A stretch of 64,000 bases of DNA from Ectocarpus siliculosus (lineage: Eukaryota > Sar > Phaeophyceae > Ectocarpales > Ectocarpaceae): the NCBI GenBank assembly GCA_000310025.1, contig FN649739.1, forward strand, positions 3,020,700 to 3,084,699, written 5' to 3'. This document shows positions 1 to 64,000 of the stretch, in pieces (the first letter of the stretch is position 1; every line of letters starts with the position of its first letter). The position numbers were made by a program, and so were the translations under genes. Below the pieces are notes generated by a model. It was given only the letters and a program-made list of their open reading frames with translations. It did no database searches and had not been told where the DNA came from.

Positions 1-266
1 TTACCCTGGAGAATGGTATAGCCTCCCCTGTCACCGCCCCTCACGGGCTCCACGGGCAACACCTCCAGAAGCGTTGTCCTTCTCTAGCCGCACTGAGACT
101 TGACATCGTTGCACATGGCTAGTCGGTTGACGCGGTCGATGCCAAGAACAACGAGACTGCTGCCAATCCCCAAATGACACGCTTGCAGGTGTCCCTATTC
201 TAATGCAGCGAGAGCAGCACTAGCCAGACGACATGACACAAACAGTCAACAACGCAAAAATCTTAC
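1..266. other. Left edge, presumed intron or 3' end of BTB gene
   Basis: No exon could be assigned with confidence. A minus-strand frame from about 198 down to 81 is open in the phase required after the exon ending at 267, and would add about 37 residues before a TAG. It does not resemble the BACK or Kelch sequence expected after a BTB domain. It contains the peptide GIDRVNRL, which matches a dispersed sequence seen again at 55204-55262, so it is more likely a repeat than an exon. Confidence 0.4.
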
Positions 267-2775
267 CGTTTGCCAACGCCAACAGCTTGATGACCTCGTC
301 TGCAGACAAGCCTGGCATATCCTTCACCCGATTGGTGTAGATGTACTCCAACATCTGCCTCAATGTTGCCTCGTCATGTTCCATCACGGTCACCTGTTTA
401 AAATTTCATTTTAGTTTTCCGAAGGCAAGAGTAAGCACCAGTTTCATGAGTGTCCACCCGGAGGAAATTTAGGGGTCGCAATAAACGCGACGGAGCAACA
501 GAGGACACGCGAGCGTTTGTCCGGGAAAATGAGGATAGGCGTTTTGCTGCATGTTTTCCCACGCACACCCAGTCCACGTCAATCCAAGACTGTCATAATC
601 AGCCAATCCGACACCACTACCACGGGCACTGCTGTTCGCGTGGCTTCTTCGCCGCATCGGGACAACGCAGAACGGCTGGGTGTTCACAAGCACACGATAT
701 TACAACACAGCCCGTCCCGTTTTGTCGTTTTTGGAGGGGCACGCAGCGCAAAGGCCAATAGTAACAACATTCCTTGCCTGAATCACTATTGCCGCCGAAG
801 GGGAACCAAGGCTTCTTGTGTGTTTGCCAATAACACACACCCCGAACCAGACTCAATACATTTTCAGCCGAAATGGAACAAGGCTTCTTGTTGCCCTAGT
901 CTACTACTCTATTCTTTTGTAGCCGCCTGCCTCACCTCGCTGGTTTCGCTCTCACGCATCGCTCCTTTCCGGAACATACTGCGGAAATACTCTGATCGCG
1001 CGACCAGGTGAGTCTTGTGTGCTTTCACCTGGAGTCAGAGAGAGAGAGAGAGAGAATGATAGGGAGAGCGAGGGAGGGAGAGGGAGACAGAGAGTAGGAG
1101 GGAGAGGGAGTACAACAGAACACAACAACCAACGGAGGGAGGCGGGTCAATGGAAGCGGATTGAACAAGGTCGACAGGAGTAGCATAGCAGAGGCGAAAA
1201 AGGACACCCAAAGGACTACAGAATCACATCCAAGCAGGCCACAATCCATCCCGAACCTGTCCTGAACGTAGGATAGCTACAGAGAGAGAGATAGGATTGT
1301 TTATGGTTCTGCGAGATATGAAGTATTATAGAACCAACTCCATACATGGTATCAATCTTCACTATTGGACCCCCATCGGCTTCGCTCCACCATACTCGTG
1401 TACGTGCGCCGAGGCCTAAACCATGTCTGCAATCCAATCCAATCCAATCAAACCTCTGTGTCTCAATAGTCCTGTGGTTTCAAGTCAAGAAACGTTGCGA
1501 CGGTGCAAGTAGACACCAAATGAAGACGGAGGCTTTGTAATCCAATCCGACCCCTGTGCCGTGAAATCATCTCGCACGATGTTGCTACTCTTCAACAAGA
1601 ACATAACCAAGGGAGACAGACAAGAGGCTGGCTTTGCGATCCAATCCAACACCGAAGGACCCACCTCTGTCCTCGACGGGCCCACGAAAAAGGTAACGTC
1701 GCAGTGCTCATCATCGTCCAACAACGACCCCATCTGCTCGATGAACATGTCATCTGGACAGAGGCTGTCTGGATCCACCTGTTGGCGCGTGCACCGAGAC
1801 AGAAACACACAGCAGCAGAAGCCGAAAACAAGATCGGCGACAACAAGCTGTCGTCAGGACTGACAGGCGGTATGGGGGGTCTGAGACAACGCCTCCACTC
1901 ACACTCTCTCAGCCGTACGCGGAACTACTGCAAGGTTGAGAGTCAGCGCACAGCGGTGCCATCGGTTTTCGAAGCGTAATTTCTCCACAACCAGAAGGGT
2001 GCGAGCGCCAACTGATACTTTTCAGGAAAGCTCTCGACGAGATATTTCCAAAACCGCCCTTTTCGACAGGGGTAACCCCCTGGTTACGGAGAAATTGCGC
2101 TTAGAAAATCTTTCGCACCCCCGTTCGCTGACTGGCAACCTTACGGTAGGCAAGTTGCCCTATGTGAGGTGATTTGTCAGCCAACGCAAGGGGCGCATCG
2201 ATTCAGTGGCACTTCGATCCTTGGGGTAGGTATCGCGAGCACGTGCGTGTTACTCATATACATACTATCGCCCATATTCTTCAGGCCAGCTTTACATGGA
2301 GGTGCTATCTGCAGCGCACAGGGCACGGTGCGTTAGGCGTGAGCACCAAACAGACACTTAAGTTATTCACCAGGTGAAACAAGTTTGGAATTACCACATA
2401 AAGAACGCATGGACCTACACACGCGGTGCTAGTACTGGCGACATTTTAGCACATCCAATGCGAAACTCATGCAAACAGTAACAATTGTCACGATGCGCGT
2501 ATGTCCTCTTGTTCATTGTATGTGGACTGCCTGCGCCAAGAGACTATGTTAAAAGAGTGGCACGTAGACCCAAACCCTAACCCCAAGTTAGCCGATTGAA
2601 TCAATGCTTCATCCAGAATTCTTGCTTACAAAGAGAAAATCCGGAGGTAGCTGTTGTATCTACTCAAACGTAGTAAAGACCTTCGTGCATGTTGTGGATT
2701 TCTCACCTCTGCCTCGTCGTCGGATACGGAGTCGGATTTGCTCTTGCGGCGACGTACTACGATCTCATCCCGGAC
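267..2775 (-). CDS. BTB/POZ domain protein, partial gene model
   Basis: Four minus-strand exons at 2707-2775, 1665-1778, 936-1028 and 267-393 have GT/AG borders. The first three are joined in phase 0; the last ends in phase 1. Translation gives an acidic Ser/Asp linker, then a near-complete BTB fold: the strand DVTFFVG, the helix KAHKTHLVARSEYFRSMF, then LRQMLEYIYTNRV and VIKLLALAN. These match the usual order of BTB core elements (about 105 residues). BTB domains dimerise and often recruit cullin-3 ubiquitin ligases; the partner here is unknown. The start codon lies upstream of 2775 and was not found. The 3' end is also missing, either off the window or in an unrecognised exon. The introns are GA-rich near the acceptors. 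The BTB assignment is firm; the exon at 2707-2775 is less so. Confidence 0.75.
1035..1100. repeat. GA-rich low-complexity tract
   Basis: Imperfect GA/GGGA repeats lie in an intron of the BTB gene. Read on the minus strand they form the polypyrimidine tract just upstream of the acceptor of the exon starting at 1028. Confidence 0.8.
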
Positions 2776-4535
2776 CTGATTCAATGATTCAACACACACA
2801 CCGCATCGGCGCCCCCCGCCGGGTTAGCCAATCAGAGCGCGACAACGCCGCAACATACGCGGGGCGGCAGGCAGGTAGGCAGGCACGGGGATGGTAAGTT
2901 GAGGCATACGGCTTTCGCGCTGTTGGCGAGGTAGACAAAAGTTCGGTTTCGTTTATGCAACATAGGGCAGGGGGGGCGGTGACACATAAAAAATGTAAAC
3001 TACAACAGCACACGTAATTCGCCGTGAGACGGTTCACAAGTTAAAAGAACTGACCGTATCGTACTTTGGTCCGCGGACGTCTGACAATGTCAAACTCTCC
3101 CTACGGACATTTCAAGACACGGTGTGGCTTGGACAGCGGTACAACTACTGCTGTGGGGCCGACAGCAACGGGCGGACGCAACCTGAACCACCTCCCGAGT
3201 GCCTCCATACCCTTTCCCTCAAAACGAATTCCGTTGTCTCCAACACGAGGAGGGATAGGCAGTATACCGGCCTACGCCATAAAAGAACTACAGCAGTAAC
3301 CTACAGACAACGAGCCGGTTTAGACCTCCCGCTATCTACTTGTACGAAGACAGCTTGCTGTTTAAGACTCCCTCCAGGAGGTGACGAGGGTCGAAACAAG
3401 TCAAGTCGTCTCCAGCACTTCTACTTCTGTGCCGCGGGCAATCATCGTCTGGTCGACGGCTACAAGGGTCGCTCAGGGAGGGTGGCAGTGTGACAGACCG
3501 CTGTCGCAATAAAGAACACATATTGTATGTATATTGGAAGCTGTTGCGCCTTACACTGGTACACCACATCCTGCTGCGTCTTTATACTATTTCGAGCCAA
3601 TCAGTGACGACCGAATAGCAAAGGGTGTGCGGATATCTTGTTGCGAACATAGCATAGAGGGTGCGTCGCCTAGGTCAAGATTGACACACGACAGGTAGAA
3701 AGAAAAGCAAAAGCTCAAGCACTGGTAACGGTCAGTGTGGTGAGTGGTGAAAGAGAAGAGAAGAGAAGAGAGCTGGCTGGTTGTGGCGCAAGGTGCCATT
3801 CCGGACATCGTCACAAGACGCACCGCTCTCTGACTGGATGTATGTATTTAAACACACACACACACACCTATTTTGGTATGCATGACTCTTGAAATAATTT
3901 CAACGACACTCAACACAACTGCGGTGAACAAACTGCTGTTGCCAGCCGACGGCTGGGACGGGAGCGATCGATACATCCTAGCTCACGACCCAGCTGCCAA
4001 CGTGTGTGGGACACTGCTGTTGTTGCTGCGTCAGACGGCTCATGTATACACACACGACGAAAAGCAGTGATGGAGTGCGGCATGATTTGTGCCGCACGCA
4101 CACAATCGCTAAGACACTTTCGCTGCTGAGGGCGGGGGTATACGCGACACTTCGGGGGGACGATGACGAGGAGATCTCAAACCACGAGCTGGCACGGTAT
4201 GTATCAACCACATCGCGTCTAGAGAGAGAAAAGAAGAATACAACACACCGGCTCTCTCCATTCAAAAATCGAAGATAGACAAGGATAGATGTGGTTTTCA
4301 CGTTCGTTCCACCTTCTTCGCTCTAAGATGTGTATAGTTGTCGGTCTTTCTCCGCTCGATCATGGTTATTGTACAAAAGGAGCCGACCAGAGCAAAGAGA
4401 AAAAAAGCAGCCACCACCGCAACCATTACCAGAACGCCGAGCTCTGCCGCCAACGAGGGCCTAAAGAACGGCCACACTGACGCTAAACCCCTCTCTTCAC
4501 AAAGGGTCGCGCGCTTCTGAGCATCCACCGCACCT

Positions 4536-4576
<41 letters not shown>

Positions 4577-4846
4577 CCGGGCGGCGGCGGGGCTACAGTT
4601 GACTCCCTCCGTCATTTTCCCCGCGGGCTCGGCTTGCGACCCCCCCGACACGTCGATAGGCAAAAAATCACAACCATGACCAAAAAACGAGAAAACGCAC
4701 ATAACAAGAGCACAAGACTCGGCTTACTACCAACCACAGACCACCTTCCCGTAAGGCTGCCGGGAGAGTGCACGGCAACTGGGACAACGGCTGCTGTGGT
4801 GGGGCTTCGCAAAGGCGATGATGGGTTAGTTGTGGTCGCTAGGTAG
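2776..4846. other. Intergenic or unresolved 5' part of BTB gene
   Basis: No gene could be supported. ORFs on both strands (for example 3122-3493 plus and 3336-3569 minus) show no domain and no convincing splice context. The stretch holds a short CA repeat at about 3852-3867, a pure GA tract at 4541-4574, and two copies of the ACAGCAGTA/TACTGCTGT nonamer (3146-3154, 3290-3298). A minus-strand frame at 4298-4528 contains one strongly hydrophobic segment followed by a basic tail and stop. It has no ATG and no clear upstream exon, so it was not called. Confidence 0.5.
4541..4574. repeat. (GA)n microsatellite
   Basis: Seventeen uninterrupted GA dinucleotides lie downstream of the stop codon of the minus-strand ubiquitin-fold gene. 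Confidence 0.95.
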
Positions 4847-5775
4847 CTACTTCGCGTGGCGCCTTCTCACCAGAAGAAAAACTGTTTCCGGGGTGTCCTC
4901 GTTTTGCAACTCCTCCGTGAAGTAGTAGGCGAGGTCGTCTTTCCGAAGCCCGTGGTGCTTGGCGTAATGCCGGAACAGCGACGAGAATCTCTGGTTCTTG
5001 AGCATCAGGCAGCTGTACGGCGTGCCGGCTCGGACTCGGATCACCGATCGCTCGGAGCCTTCGAGAATCAAGTCCTCTGCCGGCTGCAGCAGCAATAACA
5101 AAATTACGAGAAAAAGTAAAAAAGAGAAAGGAGAGTTTTTGATGACCGAGGACAAGCGAGACATGGTTGTCGATTCCAGTATCATACGCGAACAGCTACA
5201 GGTGATAGGTCATTTCGGCAATTTTGAAAACAGCAGCAGGTCGGAGTGTTCGAAGAACGGAGGAAGCCGTCTCGGCACGAGACGTGGCGGCGGGCAAGTG
5301 CCCACGGTCTCGCCTCGGCCATGCCCCAAGAGGGGCGACGACTTCCCGTACGTCAAGACGAGGCAAACGACATCTGCTGCTGTTTTTTCGCCGAGACACA
5401 CACCGCTGTATCACAACTTTCGACCCAGCAGCACACGTTACAGTTTCTTTTCGAGCTTTGACAGGTTGCCTCTCTCCGTACCCCGGGACCAGGAGGGCTC
5501 GCACTCCATGCTGGCACGCACGGCCCGCCGTAAAGTCAACTGGAAACCGAGCTCGACATCGGGGTATCAAACACATCGATCGCGGCACAAAAACAACAAG
5601 GCCCCCAAGCGACTACTGCTTCTGCTGTGTACCCCGCGGAAACAACGACTCCCACTTTCATTGCGCCGACCCGGCCAGAAAAAATAAACAAGCGACTCAC
5701 CTTCACCACGAACTCTACATGCTGGTCAACCGGCCGTGTTGCTCCTGGTGCCGCGTTTGCGTTCGCCGTCGCCAT
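4847..5775 (-). CDS. Small ubiquitin-fold protein (Rad60/SUMO-like domain)
   Basis: There are two exons: 5701-5775 (ATG at 5775, 25 codons, donor GTGAGT) and 4847-5083 (acceptor CTGCAG, 79 codons including the stop at 4847-4849). Both borders are phase 0, giving a protein of about 103 residues. The second exon has the Rad60-SLD/SUMO pattern of a beta strand with TPYS, then RFSSLFRHYAKHHGL, then a DDLAYYF strand and a NEDTPETV turn. These correspond to the helix and the FDG-like and DTP elements of that family. No C-terminal Gly-Gly is present, so it is not a conjugatable modifier; a protein-interaction role is more likely. A third, unrecognised exon between the two cannot be excluded. The gene is divergent from the desaturase start, 431 bases away. 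Confidence 0.55.
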
Positions 5776-6206
5776 ATTCCCCCCCCTCTTCCAGAGCGAG
5801 CAACCTGCGCCTGGTGACTTCCGTAGCCCGGCCGACCGCGGACCTCCGTATAAGCTCTCTGATTGTGGTCTCGCTGTGGAAACACACCGGCACACCAGCG
5901 AAAGGAAACAAAAAAGAACACGAACACACTCCCCCCGAGCGAGCTGCTGAAATTCCTGCGGTGCGAGGATGCAAGTAGTCCAGCGGGCACGCTGTGACGC
6001 TCTACAGGCAAAGACGAGACAACGAAAGTAGTAGCAGCACGCAAAAAACGCGAAAGGGGAGCAGGTTTGTGCAACGCGAAATGTACCGGTGGAGGCGTTT
6101 TGAGGCCCCGCAGATTGTTAAACCCAGAATCACGGCCACAGGTACGTATAGAATACATTTCGCGGGCTCCCTCGCTTCCCGTTTATAGTTCTAGATTTTC
6201 TAGATC
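5776..6206. promoter_or_regulatory. Shared divergent 5' region
   Basis: This interval separates the ATG of the minus-strand ubiquitin-fold gene (5775) from the first ATG of the plus-strand desaturase (6207), so it must hold both 5' leaders and probably both promoters. Two TCTAGA palindromes separated by three T lie at about 6190-6204, immediately before the desaturase ATG. No TATA box can be assigned with confidence. The regulatory role is inferred from position only. Confidence 0.35.
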
Positions 6207-9200
6207 ATGCGACACCGCTCTCCGCGCTCGCGTTGGGCCCTGCTGATCATGAGGAGACAAAACTCTGTCGCGGTGACCGCGGCTCTGCTGCTGAATGCCT
6301 CGCCCGCGTTCTCGTTCAGCGCCCTACGGCATTCTGTCGGCAGATTATTGCCTCCACAGGCCTCGTTTTCAACATCGAACATACGGCAGCAGCAGCAGCC
6401 GCCGAGGATGATGGTGACCTCTGTGCCACAGGCGGACACTCCCGGCGTTGAGACGGCGACCGGCGGCACCAAGCCGGCGAGCCGGCGATTACACGTCCAG
6501 GTGTGTAAATGAATGCCCTGTGCGTCGCAAGAGGCCGTGGTTGTGTGCTGAGACCTACAGGACGAAGAGGTCAAAGGAGAAAAACGATGACGCGCCAAAA
6601 CGTACGCATACGCCTGTCTCAGATTCGGATGGATACATTGGATACATCATCCATTATCATGAGATAACATCATCCATTATCATGAGACGCTTTGCCTTTG
6701 CCACAACGCCAGACACCTGTTGCCGCTGGAGATCAATTTCAGGCCGCCAACAGCAGCAATTGCAGGGAATTGTGCTCGCGAAGCCAACACTGCTGCTGTG
6801 GATTCCTCTAGGAATACTATTTAGTGTAGTGTCCTTGCTGCATACCAGAGAGCTGCTGCTACAACATTTCTAGTCTACAACAGTACCTTCGACGTACAGT
6901 ATGTATTGTTGTTGTTGTTGTTGTTGTTATTGTTGTCTTCACATTAAAAACTGCTGTTCCGATCTCTCTCTACCCAGTACCTTCGTATGTCCGTACTGAT
7001 CCAACACTTGACGCGGTCGATTCCCGTGGTCACATTACCCGAAAAAGGTACGCTCAAACAAACTGACCCCGAGGGGTCCGCAAGTCAAAAGAAATCAACG
7101 ACAGATATTCTGGAGTCCTCCGCTCCCTCTGCGCGCTATGCGAGGTAACAACTGAGACTAGGAGTCAGCATCACGGGCCAGAGAGAAAGAGGTACACCCC
7201 CTTGGTTCAATCTTGGCTCTTCACACGCAAGCAGAGACAAGGCCATCTGACACAGAAAAAGAGAGAAAAAAGAGCGACAAAGAGAAAAAAGAGAACAAGA
7301 GAAAGAAATAAAAGGAAACAGGAAGAAAAGAGAAAAGAAAACGAAAAAGAAAACGAAAAATAAATAAAGCGAGAACAAAAGAGACCAGGCCGAAAATAAC
7401 AAGAAGTAAGAGGCAGAAGAAGGCACACGGTGGAGAGACCACTAGCGAACGAACAAGCAAACACGCAAACATGGCCACAAACCAGCGATACATGGTAATG
7501 GTACGTCATCACTAGTGGGGGTTTGGTGCAATGGTGAGCGTTGGGGGGGCGTACTCTCATGTTTTGCATGCCTTAGCGGTTAGACCATTGACCACGCGTC
7601 CTCGAGAGGACGGAGCATTGTTCCCACAGGACCGATCACCGATGACCAATCGTTCCTTCCTACTTTGCCAAAGGTGGCTCAAAAATGTCTTCCCTAGTCT
7701 ATCCTAACGATATCCCTTCCCGCCTTTTCAAACCACTTCCTACTCCCCAGTACAGCTACCGTCCTCTCCTCTCTATTCCATGCCTCAAACATCTCCCTGT
7801 ACGTCCCTTGTATTTTTCTCAGCTCAGTCATGTACACTTTCCTCTCCTCTTCGTACCACGGACATTCCGCGACTACATGAACACGGTCTTCGCATTCGAA
7901 GCCGCAATCACATTTGAACTTGTCGTCTTCGTCGTCTACCGTCCTATGTCTTCGCCGACGTTCTCGAAGGCCTATGTCCCCGGTCCTGAATTTGACCTTA
8001 AGCTTTGTCCCTGCATCCATTGGTCCATGTAGGTAATCCTTGAACCCTATTCCTTCTTTCAACATTCCGTACACGTCTAGACCCTCCTTATCCTTGGTTT
8101 ATTTCCTTAGATTCTGCTCTTCTCTCTCGGCACAAGCAACAGATACCTTCTCCTTGAACCCCTGTAGACCCTCCGTTTCCAGCGTTTCATCTTCGTCGAT
8201 GTCTATCCCCTTCCATACGTCCTCTACAACCTTGACCCATTCCGTGGGTTGTCTACCCCTCTTTTTGTTTGCCCACTTCGCCTCCCATACTATTCTCGGC
8301 AACCTCTCCTCTCCCATCCCGCACATGCGATACTGCTATGTTAGCTTCCTTGCGTCTCTTCCCGACCGCAGGGATTGGATCCCCAATTCTGCCCTTACGG
8401 CTGCATTTCTTGTGCGCTTGGAGCATCCTAGTATGATTTCGCTGCTTTCATCTGCGCCGCCTCGAGTTCTTTCACTACCTTCTTATTTCCTTCCCATACT
8501 TCTCCGGCGTACTTTAGCGGCGGTACGATTACGCTCTTCAAAACCGCCAATTTGATGCGTGTATCGAGGTGCCGGTTTGCGAGTATTGGGTGCAGCTTCC
8601 CTGCTCGTGCTTTGCCCTTTTCCGCTACCTTGGACATGTGTGCATTCCACGAGCAGTCGTTTGCGGTTTCTACTCCGAGGTATGTGTTCTGGTCCACTAC
8701 TGCAATCTCCTCGATCCCCCACTTCCATCTATGTTCTACTGGTTCCTCCCTGACCTCGTTGCACACCATGACGGCACTCTTCTTAAGGTTGGAAGACAAT
8801 CTCCATTTATCAGTAAGCTTCTTCGCCGCGTCAATTTGCAGTTGCAGTCCCTCAGGGGTGTCCGACATACCAACAAAATCATCCGCAAACAGCATTCCTG
8901 TCCCCTACTTTTACTCCCTTCCGGACTGCCTCTACGACTTCCAACAGATCGTTGATGAACACCTGGAACAATGTTGGGGACAGCGTGCAACCTTGTGGGA
9001 CCCCCTGCTCAATGTCGGAAGAACTTAGACAGTTCTCCGTCTAGCATGACCGCGCTTTTCGTACATTCTGTCATCTTCTTCAGCACTCTCCACATTTTCC
9101 CCTTGATCCCGTACTTGCACAATTGTTTCCACAGCCCATTTCTCCGTACGGTGTCGTATGCTTTTTCACGTCCAGGAAGAAGCAGTACGTCGGCTTTCCC

Positions 9201-12200
9201 GCCCTCTTTCTACCTTGGATGATTCTCCCTATCGTGAATGCGTGGTCTACGCACCCCCTCTTCTGTCGGAAACCTGCCTGGCCCTCACTAATGCTACGTT
9301 CCTTCTCCAATACTCCCACTATCCTATCGTTCAGCAACTTACAAAACACTTTTCCTACTGTATTCAACAGTGTGATACCCCTGTAGTTTCCTGGGTCAGT
9401 CTTGTCTCCTTTCTTAAACAAGTTCACAACCACTCCTTCCCTCCATCTACTTGGCGCATACTCGTTTTTCCACACCCAGTTGTACAGCTGTACCATCAAC
9501 TGGATCATCCCCTTTCCCCCCAAACTTCATGAACTCGTTGACTATCCCATCCGCCCCTGCTGCTTTGTGGCACTGCAACTTGTTCACACACGCCTCAACC
9601 TCGTCCTCAGTGAACTCCTTTTCTAGTTTCTTCGTTCCCAACGTCTGCCTTCGATGTCTCTTCTTCTTTCTGGGCCCATGCGTCCACCTCCTCCTTCTTA
9701 AACGCTTGGTTGGTCAAAAGCTTCATTCTCCGAAGGCACTCCAAGTCTCTTGTATGTCCTGCTAGAACTTCCCTTTTTCCCTTCCCACTGCTGACTAGTC
9801 CACCGTTCACACCTCGCAAAGTTGCTACCCCTGTATCCCCCCCTGCGCGGTCTGTTTTACCATGCCACTAATCCCTTCCCACATGTGCTTGGCGTTCCCC
9901 TCCAGGCCTCCGTTGGCCTTCTGCACTACTTTGTTGGGGGGGGGAATTGGCTAAAAGAAATTCAATCGTATCGTGCCACTCGGTCCGTCTCTTCTCGTTT
10001 GCTTTCTTCCCTCGCCGTCTCGTCCGTCTCCTGCCCCCCTCCCGCCCCATTGGTTGTTGGCTTGTGGTTTCGTTTGAGCGCTCGTTTTCGGCTGGCCTCT
10101 TCTTCCTTCTGGTGCCAGGAGGTCATGAACCTCTCAGCTCCCTGCAGCACCGCCGCATGCCAGGGTACTCCCCCCTCCACCTTCGCGGCTTCCGTCCACT
10201 TTAACATCGGTGCCGTGTCTTTCGATACCGGGATTCCGAGACAACATGGATCGGTTTGCGTAGATCCGTGGTCGGCCCCGAATGCCTTCAGGTCGTCGAG
10301 CACACACTTCGGCCAGTTCTGTTCCTGTCCCCCCCTACGTGGCTTCTTCCCCGCCGCCAATTCGCCGAGCATCAGTCGTTTCGGGAGTCGCCCATCCGGC
10401 TGCCTTGCCAGTGCTCCCGCGAACAGTAGGCGTCGTTGTCGGATCGTGGCTTCAACGCTCTGGCATTCGACCCTCTTCAGCGTCTGGGCGTAAGAGAGCT
10501 GCCGGTAGGTATCTTTCTTGCGCTTGTACCCGATAACTCGAAGGAGCAGTCGGTGGTGTGTCGACCGCAGCGTCTGATAGTGGCCGCTGAGTGGTGACCA
10601 TGTCATGCAACCGTACAGCAGTACCTCCATCGCCTCCGCCTGGAGGAGGCGGATCTTGAGTCGGAATGGCGCTTTCGGTCTGTCGAAGAGCTCCCAGCCA
10701 TATCGCCTGAGGCACGCCCACGCTCCTCTGCTCGTGTAGTTGATCTCTCGGGTGAGGTCGCCATGTTCGTTGACGAGGCCACCGAGGTACCGGAACTCGG
10801 TCGTCTGGGCGTATTTCTGTCCGGCGGCTTCGATGGTCAGCGGCGGAGGCGGGGGGGGCTGTGATGTTGTAGTCGGCTTGTCCTTCGCGCGCACCAGGAG
10901 AGTCTCCGCCTTCTTCTCCGATACCGTCAGCCCGAACTCCCCGAACACCTCAACGATGATGGTCATCATTATCGCCAGTCCTTCTGCAGACCTCGATACG
11001 ACGCCGGCATCATCGGCATATAGCATCCCCCATACTGCCCTCCGTCCTCGGTCAAGGGGTGTCTCCTCCGCCCCCCCCGCTTACGTCTTCCCCTCCTCCA
11101 AGCACACCAGGCTCCGCAGAACAACACCATCCTCGCTGAATCGGATAACGACGACCTCGAGGACCTCGGCGAAGAAGATGTTGAACAGCAGTGGGGATAG
11201 CACACATCCTTGTCGCACGCCCTGTGTCACGAAGATCCAGTCCGATAGTTCTCCGTCGTCCATGCGCACCCGGGCCCGCATTCCATCGTGGAATTGGCGG
11301 ATGACTTTGATCAGCTTCGCGGGAATCCCGGCCTTGGCCAGCACTTTCCATAGCATCTCTCGGTCCACCGAATCATACGCCTTCTTCAAGTCGACGAAGC
11401 ACATGTAGAGCGGTATTTTCTTCCTCCGCCCCAGCTCCTGGAGGCGGCGCACGACGAACAGCATGTCGACGGTGGGTCGCCCCGGTCGGAATCCGCACTG
11501 GGAGGATGTTGTTGGCTTCGCAGAAGGCGCTTAGACGGTTGGTGATGATCTTGATGGGGACCTTGCCTACGTGAGGTAGTAGCGAAATCCCCCTGTAGTT
11601 GGTACAGTTGGGCCGGTCACCCTTCCTTCTTGTACAGCACCTTGATGGTTGCATCCTTCCACTCTTGCGGAATATCTCCTCCGTTCCACACCTTTACGAG
11701 GATGGTATAGAGGTGCCCCAGGACGAAGGGTTCGTCGTCATCGATCTTGAGCAACTCGGCAGGGAGGGAGTCATGGCCGGGTGCCTTCCAGTTCTTGAGG
11801 CCTTTCGTTGCCCGTTTCACCTCCTCGAGTTTTGGCACCTCTCCCAACCGTTGAGTGTCACGTGTCGCTGGCCGCTGCGTCACTCGTTCGATGATGTCTG
11901 GGTTCAGGGTAGGGGATTTGGTGTTGAGCAGGGTGCTGAAGAATCTCGCCCACCGCTGGAGGATGTCGTCCCTGTTCCGGAGCAACACGCCGTTCTCATC
12001 CGCGACGAACTGCTGTCCCCCCGCTTGTCTCCCGCTGAGGCCCACTGATCTCTTGAGGTGTTGGTACAGTCCTCGCATGTCGCGTTCTTTGATAGATTGC
12101 TTCGAGTTCAGTCACATATCCGTCCAGGTGGGCATAAATGCCCGTTTCGACTGCTGTAGCCACTCCCTTACGCGCTGCTTTCAGAGCCCTCCACGTTGCT

Positions 12201-15200
12201 GAGTTCCAATTGCCCCTCATCGCTCGGCGCGCTTCCCGCCGTTTGGTAAGGGCCTCCTCCAGCACTGATCTCGTCTCTGGGGTCTCACGCCACTCCTGCG
12301 TGCGGCGTCTCCGCGGTTCCTCCCCTAGGGCCGTCCGCACTGCTTCGAGGAGAGCATTGGTAAAGTAGGTCGCCAATTCCGCGGCGGTGGTTGTTCGCTC
12401 GTCCAGTCGTGTGTCGAGGTTGAGGAGGAACCGGTTAGTCACCGCACACCGTGCTGCTTCGAACTGCAATTCCCGTTGGTTGAATTGTTGCTGTTTCGGT
12501 CTAGTCCGGACTGCACGGTTGTGGGCAAGCCTGCCACCGAGGTTGACGGTGTCTACTACCATGTTGTGGTCTGAGTCTGCTTTGACTGGGCGAACCGGCT
12601 GGGGGATGACAACCACGTTAGATACTCGGCCGTGATGTGCCTGCTTTGTCAGGATGTAGTCAAGGCGCTTGCAATCGGTTCCCGACACACCGTTGTATGT
12701 GTGCCATATTCCGCCCTTGCGTGTCTCGAAGAACGTGTTCGTGAGAGCTAGCCTGTTTTACGTTGCGAAGTTCAACAGTAGCATGCCATTGTCGTTGAGC
12801 TCATCACGCCCGTACATTCCTATTGCCCTTCCGTCCCCTCCGTCCAACCTATCTCCCGTCCGCGCATTGGCGCCCATTAGGACATACACACATTTTTTGG
12901 AAGGGATCCTCCGCACGAGACTGTCAAGTTTTCCCCAGAACACGCGCTTGCTGTCTGCGGTTGAAGGTTCGGTTGGAGCATACGCGGCTACGAAGTTGAC
13001 CGCTCCACGGTGGCCTGCCAACATAAACCTCATGGCTATAAGGCGTTCGTCAATAAACTCCGTAGTGAACGTGAATGTCTTGCACAGTGACTCTTTGACG
13101 GTTATCCCCACACCATGGGCTCAACCAGTCTCCGTGCCACAGCAGAACACCCGGAAACCCGCTGCTGCAAATTTCGTTCGACCTGCTCTCCGTGTCTCCT
13201 GCATTCCTACCACCGATACGTCTTGTCTCGCTGCCTCGTGTAGAATGCTGTAGGCTCGCCCGTATCCATTGGCCCCGTTTACAGCCAAAGTCCGCACATT
13301 CCAGGTTGCTACCCTAAGTATATACAAGCATGGATCCGTCTCTCCAGTCCCCAGTCCCAGTAGGCAACTTGGCTGTCAGGTTCAGAGCACTTGCTTGGTA
13401 CTTCGCGTTCCACCGTCCTGCCTGGTAAATGAGGATGATCTCTCCTTATGAGTTGGAGAGGTTTCCGGTACCCAACTGATCTGGTACTTTTCAGAACATC
13501 TTCATTCCCCACAGGCTCTAGACTAGGTATCGGTGAAGACAAGAAATTGGTTTTGGCAAAAAGTTGACGCTCAACAGCAGTAGGACTCTGGGATGCTACA
13601 TACTACGACGTAGGCTACGGTACTTTGAAGAAGGTCGTTGCGGGCGACGGTGGCAGTTGACAACCAGTGGTGTACACGCTAAATACGTGACTATTATTCT
13701 AGATCTGGATCTCGATCTGTAGAAAAGAGTCTACGATAGACTAACAATGAATCCATACCGTCGGCGGCGGCTACCTGCTTCCCCACGATTTCCCGAGCAG
13801 CACACAGCGATATCTCCCCTGTGGGTAACAGGCTCAACAAGACAGTTGGCAGCCATCTTTTTTTTTTATATTTTCTAAAAATCTGCTTCTTCTCCGTTGC
13901 GCCCTTGCGATAACTTGATGCATTAAGCCCGGTCTTCCATAGGCGTCGCCTGAGCTGCACTGCAAGGAGTTGAAGGCGTTCTCTTAAGAGGGCGTGTTTC
14001 CGGTGGGATGGCCCGTCTGTGCCTTTTGTCGTTTGTATTTTGCTGTTCTGAAAGCGTTCCTCCGTAACATTACCAGAGGTGTACTGCTGTTGCTTGAATA
14101 CTCAACAGCAAAGTACCACAGCTTGCCCCCCCCCNNNNNNNNNNNNNNNNNNNNNNNNNNNNNNNNNNNNNNNNNNNNNNNNNNNNNNNNNNNNNNNNNN
14201 NNNNNNNNNNNNNNNNNNNNNNNNNNNNNNNNNNNNNNNNNNNNNNNNNNNNNNNNNNNNNNNNNNNNNNNNNNNNNNNNNNNNNNNNNNNNNNNNNNNN
14301 NNNNNNNNNNNNNNNNNNNNNNNNNNNNNNNNNNNNNNNNNNNNNNNNNNNNNNNNNNNNNNNNNNNNNNNNNCCCCCCCCCCCCCCCCCGCACCTCCCT
14401 CCCTCTCTCGTCCTTTTTCTCCACCTCTCCGTACTCTTTTTCTTGACTCCTTTCCAAACATGGACAAACGACGACGACGACTACAACAACCGACCATCAC
14501 CATCACCACCGTAACTGTCCCGATTAAACCTCAGCTCGGAGACTCGTTTTACGACTTGACCGGCTGGCGAAAGCTCCATCCATCGGGGGAGCACTGGATC
14601 GATCGCTTCGCGGTAAGAGACACGAGAGACATTCCAGGTGGACGATGGAAACTCCCCCCGTTTTCCTCGCCGCGTACGCAATAATTTCGCGCTCATGTCC
14701 CTTCCCAGTTTTTGCGGGGCGCGAGTGTGCTGGCCACCTGATAGTTTTCTCAAGCATTATTTCGTGTAGTTGATGGTGTTTCGAGGTCGTGGTTGTACGC
14801 GTGTTAAGGAAAGCATGGGACGGTTCGTTCTCTTTTCTTGCCCGTGAGAAGGGATGAGGGGAGAGAGTATGGGCCACGGGAGAATAGTGTTCGACAAACA
14901 ACCGTATTCGTCCGCCCATCGATCGCTTCTGTGTGCATGCGTATTGGTAGCGGGATGCAATCGCTTAGAAAACTCTACCTCTCGTTACAGTTCAAAGAGC
15001 GCCACATTTCCATGCTGCATTTTTTCCTGTTACAACAGTAGTGGCGAATCGCGGCATCCCGCCGCCGAGAACTTAAGTTTATAATTTTTGGACACCCGCA
15101 AGGATGCAATCATCGGCGGTGTATGTTGGAAGCCGACAATAGATATGCTCTCGTTTTCGTGAGCATTTACATATTCGGACGAACAACGAGGTCGACAAGG

Positions 15201-17231
15201 AACGCATTTCTCCGTGTGAACGCTTTGAAGCAGTACACCATGATACCGTGATGTACCATCTCTCCCGCTGCTCGAGCTGCTCTCACTGGCTGTCTCCTTC
15301 GTCACCCTACTCAACACTTGAAGCCTGTGTTGTACTGGAAGCCAGTTGGTTATCGGGATGGGAATGCTGGGTGCCGCCTAGTTTCCCACCGAAAGTCGGA
15401 CGGGTGGTGTACTCTTGTGAACGCATGCCGTAGTCGGTGGACCATAGACCTTGCATCCTTACAATGCCGGGCCGGGGAGTTATGCCGGGTTTTCGCCGAA
15501 GCGAGGATGGACCAGAAGCTGGCCATCATGCTTGCTTTTGCTGTGCCAAACCAGATATGCCATGGGTTGGGTTGATTGTACGGTACGGGTGAAGGGACGA
15601 CGTACTCTTATGTTCTGCATGCCTTAGCGGCTAGACCATTGACTACGCGTCCTCGAGAGAACGGAGCACTGTTCCCACAGGACCGATCACCGATAGCCAA
15701 TCGGTCCTTCCTACTTAGCCAGAGGTGCCTCAGAATCGCACGGTAGGAGGGGATGTACTACAAAGGCACTCACTTTGTATCAAGACAGCCTTATGGCGTT
15801 CCCGTGCCTTTTCCTGTTTTTTTATGTTTGTTTGAAGGAGCGAGACGCGACAGACGTGATGGCGGCGTTCCACTCGGACGATGCGTTTGACCGACTCAAG
15901 ACGCTCCCTGTGGTCAAGGGGAAGGCTGGCGTGGAGCCCGATGACGTCACTAAGAACTACAGGGCGTTCCGGAAGGAGCTGGTGAGAGGTTGAGGAGGTG
16001 TGGTTTGCTCGTGTCTCGTGTTATTGTTGTTGTTGTGGTTGTTGTGGTTGTTGTTGTTGTGTTGTTTTTTTTCGGAACATTCTGTGTTTTTGCATTGCAT
16101 AGAGGCGTATTTCCGTCTTTGGGGGAGTTGTTTGCTCGTGTCTTGTGTTGTTGTGTTGTTGTATTGTCGAGATATGCTCTGTTTTTGTATTGTATGGGGA
16201 AATGTCTTTTCTTTCTTTCTTACCTTTCGTTATTCCATCCCTTTGACCGGGGTCGTCGATCGTCTCTTTATCCCGATTGTGGTTTTCCTTACAGTCGATC
16301 TTTTTTTTTTGTTGGATAACAAATCGCGCCTTGAAGGAATTTTCTGGTGTCCATTTTTTTTTTTTTTGAAAGGTGTACCCCCTCCCCCCTACGGGGGGCA
16401 GTCGGCTTGTGACCACGGAAGGCGTCCGAGTCAGTTGGACCAGTACGGACATTAGAAGGTACTGAGTGGAGACCGGAACGGGTTTTTAATGTGAAGACAA
16501 CAACAACAACAACAACAACAATGGGGATGTTTTTCCGTCTTTGGTGGGGCAGGGGTTGTTTGCTCGTGTCTTGTGTTGTTATTGTGGTATTGTCAAACAT
16601 GCTGTGTCTTTGTGCGTTGTATGGAGGCGTCTTTCCGTCTGTGTGGGGGAGGCGGGAAGGGGGTAGAATCTCGCCGCATGTGTGTGTTAAGCTCATTGTC
16701 TTCATTGCGGGTGAAGCAATGGCAGAAGCAGCAGCCATCGCCGTGCACAGCACAGGAGTGGGTCGAAACCGAAGCTCTTTCTTATGGACTACTGCTGTAC
16801 ATAATGGCTCGGCGAGCGCCGCGCCAATTGTCAGTGTCCCCATATCATCGGCCCACCACTTCCCCACAGCCCCGACCGCGGCCTTAGATGTCCTCGAGTA
16901 ACAATTACCCGAAGATTTTTCAAAGCACCTTTTCGGATCCTCGCTGGCGGGGCCAGGCCATGAAGATTTGTCCTCGGGTACAAGATGGAGGAGTCCTTTC
17001 GGTACGGTAGGCAGCGTCGGGAGTACCGCGCCCAAGTGGGGTAAGTGGGGTTGTATCAAGCGCGTGTTATTATTTTCTTGTTGTGGATACTTACTTCTTG
17101 CTCGTGACTACGTCCCTCGTCTGTCTGTGTTGTCTGTCTGTGTGTCTGTCTGTTTCTCTGTCTGTCTGTCTGTCTGTCTGTTTCCCGCTGTCTCGTCTGT
17201 CTTCCTCTTCCTCCCTCCCCGTCTGTACGCG

Positions 17232-17267
<36 letters not shown>

Positions 17268-17640
17268 CACCCAAAGGTAGACGCTGGTTGGTTTGACCGG
17301 GTCTGGTACAAAGACGCCTCGGTCCTTGCCTTGCAACTCGGCGCCTTCGCCGCGGGCGTCCTTGTAACGCGTGTTAACCCGTGGCTCGGTACCCTCGTGA
17401 TGGGAATGGCTCACACCACGGGCGGCTGGCTCGCGCACGACATGGTGCACGGTCGCGGGAGGTGAGCGGTCGGCGAGGATGCGTCTCTGGTGTGTTGTGT
17501 CGGCTGGGAGCGTGCGATCGAAGATGTGTCAGGCGTTGCTGTGATGTTGTTGAATAGTTGTTGTTTTGTTGTTGAAATTGTTGTGCTGGTGTCGTTGTTG
17601 TTGATATTGCAGTCGTCGTCATCTTTGTTGTGTTGTTGAA

Positions 17641-17687
<47 letters not shown>

Positions 17688-20640
17688 ATTTGTTGTATTT
17701 GTTGCGGTTGCTGTTGCTGTTGTTGTGCTGGTGTCGTTGTTGTTGTTGTTGTTGAAATTGTTGTTGTGGTTGTGGTACAACGTGGTCGTCGTTGCTGTCG
17801 ATGCATTCGTCCCCGCTTCAAGGCAATCATGACTGTTTAGAAAACACGAGTGTCCTTCGAACGTCGAAGTGTCCTTACAATCGTACCCTGCTTTTTCAAT
17901 GACCCAGGTACTGCACCGCGATGCGACACTACGGGGCGCTCATGTGCGGGCTGAGCTCCAGGTGGTGGTCGGAGAAGCACAATCTGCACCACGCGTTCAC
18001 CAACGTTATCGGGGCCGATGAAGACATCATCGTAAGTAGACAGTGCACATCATCGTGAGTAGTGCACTCGGTTGTATTTCGGAGTAGTTGTTATTGTTAT
18101 GTATTGCCGTCGGGTGGTGCTGTGTTGAACCTTCGGCGGGCCGAACGGGCGAGAAAGAAAACTCCCTTCAGACAAGTGTTGTTTAACGCAACAACGGGCA
18201 CTTCCATGATAAAAATCAACCAAACATGAAGGGTAGGGGGCCTCAAGGGGAGGAACCCTTCTGTGTGACCACGGGTTGAAGTAGACGGCACAAGTGCTGT
18301 GAGCGCTGATTTGAAGTGAAGACAATAATAATTAAAAAAACATCAAGAACACAATGCGTCAACGCTGATACATAACATATCAAAATCTTCGGCGTCAAAC
18401 GACAACGGTTACACAGGTAGAGCCCGCGCTGTGGCTCTGGGCGCCGGACGACGGTCGCGACAGACCGTGGAGGAAGTTCCAGCACCTCTACTGGCCCCTG
18501 CCCTTCTCTCTCACCTTTCTGCTTTGGCGCTTTGGCTCCGTCAAGACCGCAATCTCGGAGAAACTGAAGCTCGAGGTGAGGGGTTTCGAGTTTTTGCGGT
18601 GGCTTTTTGCCGGGTGGGGGGGTGGGGGGGGGGGCTGGTTTGTTCGCGGGGTCTTGAGCAGAGTTGTGGAAGGCGTGTTTGTTGAGGGTGAGTGTGGCGC
18701 GGTAAGAACGGGGTGGGGAGACATGAAGCACGGGACTATCTCTCATGTTTGACATGGTCGTTTTATCCTCCGCTAATATTCGCTCATGTTAACTGATTTG
18801 GCAGCGGTACTGTAAGGAACTTGCGATCACTCTACAACTTTTTTGAAATTGGCCCGGGTACGGCTTGTTTGGTATGGTCACGTGAAACTCTCGTAACCAT
18901 ACCTTCCGATTTTTTTTTATTTTTTTTCGATGGTTTTGATTTTTGTTTTTTGTGTACCAAGAAGATTTTTTTCCTGCCGTAAGTTTTTACCATGTACACT
19001 AGTGGGCGCGTCATGTCTTCACTCGCTTCTCATGAGAAGAGATCAGTACTGTGTGGCCAGGTTGAGGGTGACGTGTCAGGTGGTGTACGTGTCAGGTGTG
19101 AGACGAGGCGAAAGACAGGGGAAGGAAGGCATGCATACCGTACGATATGATATGATTTGATATGCGACACAACGAGACACAACGCACCGGCATGAGATTA
19201 TACTGTGTCCCCCCACCCCACCCCACAGCAGTACCACACCCGATGGTAACAACTTTACGGCTGAACGTGAGCGAAGTGACTACTCTCAATCGCGTAGATT
19301 GCTGCGCGGTGTATCACGCCCATCTTTATTTTTCGTCTTTCCCCACAACCACGTCACCCCCCCCGCTTGCAACCTCATCGTGCCCGCTTTCCCTACACCC
19401 ACTGCTCTCCCTGCCGGGTCAACAACACATGCAAAATGACAAAAAAAAGGGAGCTCTCTTGGCGCTGCACTACTGCTGGCTGCTGGCCCTGGTGCCCCTC
19501 CCCGTCGCCATCGGGCACGTCTTCGTGGGCGGCTGGCTGACGGCGACCATCGTCACAGTCACGCACACCGCCGAGGAGTTCTCGGTGAAGGACGAGCCGG
19601 CCCACCCGTCCTCGCCCTTCGAGGAGGAGGGCGACGCTTCTTTCGTGGAGACCCAGTTCAAGACCACCAGGGATGCTGTCTGCGGGGACCCCTTTTCGGA
19701 GTGAGTGAGGGAGGGGACCCTGAGTGAGAGAGCTTCTCTGCGGTTGGTGGGTGGGTGCGGGCGTAGATCCACCGGGGTCAAGCAGTACAGTAGTAGCAGT
19801 CGTGGATGTGGTGGGTTTTGAGAAGAAGCAGCCCACGGGTAGAAAGAAGGGTGTGCTGACGTGTGTATCGTGACCTATGTGGGATGGACGTCAGTGAGAG
19901 CGCTCACGATGAAATATCCGTGTCGGTGTTTTTGTTTTTCTCGCTCCGCCCAGGCACTTGTGGGGCGGCATGCAGTACCAGCTGGAACACCACTTGTTCC
20001 CGACCCTGCCGCGGTACAAGTACCGCGATCTCGTGCCACTGGTGCAGAAGTTCGCGGAGGAGAACGGCCTGGAGTACAAGTCAACTGGCAGCTGGGAGAT
20101 CATCCGGGACAACATCATGCAGGTCCGGTGTGCCTCAATATGCGGTGCTGTACATGTAGCGTTGGTGAGCTTCTTTTTTTGTCTGGGATAGAGACATCGA
20201 GACATAAAGGTTGCCTTCGTGCGGTTCGCAGCGAGTGTACGGTAGTTGAAATGCACACTCACGCACACGCAAGATGTGATGGTGCGTAAGGTGTTGCGGA
20301 CAACATCCCGTAAGTCCTTAGTCATGTTTGACAGCACAATGACATCAGCACAGACGATGAGCACGCAACTCGTTGGACCTCTGTTTGATATGACCCCCAA
20401 TTTTCCCATGTTCTGTCATACACTCGTTCCAACCGCATGTATGCATAAGCACCTCACTGACGTCCTGATCCTGCCTGGCCAATTCCTTTCACCCACGCAC
20501 GTTTCTCCGTCCGCTTCCCTCATGAAATTGCGGCGTAACTGCTGCCGTTTCATCACCATCAGCTGAAACGGGTAGGAGAGGCGCCGACGAACCCTGGATC
20601 TCCTGAGCCCGGCCAGCTCGTGATTAACAAACCAATGTAG
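6207..20640 (+). CDS. Plastid-targeted cytochrome b5-fusion front-end fatty acid desaturase
   Basis: Nine exons: 6207-6500, 14535-14612, 15838-15981, 17277-17461, 17908-18031, 18417-18575, 19450-19700, 19954-20122, 20563-20640. All phases agree, giving about 493 residues, or 479 from the in-frame ATG at 6249. Residues 1-98 hold a hydrophobic signal with an ASPA/FSFS cleavage site, the Phe-at-+1 pattern of secondary-plastid bipartite leaders. Next comes a cytochrome b5 domain with HPSG and AFHS haem ligands, then the desaturase with boxes HDMVH, HNLHH and QYQLEHH. The Gln in the third box marks front-end desaturases, which insert a double bond between an existing one and the carboxyl end using b5 electrons. 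Regiospecificity cannot be read from sequence. Oddities: HPSG instead of HPGG, an 8-kb first intron, and an A-rich acceptor before 19450. The exon 1-2 join is supported by the b5 strand LHVQ-LGDSFYDLT. Confidence 0.85.
6906..7033 (+). repeat. Dispersed repeat family X, copy 1
   Basis: A TTG microsatellite is followed by a conserved segment (CTTCACATTAAAAAC, then CAGTACCTTC, a GTCCGTACTG block and CGTGGTCAC). It aligns with the reverse complement of 16366-16522 and partly with 30901-31012. It lies in intron 1 of the desaturase. Confidence 0.75.
7034..7550. other. Intron 1 spacer, purine-rich
   Basis: No coding signal. The plus strand from about 7250 to 7400 is A/G-rich, and its complement produces long hydrophobic Phe/Ser ORFs that are compositional artefacts. 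A G run sits just before the 3' end of the LINE at 7551. Confidence 0.6.
7551..9946 (-). mobile_element. LINE-A, 5'-truncated non-LTR retrotransposon
   Basis: On the minus strand, fragments of a reverse transcriptase read in order: NYRGITLLNTVGKVF, GQAGFRQKRGCVDHA, a GVPQGCTLSP-type block near 9000, and the catalytic FADD at about 8890. Then come the thumb and a Cys/His-rich C-terminus near 7900 (CDCGF...H...C). Several frameshifts and stops break the frame. No endonuclease precedes the RT, so the copy is 5'-truncated. Its 3' end (7551-7690) recurs at 15602-15740 and its 5' part at 30409-30894 in the opposite orientation, which defines a family. It sits in desaturase intron 1. Confidence 0.85.
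7694..9641 (-). pseudogene. LINE-A reverse transcriptase, broken ORF2
   Basis: Broken open pieces at 9447-9641, 9080-9523, 8428-8895, 8099-8326 and 7694-8074 together cover the N-terminal linker, the RT palm and fingers, the FADD box and the C-terminal Cys/His knuckle. Frame changes occur near 9.1 kb, 8.9 kb and 8.4 kb, with an in-frame stop near 8.1 kb. Retrotransposition in cis would be impossible. Confidence 0.8.
9962..12078 (-). pseudogene. LINE-B reverse transcriptase part of ORF2
   Basis: The RT domain is spread over pieces 11617-12078, 11373-11654, 11081-11464 and 9962-11026. Frameshifts lie near 12.09, 11.63 and 11.49 kb, and there is an in-frame stop at 11081. The YADD catalytic box begins the last piece, which is an intact 350-codon frame containing the thumb and a basic C-terminus. 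Confidence 0.8.
12079..13327 (-). pseudogene. LINE-B AP-endonuclease part of ORF2
   Basis: Pieces 13121-13327, 12758-13111 and 11996-12688 share one frame, interrupted by stops at about 13121 and 12758. They carry the catalytic landmarks of APE-like LINE endonucleases: WNVRTL, QETRR, YAPTE, MGANART (in place of the usual GDFNA) and SDHNMV. This nuclease would nick target DNA to prime reverse transcription; it cannot be made from this copy. Confidence 0.8.
14135..14373. other. Assembly gap (239 N) flanked by poly-C
   Basis: The run of N is bordered by nine C on the left and about seventeen C on the right, 160 bases upstream of exon 2 of the desaturase. The true length is unknown. ORFs drawn through it are meaningless. 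Confidence 0.99.
15409..15510 (+). repeat. Short dispersed repeat Y, copy 1 (tRNA-like motifs)
   Basis: It begins GTACTC, then GCATGCCGTAGTCGG, GACC and GCATCC blocks, and a GGGTTTTCGCC segment resembling a tRNA B box. The same order occurs at 48150-48262 and the beginning at 62558. The GTACTC...GCATGCC head is also shared with the LINE-A 3' end. It lies in desaturase intron 2. Confidence 0.5.
15602..15740 (-). mobile_element. LINE-A 3'-end fragment
   Basis: About 138 bases match 7551-7688 with roughly 90% identity by eye, in the same orientation, and then diverge. This is what a severely 5'-truncated LINE insertion leaves. It lies in intron 2 of the desaturase. Confidence 0.8.
15985..16650. 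repeat. Diverged tandem repeats in desaturase intron 3
   Basis: A unit of roughly 130 bases with TTTGCTCGTGTCTTGTG, a GTT-rich tract, a TGCTCTGTTTTTGT-like block and CGTCTTTCCGTCT appears three times, starting near 15998, 16130 and 16558. The last two copies are separated by repeat X copy 2. Confidence 0.65.
16366..16522 (-). repeat. Dispersed repeat family X, copy 2
   Basis: The reverse complement reproduces copy 1: a GTT microsatellite, CTTCACATTAAAAAC, CAGTACCTTC, GTCCGTACTGG, CGTGGTCACAAGCCGAC. It ends in a C5-8/G5-8 hairpin (about 16379-16398). Confidence 0.75.
17118..17263. repeat. GTCT and CT microsatellites
   Basis: Runs of TCTG/GTCT are followed by a pure CT tract of about 29 bases that ends just before the acceptor of desaturase exon 4 (17277). 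The CT tract serves as its polypyrimidine tract. Confidence 0.9.
17540..17775. repeat. (TTG)n microsatellite array
   Basis: A long, interrupted TTG/GTT array lies in the intron between exons 4 and 5 of the desaturase. Its complement gives the Gln/Thr-rich ORF at 17411-17830, which is not a gene. Confidence 0.95.
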
Positions 20641-23600
20641 AAAAAGTAAGAAAAACACGACTTGCGACTATTATTGTCGTCAAGATGGCAGTTTGGGTGG
20701 AAACTTACGATCGTGTATGCTTCGACGACTGTAGTGTGCGTGAAACAAGATTGTTTTGATCGGCATCGGAACCGCTTCAGAGTGTGGACTATACAGCTGT
20801 CGAACTGTGAACTCAGGCGTTCTTGTCCAACAATAAGTGCTTGAATATCACGGAGGTTGGGCCGATGAACAATGTCGCATCGCATGCCGTTACAGCAGCA
20901 GCAGCACAGCGACAACAAGGCTGTTAGCGTTGAGTTTACAACGGAGTGCAAAGGCAAAACTGCCCCCGTTCTTAACGTGTGGTCAGCGAAAACGTTTGGC
21001 GATCGTTTATTTGTTGGGTAGTGTAATTACTCTCGTGAGGATATCAAGCTTTTCCCCCCGTGTAGCATGGCGGCGGTTGGTTGATAGGGGGATAGAATTT
21101 TTACCCGACGCAAGGTGTCGCGGGGATAAGGGGCGTGGCAGACCGGGGATAGATTGTGGGTGTTTGTGGGTGGGAGTTTCGGCGTGCGGTTTGAGACCCT
21201 CTAGCGATGCTGTTTTCTGCGGCAGCGCGCCGTTTTTTTTTTTGTCGATTAGGCCAATATGATCTCCAGGCTCCGGGAAATAGAAGAACAAAAAACATAA
21301 GGTACTGCTGTAGTGCAGCACCTCTCACCACAAGGTGCTGGGTACGGGGCGGATGGAAGGTTGGGGTGGATGAGCTCTTGCTAGGTGTATGAGTTCATTG
21401 CAACCGTCTATTTCGTGGTTGGTGTTTATTTGAGGGGGATATATTCTCCTTTTGTATGCATACGGAACAGGCACGTGCGTGTTTTCTGGTTGTGCATCGA
21501 AGACGGTAAGGTTGCGGTAGGAGGCCTTCCTTTTCTTTGCACGGACCAGGCGTTAGACCTTGTTAGCTCGACTCGTTTGTCGCACGAGCAGTGACACTTT
21601 TTGCGCCAAGGTCAAAATCAGCTGATGTTCGCCTTACGCAAAAAGCGTTTCCCCTATTTTTTTCAGTTGTTTTTTTTAGCGTTTTCCCGTCAGGCTGGTT
21701 CACGATTGTAGCGTTTACATCTAGAGCCCCCGGGACATGATAGAGACAATGATTAACCTGGTTCCTCGAAGGTATCTACGGAGATGTGCAAGCGTCTTAA
21801 CGCGCACTGTTGTCTTAGTTGGAACGTGAAATGTATCGTCGGAAGCATGGTTGATAGTTTTGTGTCAGGAAACTGCTTGCTGAAAGTGCTGAGACTAGTT
21901 GAACTGGTTCCTCGAACGTACCGAGGGGTGCATGTGCCTGAAGTAACGGATCGCGCAATCTCGTCGTAGTTGGAAAGTGCATTGTATCGTCGGATACATG
22001 GTTGCATGATTTGAGTCAGGAAGCTGCTTGCTGTAATGTGCTGCTGTGCCTGTGTCGAATGGGTCGGCTGTCAAAGCGCAGTCCACGGCAGCACTACTGT
22101 TGCAGGATGCTGATTTCTGTTATGTATCCGTTTAGACGTATTTTTTCACGGTACAGAGGCGATCTGCGTGGTTGCCCATGCGCGGGTGGTATTCCTGCTC
22201 CTATTTTGCTTCCGTGTTTGTTGCGAACCTGCGGCTATCGAAGCCATGGACAGTTGCGTAGGAAGAATGTTTGCATGCATGTTTGTGGGGACAACTTGAG
22301 TCTGTGTGGCTTCGACAAAAGCAGCACAGCTTGAATCAGGGTCGACCCAATCACTGGTCCTTCCCACTCGTCAGTGCAAGCTGCTAGGCTAGAGTTGTTT
22401 TGCCCAGTTTTGAAGGCTGCAGTCTGTGTTGTCTCTCTGAGTGTGCTTTCTCGGGCATGACATGACACCTAAACACGTTGGTCGCAGGTGGGGTATGGTT
22501 CCTATACTATCTCTACGTGCATCTTGTGAGCAGAGAGAGAGAGAGAGGGAGAGAGAGAGAGAGAGATGCAGTGTTGAGGGGGAATCAGAATCAGACATGT
22601 TTTTCTACGGCTGATTCCTCCCCCCCTTTTCTCTCTGTCCCCGGTGATCTAGAAACCGACAAGACAGACACGAAGCAATTCGAACGAAAAACATAGGACT
22701 TGGTTTTTGAGTCACGACGTGTCCTCTAAAACCCCCAAAAACCAATTTAATAAAATGTTCAAACGATATATTCATGAATATTTCATTCGATCGAGTGTTG
22801 GGAAGCAACCAAACGTTGTTGGTTCGGAGTAACCAGTCATCTTGTGAATCCTCATTATCAGTCGACCATCTGTGTCGCTGCCAAGATTTCCTCGACGGGA
22901 CTTTAGCAGTGTTGGCTTTGTCATGAAAAACATCATGTCATAACTGCATCATGATCGGATAGGTCATCATGTGTTCATGACATTTGTCATGACAATTGTC
23001 ATGACAACCCCAAAGCGTCACTATTTGTCTCGCATAGTTGCAAACGTTCTACTTGTTCTAGAACCTCGTGGCTTCGGTGTTGAACTCTGCGAACCCTAGA
23101 CTGTTCTATGGATACTAGAAGCATCCACGGGACCTTCAATTCAAAACCACGCCTCCAACATGCCGATGATTATTGCGCCCCTGTTTCATGTGGCAACCAC
23201 TTTCAACAATACTTGTCTCGCCATTGCGCGCGCAAACGACGTATCCACACGTCAATTACAGGGCAGTGATACGTCCTCTCTTTCCGTAGACTAACTCGCC
23301 CCGTGTTTTAATCACCTGCCCGATGTTTTTAGTAAGTATATCTAGTGTTTACAATTTACCGTTACAATGTGTCCACCTTACATCTTGTCTCTGCTCTGCG
23401 CTCTCTCGCGCGATAAGACCTTCCGCGTGAACCCTTAATTTCGACTTAAGTACAGCAGTAGTCGTCGTGAGCAACTTTTTTTCTCGCCAGGGTACCTTCG
23501 TCCGCGTACCCACACTAACCGCCAAGAAGCAACGAAGTTCAAGGAAACAACGAACTGCTGCTGTTCTGTCTATTCTGCATCACAACAAACCTGTCCTTCC

Positions 23601-24004
23601 AACTTCGTCTACAGCATAGGCGCCCGCGTCAGTATGGCCGGTGTGGGTCTTGGAAGGTACGACGGCTAAGCAGGCCGCCGAATTTATCAAGTGACAACGA
23701 CAACAACAACAACAAAAACATAATCTTACACACTTCGTACCGGCTTCCCCAACTCCCTTGATAGGACGCCAACGCCAACGCACCCGGTACCTTTAAACGA
23801 CCAAAGCCGGCCAACGTATCGCTCCGTCCGGCTATAAAGCGCCGACGTCGTAAAACAAGCAACTACGCGGCTGGCTCCGGAAACACCTGACTTGCCATCC
23901 ACGAAGCTCACTGCCCCCGCCTAACATGTCTATCTGGGTGATTCCTTGTTGGCTACACGCACTAACTTACGGTATAACCGTCGGTAGACGACGGATAACT
24001 TTCT
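20641..24004. other. Non-coding interval between desaturase and beta-helix gene
   Basis: No ORF shows a domain or coherent splicing. Contents: a 146-bp tandem duplication (21758-22050), a GA tract (about 22531-22566), a cluster of CATGA/TCATG words (22920-23006), and nonamer copies at 21303-21311 and 23452-23460. The left end holds the 3' UTR of the desaturase; the right end holds that of the minus-strand gene ending at 24005. Confidence 0.6.
21758..22050. repeat. 146-bp tandem duplication, two diverged copies
   Basis: Both copies start CTGGTTCCTCGAA (21758 and 21904) and share the blocks TAGTTGGAA, ATTGTATCGTCGGA (ATGTATCGTCGGA in copy 1), CATGGTTG and GTCAGGAA.CTGCTTGCTG in the same order. 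Confidence 0.8.
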
Positions 24005-27000
24005 CTACGAGTAGCACACGTCTCCTTCTTCGTAGTACACGGTGCCGCAGCCCGTGTCCGCGGCGTTGTCGAACGTGACCTTCCCCACGCCCGTGAGCCT
24101 TCCCCCCTCCATGACGAACATGATGGGCTCGGGGTAGTCGGAACCGTCGCCGTTGAAGACGGACCCCTCCGACAGCCTCGTGTATCCGCTGCTCCCGACA
24201 ACGAAGGTCGGGGCGCGGCACTCGACGACCTCGGCGGGGCCGGACAGCTTGAAGTAGCCCGCGTTGAAGACGGCCCCGCCGATGCCGTCGAAGGACAGGC
24301 AGTCGATGAAGTCGGCGGTGGCCCCCTTCTTGAACCTGAACTCCGCCCCAGAGCCGTTGAAGATGGCCCCTCCGGCCTCCGCCCGCAGGTTCTGGAACAC
24401 GGCGTTTCCCTTGATGTTGACCTGTGTTTGTTTGTTTTTTCGCGGCGAAACGGTGAAGGCGTCGTCCTTGTTCAGGTGTGGTGTGCCATCATGAAATGTC
24501 ATCAGGGTGAACAATCGAAGCTATTATAATACCCTCGGAGCGGGCGTGCACATGCTTCCGCACGAAAACAAACTTGCTGCAAATGAAGGCATGAGCCGCG
24601 CAAGAATTATCTTGTGTGACCCCGCCCGCCGAGGTCTTCACAGCAAGAGAGAGGCCAGCCGCGGATGATAAGTCTCGATGGGCAGAGCCAAAATGAGGCG
24701 CTGAAACTGCATGGGATAACGGACAAGTTTAACAAAACGAAACAAGCCGCGAAGACGGACATGAAGATCAACAACACCACCATTCTGGTTGTACACCACA
24801 CACCCACACACCCACCCCGTTCTCGGTCTCTCTCTGTCTCTTCTGTTTCTCTGTCAATATCTATCTGTGTATGTTTCCATCTGTCTGTCTGTGCGTCTCT
24901 CTAGATCTCCGGCTGTCTCTCTCCTTTTGTCTGTCTGTCTGTCTGCAGTTTCTCCCTCTCCCTTCGCTCTGCCGCCGACCAAAAAAACACTCCACACCTT
25001 GCCGAGGTTGTAGATCCCCCCTCCGTTGTTACCCTCGTCGTCGATGATGGACACGTCTTGCATCGTCACCTCTCCCGCGAACAGCACGGACCCGGTCTCC
25101 CCGACGTACATCACGCCGCCGGGCCCCGGCGAGCTCTCCCCTCCGCCCGAGTTTTCGCAGCCGACGAAGGAGGCGTGTCCCTCCACACGGAAGTAACCGT
25201 CCACGTATACGCACCTGTTTCGAGGTTGGTTGCGGGGAGATTGTTGGTGGTTTTGCCGGGCACGTCCGTCTGTGGGGAAAATCGAAAATGGTGCATTGCT
25301 GCGAGAGTCCATATGGGATAGAGTAACAGCCATTGCTGCGTTCTCGACATAAGAAGAGCGGATACTGCGCCCCCACCTTGGGAACCTAAGAAAACGCGAA
25401 CAACACACGCTATTAATCTTTTATGCCCCACCGGCGGGGTATTTGTTTTGGTCAAATTCTATACCACCTCAGCAGTGTGATGTCTGAATCGTCAAATTTG
25501 TCCAATAAAAGAAGGGTACCAAGAGGAGGCGAGCGATACGAAGGAAAGAACACTGTGGGCACCGCAAGATATGCGTATACTTCGAAGTATACAGTAGGCA
25601 ACTGCGGTCGACGAGACGGTTTCGATCTAGACTAATCGTCGCCAGACACGAGAATACGGCGGCACGCGGATTGGACATCACCATCACCATCACCATCACC
25701 AGACAAGAGAAGACGACGTCACGCGGGGCGACCCATCTATGAATGGTACACCCATAATGGCACAACACCATGGGATAGAACGAAACACGCAAGGGAAACC
25801 GGGTAGAACAAAAAAAGAACAAGGGAGGTAAGCATACAACAAAGGAGGAGGAGGCACGCACGCACGCACGCACCCTCCGATGAGTTGGTAGCTGGCGAAG
25901 TCGGAGCCTTCCTCAGGCACGCTTCGCACTCCCACCTCGGACGTGGTAAGGGTGTCGTAGAACCGGGCCGATGAGCCTTCTCCAACGTACACCTGTAGAT
26001 CGTTAGTGTGTTGGGAAGGGTATCAGTATTCGAAAAGTCTTGCGAGGGCAAGCATAATGCAGTGTTGTTGGTGGGACACTACTACTACCCACTGCCCGTG
26101 TCCGACCTCCCGAAAGCTCGCCTTCACAACGTCTTCGGATGCCAAGCATGAGGCAGCGCTGCTGATTGGACACCTATGGTGTGCCCAGTACCTCGGAAAT
26201 TCGCCTTCACAATGTCTTAGGAGGGCAAGCATGAGGCAATGTTTCCTCATTGGGCACTACTACTGACTGCCCTGGGGTCCGAAAATAAAAAAAATCGCCT
26301 TCACAATGTCTTAGGAGGGCGAGCATGAGAAAGTGTTGCTGATCGGGCTCTGCTAACGACTCTGCCTGTGATATATCGAAAATTCGCCCATCGCCACAAA
26401 AAAAAAGGCAGCAGTGTTCTCGTTGTTACTGCCGGTGTTTTTTTCTCAAAATTCGTCCATCAATACATGTAGAAAGAAGACGTCAATCTTATCCTAAACA
26501 ATTATTATCTAGATGGATTTATTGCTCAATTACCCAACAAACACAACCAACACGTGGCGAAACTGAACCTGCTCGCGCGGTGCACCTTACACACGAAGAC
26601 AGACGGCCAACACTAAAATCAAGACGGAAAAAAAAATCAACTCACCGCACCGCCGTTGACGTCTTGGTACTCAGTCCCGGTGAACGAGGCCCCCGGGTAC
26701 CACAAGAGCTTCGCTCCGTCGGTGACCTCGAAGCGGACCTCGTTGAGGCCGACGCTGCCGGACTGTCCGTCGGGGGTCATCACCGTCAGGCTGTTCGCCG
26801 ACATGCTCATGGTCGTGAAGCTGTCGCAGGTGATGTCCTGGCCGGGCTGGATCTCCACCACCACGTCCTGCGCGCAAGACACCGAGGCGTGTGTGTTATT
26901 AGAAAGTATGCGAAACTTCAAAAGATAGGCTGGCCGTTCTTGTTGGAATGGTTCGAGGTTGTTGTCGTGGCCGGCGGAATCTACACGGTACGGTACGTGG

Positions 27001-27635
27001 TATCATTCTTTGTTGGGACGGTTCGAGGTTGTTGTCGTGGCCGGGGGAATCTACACGGTACGGTACGTGGTATCAAGCACACTACTGCAATCCCTAATAG
27101 TTGTGCGAGTACGGTTTTAAGCTCCCCATCGTGTCGCGTTTCGAAGATTCAGCACGTTGACTCCCCGTCCCTCCCCTTGCACCCTCCTCATAAAACCGGA
27201 CGGGCAAACGTTCCCCTCGGTATAAAGCGCCCCATGTTCCGCTCTAATGCCATGTCGTTCAATTTGGTTGGGTTGCAGGGCGCCGCCCCGCCGTCACCCT
27301 CGGGCAGGACGTTCTCCCTCTCTCTCCCGACATCTGTTCAGACTTTAGCCCTACCGGCGACGTGTGATGGTTTTCATGGGCGCCGGCGTACAAAGTAGAT
27401 CTCGCCATAAACAGACGTTTTTTCGATACACCCGTAATGCACCTGTTATGCGCAACTCTACAATTAATTGAGGTTTGTGACGATATTTGACGACTTGTTT
27501 CGTGTACAATACCTGCGACGCTGTCAACGCGAAGGCGTCCAGAAGGTCCTGGCATGTTTCAAGCTGCCCTTGGCAGACGCTGCCTGAGACCAGGAGGAGA
27601 GCGGCGGCAGAGATCTTGCTGCGATGTGGGGCCAA
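24005..27635 (-). CDS. Secreted beta-helix protein with Pmp-like GGA(I/V) motifs
   Basis: Five minus-strand exons: about 27513-27611, 26646-26867, 25874-25992, 24998-25214 and 24005-24421 (stop TAG at 24005). Junction phases match throughout and the protein is about 360 residues. The first exon has a hydrophobic signal-like core (AAALLLVSGSVCQG). Later exons repeat short strands with the Chlamydia polymorphic-membrane-protein type motifs NGGA, GGGIYN, GGAIFN and GGAVFN, and regularly spaced SFVGC / EVVEC / FIDC strands. This is the signature of a right-handed parallel beta-helix. An extracellular or cell-wall role is inferred; no catalytic residues of pectin lyases are seen. No in-frame ATG lies in the first exon (upstream TGA near 27640), so the true start must be in an unrecognised upstream exon. 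Introns carry tandem repeats. The model ends with the Cys pair CGTVYYEEGDVC. Confidence 0.75.
25677..25701. repeat. (CATCAC)n short tandem repeat
   Basis: About four copies of the hexamer lie in an intron of the beta-helix gene. Confidence 0.9.
26030..26400. repeat. Four tandem repeats of 83-94 bp in an intron
   Basis: The word GGCAAGCATGAGGCA or a close variant recurs at about 26047, 26140, 26223 and 26317. Each is followed by GTTG(C/G)TGAT/GGGCAC and then TCGCCTTCACAATGTCTTAGGAG. The array fills the beta-helix gene intron between 25993 and 26645. Confidence 0.85.
26941..27076. repeat. 70-bp perfect-phase tandem duplication
   Basis: Copies at 26941-27010 and 27011-27076 differ at only a few positions (GGTTCGAGGTTGTTGTCGTGG through ACGGTACGTGGTATCA). 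They lie in the first located intron of the beta-helix gene. The near identity indicates a recent duplication. Confidence 0.95.
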
Positions 27636-29378
27636 TCAGCGGCGGGGATAGGACGAGAGAGGCAGACGTTGGTCGGGTGAGACTGTGGCACGCTGATTTA
27701 TTTTCTCATGTCTCAAGACAATACAACTTCATCCTTATGCGTATCACCATCATCTTTGGCAAGCTTGGCGCGGCATGATGTCCCCATGTGATATATACGC
27801 TTCGTCGCACAGCAGTATTTCGTCTCCCACACGTCAACCGGCGCTCTTTGGCCGTTCGGCGCTCCCGTAGAAGCGGGCTGTGAGCGTCAAAGCTCACCGA
27901 GACAAAGAAGTGAGAAGTGTTGCCGGCCCTAAATGGGGAGGAAGAGGTAAACGAATGGATTACGGGAACTAGAGGGGGCTATTTTCCTTGATAGAATTAT
28001 TAAGGAATAATAAAACTTTCCCATTCGAGATATGCTACGGCGTTAATGAAATACAGCAGCAGTAGAGGGCCCTCCGTACAGTAGTGCCCGTATGGATCAG
28101 ACTATGTAGTTCGCCAAGTCCCGTGAGTACTTTGAAAATACAGCGTATCTATACTATTCATTCTCCGAGTTCAGAAATGGCGTCCGGTGTCCGGTGTCCA
28201 GCCGGAACTGCTACATGCATCTAGAACAGGGATATAAGGTTTTACAGCAGTAATACAGGAGTGGACACTCGGGCCGAGAGGTTTGACCGGCATTATTCCG
28301 GGCATAGGGACTATGCAACCGGCGCTACTGAGGGCCCTGTACAGAGTTAAGTAAAAACTGATTGCATCCGGTTGAAGTACACAGTACTGTGTACAGCAGT
28401 AGTCTCCGTTCGAATGTACGACCGCCGAAAAACCAACCCTGCTCGAGTTGGAAAATATTCAGCGTCCGTGCTATGCATGATCCGTGAGCACATCTCCAGG
28501 AGGTTGGGCCGTAAGCAGGGTGTTTGCAAGGTTGTTGTCGACATCAGTACCCTGCTTGAATTGTTCTGTGGCTAGCGAACCCTGACGGTCATGCTGCTTG
28601 AGTTATTCTGTGGCTACCCTGACGGTCATGGAGGTTCGATTTGGATGCTTGAATCGGCGCTGAAAATTCTTCACCGAAATTTGACGGTGAAGTACATACA
28701 GGTGCGGTAACACTCAATGCGTGCACTGCTGCTGTGAGCGATTTACACCCCACACGTACGATCTCACGACGTAATTTATGTGCTTCCTCGTGCTTCGCAG
28801 AATTGAGAATAAGAATAACCCGCTATAACCCGCTTGTCGGCTCCTCGGTCTAATTGATGGATACGCCGCACGTTGAATCTTGTTGCGGTCTCCTTACTGA
28901 AAAGTGTGTTGGCACGCTGGCACCGAAAACCGAAACAGACGACGCTGGTGGCAACGTGCCGGTACAACAATATAACATCGGCTATCTGTAAAGCCACCTC
29001 TATAGCTATGATACACGGCAGGTGTCTGACAGCCTTCACGAGAACATTGCCGTGGCTCCGAAAGCCGTTGGTTTGCAGAAGAATTGGCTGATGAGAATTA
29101 TTCGCGAGAAATTGAGAAATTGACGACGACGACGAACCGCAAGCGCTACATGTACAGAGTCTCTGTCAATCAGTTTTCATTGTAGCTCTGTACGGAGTCT
29201 CTGTCAATCAGTTTTCATCGGAACCGACGTTTGTTCCACCAATGGCCAGGGCCGAGGGTCGCTACCACTCAGGGTGGGAGTCCTCCCAAACCCCATCCGT
29301 CTCGTCCGGGTGTAGACTTCATCCCACCAGTAAACACCTCACTCACCTGAGAGGCACCATTTGATTGCTGTTTTCGTA
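27636..29378. other. Intergenic, no gene seen
   Basis: Nothing coding could be supported. Three nonamer copies cluster here (27809, 28244, 28393). Two short direct duplications occur: about 40 bases at 28552-28630 (CTGCTTGA..TT.TTCTGTGGCTA) and about 35 bases at 29153-29221 (GAGTCTCTGTCAATCAG). Confidence 0.55.
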
Positions 29379-30300
29379 CTACAGTGCTGTGCTGACGTCC
29401 GTTGACCCACGGTAAGCTTGGGTAGAATCAAAAGATGAACCAGAGAGAGGAGGAGCGTGTGTGAGAGTGAAGGGTGCGTGCGTTCGTGTGAATGAGAGAG
29501 GGAGGACGAGAGAGGGTCCAGATGGATGATGGGACGTCGGGGTATCTTCACGAGTAAAAAAAAAAAAGATCGGAGAAATAACAAATTTTGAAGCGGAGAT
29601 GACAACAAAATTCTTGACTGAATGAGAATGAGAATGCGAGAGAATTAGGACCAAGTAAATGTACAAACACCGCCAAAAAATACCCGTTCGCGATGTATCC
29701 ACAAGTCGACAAGTCGACACACCGCGCGCGCGCAGGGTAGCACTATGTATGTACCCTAGTCTACTTCTAATTATCTCCCTCAGAGGCTGCTTGTGATCTG
29801 TTTGCTTCCGTTGCTTTGGGTACATACATACATTCATACATACATACATATTTGATGTACGCGCATCATCAACTAAATAATATGTACTTCCCCGTATGTA
29901 CGCACACCATAAACAAAATAATATGTACTTCTCCGTCGGCATATATATGCATATATAAAAATATATATATAATACAAGGCAAGGGCGATCGACGGCGGTG
30001 ATCGACGGAGCGACGGCGGCGCGATCGACGAAGGCGGCCCAAGGACGCCTGATCGACTGGCCGACCGACCGACCAAACCCAACCCTACCCAACCCAACCC
30101 GACGGCGACGAACGACGAAGCGACGGCGGTGCGAGCGACGGCGACGACCCAACCCCAACCCAACCCCTACCCAACCAGACACTACCCGACCCACCCCGGC
30201 ACGGGCGGGTTCATGCTGCGTTAAAGACGAAAATTTGGGGGGGGGGGGGGGGACGACGCTAGTAGGACCCACTTCCAACCTCTAAAAAATCAACGGGGTG
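29379..30300. repeat. Low-complexity region with degenerate CCCAACC repeats and poly-G
   Basis: Contains a CATA/ACATACAT tract (29823-29850), AT repeats (29940-29972), CGACGG-type repeats, degenerate CCCAACC/CCCTACCC words (30066-30190) resembling decayed telomeric repeat, and a G15-16 run (about 30237-30252). A 299-codon minus-strand ORF spans it, but its composition simply follows these repeats. Confidence 0.7.
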
Positions 30301-30408
30301 TCAGTAAGTCAATTAAAACACCGGGTGCGAAGTTTAAAAACAAACGAGGTCTGTCGTCCGTGCCCGGGTTTCAATTGATGAACCTCTAATATTCCCTAGG
30401 CGTAATAA

Positions 30409-30894
30409 TGTGGGAAACGCCCGAAAAGAGGGGATGGGACCAACCCCCCCCCCCCCCTCTGGGATACAGGGGTAGAACTTTGCGAGGTGTGAACGGTGGA
30501 CTAGTCAGCAGTGGGAAGGGAAAAAGGGAAGTTCTAGCAGGACACTACAAGAGACTTGGAGTGCCTTCGGAGAATGAAGATTTTGACCAACCAAGTGTTT
30601 AAGAAGGAGGAGGTGGACGCATGGGCCCAGAAAGAAGAAGAGACATCGAAGACAGACGTTGGGAACGTAGAACTAGAAAAAGAGTTCACTGAGGACGAGG
30701 TTGAAGCGTGTGTGAACAAGCTGCAGTGCCACAAAGCAGCAGGGGCGGATGGGATAGTCAACGAGTTCGTGAAGTTTGGGGGCAAGGGGATGATCCAGTT
30801 GATGGTACTGGTGTACAACTGGGTGTGGAAAAACGAGTACTCCGAGTATGTATGCGCCAAGTAGATGGAGGGAAGGAGTGGTTGTGAGCTTGTA
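30409..30894 (+). mobile_element. LINE-A fragment, 5' RT part, inverted orientation
   Basis: It matches the reverse complement of about 9430-9895 almost base for base from GGGATACAGGGGTAG onward. It encodes the same linker (KLQCHKAAGADGIVNEF) and the MIQLMV...VYNWVWKNEY start of the RT, then stops matching after a TTGTGAGCTTGT segment. It is truncated at both ends and out of frame internally. Confidence 0.85.
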
Positions 30895-30900
30895 ACAACC

Positions 30901-31012
30901 TCTGTCTCCGCTCAGTGCCTTATTGTAATGTACTGGCCCAACTGACGCGGACACCTTCTTCCTTCTTCGTGGTCACAAGCCGACCACCCCCAAAAGGGGG
31001 TACATCTTTTTT
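30901..31012 (+). repeat. Dispersed repeat family X, copy 3
   Basis: CTGTCTCCGCTCAGTGCCTT, TGTACTGGCCCAACTGAC, CGTGGTCACAAGCCGAC and a CCCCC/GGGGG hairpin align with copy 2. It starts within a few bases of the broken end of the LINE-A fragment, which suggests one inserted into or replaced the other. Confidence 0.75.
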
Positions 31013-32220
31013 CTAGAAATCAAGTAAACATGGACCCCGGAAGAGTCCTCCAAGACGCGATTTGTCACCCAAACGGAAAAAAAGAAAAATACCCGGGATA
31101 GGGGGGTTGCTTCCGATTGTTATTGGATTTGAATTGTAGCCTGCGTCCACGGTATTGCGGAGTAATTCCCAGAGGAAAGTGCGGGAGATGTAACTTCCGA
31201 TGGGAGGATAAAACAGGGGACAGGACGTTTGTGGCCCCTTTTAGAGGGAGCATGTCTTCCCCCTCTGTGCTCAGTCTACCTTTGAGAGCAAAGCAACAGG
31301 AAGCACTGCCGTTCCAAGAGAGTAATAACCAAGTGAGTCTTCATCAGAATCTTCACGGATCGCTACGCGTGTAATCCCACAACACGTTTAACGTAGTACT
31401 GGTTCCTGGGTCGTGCCTGGTTCGGACCCGGCCTGCTGCATTTTGTTTCGCCCCTCCACATCTGCTCTTCGTAGGATATTGCCCTAGTCTATAAGGTTGT
31501 CCATCGTCGGTTACCGACCACACATCGTCGGTTACCGACAACACTTTCTTTCTTCCCTCTCGCCGATACAGCGTCACACAGAGAGTCCCTCTACGGAGCC
31601 AACAACGCATCGATCGCGTGAAGAGTCTAGCCGCCTTCGCTCAAACTTGCTACGAAAACCCCCGCTGTCCGCTGCACCCGAACAAAAAATTAAAATAGAA
31701 ACACGGAAAAACTGACATAAATTCCTGAGATGGCGTTCTTTCTTTCATGGTGTTCACGCTACTCAACTTCTCAGAAACGGTATTTATTCCCCGTTGCCAT
31801 TGGAATCGCGTAACCATTTTTGGCTGGCGCGATGTATCGTGTCTTTCTTGTCGCCCAGAAGGAGCAATACTTCCAATAAGATCTTGTTTCTTTCGGACAA
31901 TCTGCAGCCATCGATGTTTCGACGGTGCTTCGGGTCTCCCACACGTTCGGTGTTTTTTGTGAATCAGCCTATGGGCTTATGGACAGCCCGTGGTCAGCTG
32001 TGTCCATGGGCAAGCCCACAGGCTCACGATGAGCAGCCCACTGCATGCCTATGGGCATGCCCAAAATGTCCATCACGGGCACCCAGCACTCACCAGGGCA
32101 CCCAGCCCATGGGCAGCCCATCACCATGGCTGCAACCGCATACTTAGCCGGTTAGTCGGATCCAGAGTGCATCAAAACTCTTCGCTTGTACGTCTGTACA
32201 TCTGACCCCAATGCTTTGAA
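31013..32220. other. Gene-poor interval with ATGGGC-rich cluster
   Basis: A plus-strand ORF at 31117-31374 contains a CGVIPRGKCGRCNF stretch with Cys pairs but no recognised family. From 31970 to 32135 the sequence is packed with ATGGGC/GCCCAT and GGGCACCC words, including palindromic CCCATGGGC. No gene is supported. Confidence 0.5.
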
Positions 32221-34900
32221 ACATTGGTCGCCCGTAGTTTTTCAACATGCCCAGATATGCCGCCACGAGCTGCCACGAGGGCGCGAGTCACCCGGTCATC
32301 GTCCCGTACGAGTTGACGTCGTGGAGGGGGGGGCGCGGCGGATTCTGCGTCCACAAAGAAGACCTAGGTCTGGGGCAGGGCGGGCGACCATCCGCTCCGG
32401 CCGTCGCGTGGGGAGGCTGCACCGCATCGTACGGCACGCGCTGCTCGCTCCCGGCCCAAGGGTCCGTCCCAAATGGAAGCCATGCAACGGCAGCTTCAAG
32501 AATAGGCAGAGAAGTTAGAGCAGCGGGAGGATGAACACCGCGGGGTTGTTGATCATATGCAGGCGCACATCGATTACCTCGCCAACAGCAATCTCCGCGG
32601 CGTCGGAGGGGGGGTTGTCGGAGGAGACCGAGATCATGGTAGGGACACAGCGGCCGCCACCGGCCGGTGCTGCGCCGGTGCCACCGCCTGCAACTGTTCA
32701 GAAGGCGGCCCTAAAGGAAGCGCCATGGCGGACCGGAAAAATATTAGCACACGCGCATGGCTTGGAACATCCTTGCCCAACGCCGGGTGATGGGCACCCT
32801 CCAGGCGTCCCAGTGGCGAGCAAGGTTGATTTCTAGACGTACGTTCACACTGTTAGCCCGCAGGTTTCGTCGGCGCTGAATACACTCGCGCGTTTCCGCG
32901 TCTCGGACTGGCACATGGCAACACGGGGGCGGTCGAAGTGGACGACTCCCTAGAAATCCAGATCGAGACCTTCCCCAAAAGCCTTGGGCGAGGGCGTTAT
33001 CGCCACCGAGAGCCTGGCGCGGCTTCTTCGCGTTCTCGAGAAGACACCCTCCAGCAGGATTCTCCGCGTCCGCGGACGCAAGCATCCCGACGACACGTCG
33101 GGGATCGATGCCAGCAGGCCCCGACTCTGATCGTTTCCTCGACGAAGAGTTCAGGATCCTCGCCAACGAACGGGGTTTCCGCCGCAATCAATGGTCATGA
33201 AAGGTCGTCACATCGCCACTCCGGACGGCGTCGAACGCTGTCTCTTGCCCCAAGTTCTCCCGCGCGCGGATCTTCATCGCTACCGGGGGGCTGGTCACCG
33301 CCGCTCGCCCTCCCTGCCCGACTTCACCATTTTCCCGACCATTCGCATGCGCGCGAGGAAGAACCGGCATCGGACAGCAAGGGAAACTGGGTGAACCGGG
33401 CGTAACGCGCCTCTGCGATACGCGGTCGGTCTTGATTTTGCGTACAAACTCGGCGGGCTGCGAGGGCACCAATGAATGGCCGAGTTCGTGCACTCCAAGG
33501 ACCCCATGCTCAGGGGGACTGCCTTCGCGAGAAACTCAGTGAATGAGGAAATATTACAGGGAGCGGATACGCAGACCCAACCCACAACCCTAGCTTCCCC
33601 AACTTCAAGTTTTGTTCCGACACGTCAACTTTATCGAAAACCCCTATGAAGGCTACTTGCTCAGGGCGGCCAGGGAAGCCAGTCAACACGGCCGTGCGCT
33701 CGCGGTGGACGCCCGAGAGAATCAGGGTCGTGCTAGTGGCGGGGCCAGCGGCAGTGGCACAGACAGCAACAGCGGGGAGACCGGGCATCGTCCTTCTTCC
33801 GGTCCGAAAACGGCAAAAACAAAACCTTCCCGGGCACATCAGGCGCAAGACCTGGAGCAGGTGGGACGGGGTCTCGCCTGGGGCCTGGGCGTCAGCTCGT
33901 CGGTTTACAAATCAAATGCACCGCCTTTCGTCTAGAAGCACATATGCGTTGGGTTTCAGTCATGGTGCACGTTTCGGGGATCGCTAGGCAAGCCGCTGGT
34001 TGTCTGTACAGGCGGCTCAGATGACTACAGGGAATGGGAGTTGACTGACCTTTTTCGCATGATCCTCTGGCAGGATTTCAGGGAAGCTCGAGGCGTGCAT
34101 TTCCACCAAAGGGCGGAAGAGTCCATTGAGTTGGATATCTCGCCGGTGTTAATGTGCACATTGCGGGGGATTGCGAGGAACCCGTGGTTCTTGCTAGGCA
34201 CCCCGCGTCGCTTGCGCCGAACCGCATCCTGGAGTATGTTGCGAGACGCGGAATGCAGAATCCGAAGCCGGGGTCGAGGACGGGTGATGATGTGCCTGTG
34301 CCTAGGTCTGAAGCTCGCCGACACGAGTAGTTTTGGCGCGAACGATGCCGGTGTAACACACCCGCACTTGCCGCAAGGCAGGCCGGATGGGTCTTGGTTT
34401 TAGAGGACACAAAGGCGATCAGGATGAGAGAGCGATCGGTCTTGTGCAACACGGGATTGCGTTAGCCGACCGCAGTCGGGGGTAAGAGCGAGCGGCGGGG
34501 CAGTCGCTCTTGGTCTAGACATTTATCGTGTCATGCGACGTTGCCCGAACCCGTACCGCCATCGTCACACGGCGACATGATGTACTAGAGATGAAGTACA
34601 CCAGAACGCTGAGTGCCCCAAGAGATGTTGTTGCCGAGTCGTTGTGAAACCTCCGACACTATGCGCAAAATCCATTACGTATCGGGGGGGCTACGGGTAT
34701 GGCAAGCGGGGGGAACCTCGCCGAGCGCGTAATTCAGAAGGAAGGGTGTAGTCGTGGTCGGACGCTGATCAGCCGCTCGCTCATCAGAACAATGTTGAAG
34801 ACTCGCCACGAGTGTCGCGAAAAACTGACGAATGGGAATAGGTTAGAAACGAGGCAGCCGGGGGAAACAAGGCATGGCAGCGTGTGGCCTCATTCCTGGA
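32221..34900 (+). pseudogene. GC-rich decayed coding region, probably an old transposable element
   Basis: Base composition changes sharply to GC-rich, coding-like sequence on the plus strand, but no frame stays open for more than about 150 codons. Around 32475-32600 one frame reads as a charged coiled-coil (MEAMQRQLQE, stop, AEKLEQREDEHRGVVDHMQ), reminiscent of retroelement Gag proteins. No integrase, protease or RT motif could be read, so the family is not assigned. The limits are approximate. It could equally be a dead host gene. Confidence 0.3.
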
Positions 34901-35400
34901 CGTATCTCGGCAACCACGTGTCGGTTTAGACCTAACGACGACTTTTGCGCCAGCTGAGAAGGGCGTGGGGACTCAGAGAAGGTTGTCGTGCCCATTTGAG
35001 GTGGTTTCGAAATGTTTCGAGCGGTGTCGTGGATACGCTTATCGACGACACCGCCGAGGTGTTGGTGAGACATCGCGTTGGGGCAACTCGGCAAGAACAT
35101 ACCGGTTGGGGCCGAACGGTGACTTGTGCGTCAGCCAGGGCCATGGGGCCTCAGAGAAGGTTGTGTCGCCCCCGTTTGAGGTGTTTTCAAAAGGTTTCGA
35201 GCGGTGTCGTGGATAAGCTCATGTACGACACCGCGGAGGTGGTGTTGTAATATCGTGTTCGGCCACATCTCGGCAAACACAGTCACTCAGGCACGAACGA
35301 GGGCTTGCGTGACAGCTGGAACCCGTGGGAAAACAGTGAACGTGATTCCTTTCGATCGGTGTCGTGAAAAGACATTATCACGAGACCTGTGTCGAAAATA
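34900..35400. repeat. Palindrome-bearing satellite, array 1
   Basis: Repeating unit of 180 bp. Two clear units have a central palindrome at 35023-35052 and 35203-35232 (GGTGTCGT, GATAAGCTTATC-like core, ACGACACC), preceded by TTTGAGGTG.TTTCGA. A degenerate third copy lies at about 35358, and a 5' partial unit starts near 34900. The same unit forms the array at 48935-49365. Confidence 0.85.
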
Positions 35401-36604
35401 TTATAGTGCTCTGTTGCTTCTACGTGCTTGTATGTGTATCCTGAGCGTTGATGCACAAATACTGCCTAACGCCACATATCTCCCCGAACCCAAAGGTAGA
35501 CAGCTATTGGATGTCGCAACTCCAATAACTAGCTTGATCTATTTGGAGAGACCGTTTGCCATTATTATGTGTCACCTCAGCTCTAGTTTTTTGTTTTTTT
35601 ATGTCTTCAGCGCACAGCACTATTATAGTGGCGTTTACTCCAGCCCGTGGTCACACAGAAGAGCCCGTCTCTACCGTCCCCTCCTGCGGTCCTATGGCTT
35701 CGATTTGAAATGCGAGAAGAGTTCAGCACTCTCCTCCCTCTGTGTACACACGAACTAGCGCTATCCACTAGGCCAGGAGCGGAAGCGAGAGAAAAACTCA
35801 CTTTGCAAGAAAATCTCGCTTGTATAAGCCCTAAGCTGCCGTTCGCGTTCAAGGACTGACAGAAAATTGAAAATTTACAATATAACGCGTGTGTGTCCTT
35901 GCCAACACTTGAGGAGTAACCACCTCGCGGACTGCTGTTGGCAGATGGTTTCATCAACGGGCCTGGGTGTGAAGGTGCATTGTGTGGTATGCATGTAATG
36001 TGCATATATATGCATGTCCGAAGGCATTGCATGATCTGTCCCCCCTCCTCCTGTAGCCCGCTGGTGTGCGCTGCGTGTGCATCCACCACACACTCCTAAC
36101 CACGGCGCTTGTTTTGCGGTTCGAGTTGTGAATAGGGCGAGATCCAGCGGGGTATTTCACCGTTTCACCCCACATGGGCCGCGCGGTACCATGTATGTGC
36201 GGACTATTTAAACTAATGATTTACCCCGCCGTCATGCGTGATTTACCCCGGCATGAATAGCTACCCCACTGGCGGTGGCCCCACCAAAACGGGCCCTTTT
36301 GAGCTATATGATGGCCCCCACGGTAGCCCTGTCACACGGAATCACAGATATGGATGTCCTGTGTCGATTGGAATGTTGTAGGGCGAGAGAAACACAAGCA
36401 GTGCGCCTCTCGTGTCGCCTGCAGAAGGCAGAGTTCCGTTTGGCGAGTTTCGAGTTTCCGAGATATGCGGAGGGAATACTTGGCCTGTTCGGGGTATTTA
36501 GACACGCCGGGATCAGGTAGAAGAATGCTCCGTGCGTTGTACACACCCCAACACCACTCACTCACACTTGCACCACCCGCCAGAATCCCAAGGCATACGG
36601 TAGC

Positions 36605-36607
<3 letters not shown>
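35401..36607. other. Intergenic upstream of the LRR gene
   Basis: No gene recognised. The final part, 36540-36607, together with the CT tract that follows, is the presumed promoter and leader of the gene starting at 36706. Confidence 0.5.
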
Positions 36608-36679
<72 letters not shown>

Positions 36680-36681
36680 TT
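36608..36681. repeat. (CT)n microsatellite in the 5' leader
   Basis: About 70 bases of nearly pure CT, then GCGCGCGC, lie 25 bases upstream of the ATG at 36706. Pyrimidine-rich leaders can act as initiator-like elements, but that role is only positional inference here. Confidence 0.9.
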
Positions 36682-36705
36682 CTATCGCGCGCGCGCAAAG
36701 AAACC

Positions 36706-39700
36706 ATGGTCCTCTCACGTCGTAGCTGGGCGACGCTGGCGGCAGCAGTAGCGAGTTCGCGGGCTGTGTATGGCAATTACGAAGCTGGCACCGTCATGGG
36801 CGTAACTCCGGAGGCGTCCGTGTTCGACACTCGTTCGACCTTGCCCTACGGTTGTCCGCCCGACGGCTGTGTAGCCGCCAACACGAGAGTGAGTGCGTAT
36901 GAGGCTATGCACTGACTGTAGCAACACAGCAGCAGCGCGAGGCATGTGTCCAGCACACTGGACTGCTGTGCGGTACAATCAGTTGCACCCAGTACAACCA
37001 CTGCTGTTGAACCTAATCACCACAGCAGTATTCTGTTTTGCTATGTACAAGACGTACAAGAACAAATGTTGCGCATGTCCTCGGATAATCCATCTCCTGA
37101 TAAACCCAGTTTGTACCAAGCAGATGGCGATGGTGGCCAGACGCGTCTGGGACGCCGCGAAGCCGTGCCTGGATTGCGAAACGCTTCTTGCTCCTCGAGA
37201 TTGCTCCTCAGGAAGGGCCGCGCGCGTGTGCGACTGCTGTGGCGGTCCATCTCCGCCTCCGGCTTTTCGCAAGAACAATTTGCGCAACCGCCTGTGGACA
37301 ACACTCACTCGTCTGTTTCCTGTATTTTCGATTGATTTTTTTTCCAGGATGGCGACATGAGCGATGAATCTCGCTGGTCGTGTCGCCCTTCCCTGGACAC
37401 CTCCGGCTCTGGGTGCTCAATCACGTTCACGCTGGAAAAGGTGGAGTACCTCGGAGACATCAGGATAGGTAAGCGTTCGGAACACACATCATTGAGGTCA
37501 TCAGCACAACACTATAGATGGATTCATTTCCTTCAACAAAGAAACGTAAAAAAATGTCATGACGCACACATACATACCGGTAGGCACCCCGAAGAGCCGA
37601 AAAGGGCCGAAAAGGGCCGACTTTCCTCTGGGGGTTACAGCCGTAGTCTAGTGCCCATGGGGGACACATGTGTGGTATTATGCATACAGTACATGACGAT
37701 GCTACGCGCATATTATTTAGTGGGTGAGGTGCTCTCTTAATGTACTTCTGTTAGTAGTGTGCCCGTTTTTTGTATCATGCCCCCAGCTACTACCGTACAT
37801 GGGACCCACTCTTCGCGAACGGTTACGTACCCCAAGAATATACGGTACCCCACTGCGGGCCCCCTTTGCTTTATGTAGGAGTTTGACCACCGGTAACCCT
37901 CGAAAAATGTCAAAATATCAAAATGGGTTTCCACGTGTTGAAGAAGTGTTGTTTTTCGTGCACCCTTGGTCAGCACAATAGATTCGTTTTCAACATACGG
38001 AATCTTTTGAAGGTCGTGCGAAGAGCCTTGCCACAAACCAGCCTCTTCAGCGTATTTTTTTTCCCGACGATGGGAAGGAAGGGTGCTACCGTACCGCCGC
38101 ACAAGAAAAACAACCCGGCCGTTACAACAACGGGGTGTTACAAATCAAGGAAAATAATACCCCCTTGATTTAAGGAGTAAATAAAAATACCCCGTGGATC
38201 CCGCGGGTGTGTACACGAGACATGAGTTATTTCGTTCCCAGGAATCTGAGTTTTTGCCGCTCGGGACTAATACTGCTGTGACGCGGTCGAGGTTTTGGTC
38301 ATGGAGTATCATACGTACCCAAGTAGACCTAAACCCTTGTTTGGCCCCTGCCAGAATGAAGCACTCCGCACTTACATAACGATCGCGCTCTTGGGGTGAT
38401 GTTGCACACTGCTGCAATGCGATAGAAGTAGATGACAATCGCCGCCCATGGCCTTCGAAATGGACTGCGCTTGCTTGTAGAACTTCCCGGGTAGGTAGAC
38501 TTGCCAGGAAGCAGAGGGGGCAGTGGCAGCCGAGAGGAAGGAGGCGTTCCCAGCAGAGTGGAGAGGGCGCCACATTTGTTTTCTTTCAACCTAGACCAGC
38601 CGCTCTACAGCAATAGTAGACTATGTGGAAGGATCCTACAGGTACAGTAGTGCACGCCCGACACACATACCGCCTGCTTTTGATAACCACCTTGCCGCGT
38701 CGCAGCGCTGTACAAGGGGGACACCCGGACGCGAACGATGGACATTTACGTGGACGGCCGCCACATCACTACCTGGACAAGCTCGGGCACGACCACCGGC
38801 TTCGAAAGCGTCTTGCTCTTTGACCAAGGGCAAGTCGTCGAGCTGGTCGGGGTCCTGAATGACATGGAGTGGCTCAGCATCTTGGAGGTGCGAATGTCCA
38901 TCTGTGCAGTGGGTTTCGTTTCGTGGTTTTTGTACACTTTTTTTTTGTGGCGAAGCGTTTCAGACTTTTTTCATCTGTGTGGCGGCATCCACAGAGCAAT
39001 ACTTGAAAATACTACTACATGAAGGGTCGATGGGGGCAACGCTCTTGGTTGTGGCGAACACTGTAGTTGCACATCGAGCCGCCATTCGGGCCTGCGGCAA
39101 ACCTGCCTCAACCACGTCTGCGGCACGAAACGTTTTTGCATGCTCACATCATCGCAGGTGGAGATAGACGTCGACGACGGCACTGTCGACGACGACACCG
39201 TCGTGGTCTTGGACGTTGTCGAGGCTGCCGAGATGGGAACGGTGACGGCCACGGCTGATCTCTACGACACTCGCCTCGGAGACACCGTGGGCTGTGATCC
39301 TGAAGGGTGCACGGCAGCGCTTACGAGGGTATGTCTGTGTCTCGTCTGCTCTGAGGCTGCGTTGAATGTGGTGCCGCCCCCGTTTGTCCAGGTTTCACGA
39401 GTGTGCTTCCACATGTTGCTGGGTGGGCATTTCGGCACCCGACGCTATCCTTTTTGGACGGTCTCGCTGTTGACGTTTGTTTTTGTCCCTCTGGCCTGCA
39501 CGATTACCGCAAGAAACTCCGCGGCTGGACCGAAGGAAATGAGGACTATATCTCCTTTCCCGAAAGTCAACCTAACTGTTGCTCTCTCTCTCTGTCTCTC
39601 TCTCTCTCTGTCTCTCTCTCTGGCTGTCTCTCTCCCTCTATGTCTCTCTCTCTCTCTTCCTCCCCCTCCCCCTCGTGAAACGTTCTTCTACGATAGGACG

Positions 39701-42700
39701 GTGACATGTCTGAAGGTTCCAGGTGGTCGTGTGCTCCCAAGCTCGGTGGCCCTTGCAGCATCTCGTACGACCTCGGAGCAGCGTACAACGTCGAACAGCT
39801 TCGTCTCCGTAAGCACCGACCCGCCTAATGACCCCAAAAATTCCGTGTGGAAATACACCGTACACTGATACCCTGAATAATCGCACACAAGAAAGTTAAT
39901 AATACCCTGTAGTTCCTACCGAGGAGCTTGTCGGTGAGCGCCGCGCCAGTCGCAACGTGAAAATCTTGAGCTCTACAATACATTGACATTTTGCGTTTTT
40001 TTGTTGTTGTCCAAATGCCTATTGACTTGAGCTACATAGAAGCGTAACAATCCAAGAGATCAATTCAGGTCTCTTTCATCCCTGCCCGCCAAATCACGAT
40101 TCTTTCTCCCCCCCCCACAGTCATGTACAGGGGGGACAGCAGAACGCGCACCGTAGACGTCTCTGTCGATGGCGCCCTGGTGACCACCTGGACGAGCTCG
40201 GGGACAACGACCGAGTTCGAGAGCGTCGACCTATCTGGAGCGTACGGTCAAGTCGTCACCATCTCGGGCAACAACCAGGCTGACTCGCAATGGCTGAGCA
40301 TCATCGAGGTAGGTCCGCCATTTATTGTTGTTGCCGTTAGCTTTGTTTCCATCGAAGACCACGAGTCTGGTGAAAAGGCTAACTATTAATGTGGGACAAA
40401 CTTCCGTCGATTGTTCGGCTTGGTTTTCGGCGTTGCATGTGTTGGTGTGAATCGTGCTGGGTTTGCAATCGTCACACATACCTTCCCCGCGAAAAAAATC
40501 AAAAGCCGACCGCAAAACGTTTCATCCTGAATGCCACCCGTTTGTCGATGTTCGTGCGTGGCAACAAACACTCTTACTCGACGACCCCTTCCTCTTCGCA
40601 GACGGAGATCATGGTGTACGAAGGTGACGCGCCGGCACCCAGCCCCACGACTCCCTCTCCCATCTTCATGCCGACGACTCCTTCTCCCGTCTCGCCGACT
40701 GCCGGTGAGCGGCTCTGGCCAGAAAAACCGTAGATATTCCCAACCGACACCACATACGCCGCCACCGCCGCTGTACCCGCAAGCGCCTCCCTCGTTGTGG
40801 TCGCCTACATGTTCCTTTATGCAGCAGTATTGCATGCCTGCCCCCCCTTGTGGTTGACTACGTCTGCTGGTACCGTTGTGCTCGACTTGACACCCTGGCG
40901 GAGAAAGTTCCAACGCTTTTGTGGAGAGACTGATGACCGCCATCGGGGTGGGCGTGGTCAGAGCCTCCTCTCTTCTGCTTTCTTTTGATGTTGTGCAGGC
41001 ATCAACGCTTGCTTCGACAGCACAAGCGACGACTACCGGTGCCAACCTAGCGTCGACCAGCCCGCCTACATGTGAGTGCGACTGGCACGCCTGACGAGGC
41101 CTCTTCTAGTTGTTGATAGCGGTCCGCGCACACGAGTGATTGCGGCCAATGACATGTTTCCATAGCCTGAACAGCAGCCATATATTCAACGGAAAATTTG
41201 CGAACCCAAGATCTTTACACTTTGCCTTCTTTGTTCTCTCTCTCGCTCGCTGACTTTCGAGTCCAACCTGAGCTGAGCTGAACGGTGCTTCGTGTGTGCC
41301 TTTGCTGTCCGGACGTGTTTCCCACTCGGCCCACCCCGTCAGCGACTTGAACAACTGCAACTTCGTCGACTCTGACGCCGCTGACCTTCCTGCGTGCTTC
41401 GAGAGCTTCGGCAAGACCGACATCGAGATTCTGTGAGTGATTGTCTAGAAGACGACGACCACAACCAATCCGAGGTTGGTTGCAAGAGGAGTGTCTAGAT
41501 CACCGCCGTTGCTCGGTACGACTACGGTTTGAGGCATGTTCCCCCCATCTTAGATGACGCTTTTTGTTTGTTCCGCTGGAAACGTCAGGCGCATCGCCTT
41601 CCACGACGACCTGACGACCCTGCCGGTGGGAGTCTTCGAGGGGCTGGAAAACGTCGTTGACATGTACGATGTCTGTCGTTGTTGCCGCTGCCGACGTCGT
41701 TGTTGGTTCTGTGTCCAGCAGCCCCATCAAAATTGGTTTCAACAACGCAGCAGCAGTCGTCGTTTTGATTTTTTTTTTGTAGGGTGCGGGAACCCATACG
41801 GACGACCGCAGCAGCTCTCTCTCCTTCTCTTGATGAGGTTCTTCGTGTTACGTTTGTGCACACCCTTTTCGTTCTCGTCGGTGAACCCTGGACCGCCTTG
41901 AGCTCAGTATACCGTCGTAGGGCGTGCATTGTACCATGGTCTTTATAGTCTTTCTCCTTCGACGCTCAAGGGTTAGTTGGGTTTATCCCTTTTCGACGCT
42001 TTCATGTCTGTCGCTGTGGAAACAAACAGACGGTGTTAAACGAAAGCGTCACCGGCCTCATAACTCGTTTCTTCCACGCCCTTCGCGTTAACCATTTGTG
42101 GGGTGAACAAGGATACTAGCAAGCACCATGGACGTGAAGGTTGATCAATATCCATTGCGCCTCCTCGGCTGGCGAAAACTCGTCCGTTGTCAAGAATGAG
42201 AGCTCAACAAACGGCGCCGCGCCGTGTTTGTCCGCTTTTCTATGTGCTGCTGTGCATTCTCCAGGGACTTGTCCTACACGGGACTGGAGTACTTGCCTGC
42301 CGGAGTTTTCTCCGGCCTCTCGGGGCTCACGAAGCTGTGCGTATTTCTCCTAAGATCGAGAATTGGTAGCGCATTTGTGTCTTTTTTTGTCAAGTCAAGG
42401 ATCGAACGCCACCCCGTGACTACCTTCCATAATCGGAGAGGGGGGCGAAGACCAGACCCGAGAAACTTATTCTACGTGTGCCCAAACGTTGACGGCGTTT
42501 CGTGTGTCTCGCTGTGTTTGTTGCCACTGCTATGCATCCATTCTCGTCCTATCAGCGCAGGAGGTCTGCCGCCCGCCTTTATTCGAACATTATATTGAAG
42601 TGTGTTGGTCGTTTGAGTCTCCTCGGCGAAAATTGATGTTGGCACGATAGCTAATAAGTAATGCCGGAATCATTGGTGATATGCCAGAATCATTGTCGAT

Positions 42701-44946
42701 ATTCTGAGGATAGAAGGAAATGCTCTTCCTCCATTCACACATGCGGCTACCCTGCGCCGCCGCCTACAATTGAGCTTGCTACGGGCAGGATCGTTCCTCA
42801 CTGAGTTTATCCTTGGATGAGAGTCGTCACGACGAAGACGGAAGAATACCGCTGATAGCGCAAGCAAGATCACGACCCCTCGTCGAATGTGTGTCTCCTT
42901 TTGGCGACCTTTGTCTATCGAAACTTGCGTCGAAATCATGTTTTGGTTTGTTTTCCGTGTCCCAAAGCTCAATGCACTTGTGCGTCTCCTTTTGGTGCCC
43001 TTTTGCTTTCGATGCACTCTGTTGAAATTGTTTCCCGTCTGTTCTAAGGGTCAATACACTTACGCATCTCCTTTTGGTGGCCTTTCGCTTTCGATACTCC
43101 TTTGTTTTGTCTTGTGTCTCTGCCCTGAAGGTCAATGCACTTCAGCAGCATCGAGGGCCTGCCCGAGGACCTCTTCGCTGACACCCCGCTACTCGATAGT
43201 CTGGAGGTGTCCTCCGCGAAGCTGAGCACTTTGCCGGCCGGGGTTTTCGAACCGCTCACCAGTCTGCAATCCTTGTAAGCATTCCGGTGGTTGGCAAGCC
43301 GGTGCTTTCCAAAGTTGATTGAGGATCCCCTAACGCTAGCGGGGTCCTCTTTCGTAATGTTTTCGGTTTACCTCTTTTCCATGCGGATCAACTCTGCCGG
43401 TTGGCACTTGTTGGTTCTTCGGGTTTCCCATGTCGAAGCTCACCAATGCCTTCATCGACATCGCCGCCTTCTCGCTGCCTTGTGTACGTTTCTTGGTCTC
43501 CCGTTCAACCGCAACGGCAACGCTATCATCAACGACGACGACGCTGGCACTTCTGTTTCGCGCGCAGGACCCTGTCTTCCCGTTTCGATGACGTGCTGTT
43601 GCAGTGCCTCCCGTCCTCGTGAGTGACGTCCCGGTACACAGCACGTGTTGGATATCGTTTGATTTGGGGGCTGGAAGATATTACAGACGGGAGGGGAGGG
43701 TATTGAGAGACAACCTCCGCGGAAAACTCGTTGAACCTCAAGCATGTCCGTCTGTCGCCTGTAGGCAACCGTCGCTGCTCCACAGTGACAGAGAATGCCG
43801 GGAAAAAAACGAATACGAAACAACATCACACACGTTGCCCGCCGCCGTTTGCTTGGTGATGGGGTGTGTGGTGAGTGGAATTTTGTTTCAGACCTCTGTC
43901 GTTCCACCTACCACTCACTCTGCGGACCATGCTACGCTCCCAAGATGTGTACCCGTCTTCGCGAAGTTGTTTCAATTCCACATCGTTCGAGGCCGTAGAC
44001 GGGACCGAAATTTATACGCCGGTCAGGTGGCCGTTGGGTATGCGTTTCGTGCTAGCGTTTTTCATCCGTCTTGTTGCATTCAACATGCAAATTGATTTGT
44101 CGGCGTTTTTCGCGCTTCCAGGACTGCGACCGACATTAGCCTGTGGGAGCAACTTGTGGTGGAGGAGGCTAAAGCAGCGACTTGCGGTGAGTTCTAGACC
44201 TTCCCATGCAGTCTTGGCAATCCGCGTGGTGAAGTAAATGGTGCGACTCTATCAGATTCTTGTCGTGTGGCGCAAATCGGCTCGTAGCCCAATTGTTTTG
44301 GGGCCTTCGTATCGTACGGCATGAGGGCAAACAAGGCTGAGGCTTTGTAGCTGAAGGTTTACCTGATCGTGGTTCATGCCGAGACAGAGCGGTAGGTGAT
44401 CAGAGTTTCGGATGCTCCTGGGGAATGAACTCTGTCGTGTACTATTGTAGCTTTCTCCGGAGCAGTATTTTGTTTAGGACGGTCACCCAGGAACCCCTTC
44501 CTCCTTGTTCATGAGAGCTGGGGCACGTTGCGGTTCACGCCCGCCTGCAGTCGATCGACTTGGGGATGATCACCTGCCGGCATTATTTCTTCCCCCAGCA
44601 CGGAGCACATCGCTAGTGCTACAAACGTTTCCTGCGTGCATCGAAATGAGTACCTAACGCGCGCCTCCGGAGTGGGCTCATCAGAGCGTAGTAGTAGTGC
44701 CATCACGGCGTGATGCAAGATGAAAGCGAAGCACGGTGAATCAGCTGCCAGCTGCCATCAGCGACGTTTCCCACGCTCGACACACGCGTTGAAAATGTAG
44801 TCAAGTCATCGACAACTCAGTACCCCCTTTGGGATGCCTGCTTCGTTAACCCAAACCTTAACCCAACCCAGAATGCGAGCCCACCGAGGCGGTCTACTGC
44901 GAGACCGGAACGACTTGCCAGCCTGGGGTCGGAGGCTACACTTGCG
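36706..44946 (+). CDS. Secreted protein with two jelly-roll-like modules and LRRs (3' end open)
   Basis: Fifteen phase-consistent exons: 36706-36888, 37348-37468, 38706-38887, 39158-39328, 39697-39808, 40121-40308, 40602-40704, 40999-41071, 41343-41432, 41589-41663, 42265-42336, 43131-43274, 43568-43618, 44122-44186, 44872-44946. They encode about 568 residues. Residues 1-23 form a signal peptide. Residues 24-162 and 163-330 are tandem copies of one module: a YDTR..GC..(D/E)GC segment, DGDMS..SRWSC, then (Y)KGDTRTRT, VDG, TTWTSSGTTT.FES and WLSI.E. This pattern suggests a beta-sandwich carbohydrate-binding (F5/8C-like) domain. A Pro/Thr linker follows, then LRRs (LP.GVF.GL) in exons 9-13 and a Cys-rich end. 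LRR exons 10 and 11 are 75 and 72 bases and exons 9-13 all have phase 2 borders. After phase 1 at 44946 the next acceptor (45317) would give an immediate stop. A role in wall binding or recognition is inferred. Confidence 0.8.
39580..39665. repeat. (CT)n/TCTG microsatellite
   Basis: An interrupted CT tract in the intron before exon 5 of the jelly-roll/LRR gene. Confidence 0.9.
42885..43142 (+). repeat. 81-82 bp tandem repeats ending on a 3' splice site
   Basis: Three copies of a unit containing TCTCCTTTTGG, CTTTCGAT and a GTCAATGCACTT-like word at 42968, 43050 and 43131. The last word is the first 12 bases of exon 12, so each unit ends with an acceptor-like junction. Confidence 0.85.
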
Positions 44947-45194
44947 GTGAGCAAAAGAAATACTCGCAGGGGTCGTTGACTTCGAACCTGAGTTCTCTGC
45001 AACCAATGACGTGCCACATACACACCTTTTGCAAGTCTCTCGTCTTCAGACTCTCCAACAGCTCGGTAGCATATGCTAAGCACGTTATTTCGGCGAGACT
45101 GTAAGCTGTATCTGGCGCAGGAGGCATAGACTATTGGATGGAAAGTCGCCTGCTGCCTTGTTCGACTTCGAACTTTTTTGTGGCCACTAACCTT

Positions 45195-45665
45195 CTAGAT
45201 TATTCGTGAGGAATACGCTGTAGAAGCATACGGATGACCACCATTCCGGAACTGCGTTGTTTCCGCGAAGGTTTCCCAACCCGAACTCGTGCTTTTATGT
45301 GTTGATGGCTGTTGCAGAATGAACAAGCCCGGGGCGTTCCAGCACCATAGGTGCGCGCAGGGAGTGACGCTGGGTAAACCGGGCAGGTTCGGCGACTCGG
45401 GGAGGAACGCCTGGTCTTCAACGATCGCGTCGAGATCGTATGATCTGATGAGAGTCATCGGAACAACAGTTATGTACTTGTTTTCTCAGGTCGTTCCCAG
45501 GGGGAACTGCTTTTCGGGTGGTCGTTCACCCCTTGTTTCCAGGCACCTGTTTTGAGAGGCTTTCCATTGTTCTCTGCAGCAGCTGTCATGTCCTCTGCAG
45601 GACGGTAGGACGTACAGGAGAACAGCGAAGAATAATGTAGCGGTAAGCACTCGCTGGACGAGCAT
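45195..45665 (-). CDS. Possible small secreted Cys-containing protein
   Basis: An ATG at 45665 opens a classic signal peptide (MLVQRVLTATLFFAVLLYV, cleavage near SCRG) followed by HDSCCREQW. Unspliced, the frame stops at 45486 (59 residues). A donor at 45547 and an acceptor at 45444 agree in phase and would extend it with a 82-residue segment ending at 45195 that contains PGLPSVTPCAHLWCWN. The gene would be convergent with, and close to overlapping, the 3' end of the LRR gene. No family was recognised. The signal peptide is clear; the exon structure and the reality of the gene are uncertain. Confidence 0.35.
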
Positions 45666-48149
45666 GGTCCAGTCAGAGATTTGCCGCCAGGCTTCTAGAC
45701 ATGTTCGTGCGCGTTTGAATTGAATAACTTTCGGGTACACGTGGCCATGCGGCGGGCTGGCACACTCGGTGAGATGCGTGTTTTGTATAGAGCGTATTGT
45801 TATGGTGGCAAGGGCTAAGGGATCGGCGATCTTCCATTTCGGATGCCGTGGTGTTGGAGATAGAGTACGAAGTATTGATGTGTAGTGATTGCTGCAAATG
45901 TTTGGTCTATGCGTATGCTGTATATCTATTATTTGTGGCCCGTGTTACAGAAGGATGCGGTTTGACAGACTTTGTTAGCGTCGTTCGGGAGGTCCCCTAG
46001 ATATTCTGCTCGTTGGACGTCGGACAGCTGCAAAGGAGTATTAAACCGTCTCCTCGTGAAGCAACGGGAGGGTGCATCCATTTTGCCCCGCGTTGAGGGC
46101 ATTGCAAAACATGTTTCGATTGGGGATATGTATCGAGGGTGAACAATGCCATATGTGCCCTGTGAGGTTGCATCGATTCAGTACTTCGCCAAACGTATGT
46201 GGGTGGAAACAACCAGAGTCGACGGTCGATGTTGATACTCGGTACGGTAGAAGCCAGCGTTAGGCACTCTCTGCCTCTCTTATGGAGCAGTTCCATCCAT
46301 TCTTCCTTTTGGGGGAGGCATATAGGCGACAGAGAGCAAGGGATGTGTGGCGGATTTGCCAGGTGTGCCACGGATCGGCGCAAAGGCAAAGACCTACAGG
46401 TGTGGCTTCAGATCAAGTCTTGAACAACGCCTCCCAAACCAGATGGGGCCGATGGTGTTAGCGCTTGTTCTTGGTTTCCGCAGGGTCGTGGGTGGGGCAA
46501 AGTTCTATTATCTGTAACTGTTTGAATGACTACGTCTGGTCACGGCGACGGGCTTGGCGATTTGAACATGCGCGTTATCACGAGGACAAACGATGTCAAC
46601 ATGTGTTGGTGTGGTTGGCGGTCAAATGACAGAAAAAGAGAGTGGCACGGGAATTCCTGTAGCACGGGGCAAGTGTTGACATGTCCAAAGTTACAGCAAT
46701 TCGATCTACTGCCACTTTATAATAGACGCAGCGACAACGTCACAGTCAAGGTTTCTCCTTGGCGCCATCATGGCAGATCGTCTCCTCCAAAAAGCGCAAA
46801 AACAAGTCGCAGTCCGAATTCGCCGTCCGGGAACCCGACCCTTCTTTCCTGCCACCACGCCAGAATTGCAAATAATCAACGCTGAACATGTTCTTTCTCA
46901 AAAACATTCAACTCTTGTCCCACTCCTAGCCCATCTCCACCTCGGCGTTCACTTGGTCTTGGAGTCCCCTCCTCTGGACAACCGTCTTTTGCGTGTCCTC
47001 TTTACCACCCCTTCCCCCCTTTTCCCGCGGCCTGCACTTTAGCGCGAAAGCAAGGCGAAAGAGAGGCGGAAAATCCGCCATCCTTCGTGATCGCGGCAAC
47101 CGGAACGAGTGTGCTCCTCCGTCGCTGATCTTTCGGTACGACAAAGGTTGCACCGGATCATACACCGCTAAGTCGACCAAGTGCGGTCCGATCCATACAA
47201 TCAAAATTCAATTACGCAGTTTTGCCATGATCCACCCGAACCCAACCTCTTGTATATATCCCAAACAGCAGTAGCCCCCACTACAGGCCATGGATCAAAC
47301 TTTTAAACCTGTAGGGCAATGCCAGAGCCAATACGTCAACAACCAGGGCGTCCTAACCTGAATCCTATTCGCCGTCCATCTTCCCGTAACCCCACAACTA
47401 TTCTATTAGCATACATTCGAGGCAGAGCGAAGATAGATAGCCACATTTACGTAGACTCACCGGAAAACTCAGACTAGAAGGGAACTAAGGCGTACACGGG
47501 GACAAAACAGGCTTTGATGCTATCACTAGATAAACTTGCCACGAGTTAGTTCTCTAGGCCGATGGAGCCATCGAATGCAAATTCGCTAGAAGTAGGGCGT
47601 TCAAATTGCCAACCGTACCGGTCCCCCTGCTCCTTCCGGTCGGGGGCAAGCTGCATTTCCCGTCTCCATAAACTTGATGAGGGATGCATGCGAGGCCTTA
47701 GATGTGTCTTGTCGTCTGGGCCGGCAACTTCTTCTCCCAGTACCATGCGACGCAGAGCACCCTCGTCCAAAGCACGTTGAGCCACACCTTTCGCCAGTTC
47801 CCTCCTTCAACGCGTTGAGGAACTCAGACGTCGGCAAGCCAGCCACCCCCCCCTGGTTAGGGCTAATTTTTCAAGGACCGGCCACACCCCCTGGTTTATC
47901 GGCAAACCCCCTGAGTTATGGACACTCCCCGACCACATCGCCCCCGCCCGTAGACATAGCCCCCCCCCCCCCCTCCACAACAGGGACATCCACACGCAGT
48001 TGGGGGCACGCCTGTCCCACAACGGGCAATCCTTCCAAACAACGGGCTCCCCGCCTCCACTGTGGGCACACCCCTCGGCGAAATTGCACCGGGCCCCTTC
48101 AGGCCAGTCGTTCTTTTTTTTTCCTGCAGCATCCCAAGAAGGGGGGGGG
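45666..48149. other. No gene supported
   Basis: ORFs are short and without domains. A minus-strand frame at 47546-47785 (ALDEGALRRMVLGEE) and a plus-strand frame at 46770-47042 look hydrophilic and coding-like, but have no ATG context, splicing or family. They may be remnants of old elements. Poly-C and CCCCC-rich words fill 47850-48060. Confidence 0.45.
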
Positions 48150-48262
48150 GTACTCACAGTCAGTCGTGCATGCCGTACAGTAGTCGTTTTGGCCATTGAC
48201 CTCGCATCCCTACAAAGTCGGGATGGAGCACGCCGGGTTCTCACCGGACCGTAGGCTATCAC
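48150..48262 (+). repeat. Short dispersed repeat Y, copy 2 (tRNA-like motifs)
   Basis: GTACTC after a G10 run, then GCATGCCGTA, GCCATTGACC, GCATCCC, an ATCCC/GGGAT stem and GGGTTCTCACC. The order matches copy 1 at 15409, and the D-arm-like and B-box-like words are spaced as in a tRNA-derived SINE. No intact tRNA can be folded by eye. Confidence 0.5.
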
Positions 48263-48934
48263 AATCATGCACGAAGCGCCGGGAGGTATTCGGCGAGAAG
48301 CATGGAAGGTGCGCTGTTACTTCCATTTCCAGAGACAGTTATCAAACACAGCGTGGTGCGATTATCCCCTTTGCGCGGAGTGACCGTTCTTGACTCCGCA
48401 CAACCTAATCTACTCGACCACGACTAGGTTACCGCAAAAAAAAAACGAAGGAACAAAACGGTAACCTGGTTGTCGAGGTCACAAAGCGATGGGTTTGTTT
48501 TACAGCGTCGTTACCATAAGACGAAAACTCAACCCCCATGGGCACACCGGGGGTGGGGGCATCCCAAGAGGGGGCAGGGCACTAGAATGGTTCTCGCCCA
48601 TGTGTACGAACAAGGTCCCAACACGCTAATGACTTCGTCGGTCAGTCGAGTAGTGGTCACCCGTTGGGACGACCGACAGCAGTATAGACTTCCGCAGGGA
48701 CAAGTCAAGCAGGCGAGAAGACTTACACGAGGTTTAACAAGGCCACGTCATTAGCCTGGCCACGTCATCCAAGGAAGGCGCTTCCTGTGTCTTGGCCGTC
48801 TGGAGGATGGTTTTGCCCTTGTCATTCCCTTGGTGTCGGTTCGGGAAAGACGAATGACGGGTCAGGCGCGTACCTGCGGGAGAGTGGGATCACCCGGGCG
48901 GAACGAACGCACCTCGAGCGGAAACAATACTCCT
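48263..48934. other. Intergenic, no gene seen
   Basis: Contains an inverted repeat (TAGGTTACCG / CGGTAACCT, about 48425-48465) around an A9 loop, and a direct repeat of GGCCACGTCAT at about 48740-48772. Nothing coding is supported. Confidence 0.55.
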
Positions 48935-49365
48935 GGTAGTATACCCCGAGGTAGTTCAAAAATGTGCGGAGCGATGTCGTTGATAAGCTTGTCTGTGACA
49001 CCGCCGAAGAGTGGAGCTTTGGCCAGATTCGTGAGCGTATCTCGGGAACTACTATCGGTTTCGGTCGGACGACGGCTTGTGTAATCAGCTGGGGCCCATG
49101 GGAATCACAGTGCAGCTGGTTTGTGCCTATTGGAGGTGGTTCCACAGAGTTTCAAGCGGTGTTGTTGATAAACTTATCGACGACACCGCGAGGTGGTGCC
49201 TTGACGTGGTGTTGGGCCGCATCTCGGCAACCATCGGTCGCTTTGGGCCGAACAAGGGGTTGCACGACGGCCGAGATCCGCGGAGCACAGTGAATATGGG
49301 TTCGAAGCAATTGGAACGGGGTCGTGAGAACAATTACGACACCGGTGTCGTAAATAGCATTGACG
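48935..49365. repeat. Palindrome-bearing satellite, array 2
   Basis: Units of about 185 bp with palindromes at 48973-49002 and 49158-49187 (G.TGT(C/T)GTTGATAA, then AACTTATCGACGACACC in the better copy) and a degenerate third at about 49318-49345. Flanking words (ATCTCGG.AAC.A, GGGCCGAAC or CGGACGACGGCTTGTG, CAGC.GGG.CCATGGG) match array 1 at 34900. Confidence 0.85.
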
Positions 49366-49440
49366 ATCACAAAGGGCCTTACCACCTCGGGCGAATAACA
49401 CCTCGGGCGAATTACCACCTTGGGCGAAGGAGGCCATGAA

Positions 49441-49545
49441 CGTTTTTTGCTTTTGAAAATTGACAAACCCTTCGGGATCGAAACATATGTCGTGCCGGCA
49501 CTTCGTTCATATACACACACAACCACGAAGACTTCCCTGGGGCGA
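49441..49545 (-). repeat. Dispersed repeat Z, copy 1
   Basis: TGCTTTTGAAAATTGA, CTTC.GGATCGAAA, GGCACTTCGTTCATATACACA and ACAAC.ACGA also occur in the same order at 57528-57625, directly downstream of the membrane-protein gene on the minus strand. It may be a copied 3' UTR or an independent element. Confidence 0.75.
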
Positions 49546-49642
49546 CCCCTGGGGCGATCCGATCCCTGGGGCGATCCCTGGAGCGATCCCTGGAGCGATC
49601 CCTGGGGTGATCCCTGGAGCGCCCGGAGCGCCCGGCGGCGTT
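49546..49642. repeat. 12-bp tandem repeat (ATCCCTGGGGCG type)
   Basis: About seven imperfect copies of a 12-base unit, in register. They encode Gly/Pro-rich tripeptide-like repeats on the minus strand, but no gene context supports translation. Confidence 0.9.
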
Positions 49643-52591
49643 GTTGACGGCGACGCCAACAAACGCATATAACAAACGGGAGAGGCACAGTGATGAACGC
49701 CACGGTCACCTCTCCGTTTATGCCCTAAGCATGATCTCCGCCGGGACGCCCTACGCGGAGGATTCCTCGGTCGAATACGACAAGCACTGCAACATCGCCA
49801 ATGAGATGGAGGACACCATCGTCTACGTGTCCGACGACCGCCTGATGTTAAAGGACGGCGAGGAATCCGCGTCGTTTGATGATGATGTGTGCACAATCTA
49901 CACCACGAAATCGAAACGAAAGGGATGTGGCGAAAGATGGTGCGTGCCCCAGATGGCTACGTGGGCAAAGTCGCTGTGTAATTCGCGGCTGAGCACCTCG
50001 GGTTGGACGGGGGCATGGTCGTGAGGGAAGACAAGGGCAAGGATGGGTTGCTGGTGCCGTGCGATCTCGAGGGGAAGGAGTTGGCGGACACAGGTGTCAA
50101 CTTGGCGTTGTACGGCCGGTGCGAGCATTTCAAGGCTTTGGTTCCACGGCGCCTGACTCTGTGTCTGTGTCTGTGAAATAGCAATATGTGCGGGGAACAG
50201 CTTGCTTTGACAATGTGTGATCCCGCACATGACACACTTGATACCTTTTTTCTTTTGTACGCATAGTGGTTGCCGATGAAGCCCAGGAGGCTGTCGATCC
50301 TATCGCTGAGGGTGAGGTGGAGCCGGAGGACGACGTTGCCGAGACGGGGTCGGATGCCGGTGTCGAGGACGGCGGTGGTGATGCGGTATCCGACGGGGAG
50401 GGCGTGCTCGCCGACGATCGTGGATACGAGTGGCATGTCGTGGGCAAGCATGGCCACGTGATGACCGCACCTGCGTACGTGTTGGGAAGTTATTTTCTCC
50501 TATGTACATATCATCGCTACGAGCCCTGCTCTCGTAGCGACATACTAAATTTGAATCATCCACTCGATTTTTCTTTCCGTGTAGGACGCGAACCTGTTCC
50601 GGTTCACGTGCGAGAACCGGTGCAGCGCTCTAAACAGCGAAGATGACGTGGAGGACTAGGTGACGGAAACAGAGGAGGAGACGGACGCGGCCGGGGAGAC
50701 GGTGGATGTTGCTGCCCCTGCTAACGACGTCGGTCAGTGCCCCATTTTCCGCGACTGGTCGGGTCGCCGGATGGCTGGTCGGCGCGAAGCCCGACCCGGA
50801 CGACAAAGGGGTGGAAGCAATCACCTGAAACGCTGACCCGCGAGGAATGAACGGGTCCAACGCAAGCGTGGGAGACGAAGTGGGTACGAGGGGCACAGAA
50901 CGGCTCGGCCTGGCGTAGTGCGAGGTGGAACCAAGCCCGGGGACGGGAAGGTGTGTACGTGTCTCGAATTTTCCTTTTGCGTAGCGATGTTGTTGATCTT
51001 GTCACTTCCTTTCACCCACACATCCAACACATACTTCCTCAAACACGACCCACTACCCTCCCTCCACTAACTGTCCTAATACGGTGTGGCAATGACCAAT
51101 GTGACGCGACACACGGCAAGAATGGTGGCGGAGCAGAGTACAAACATATCCTGTGGAACAGCAAGGGCTGGGAAAACGTGACCCTGGCCCCAAAAAGGAG
51201 GAGAAGGTTGACTGCTAAAATGACCGAGTCTCACAGCACAGCCGAGGACGAGCCAAAGGCCAACACGCAGCAGGTGAGAGGTTGTTCATCTCGAAGCGGT
51301 TATTTTTAACGGGTGTCCAAGGACGTAGCTAGGATAGCTCGGGCTATACTCCACGTGCGTGTTTTCGTGTCCAAACCTATCACACATCACTCATTTGGAC
51401 CGTTCAAGCGAGGGGCGATACTATCCCGACCGATTCCGCGGCGAATCTCCTTTCTTCCATCGTCCCCCCGGACAGAGAGAAAGGGTAAGAAGTGGGAGCG
51501 CGCGCCCAGCGCTCCACCAGTCGGTGAGGGGGGGGGGGGGGTACGACGAAGAGACACGTCACACAGAGGGGCGACAAACGGACAAAATGACGTTGGTGAG
51601 CACCTTTGTGAGCCATGGGATGAACTCGGAGCTAAGATTGTGGAGGACAACAAGAAACGGGCAACGGAGCAAATGGAAACGCTTGAGGGCACGTACGACG
51701 AAGCTTACGCTAACAGAGTCGACGCCATGACTTTCCCGAGACTCTTGAACCCTCTTGCAGAGGGTTGAGCGGAGAAAGGAACGAGTTTGAGGATGTTCCT
51801 GGCGAGTTGTTCTTCAAACACAACGAGATTCCCTCCCTCAAAACGTGGTACGACCTTAATGCCAAGTGCATACCGTGGGATCGGTCGAAGATGGCTTGTA
51901 CAGCCTTAACAACAGCGACATCACGATCGGTCAATAGGAACTCTTGGAGAGTCGGTGCAGCAAGGATGGGAGAGAACATTCTCCGGTGACACTAGAGAAG
52001 GATCAACAGATATACATACGGTTGCTTATCGCCTTTCACGAGGCCGTGTGGAGATTGTTCGTACCGTTCCTAAGAAAAGGCCAAAACCCACCGAAAGAGG
52101 TGAAGAAAATGTGGTACGACGGTACGTTGGAAGACTGGTCCGCGCAGGACACGGGCAGCAAGGAACGGTGACAGCTAGAGATGTGCGGAGGTTTGTCGAA
52201 ATCGCTTCACGGAAATATCGGTGGCGGACATTTTCCGCACGCTTCCGGATAGAGACGCATGTGAGGGAGATACCGGACACGAGGAAGAAAATCTTTATGC
52301 GGGCCTTCGCTAGCCTTCGCTTGCAAGAAAGGGTCGCTGTGCGGGCTTAACGGTCTGATTAGTCTTCGTGAGTCTGACAAGATGAACGACGAAGGGTTCA
52401 TGGTCAAAGTTAGACCAAGACTTCATGACTCTTTTCCTTCACGCATCAACCACGTCATGGAGCTTGTTCAGCATTTTTACCGTCTAAACCGCCCGATCAG
52501 CTTGCTCGAGGCCTACCTTCCTATTTGCGCTGGCGAGAGCGAAATTCTTCCCGAGCACTTCACCTGCTGGGATGACCCATGGGCGGCCTAG
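49643..52591 (+). pseudogene. Decayed plus-strand gene or element, family unknown
   Basis: Coding-like stretches recur on the plus strand: about 49700-49910 (DDVCTIY end), 50020-50130, 50266-50480 (very acidic, EVEPEDDVAETGSDAG) and 50586-50735 after a CGTGTAG acceptor (in-frame TAG). Others lie at 51064-51280 (ending at a GTGAGA donor), 51590-51990 and 52010-52590 (IYIRLLIAFHEAVWRLFVPF, later INHVMELVQHFY). Frames shift and stop repeatedly. No family was recognised on any piece. The pieces keep one orientation over 3 kb, which suggests a single large gene or transposon ORF that has died. It was not possible to decide between them. Confidence 0.3.
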
Positions 52592-52876
52592 GCGGCCCAT
52601 GATGTGCCCAGCGTGGGCACACCTCAACCTAGAACTTCGCCACCGGCATATCAACCTAGAACTTAGCCACCAGCGCCAACCTAGCACGTATCGTGTGGGC
52701 TTGGGGTTAGGGTTAGGGTTAGCGTTAGGGTTATTAGCCGCTATTGTGCGCGTTCCAGAGCAGATAATGTATTGTTTAGGAGTACAATGGTTCCGGTTGA
52801 AGGGCTCTCATTGGCCGCCCATGGGTGCCCCATGGGCAACAACTTGCACATGGGCGACGCATGGGTGTCCCATGGG
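52573..52876. repeat. GCCCATGGGC-type palindrome clusters
   Basis: CCCATGGGC and near variants recur at 52573-52615 and 52812-52876, the same word that is concentrated at 31970-32135. Confidence 0.7.
52697..52734 (+). repeat. Interstitial telomere-like TTAGGG repeats
   Basis: GGTTAGGGTTAGGGTTAGCG followed by TTAGGGTTATTAG gives about five units, one mutated. The array is too short to be a telomere. Confidence 0.85.
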
Positions 52877-53910
52877 AGTTTCAGCAAAACTGTAGAATGC
52901 GTGGGAGACCCGAGGAACTCAGGAAGAGAGAAATAGCAATAATTACCCGGAACAAGAGATCCAGATGGCCGCCTACAAAACACGCAGAACAAAAATACGA
53001 ACGGATTACAACCCACCTCGACGCCTTGGAGATCGCACAACGTTCATCGTCCCTCCGCTCCCGCTTACCAACAAACGGGACACACTCTCAGATCAGAGAA
53101 ACCGCCATACCCTACGTTAGTCGGCATCTCCCCCTACATGCAGTTGTGAAACATGCGGCCGGCCGGTATAGCGGATTCCAACGATTGCTGGTCTACATAG
53201 TTCGTGTGATTTTCCTCTCTTCTGCTTGAAGTTGATAAAGGCACAACGGCCACCTTGGTTCACAGAAAATGCCAAGGTGTGAGGAAAAGTGAGCATGACG
53301 CAGTGGTAGGAAGGGGCGTCCCTACCCCAGCTGCATTGCCTCAGCACTATGGGTGGATACTAGCGATAGGCGCCTACCTGGGGTGCAAAATAGAAGCCGT
53401 TGCCCACGAGCTCATGTCAAGCGGAGAAACAAAATTGTTCCATTGCTGTCCAACTGACAAGAAAGTGTATCAACCCGAAGCCGATGACACCCGTGCACGT
53501 ATCTCACTATATAGCAGGCGTACCGAGGTCAAACCTCCGGCGCTGTCATCTGCACTCACGGATCTGGCTCGGGTGCAAAGGGATTGGGTGTGGGGTGATT
53601 CGATGAAGAGATAGAAGCGTCGCACACGACAGAGCTGTGATGGCAAAACGTTCCTCCTCCTCTATTTTTCTACTTCAAAATAAAGTACTCTTTGAACGGT
53701 TCCTCGAGACTGGTGATAACTCACGTGGAACGAGCCAGGGCAAATACGATTTTTTTTCGCGCGCCTTGGTCGTTTTCGTTCGCTGTCGGCGCCACGGGCG
53801 CCGACACAGTGACGCCAGGGTGCGTTAGAGACCCTTGCGAGTGTGCCACGTGCAGATTTCATGGCGTTTTGGACGATTAGGTTGACTGACCTGCGGTGAT
53901 CTCGCCGCAC
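52877..53910 (+). other. ORF-containing interval, no family
   Basis: A plus-strand frame at about 53227-53614 is open for roughly 125 codons (PQHYGWILAIGAYLGCKIEA, then LARVQRDWVWGD). It has no ATG and looks like a remnant of coding sequence. No domain recognised. The rest, 53615-53910, shows nothing. Confidence 0.3.
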
Positions 53911-54123
53911 CCAGGCAAGATTTGTTACGCCGCCTCAAGATTTGTCGGAAGGCTCGTTTCGACAGATCTTGGTTCAAGATTTGTTCGAAAGGGCAGATTT
54001 CGGGCCTGGAGAAATCTTGACCAAGATAGATATATCGGAAGATTTCGCTCCCATAAATCGTGAAACTTGCAGATCTTGGCCAAGATCAAGATTTATCGAC
54101 AAGATTTCGTTCCCAAAAATCGG
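53911..54123. repeat. CAAGATTT/GATCTTG word cluster
   Basis: At least ten copies of AAGATTT or (C)AGATCTTG(G) in 210 bases, on both strands, forming several overlapping inverted repeats such as AAATCTTGACCAAGAT. Confidence 0.7.
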
Positions 54124-54129
54124 GGTCTG

Positions 54130-54881
54130 ACACATGCCTGCTTGGACAGCCACACGAAACGCATTGAAGACGAATTTCATAACGGAACGATAATAAGCGC
54201 GCGGGACGAGCATGTGTTGATGTCTGGAATAACAGACCAAGAGGGAAATGATAGCCATGATGAAGAGCTTCATGTTGTGGCTTCAGAATCTGCTCGGATC
54301 GGCGGATCACGTATAGCTATCAACTACAAGGCAGTTGATGGCGCATATTTCGTGGTCGTTCAGGGGAAGGACAAGCGGATGCCAGTACAATCCAACATGT
54401 GGTCATATATGGGTCAGAAGACAGACCCGGCGAACATCTTTGTATGGATGACCGGAATTTCACCCTGTATTATCTCATTCACGAAGTGGCGCACCGCACT
54501 GACCTAGCCCCAGACTTCATTTCATCGGATGAATGTTCATATATTTGGTCACAGGCCCTTATTGAAAGTTTTACCCATCCTCGCGACAATGCGTGAGAGC
54601 TTTCGAGAAGGGATATAACGAACTGCCAAAGGCGAAATAAGAAGTGGAGGCCGTGCTACATATACCCGGGGTACACAAGTGTCAGAAGATACTACGAGGA
54701 AGCTATTTCGCTGAATAGAAAAATACTGGATATGCCAAGATATGCGGTTAAGGCGGGCGTACGCTATTAGCATGCTATGACTTCTAAAGAGTACCAAGAC
54801 TCACCTTGGTCGGGAGAGTACAGGGCGACAAATCGTATGGAGTTCTGGGCCGAAGCATCAGTCAATAGGTGTGGTAGTTAA
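54130..54881 (+). pseudogene. Gluzincin-type metallopeptidase pseudogene
   Basis: From 54399 a single plus frame reads NFTLYYLIHEVAHRTDLAP, with the zinc-binding HExxH, then CSYIWSQALIE, YYEEA and finally NRMEFWAEASV. There the Glu of FWAEA is a good candidate for the third zinc ligand of gluzincins. Two stops break the frame: TGA at 54594 and TAG at 54768; it ends with TAA at 54879. Upstream, 54130-54400 is coding-like in another frame (SARIGGSRIAINYKAVDGAY), so a frameshift precedes the catalytic part. The exact peptidase family is not recognised. The gene is non-functional as it stands unless it is rescued by splicing that was not seen. Confidence 0.5.
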
Positions 54882-57460
54882 TGAAGGCGCGGCGGCTGCC
54901 ATGTGTGTACACGTGTACACAACAATGGTGGTCTCATCTACAGTAGACCGCCGACATACCGAGTGTGAGAAGAAGATGTGGAGAGCAGTCAATCGTGGTC
55001 CCGGTTTGGCGGTTCCCTGTTCAGCAGGAAGCACTGAATAGCTGCTTATAATCTCGTGGCACGGCTACACCCTGGTTTAGTGGTTATTCAACAACCGCTA
55101 CATATACCGATCACGGCCTCAATAGCGGTTATTGACCATGTGTTCAGCCACCAATAACGGCTATCGGTTCAAACTTTGCAGAGACCCAGCGCGCGCTTCA
55201 CTTGCACACACTCAAACACAGCGACATTGGTCAGCCGGTTAGCGTGGTCGATGCTCATCATTAAAGCACAAGCGACACGAACACACCATGCGGTGCGCAG
55301 ACGGAGAATTGCGCAAGATTTCAGATGCCGCACTAAGTCCAAGCGGCGCGCACGAATGTAAAGGTGGCTGTAGTGGCCGCTGATCGACGATTCGGGTGGC
55401 TCAGCTCTTGGTGTTGGGAGTGATAAGCAGGTCAGCCGTGACGAGCCGTAAATGGGTAAAACTTGGGGTATTCATCGGGGGGGTGCTTGAGCTCGTCAAT
55501 CGGTCACGGCATCAAGTCTCGCATCACGCTCAAAACGCCAATAGAATCTCCACAAATCTTCATCCTTCCATCACGCGAGGTCTATGATGTTTACGGGCGA
55601 GAACGCGGCTGGCGAGAACGCGGCGAGAGGGTGCTGGAGAGGGTCAAGGCTACATGTATGTAGAAGCCAACGCCGGACCAACCAGAGGGAGAGGGCGTGA
55701 ACCGTGTAGATGTAGGACGAGTATGAGTCACTAACAGACCGTTAGAACCACTGGTTTCAGGACTGCTACCTTTGTTTGCAGTCGTAGTCCCCCGGCTGGT
55801 ATTAGTTGCGGGGAGTGGGAGGTTTGCAAGCGTAACGCCGCGCCCCGTAGTTAAGGCTGGCGAGATGACGAGCGTTCCGTGTGTCTCACTCCCCAATGTG
55901 TGGCCTGCAAACCGAAGAAATCTAATGGAGCAATTCGAAAGAACCAACAACAAACGTACTGCTCTACTTGGCTGTACAGCACCAATATCTGCACCAGCGT
56001 GTGTATTCTGAGAGCGAGATCGATGGTGCACAGCAGAAAGAGAGAAGCCGTTGCCCCCTTCACGCCCCTCCTGCTCGTGGTGACGTCAAGACGAGCAGTC
56101 TGCATTCATCATACCATCCACTCAACCCTCACAATAACGTAGTTCTCCCCTGAAGCTTACGATGTCAAACTCATTTTCCTTCGGCATATAGTGGTAAGGT
56201 CAAATCATATCCTTCCTCCAAAATACACAGAAACGTGTGCAGTACAGTCAAGATGAAGAACGTCCAGGAAAACCTACGACATACTGCGGATACCTAAACA
56301 TGAACTGATATTCAACAGCCCCCCTGGCGGGACATCCTTCTTCCAGAACGTCGAAGATCAAATCAACACCTTCAGTTGCCTTCAAGGCCACTTACGCATC
56401 GATAACAAGAAACATCCAAACATCAAACATCAACACCCTCGTGTCAGTGGAAACCCTGCTTGATGTACTACGGCGGGAACCATGGTAGCACATCCCCTCC
56501 CATGATTTTCGACAGCACTACAACCAGCAGAGACCCGCACAACGTCCTAGCCGCCCCGCAACTAGAAATTGTGCATTCAGCGCCCTCCCCGCTAGAGAAA
56601 AAATGCAGTGTCCAGCCAGCAGGTAAAACGCGACTAGAACCACCTCCCTGAAATACTCAGACATCAACTTCGAAGGTAAAACGCGATCATGCATCCCAAA
56701 AACAACCCAATGTCAAATACCCGACACAACGTCATATCAAAGCAGAAACGCCTATTTGTGCCGACATCGAAGCCGTTGACCAGCCCCGTTCCTTGTTCCA
56801 TCATGATGCAATCACATATGTCCCCCATAAAATGCCTCGTCCCCCAAACGGGCCTCCTTCATCTCATCCGTCAAGGCGAACGTCCCGTGATGCGCTACAG
56901 GTCAAGCACAGAAACAGGCGCATACAGAAAGAAGCACCCAACACATTGAGACCAGCGTGGCCTATGGCACTGAAAATAGACTGCCCATGCGGTAAACGCC
57001 TTGCAAAAGATCGTCAGGTGGCTGTGGTCGAATAGCCATATTGCGAAATGCAGACAAACAGAGTTTCTTTCGCAACATCGTGGGCGGCCGAATTGCCCTA
57101 CAAGTAGAATCAGTTACACAGAGATGTTGTGGCGATTTTGTCCAACATCGAGAACACGAAGATAGAGTCAAGACAACTGTCTTCCCCGAATAGACTGCGC
57201 CGCGAGCCCTCGTACCTTGCACTCGCACATTCCCTCGCAATTGTTCTCTCCATTCCACCACCAGTTCAACGTTGCCCTAAAGCATGTTGTCCCTACCTCC
57301 AACTTCCACAAGGGCTAGGCTACGTCACATACAGACAACAGAGGCAACCCATCCCCAAATATGCAGGATTAATCCTGTAGGATCAACGCAATGAAGGACC
57401 GCAACCGCAACAATATCATACCAAATCAGCTGCCCACCAAGCCCCGGCTCTTACCAGAGC
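54882..57460. other. No gene supported
   Basis: AT-richer sequence with short ORFs on both strands (for example 55591-56031 minus, Ser/Thr-rich; 56962-57261 minus; 57129-57380 plus), none with a domain or splice logic. At 55204-55262 the minus strand encodes SIDHANRLTNVAVFEC, related to the peptide at 101-156. TAGCGGTTATTG words repeat in alternating orientation at about 55075-55165. Confidence 0.5.
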
Positions 57461-57527
57461 TTTCAGTGGATCTTCTCGTACGGCGATGGTGATGGCAACA
57501 AGGACCTCGGGTCTACCTGCACGTTCT

Positions 57528-57640
57528 TGTGCTTTTGAAAATTGAAAAAGTCTTCCAGGATCGAAAAGTCTCTGGCGTCGACACTTGGTTCATATACACA
57601 AACAACTACGAGTTCCCTTGGCCTGTCCGACCACCTCCTC
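57528..57640 (-). repeat. Dispersed repeat Z, copy 2
   Basis: It aligns with 49441-49545 (TGCTTTTGAAAATTGA, CTTCCAGGATCGAAA, TTCATATACACAAACAAC). It lies 80-190 bases downstream of the stop codon of the minus-strand membrane-protein gene, so it may belong to its 3' UTR. Confidence 0.75.
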
Positions 57641-57718
57641 CACAATCCCTGGACCTGTCCGGCAGCCCCCTCTCCAGGATTCCCTAGGCCGGTCGTGCAC
57701 CCCCCTCATCCCCAGGGT

Positions 57719-60700
57719 TTACTGGTCCTGTCCGTCCCCCGCACCCCCCCTACCCCCTTGGTGTTGCTGGCCTTGTCCGTCCCCCGCATTCCCCCCACCC
57801 CCTTGGTTTTGATGGTCTTTTCCCCGGTCCTGGTTACGTCTCATGAACCCGCATACCCCACCAAGTATCATCACCAACACGCTCCCAACGACGGTGACAG
57901 CCACTTCCCAAGCTCTGTCTAGCCACTGTGAGTCGTCCGAAGAATCCTCGAAAGGGGCAGGCGTCGGGAAAGATATACCTGCAAGGTGGAGGGATAATAG
58001 TTCTGTACGTGGCCGGGCTCAATAGCTTGACAATTTTGTCAAGACTATGCTAAGGGCGCAAAAAAAATTGTTCTTCCGTACATATGATACGATACAACCA
58101 CCCACTCCGCTTTTACTATTTCGGAGATTATCAGCGGGGGGAAGCCGATCCCCCCAAAAACAGAGTCATATGCTATACGAGATTTATGGCATCAAAAACA
58201 TGCGGATACCTACAGAGGAATCGTTGCGCATCCGCGTGCCCCCGATTGTGGCGCTCTCTGCACTCTGTGTTCCACCCAATGGCGGGAGTGGGGAGCACGA
58301 CGAGTGTGGGGCGAAGGCCTACGCAACTCGCCGTGCCGCTGGAGCTTGGGGGATATTGACTCCAACACTTTGAGGCTCAAAGTCATCCATGACGTCACGG
58401 AGGAAGAGGAGTGGAACGCTGCGATATCGCCCTAAGAGTCGGTGGGCGTTTCACGGAACAGAACCAATATTCAACATTGTCGGGGCTAGGCGGAGGTAGA
58501 GGAGGGCCTCCAGAGGCACGCCCAAGAGGATGATTGTGCGGAGTTGATTTGGAGGTAGGTGCGGTGTTTTCGTCGAAATTTTCACCGAACAGAACAATCA
58601 CAGTACGTAGTATCCGGCGTGTCATTACGTCCGATCGCAAGCTCCCACGCTGTTTTGCGGAATGCATTGGACATTTGGGTTCTTTGTTGACGTGATAATG
58701 ATTGTGTTATTTCTCTGAAAATTCCAGCGTCTACAAAATTGCTTATTTTGTTGTCTCCATGGGTTTATCTGTACGTCAGGTCAAACGGGTTTGATGTGCA
58801 CCACGATGCACTGAGAACTTGGAAAGAGATCGAAACACCTAACCCAAAGTCAGTCATCCGGGGGGCGACTAGGTGTGCGGGAGAGCATTCGTGGCCATTT
58901 TTTTCTCGTCTTGGGTACTATCTTGGTGGACTTGCGTTCTCGATCTACTGTAGACCACGCAACGGCACACAATGTCGTATGTCCCTTTGAAAATCGGCTT
59001 CGACTTGCCGACGATTCACAACTTCAAACGCAAAATACCAATAAACCCCATCCGGGCGGTTCGGGCATCACAACACGCAGTGTGGAGATAGAGGCACAAG
59101 GGATCCCAGTAGTCTACTGGTAGACGCTTTCGTGGTGGAAGGAAGGCCGCACAGCTGCGTTCCAACACTGCTACGGACACTTTGGGTTTACACGTATGAG
59201 GCCTGGTCCTCACATCTATGCATTATTTTGGCCAGGTGGTTGAAAGACAGACGTACGTGGTGTCATGCACCATCACCTGGTTTTGCGAAAAGAGCGAAAG
59301 AAAAGACATTCTACGTGCTTACCATTGTACTGGACGTTTCGGAAGATGGTCGAGTCGGTCGTGTTCGTGGTCCCACCACTCAAGAGGAATGCGTTGAAGG
59401 TGACTTGTTCGGTGCACCTGTTGCGTAGCCAGTTGAACGATTGTATTACTCATTGTTCCCCAACGTACACGGGTTTGGAGATGATGACACTGTACATCTA
59501 CAAGGAGACTTTGGGAGAAAGACCCGATATCTCCTGCAAGAACCTGTCTCGCGAGGAGCAAAAACAGTTCGTCAATGTGTACGCTGACCACATTGGTTTT
59601 CGTCGTCCAACTGGATTAAACATGCGCAGGATGCTACAAGCGAAACCACTACATAACGTTCCCAATTCTCGAGAATAAGGACGGAACACACGAAACGGAA
59701 GCAGAGCGGACGGGAGAACAAGAAAAGGCAAGTCTGTCTTCCACTCTCACCACGTATCGTCGTATTCCAGCCTCACTGCGACAGGATTGAAGTCCAACGA
59801 AATCTGTTGTTCACTCCACCCACCATCCACGTTAGTCATTTCAAACGTAGTCACCACTTCCTCGCCCGACGTTCCATCGCAATCACCATTCGAGCAGAAG
59901 TAGACGAGAGCCACAGACGAGCTGGTTCCGGAACAAGCCTTGACCCGGAAGTCGTAGCTGTAGTCACCTACGGAATGCGGGGTGGAACCCGTGGGTTGTT
60001 ATCGGTGCTAGCAGACTCTCCAATACATGGTTCACACGGATTTGATGCGAGATGGTTGAAGAGTCGAGACCAGGTGTTGGATAGACTCGGAGCACATATT
60101 GTGACAAGCCAGAGCACTCGATGCGGAGCCACAGGCTGACGCGAGAGCACATCAAAAATGCAGGGTGTCGGCATTTGAGACCGGTGGCTACTGTAACTGG
60201 AGAGGGGGAACGGTTTCTGGTCGTTGTCCGCAGGGTCCACTGAGGCATATCTAACCCCCGTACGGTTCGGTAGAATTGAGCACCGCATTGTGGCAGCGGT
60301 TTACTGTAGAGGTATTGATCTGCGGCATCGGATATCTTTATGCAACCGCTCGAATGGCTTCCTTTTGGGCCCAAAAGCTGACTATAATACGACGCGACCA
60401 ACAAATATTGTCGGCCCCCCACTCACTCGATCCGTCGATGTTGAAGAAGCGCCATGTGCTTTGGCAGGGAATCGTTTCGTCACTATAAAAGTGACCATCG
60501 ACACAGCCCTTTTCACCGGTTTGATTGTCCATCCAGATTGCCCCGTCTTCCCCTAGCAAGTTTTCCCCGTCTTCCCAAGTCACCGCGGCGATACACCTGG
60601 AAAATGAATTGAGTCGTATGTCATCCCCAAGCTGGCAAGTTGAGGCCGTTCTCATTCAACGACTGACAGAAAATTTGCACAAGCGTTGTCCTTGTCCCTG

Positions 60701-62143
60701 AGGCCCCGACGCTACCTTAACAGTATTTCGCGACGCCGTTTCCCTTGCCGACAAATGGCGGCTAGAGGGAGAAGCTAACCAGATAGTCTATATAGACGGA
60801 GCTTCATTTGTGTCCATGGAACGAGAAACAGCGGCTGCAAGCTTCGCAAGCTTCGCAAGCTTCGCAAGCTTCGCAAGCTTCGCAAGCTTCGCAAGCTTTA
60901 GGCACACACAGGAGAGGTGCGGAGAGACAAATTCGAGCATGACAAACCTACGTACTGTAGGAGCATCTACCAAGAGCGGGTGCCTTGGCGGGGAATGAAC
61001 ACGGGACGACATGCAGAAGGCGTTCGGTGTTCAAGAACTGTAAAACGAGAGATCTATACGTAACAGCAGTACATTGTAGAGACGTGGGGGAATTCTCGTC
61101 AATTGCAATTCGTGGTCAGGCGTACAGTACAAACGACACCAGCCTTAAACTCAGTCTGTCGTTATTCGACCCCCCTGGGCAAGTCAATTACAGTAGTTGG
61201 CCGCATTTCGGGCACGAGAAGCGGGGAAGTTGTGTCCCTGAAACATACGCCGCCTTTATGTTCTGAATAGCGAGCTGTGCGACATGCGTTGGAAACCGGC
61301 GGTAATTGAGAGAAAACCAAGCCTTACGGCCTACATCCGCTCCAGCAACATCTGGGTTGGCCTCACCATGCGTCCCCATCACCCTGAATGGAGAAATCAA
61401 CTGTCGTCGGCAAGAAGCCGAGAGTAACAACGGCGATTTCAATCGTTGAACCGTCCGTGTCGATGTCAGTGCTTGTGGGTAGTAGCAAAACACCGTCCTC
61501 CGAATTGCAGTAACTCCCTCCTTGGCAAAAACTGAAATAGATTTCGTCTTCGTCTGTTCCGCCGTTAGTCACATTGCAGCTTGTGACGTACAGTGTGTAG
61601 GCGCATGCTTTGCCTGCATCGCATGAAGGAGCGCGCGTCGCGAAAATGATTTTGACTGGAAACAACGGAGTCACCAAAGGTCTGTATCACGCACGAGAAG
61701 AACCAGTTCGTTGGGCGCGTGGGCCACGACATCAGAATCTGCCGCGCGTCTCATCCACTGATCCCACCGCCCGCACCGGCACCGGCACCGACAGGTTTCA
61801 GGGGGTGGGGATTCGTACAATGAGTGGTTGTTAGCTTGACGAATTCTTCCGGCGAAGACCGACTCGGTTAGCCTAGACCAAGTCGCCAGAAATGGAAAGT
61901 TTTGTTGTCGTAGACTGACAACCTGTTCGATTTTCTGGGATCTCGAGGGAAAAGAAGACATTCAAAGGCGCGTTCTCACCCTGCTACCTCGCTGCTCCAA
62001 CAGCAAGAGTTTGGATCCAAGGGTCATGTGTTGTATCATGTGCGTCACAAACATCGTGCGGCTTACCACACGCCAAGTAGCTGGAACTCACCGGAAAGGC
62101 CAACTGCAGCCACCGCTAACAGCTCCAACGCAGCGGTCTTCAT
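57719..62143 (-). CDS. Type I membrane protein with duplicated two-exon extracellular modules
   Basis: Minus-strand exons: 62092-62143 (ATG at 62143, signal peptide), 61367-61655, 60427-60596, 59751-59967 and terminal 57719-57978 (stop TAA). Phases from exon 1 to exon 4 are 1, 2, 1, 2 and match at every join. Exon 2 encodes a Cys-bearing beta-rich domain (CDAGKACAYTLYVTSC, FCQGGSYC, FLPTTVDFSIQGDGDAW). Exon 4 encodes a diverged copy (DYSYDFRVKACSGTSSS, YFCSNGDC, VAVRLEYDDTW). Exon 3 is a linker with IWMDNQTGEKGCVDGHFYS. The last exon has an acidic Pro stalk, one transmembrane helix (VAVTVVGSVLVMILGGVCGF), basic residues, and a Gly/Gln-rich tail (GDGQGQ). At least one exon between 57979 and 59750, expected to repeat exon 3, was not found. 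No known family was recognised. A receptor or adhesion role is inferred from topology. Confidence 0.7.
59130..59690 (+). other. Coding-like sequence inside an intron, antisense
   Basis: Two overlapping plus-strand frames (59132-59428 and 59265-59678) look protein-like (FYVLTIVLDVSEDG; SREEQKQFVNVYADH) and share the direction opposite to the host gene. Neither has a domain or consistent continuation. It may be a transposon remnant in the large intron that should also hold the missing exon. Confidence 0.25.
60837..60900. repeat. 9-bp minisatellite (CTTCGCAAG)n
   Basis: Seven exact copies of the nonamer, in the intron between exons 2 and 3 of the membrane-protein gene. The in-frame Ser-Phe-Ala repeat is incidental. 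Confidence 0.97.
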
Positions 62144-62557
62144 GATTGTCCCTTGTTCTCCCAGCCAGACCAACAAGCAAGGCGGACTGCGTGGGCTATC
62201 CCCAGATTCTTAGATCCTTAGCTTCCCAAGCGGGACGCTGCACTGTCTGAAAGTTTATTCAGACGCGAGAAGAGAAACAAATCAATTGTTCATGCCATAG
62301 ACTACAGTCTAAGCATCATCTCAACATCTCAACCATCTGTTAAATACCATCATGGCGCCGTAGTTAGTTGAAGTCTCCGAGTTACAGATTATACTGAATA
62401 CCGTAGGTTGCACCAGATACCATACCCATGTGAAAACAAGTTTGGATTTCAAACGTGGACGCATGGGTGTGGCATTTGGTGTATGTAGGGGGGGTGCGAT
62501 ATCTCACGTCGCCCATGTGACGAAGGGCGCCAACAGCAGGGCTGGACCTGACAGGGT
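62144..62557. promoter_or_regulatory. Presumed 5' region of the membrane-protein gene
   Basis: This interval is upstream of the minus-strand ATG at 62143, with no ORF of note. Promoter function is inferred only from position. Confidence 0.3.
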
Positions 62558-62625
62558 GTACTCATTGTCGTGCATGCCGTATTCGTTGGACCACAGGTTC
62601 TTCAAGCACTCCTTCGTTAAGCATC
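62558..62625 (+). repeat. Short dispersed repeat Y, copy 3 (head only)
   Basis: GTACTC, then GTGCATGCCGTATTCGTTGGACCA matches the start of copies at 15409 and 48150, after which similarity fades. Confidence 0.5.
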
Positions 62626-64000
62626 GAAGCCCCGCGCTGCCCCTACGACAACGAACGGGCTCTTTACATAGCGCGCCAATGCGCCGAGAATCCTACCAAA
62701 AATCGCAAAACCCCCGTCAAACTTGTTCTGGCAAGCCATGAGCTGAAGAGATCATTCCGTTTCCAACGACATATAGTGATTTGTATGGCGTCTTCCGCCA
62801 AATGATCGTCTTCGAGCGACGACACTGACGGCGACGGCGACGGCGACAGCGACACAGGGAATCCTCCGCGAAACGCAACGACCAAGGATTTTCTTCCAAC
62901 GACTCCAGCTGATCCTCGGCCTCTTTTCTCCAGCGTCGGCGACGACAGCTCGGAAGATGGAACTTTTCCACCCTTTCGTTGTGTAGTGCAGTCATTTTCC
63001 AATGCACACTTATGCTATGTTCATCGTCCATGAGGTTGATTGATCTGCTTTTCACATCATCTATCTTCACGATGCGGTTGTTGGACAGGGTTTCGATATC
63101 ACACAATTCACGAGGACCTTGTAAATTTCACTTCTCGCTTTGAATCTCTAGTTTGAACGCATTATAAACTACAAACACTTGAGTCCGAACCCACGTTTCA
63201 TGACGTGCATTTTACTATCGCATTCTACGCCCATTCACGTCCGCTTTTCGTACCTGGAAAATAGCCGGTCGATTCTTCTAGATACAGGCGGAGTTATTTT
63301 TGTGTCTTGTATTGTAAATATTTCATTTCACTCTTTCAACTCCTGGCCGGAAGTCTCACCAAGGTACTCGATTTTTTCTGGAGCACTTATATTATCTTGC
63401 CTCGCATTGCCTGTTCATTATTGTTCTTTTCCGGTATGCATCATGGATCCATTCGCGAAAGATAGTGCGCGGCCGCGATGATACCCAATCGGCCAACCCA
63501 GGCATACAACCCATCTGTTACGCTATATGGTCTGTCCCCGGTCTTTACTCTACACTACAGAGCATTGTTCTGTTGCGCCAGCTTTGATACTCCCGCAACA
63601 AGTGCCCAAAGTGCTGGAAACTTCATTGACTTATCGCGCAGCGGAAAACCCAGGTATTTGGAAGCGGTCCCATACCATGGTACCCCGGCAAGCCGGTCAG
63701 GTGTCCAATATCCTCCAATATTTTATTACGGTTGCGGCACTTCGTTCCTCCACGCTGTCAAATTGGAGGATTTTTCAATATTACCCTCGATGGAACAAGG
63801 TAAACCAACACGAGGCTATCTTCATCTATTGTGACATACTACACACTCCTGTGGAACTTCGAAGAGGACCCCAAAATCCGGGAGTCGAACCATCACCACT
63901 CACTTGAGTATATTAATTCGCTGCCACAAAATGACCGTTTTCAATCTTTTCCCGTTAGGTGCCCTACAAACAAACTACACCGTGGAGCACTACGGTCGAG
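62626..64000. other. Right edge, no assignable gene
   Basis: The minus-strand frames at 62664-63106 contain a GACGGC repeat (about 62829-62856) translating as Ser/Pro or Arg repeats. A plus frame at 63478-63834 (FDTPATSAQSAGNFIDLSRS, FYYGCGTSFLHAVKLEDFS) starts with ATG and looks protein-like, but no family or neighbouring exon was recognised. It could be the end of a gene or an element remnant. Confidence 0.35.

Follow-up and report, generated by a model that had tools for sequence, protein, structure and literature searches.

What protein does this Ectocarpus locus encode, and what is the domain that it appears to carry twice? The genome examined comprises 189 Mb in 492 contigs, and the window, the whole stretch of DNA analysed here, covers 64 kb of contig C14.

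Gene structure and membrane topology

Sequence reading and translation yielded a complete minus-strand gene running from 62143 to 57719, with six exons encoding 360 aa (Table 1). All five introns are GT-AG, and their phases, read from the sequence, are 1, 2, 1, 2 and 1, completing the 1-2-1-2 series of borders described in the first-pass annotation. The exon missing from that description proved to be exon 5, and the assembled exons 2 and 4 both end in a split Trp codon, as had been claimed.

Table 1. Exons and associated features of the minus-strand gene, in window coordinates
Feature	Position	Strand	Description
Exon 1	62092..62143	-	ATG; hydrophobic, signal-peptide-like N-terminus MKTAALELLAVAAVGLS; phase 1 end; ATG and GT donor read directly
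Exon 2	61367..61655	-	Module 1, first half; ends in TG/G-split Trp, phase 2
Exon 3	60427..60596	-	Module 1, second half, CIAAVTW...PCQSTWRFFNI; phase 1 end
Exon 4	59751..59967	-	Module 2, first half; ends in TG/G-split Trp, phase 2
Exon 5	59323..59417	-	Module 2, second half; shorter than exon 3; phase 1 end
Exon 6	57719..57978	-	Acidic linker, single transmembrane helix, basic residues, Gly/Gln-rich tail, stop codon
Transmembrane helix	57848..57904 (residues 300-318)	-	VAVTVVGSVLVMILGGVCG; position checked by translation; RR two residues later
45-bp tandem repeat (minisatellite)	57697..57823	.	2.8 copies; Tandem Repeats Finder score 152; codes for the Gly/Gln tail and continues beyond the stop codon

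A paralogue with nine exons encoding 569 aa was found on another contig (C18, 4.4296-4.4361 Mb). The two proteins are identical at 135 of 348 aligned residues and have in common a hydrophobic N-terminal stretch, a pair of modules and a single transmembrane helix; four of the five introns of the window gene match the paralogue in alignment column and phase. The exon structure, frame, paralogue, conserved introns and single transmembrane helix can all be read from the sequence, and we regard the locus as an intact protein-coding gene.

The transmembrane helix has a hydropathy of 2.35, the highest of any 19-mer in the protein, and the highest 19-mer of the paralogue (EVITAVLVFTATVAVTSVV, 2.04, followed by RR) lies at the matching place. 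Both proteins therefore show the layout of a type I single-pass protein, with one helix C-terminal of the ectodomain and basic residues behind it. The next internal hydrophobic stretch (residues 89-107, hydropathy 1.54) falls in a predicted β-strand region. At the N-terminus, 19-residue hydropathy reaches 2.1 at residues 5-23, in a stretch that extends from exon 1 into exon 2; the 10-mer peaks are 2.44 in the window gene and 2.62 in the paralogue, hydropathy being the sole signal-peptide measure used. The predicted outer part holds N-glycosylation sequons at N45, N138 and N261, one of them at a site common to the paralogue. We infer that the gene is expressed and that its product would enter the secretory pathway, where the single helix would hold it with both modules outside.

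The Gly/Gln-rich tail, which the first-pass annotation had correctly placed in the terminal exon together with one transmembrane helix, is encoded by the 45-bp repeat. Because the repeat unit is a multiple of three and extends past the stop codon, tail length may vary between strains. The paralogue lacks this tail and carries a longer, partly acidic one, and this difference, together with the repeat origin of the window tail, argues against a conserved tail function. No Pfam domain above cut-off was detected in either tail when the whole window protein and the paralogue were searched.

Several other features were observed in the window. A 9-bp tandem repeat (GCAAGCTTC, 6.9 perfect copies) occupies 60837-60898, within intron 2 of the gene. 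Reverse-transcriptase fragments lie on the minus strand at 8428-12757, with an RVT_1 match of 69 bits at 11081-11530 and matches below cut-off at 9962-11080 and 8428-8904; they adjoin a weak endonuclease/phosphatase-like frame (11996-12757, minus), and the RVT_1 fragments and this frame are probably remains of non-LTR-type elements. An open frame of 171 aa at 24005-24520 (minus) has no Pfam match at E ≤ 1.

The repeated module and its fold

Modules 1 and 2 appear to be homologous, though weakly so. None of 300 decoys scored as well in hhalign, and exons 2 and 4, whose domains the first-pass annotation had called homologous, carry the support; exon 3 against exon 5 alone gave no significant homology. 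Both modules are flanked by phase-1 introns and share an internal phase-2 intron, so that each constitutes a symmetric 1-1 unit of homologous sequence. At the sequence level, a module repeat within the ectodomain is fairly well supported. The module pattern consists of a Y-x-V strand, a G-T/S turn, a C-x(n)-C hairpin, a W-C strand and an F-x-N end, and is reminiscent of PLAT/LH2 and of the plant ATS3 branch.

No significant match for the module or the protein was obtained in Pfam, NCBIfam, PHROGs or PDB sequences, in agreement with the first-pass annotation, which had recognised no named domain in the repeat. For PLAT/LH2 (PF01477), there was no match at E ≤ 10 in the frames of exons 2, 3, 4 and 6, in the whole protein, in three joined modules or in any of the four modules of the two genes individually, and none at E ≤ 1 in the whole paralogue. 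As the Pfam cut-off was not reached, we call the module PLAT-like and do not file it as a PLAT member. ATS3 (PF06232) likewise gave no match at E ≤ 10 in exon frames, whole protein or modules. A DUF5056 match on the transmembrane exon (E 0.002 and 0.0093, both short of its cut-off) spans the linker and the helix and was attributed to hydrophobicity. Weak matches to SMP_MUG190-like, lipo_BPSL1445, NxxGxxAF and five PHROGs occurred in one module each. Against the PDB, sequence searches returned MreB alone, at E 1.1, and profile searches nothing.

In direct comparison, a profile of the four modules aligned by hhalign with six PLAT sequences (four lipoxygenases from PDB searches and two plant sequences checked against Pfam) end to end over 83 collinear columns, with Prob 29, a pairwise E of 6e-4 and none of 200 decoys as good. 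As a benchmark, the ATS3 sequence reached Prob 39 and PLAT1 Prob 96 against the lipoxygenases in the same set-up. Module 1 alone gave Prob 25 with 0 of 200 decoys as good, its score of 26.27 lying barely above the best decoy (26.07), and module 2 alone gave no signal (20 of 200 decoys as good, and 66 of 200 against the plant pair). In a smaller test, 0 to 5 of 100 decoys were as good, depending on which of six combinations was used. Against single sequences, the four-module profile gave all six PLATs higher scores (12.6-20.2) than any of the eight other proteins (7.4-11.8). When module 1 alone supplied the profile, galectin-1 (16.65), from the group of eight, outscored three of the six PLATs. 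In the fold comparison, the model of exon 4 resembles parts of lipases and lipoxygenases that we take to be PLAT domains. Foldseek gave best E values of 0.23 for exon 2 (a low-confidence model) and 0.36 for exon 4, and no lipoxygenase or pancreatic lipase appears by title among the 50 rows listed for the exon 2 or exon 4 search. The profile comparison, mainly through module 1, and the fold comparison, mainly through the exon 4 model, both lean towards a PLAT/LH2-like β-sandwich, and go no further than that.

The same gene and architecture could instead be built on a lineage-specific β-sandwich of Ig-like, CBM-like or C2-like type that has no relation to PLAT and binds, for example, wall glycans. 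The lack of a significant sequence-level database match would suit such a module, as would the top fold rows, which are other β-sandwiches (GH2-type domains, carbohydrate-binding modules and transglutaminase barrels); against it, PLAT ranked best by the four-module profile among the six PLAT and eight other proteins compared, and PLAT enzymes too are among the fold matches. We give this alternative a real, though minority, share of the probability. Under the PLAT-like reading that we prefer, each module would most likely be a divergent, Cys-containing PLAT/LH2-like β-sandwich.

Relatives and origin of the repeat

Two own-genome matches besides the paralogue (L015 and L016, E 1.2 and 3.1), read as open frames, were judged to be chance. 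A further 27 rows (best E 0.003) all overlap the Gly-rich residues 69-84 of the query and were taken as composition matches, with four extending to the Trp-Cys motif. Module-1 queries recovered module 1, and module-2 queries of either gene missed module 2 of the other. Family searches of the Ectocarpus genome for PLAT and, exon by exon, for ATS3 found none, with weak controls (PLAT detected in 0 of 14 control genomes, ATS3 in one, below cut-off). Plant PLAT1 as query had one own-genome match, at E 4.4, in an apparent LRR gene. Elsewhere, 11 and 41 pattern stretches in viral contigs and 106 in prokaryotic genome contigs yielded none that was confirmed, and a coral LOX PLAT query found no match in plasmids; because these collections contain viruses and prokaryotes, absence from them says little about other brown algae.

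The genome has a very large content of EsV-1-7 domains (PF19114), which marks it as brown-algal: of 880 first-look candidates 150 were scored, and these gave 150 matches, on many contigs and often with many repeats per frame (e.g. L037 and L038). A published account describes this family as expanded in brown algae (PMC7457493). On contig C55, around 158460, locus L041 holds several short LRR-like stretches (LPEGIFGGLTAL and others) spaced by similar intron-like sequence, and is possibly an exon-per-LRR gene.

The first-pass annotation had read the module duplication as exon shuffling. Tandem duplication stands: the two copies would have arisen in this way before the gene duplication that gave the C18 paralogue. 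A wider spread of the module by shuffling into a receptor family, which fits either fold, could draw on the symmetric phase-1 borders and the common internal phase-2 intron, but we found the module in just two genes, each with its two copies in the same order, and no further paralogue or other module-bearing gene was recognised with module queries in own-genome searches that are BLAST-like and miss distant copies; we consider such a spread improbable. A decaying or unexpressed relic, whose open exons would be remnants, is less probable still: its tail is a simple repeat and its exon 1 shows no conservation with that of the paralogue, but the reading frame stays open through all six exons, the splice borders are intact, codon differences from the paralogue peak at third positions (226, compared with 173 and 153 at the other two, in 348 codons) and different codons encode 79 of the 135 identical residues.

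Relation to known proteins and biological meaning

Like the PLAT/LH2 domains of lipoxygenases, pancreatic lipases and polycystin-1 (PF01477), the module is predicted to be all-β, and it is collinear with them in its first Y-x-V strand, the G-T/S turn after it and a Trp-containing strand near the end. Unlike them, it contains Cys, with a Cys directly after the Trp in all four modules, and two modules stand in tandem before a transmembrane helix, without an enzyme domain. Plant ATS3 and PLAT-plant-stress proteins (PF06232; Arabidopsis PLAT1 and PLAFP) are small, PLAT-only, single-domain proteins without a transmembrane helix; the window protein resembles them in the N-terminal C-x-Y-x-V and differs in its two modules and helix. 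Polycystin-1 and the sea urchin REJ proteins are membrane proteins with a PLAT domain that is single and cytoplasmic, whereas in the window protein two PLAT-like modules precede the single helix. Brown-algal lipoxygenases are reported to be single-domain enzymes without the N-terminal β-barrel (PMC5712309); no lipoxygenase sequence was encountered in the present analysis of the genome. LRR receptor kinases and alpha-integrin-like proteins are named as candidate brown-algal cell-surface proteins (PMC8307928). The window protein is likewise a candidate cell-surface protein, and differs from these in that no LRR, kinase or integrin-type domain was found by Pfam in it or its paralogue.

Among the open-licence PMC titles listed on brown-algal receptors, EsV-1-7, PLAT, tandem PLAT, ATS3 or exon shuffling, none describes this family; those on brown algae and PLAT deal with lipoxygenases or inhibitors, and a ROCO gene study on exon shuffling in brown algae reportedly concerns a different family (PMC11378527). 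Of the undescribed-looking membrane receptor family first proposed, a two-gene family with a transmembrane helix and no matching title among those listed holds; its domain may be a PLAT-like one, and a receptor role would follow from inference. We regard this as a real small family, whose domain is probably a diverged form of a known one and whose architecture is unusual.

Taken as a whole, the explanation we favour, with moderate confidence, is a type I membrane protein with two tandem, divergent, Cys-containing PLAT-like ectodomains that arose by tandem duplication and bind a ligand. The ectodomain would be one module used twice, each copy made of two exons between phase-1 introns. By analogy with what is thought of PLAT domains, the modules are probably ligand-binding, and the two domains would bind an extracellular ligand: a membrane lipid, a wall component or a protein partner. 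Since the searches revealed neither a kinase nor any other known signalling domain, the protein may act in adhesion, as a co-receptor, or signal through a partner.

Complex multicellularity arose independently in brown algae. It is conceivable, though we think it rather unlikely, that these genes represent a brown-algal receptor or adhesion class of tandem extracellular PLAT-derived domains, in which a lipid-binding accessory became a duplicated recognition module during that transition, although the lipoxygenases of the lineage are without PLAT. The two-gene family, with its duplicated ectodomain and one transmembrane helix, is a concrete candidate for knock-out. If the PLAT-like reading is true, it would represent an extracellular use of the PLAT domain in algae that do not have it in their lipoxygenases.
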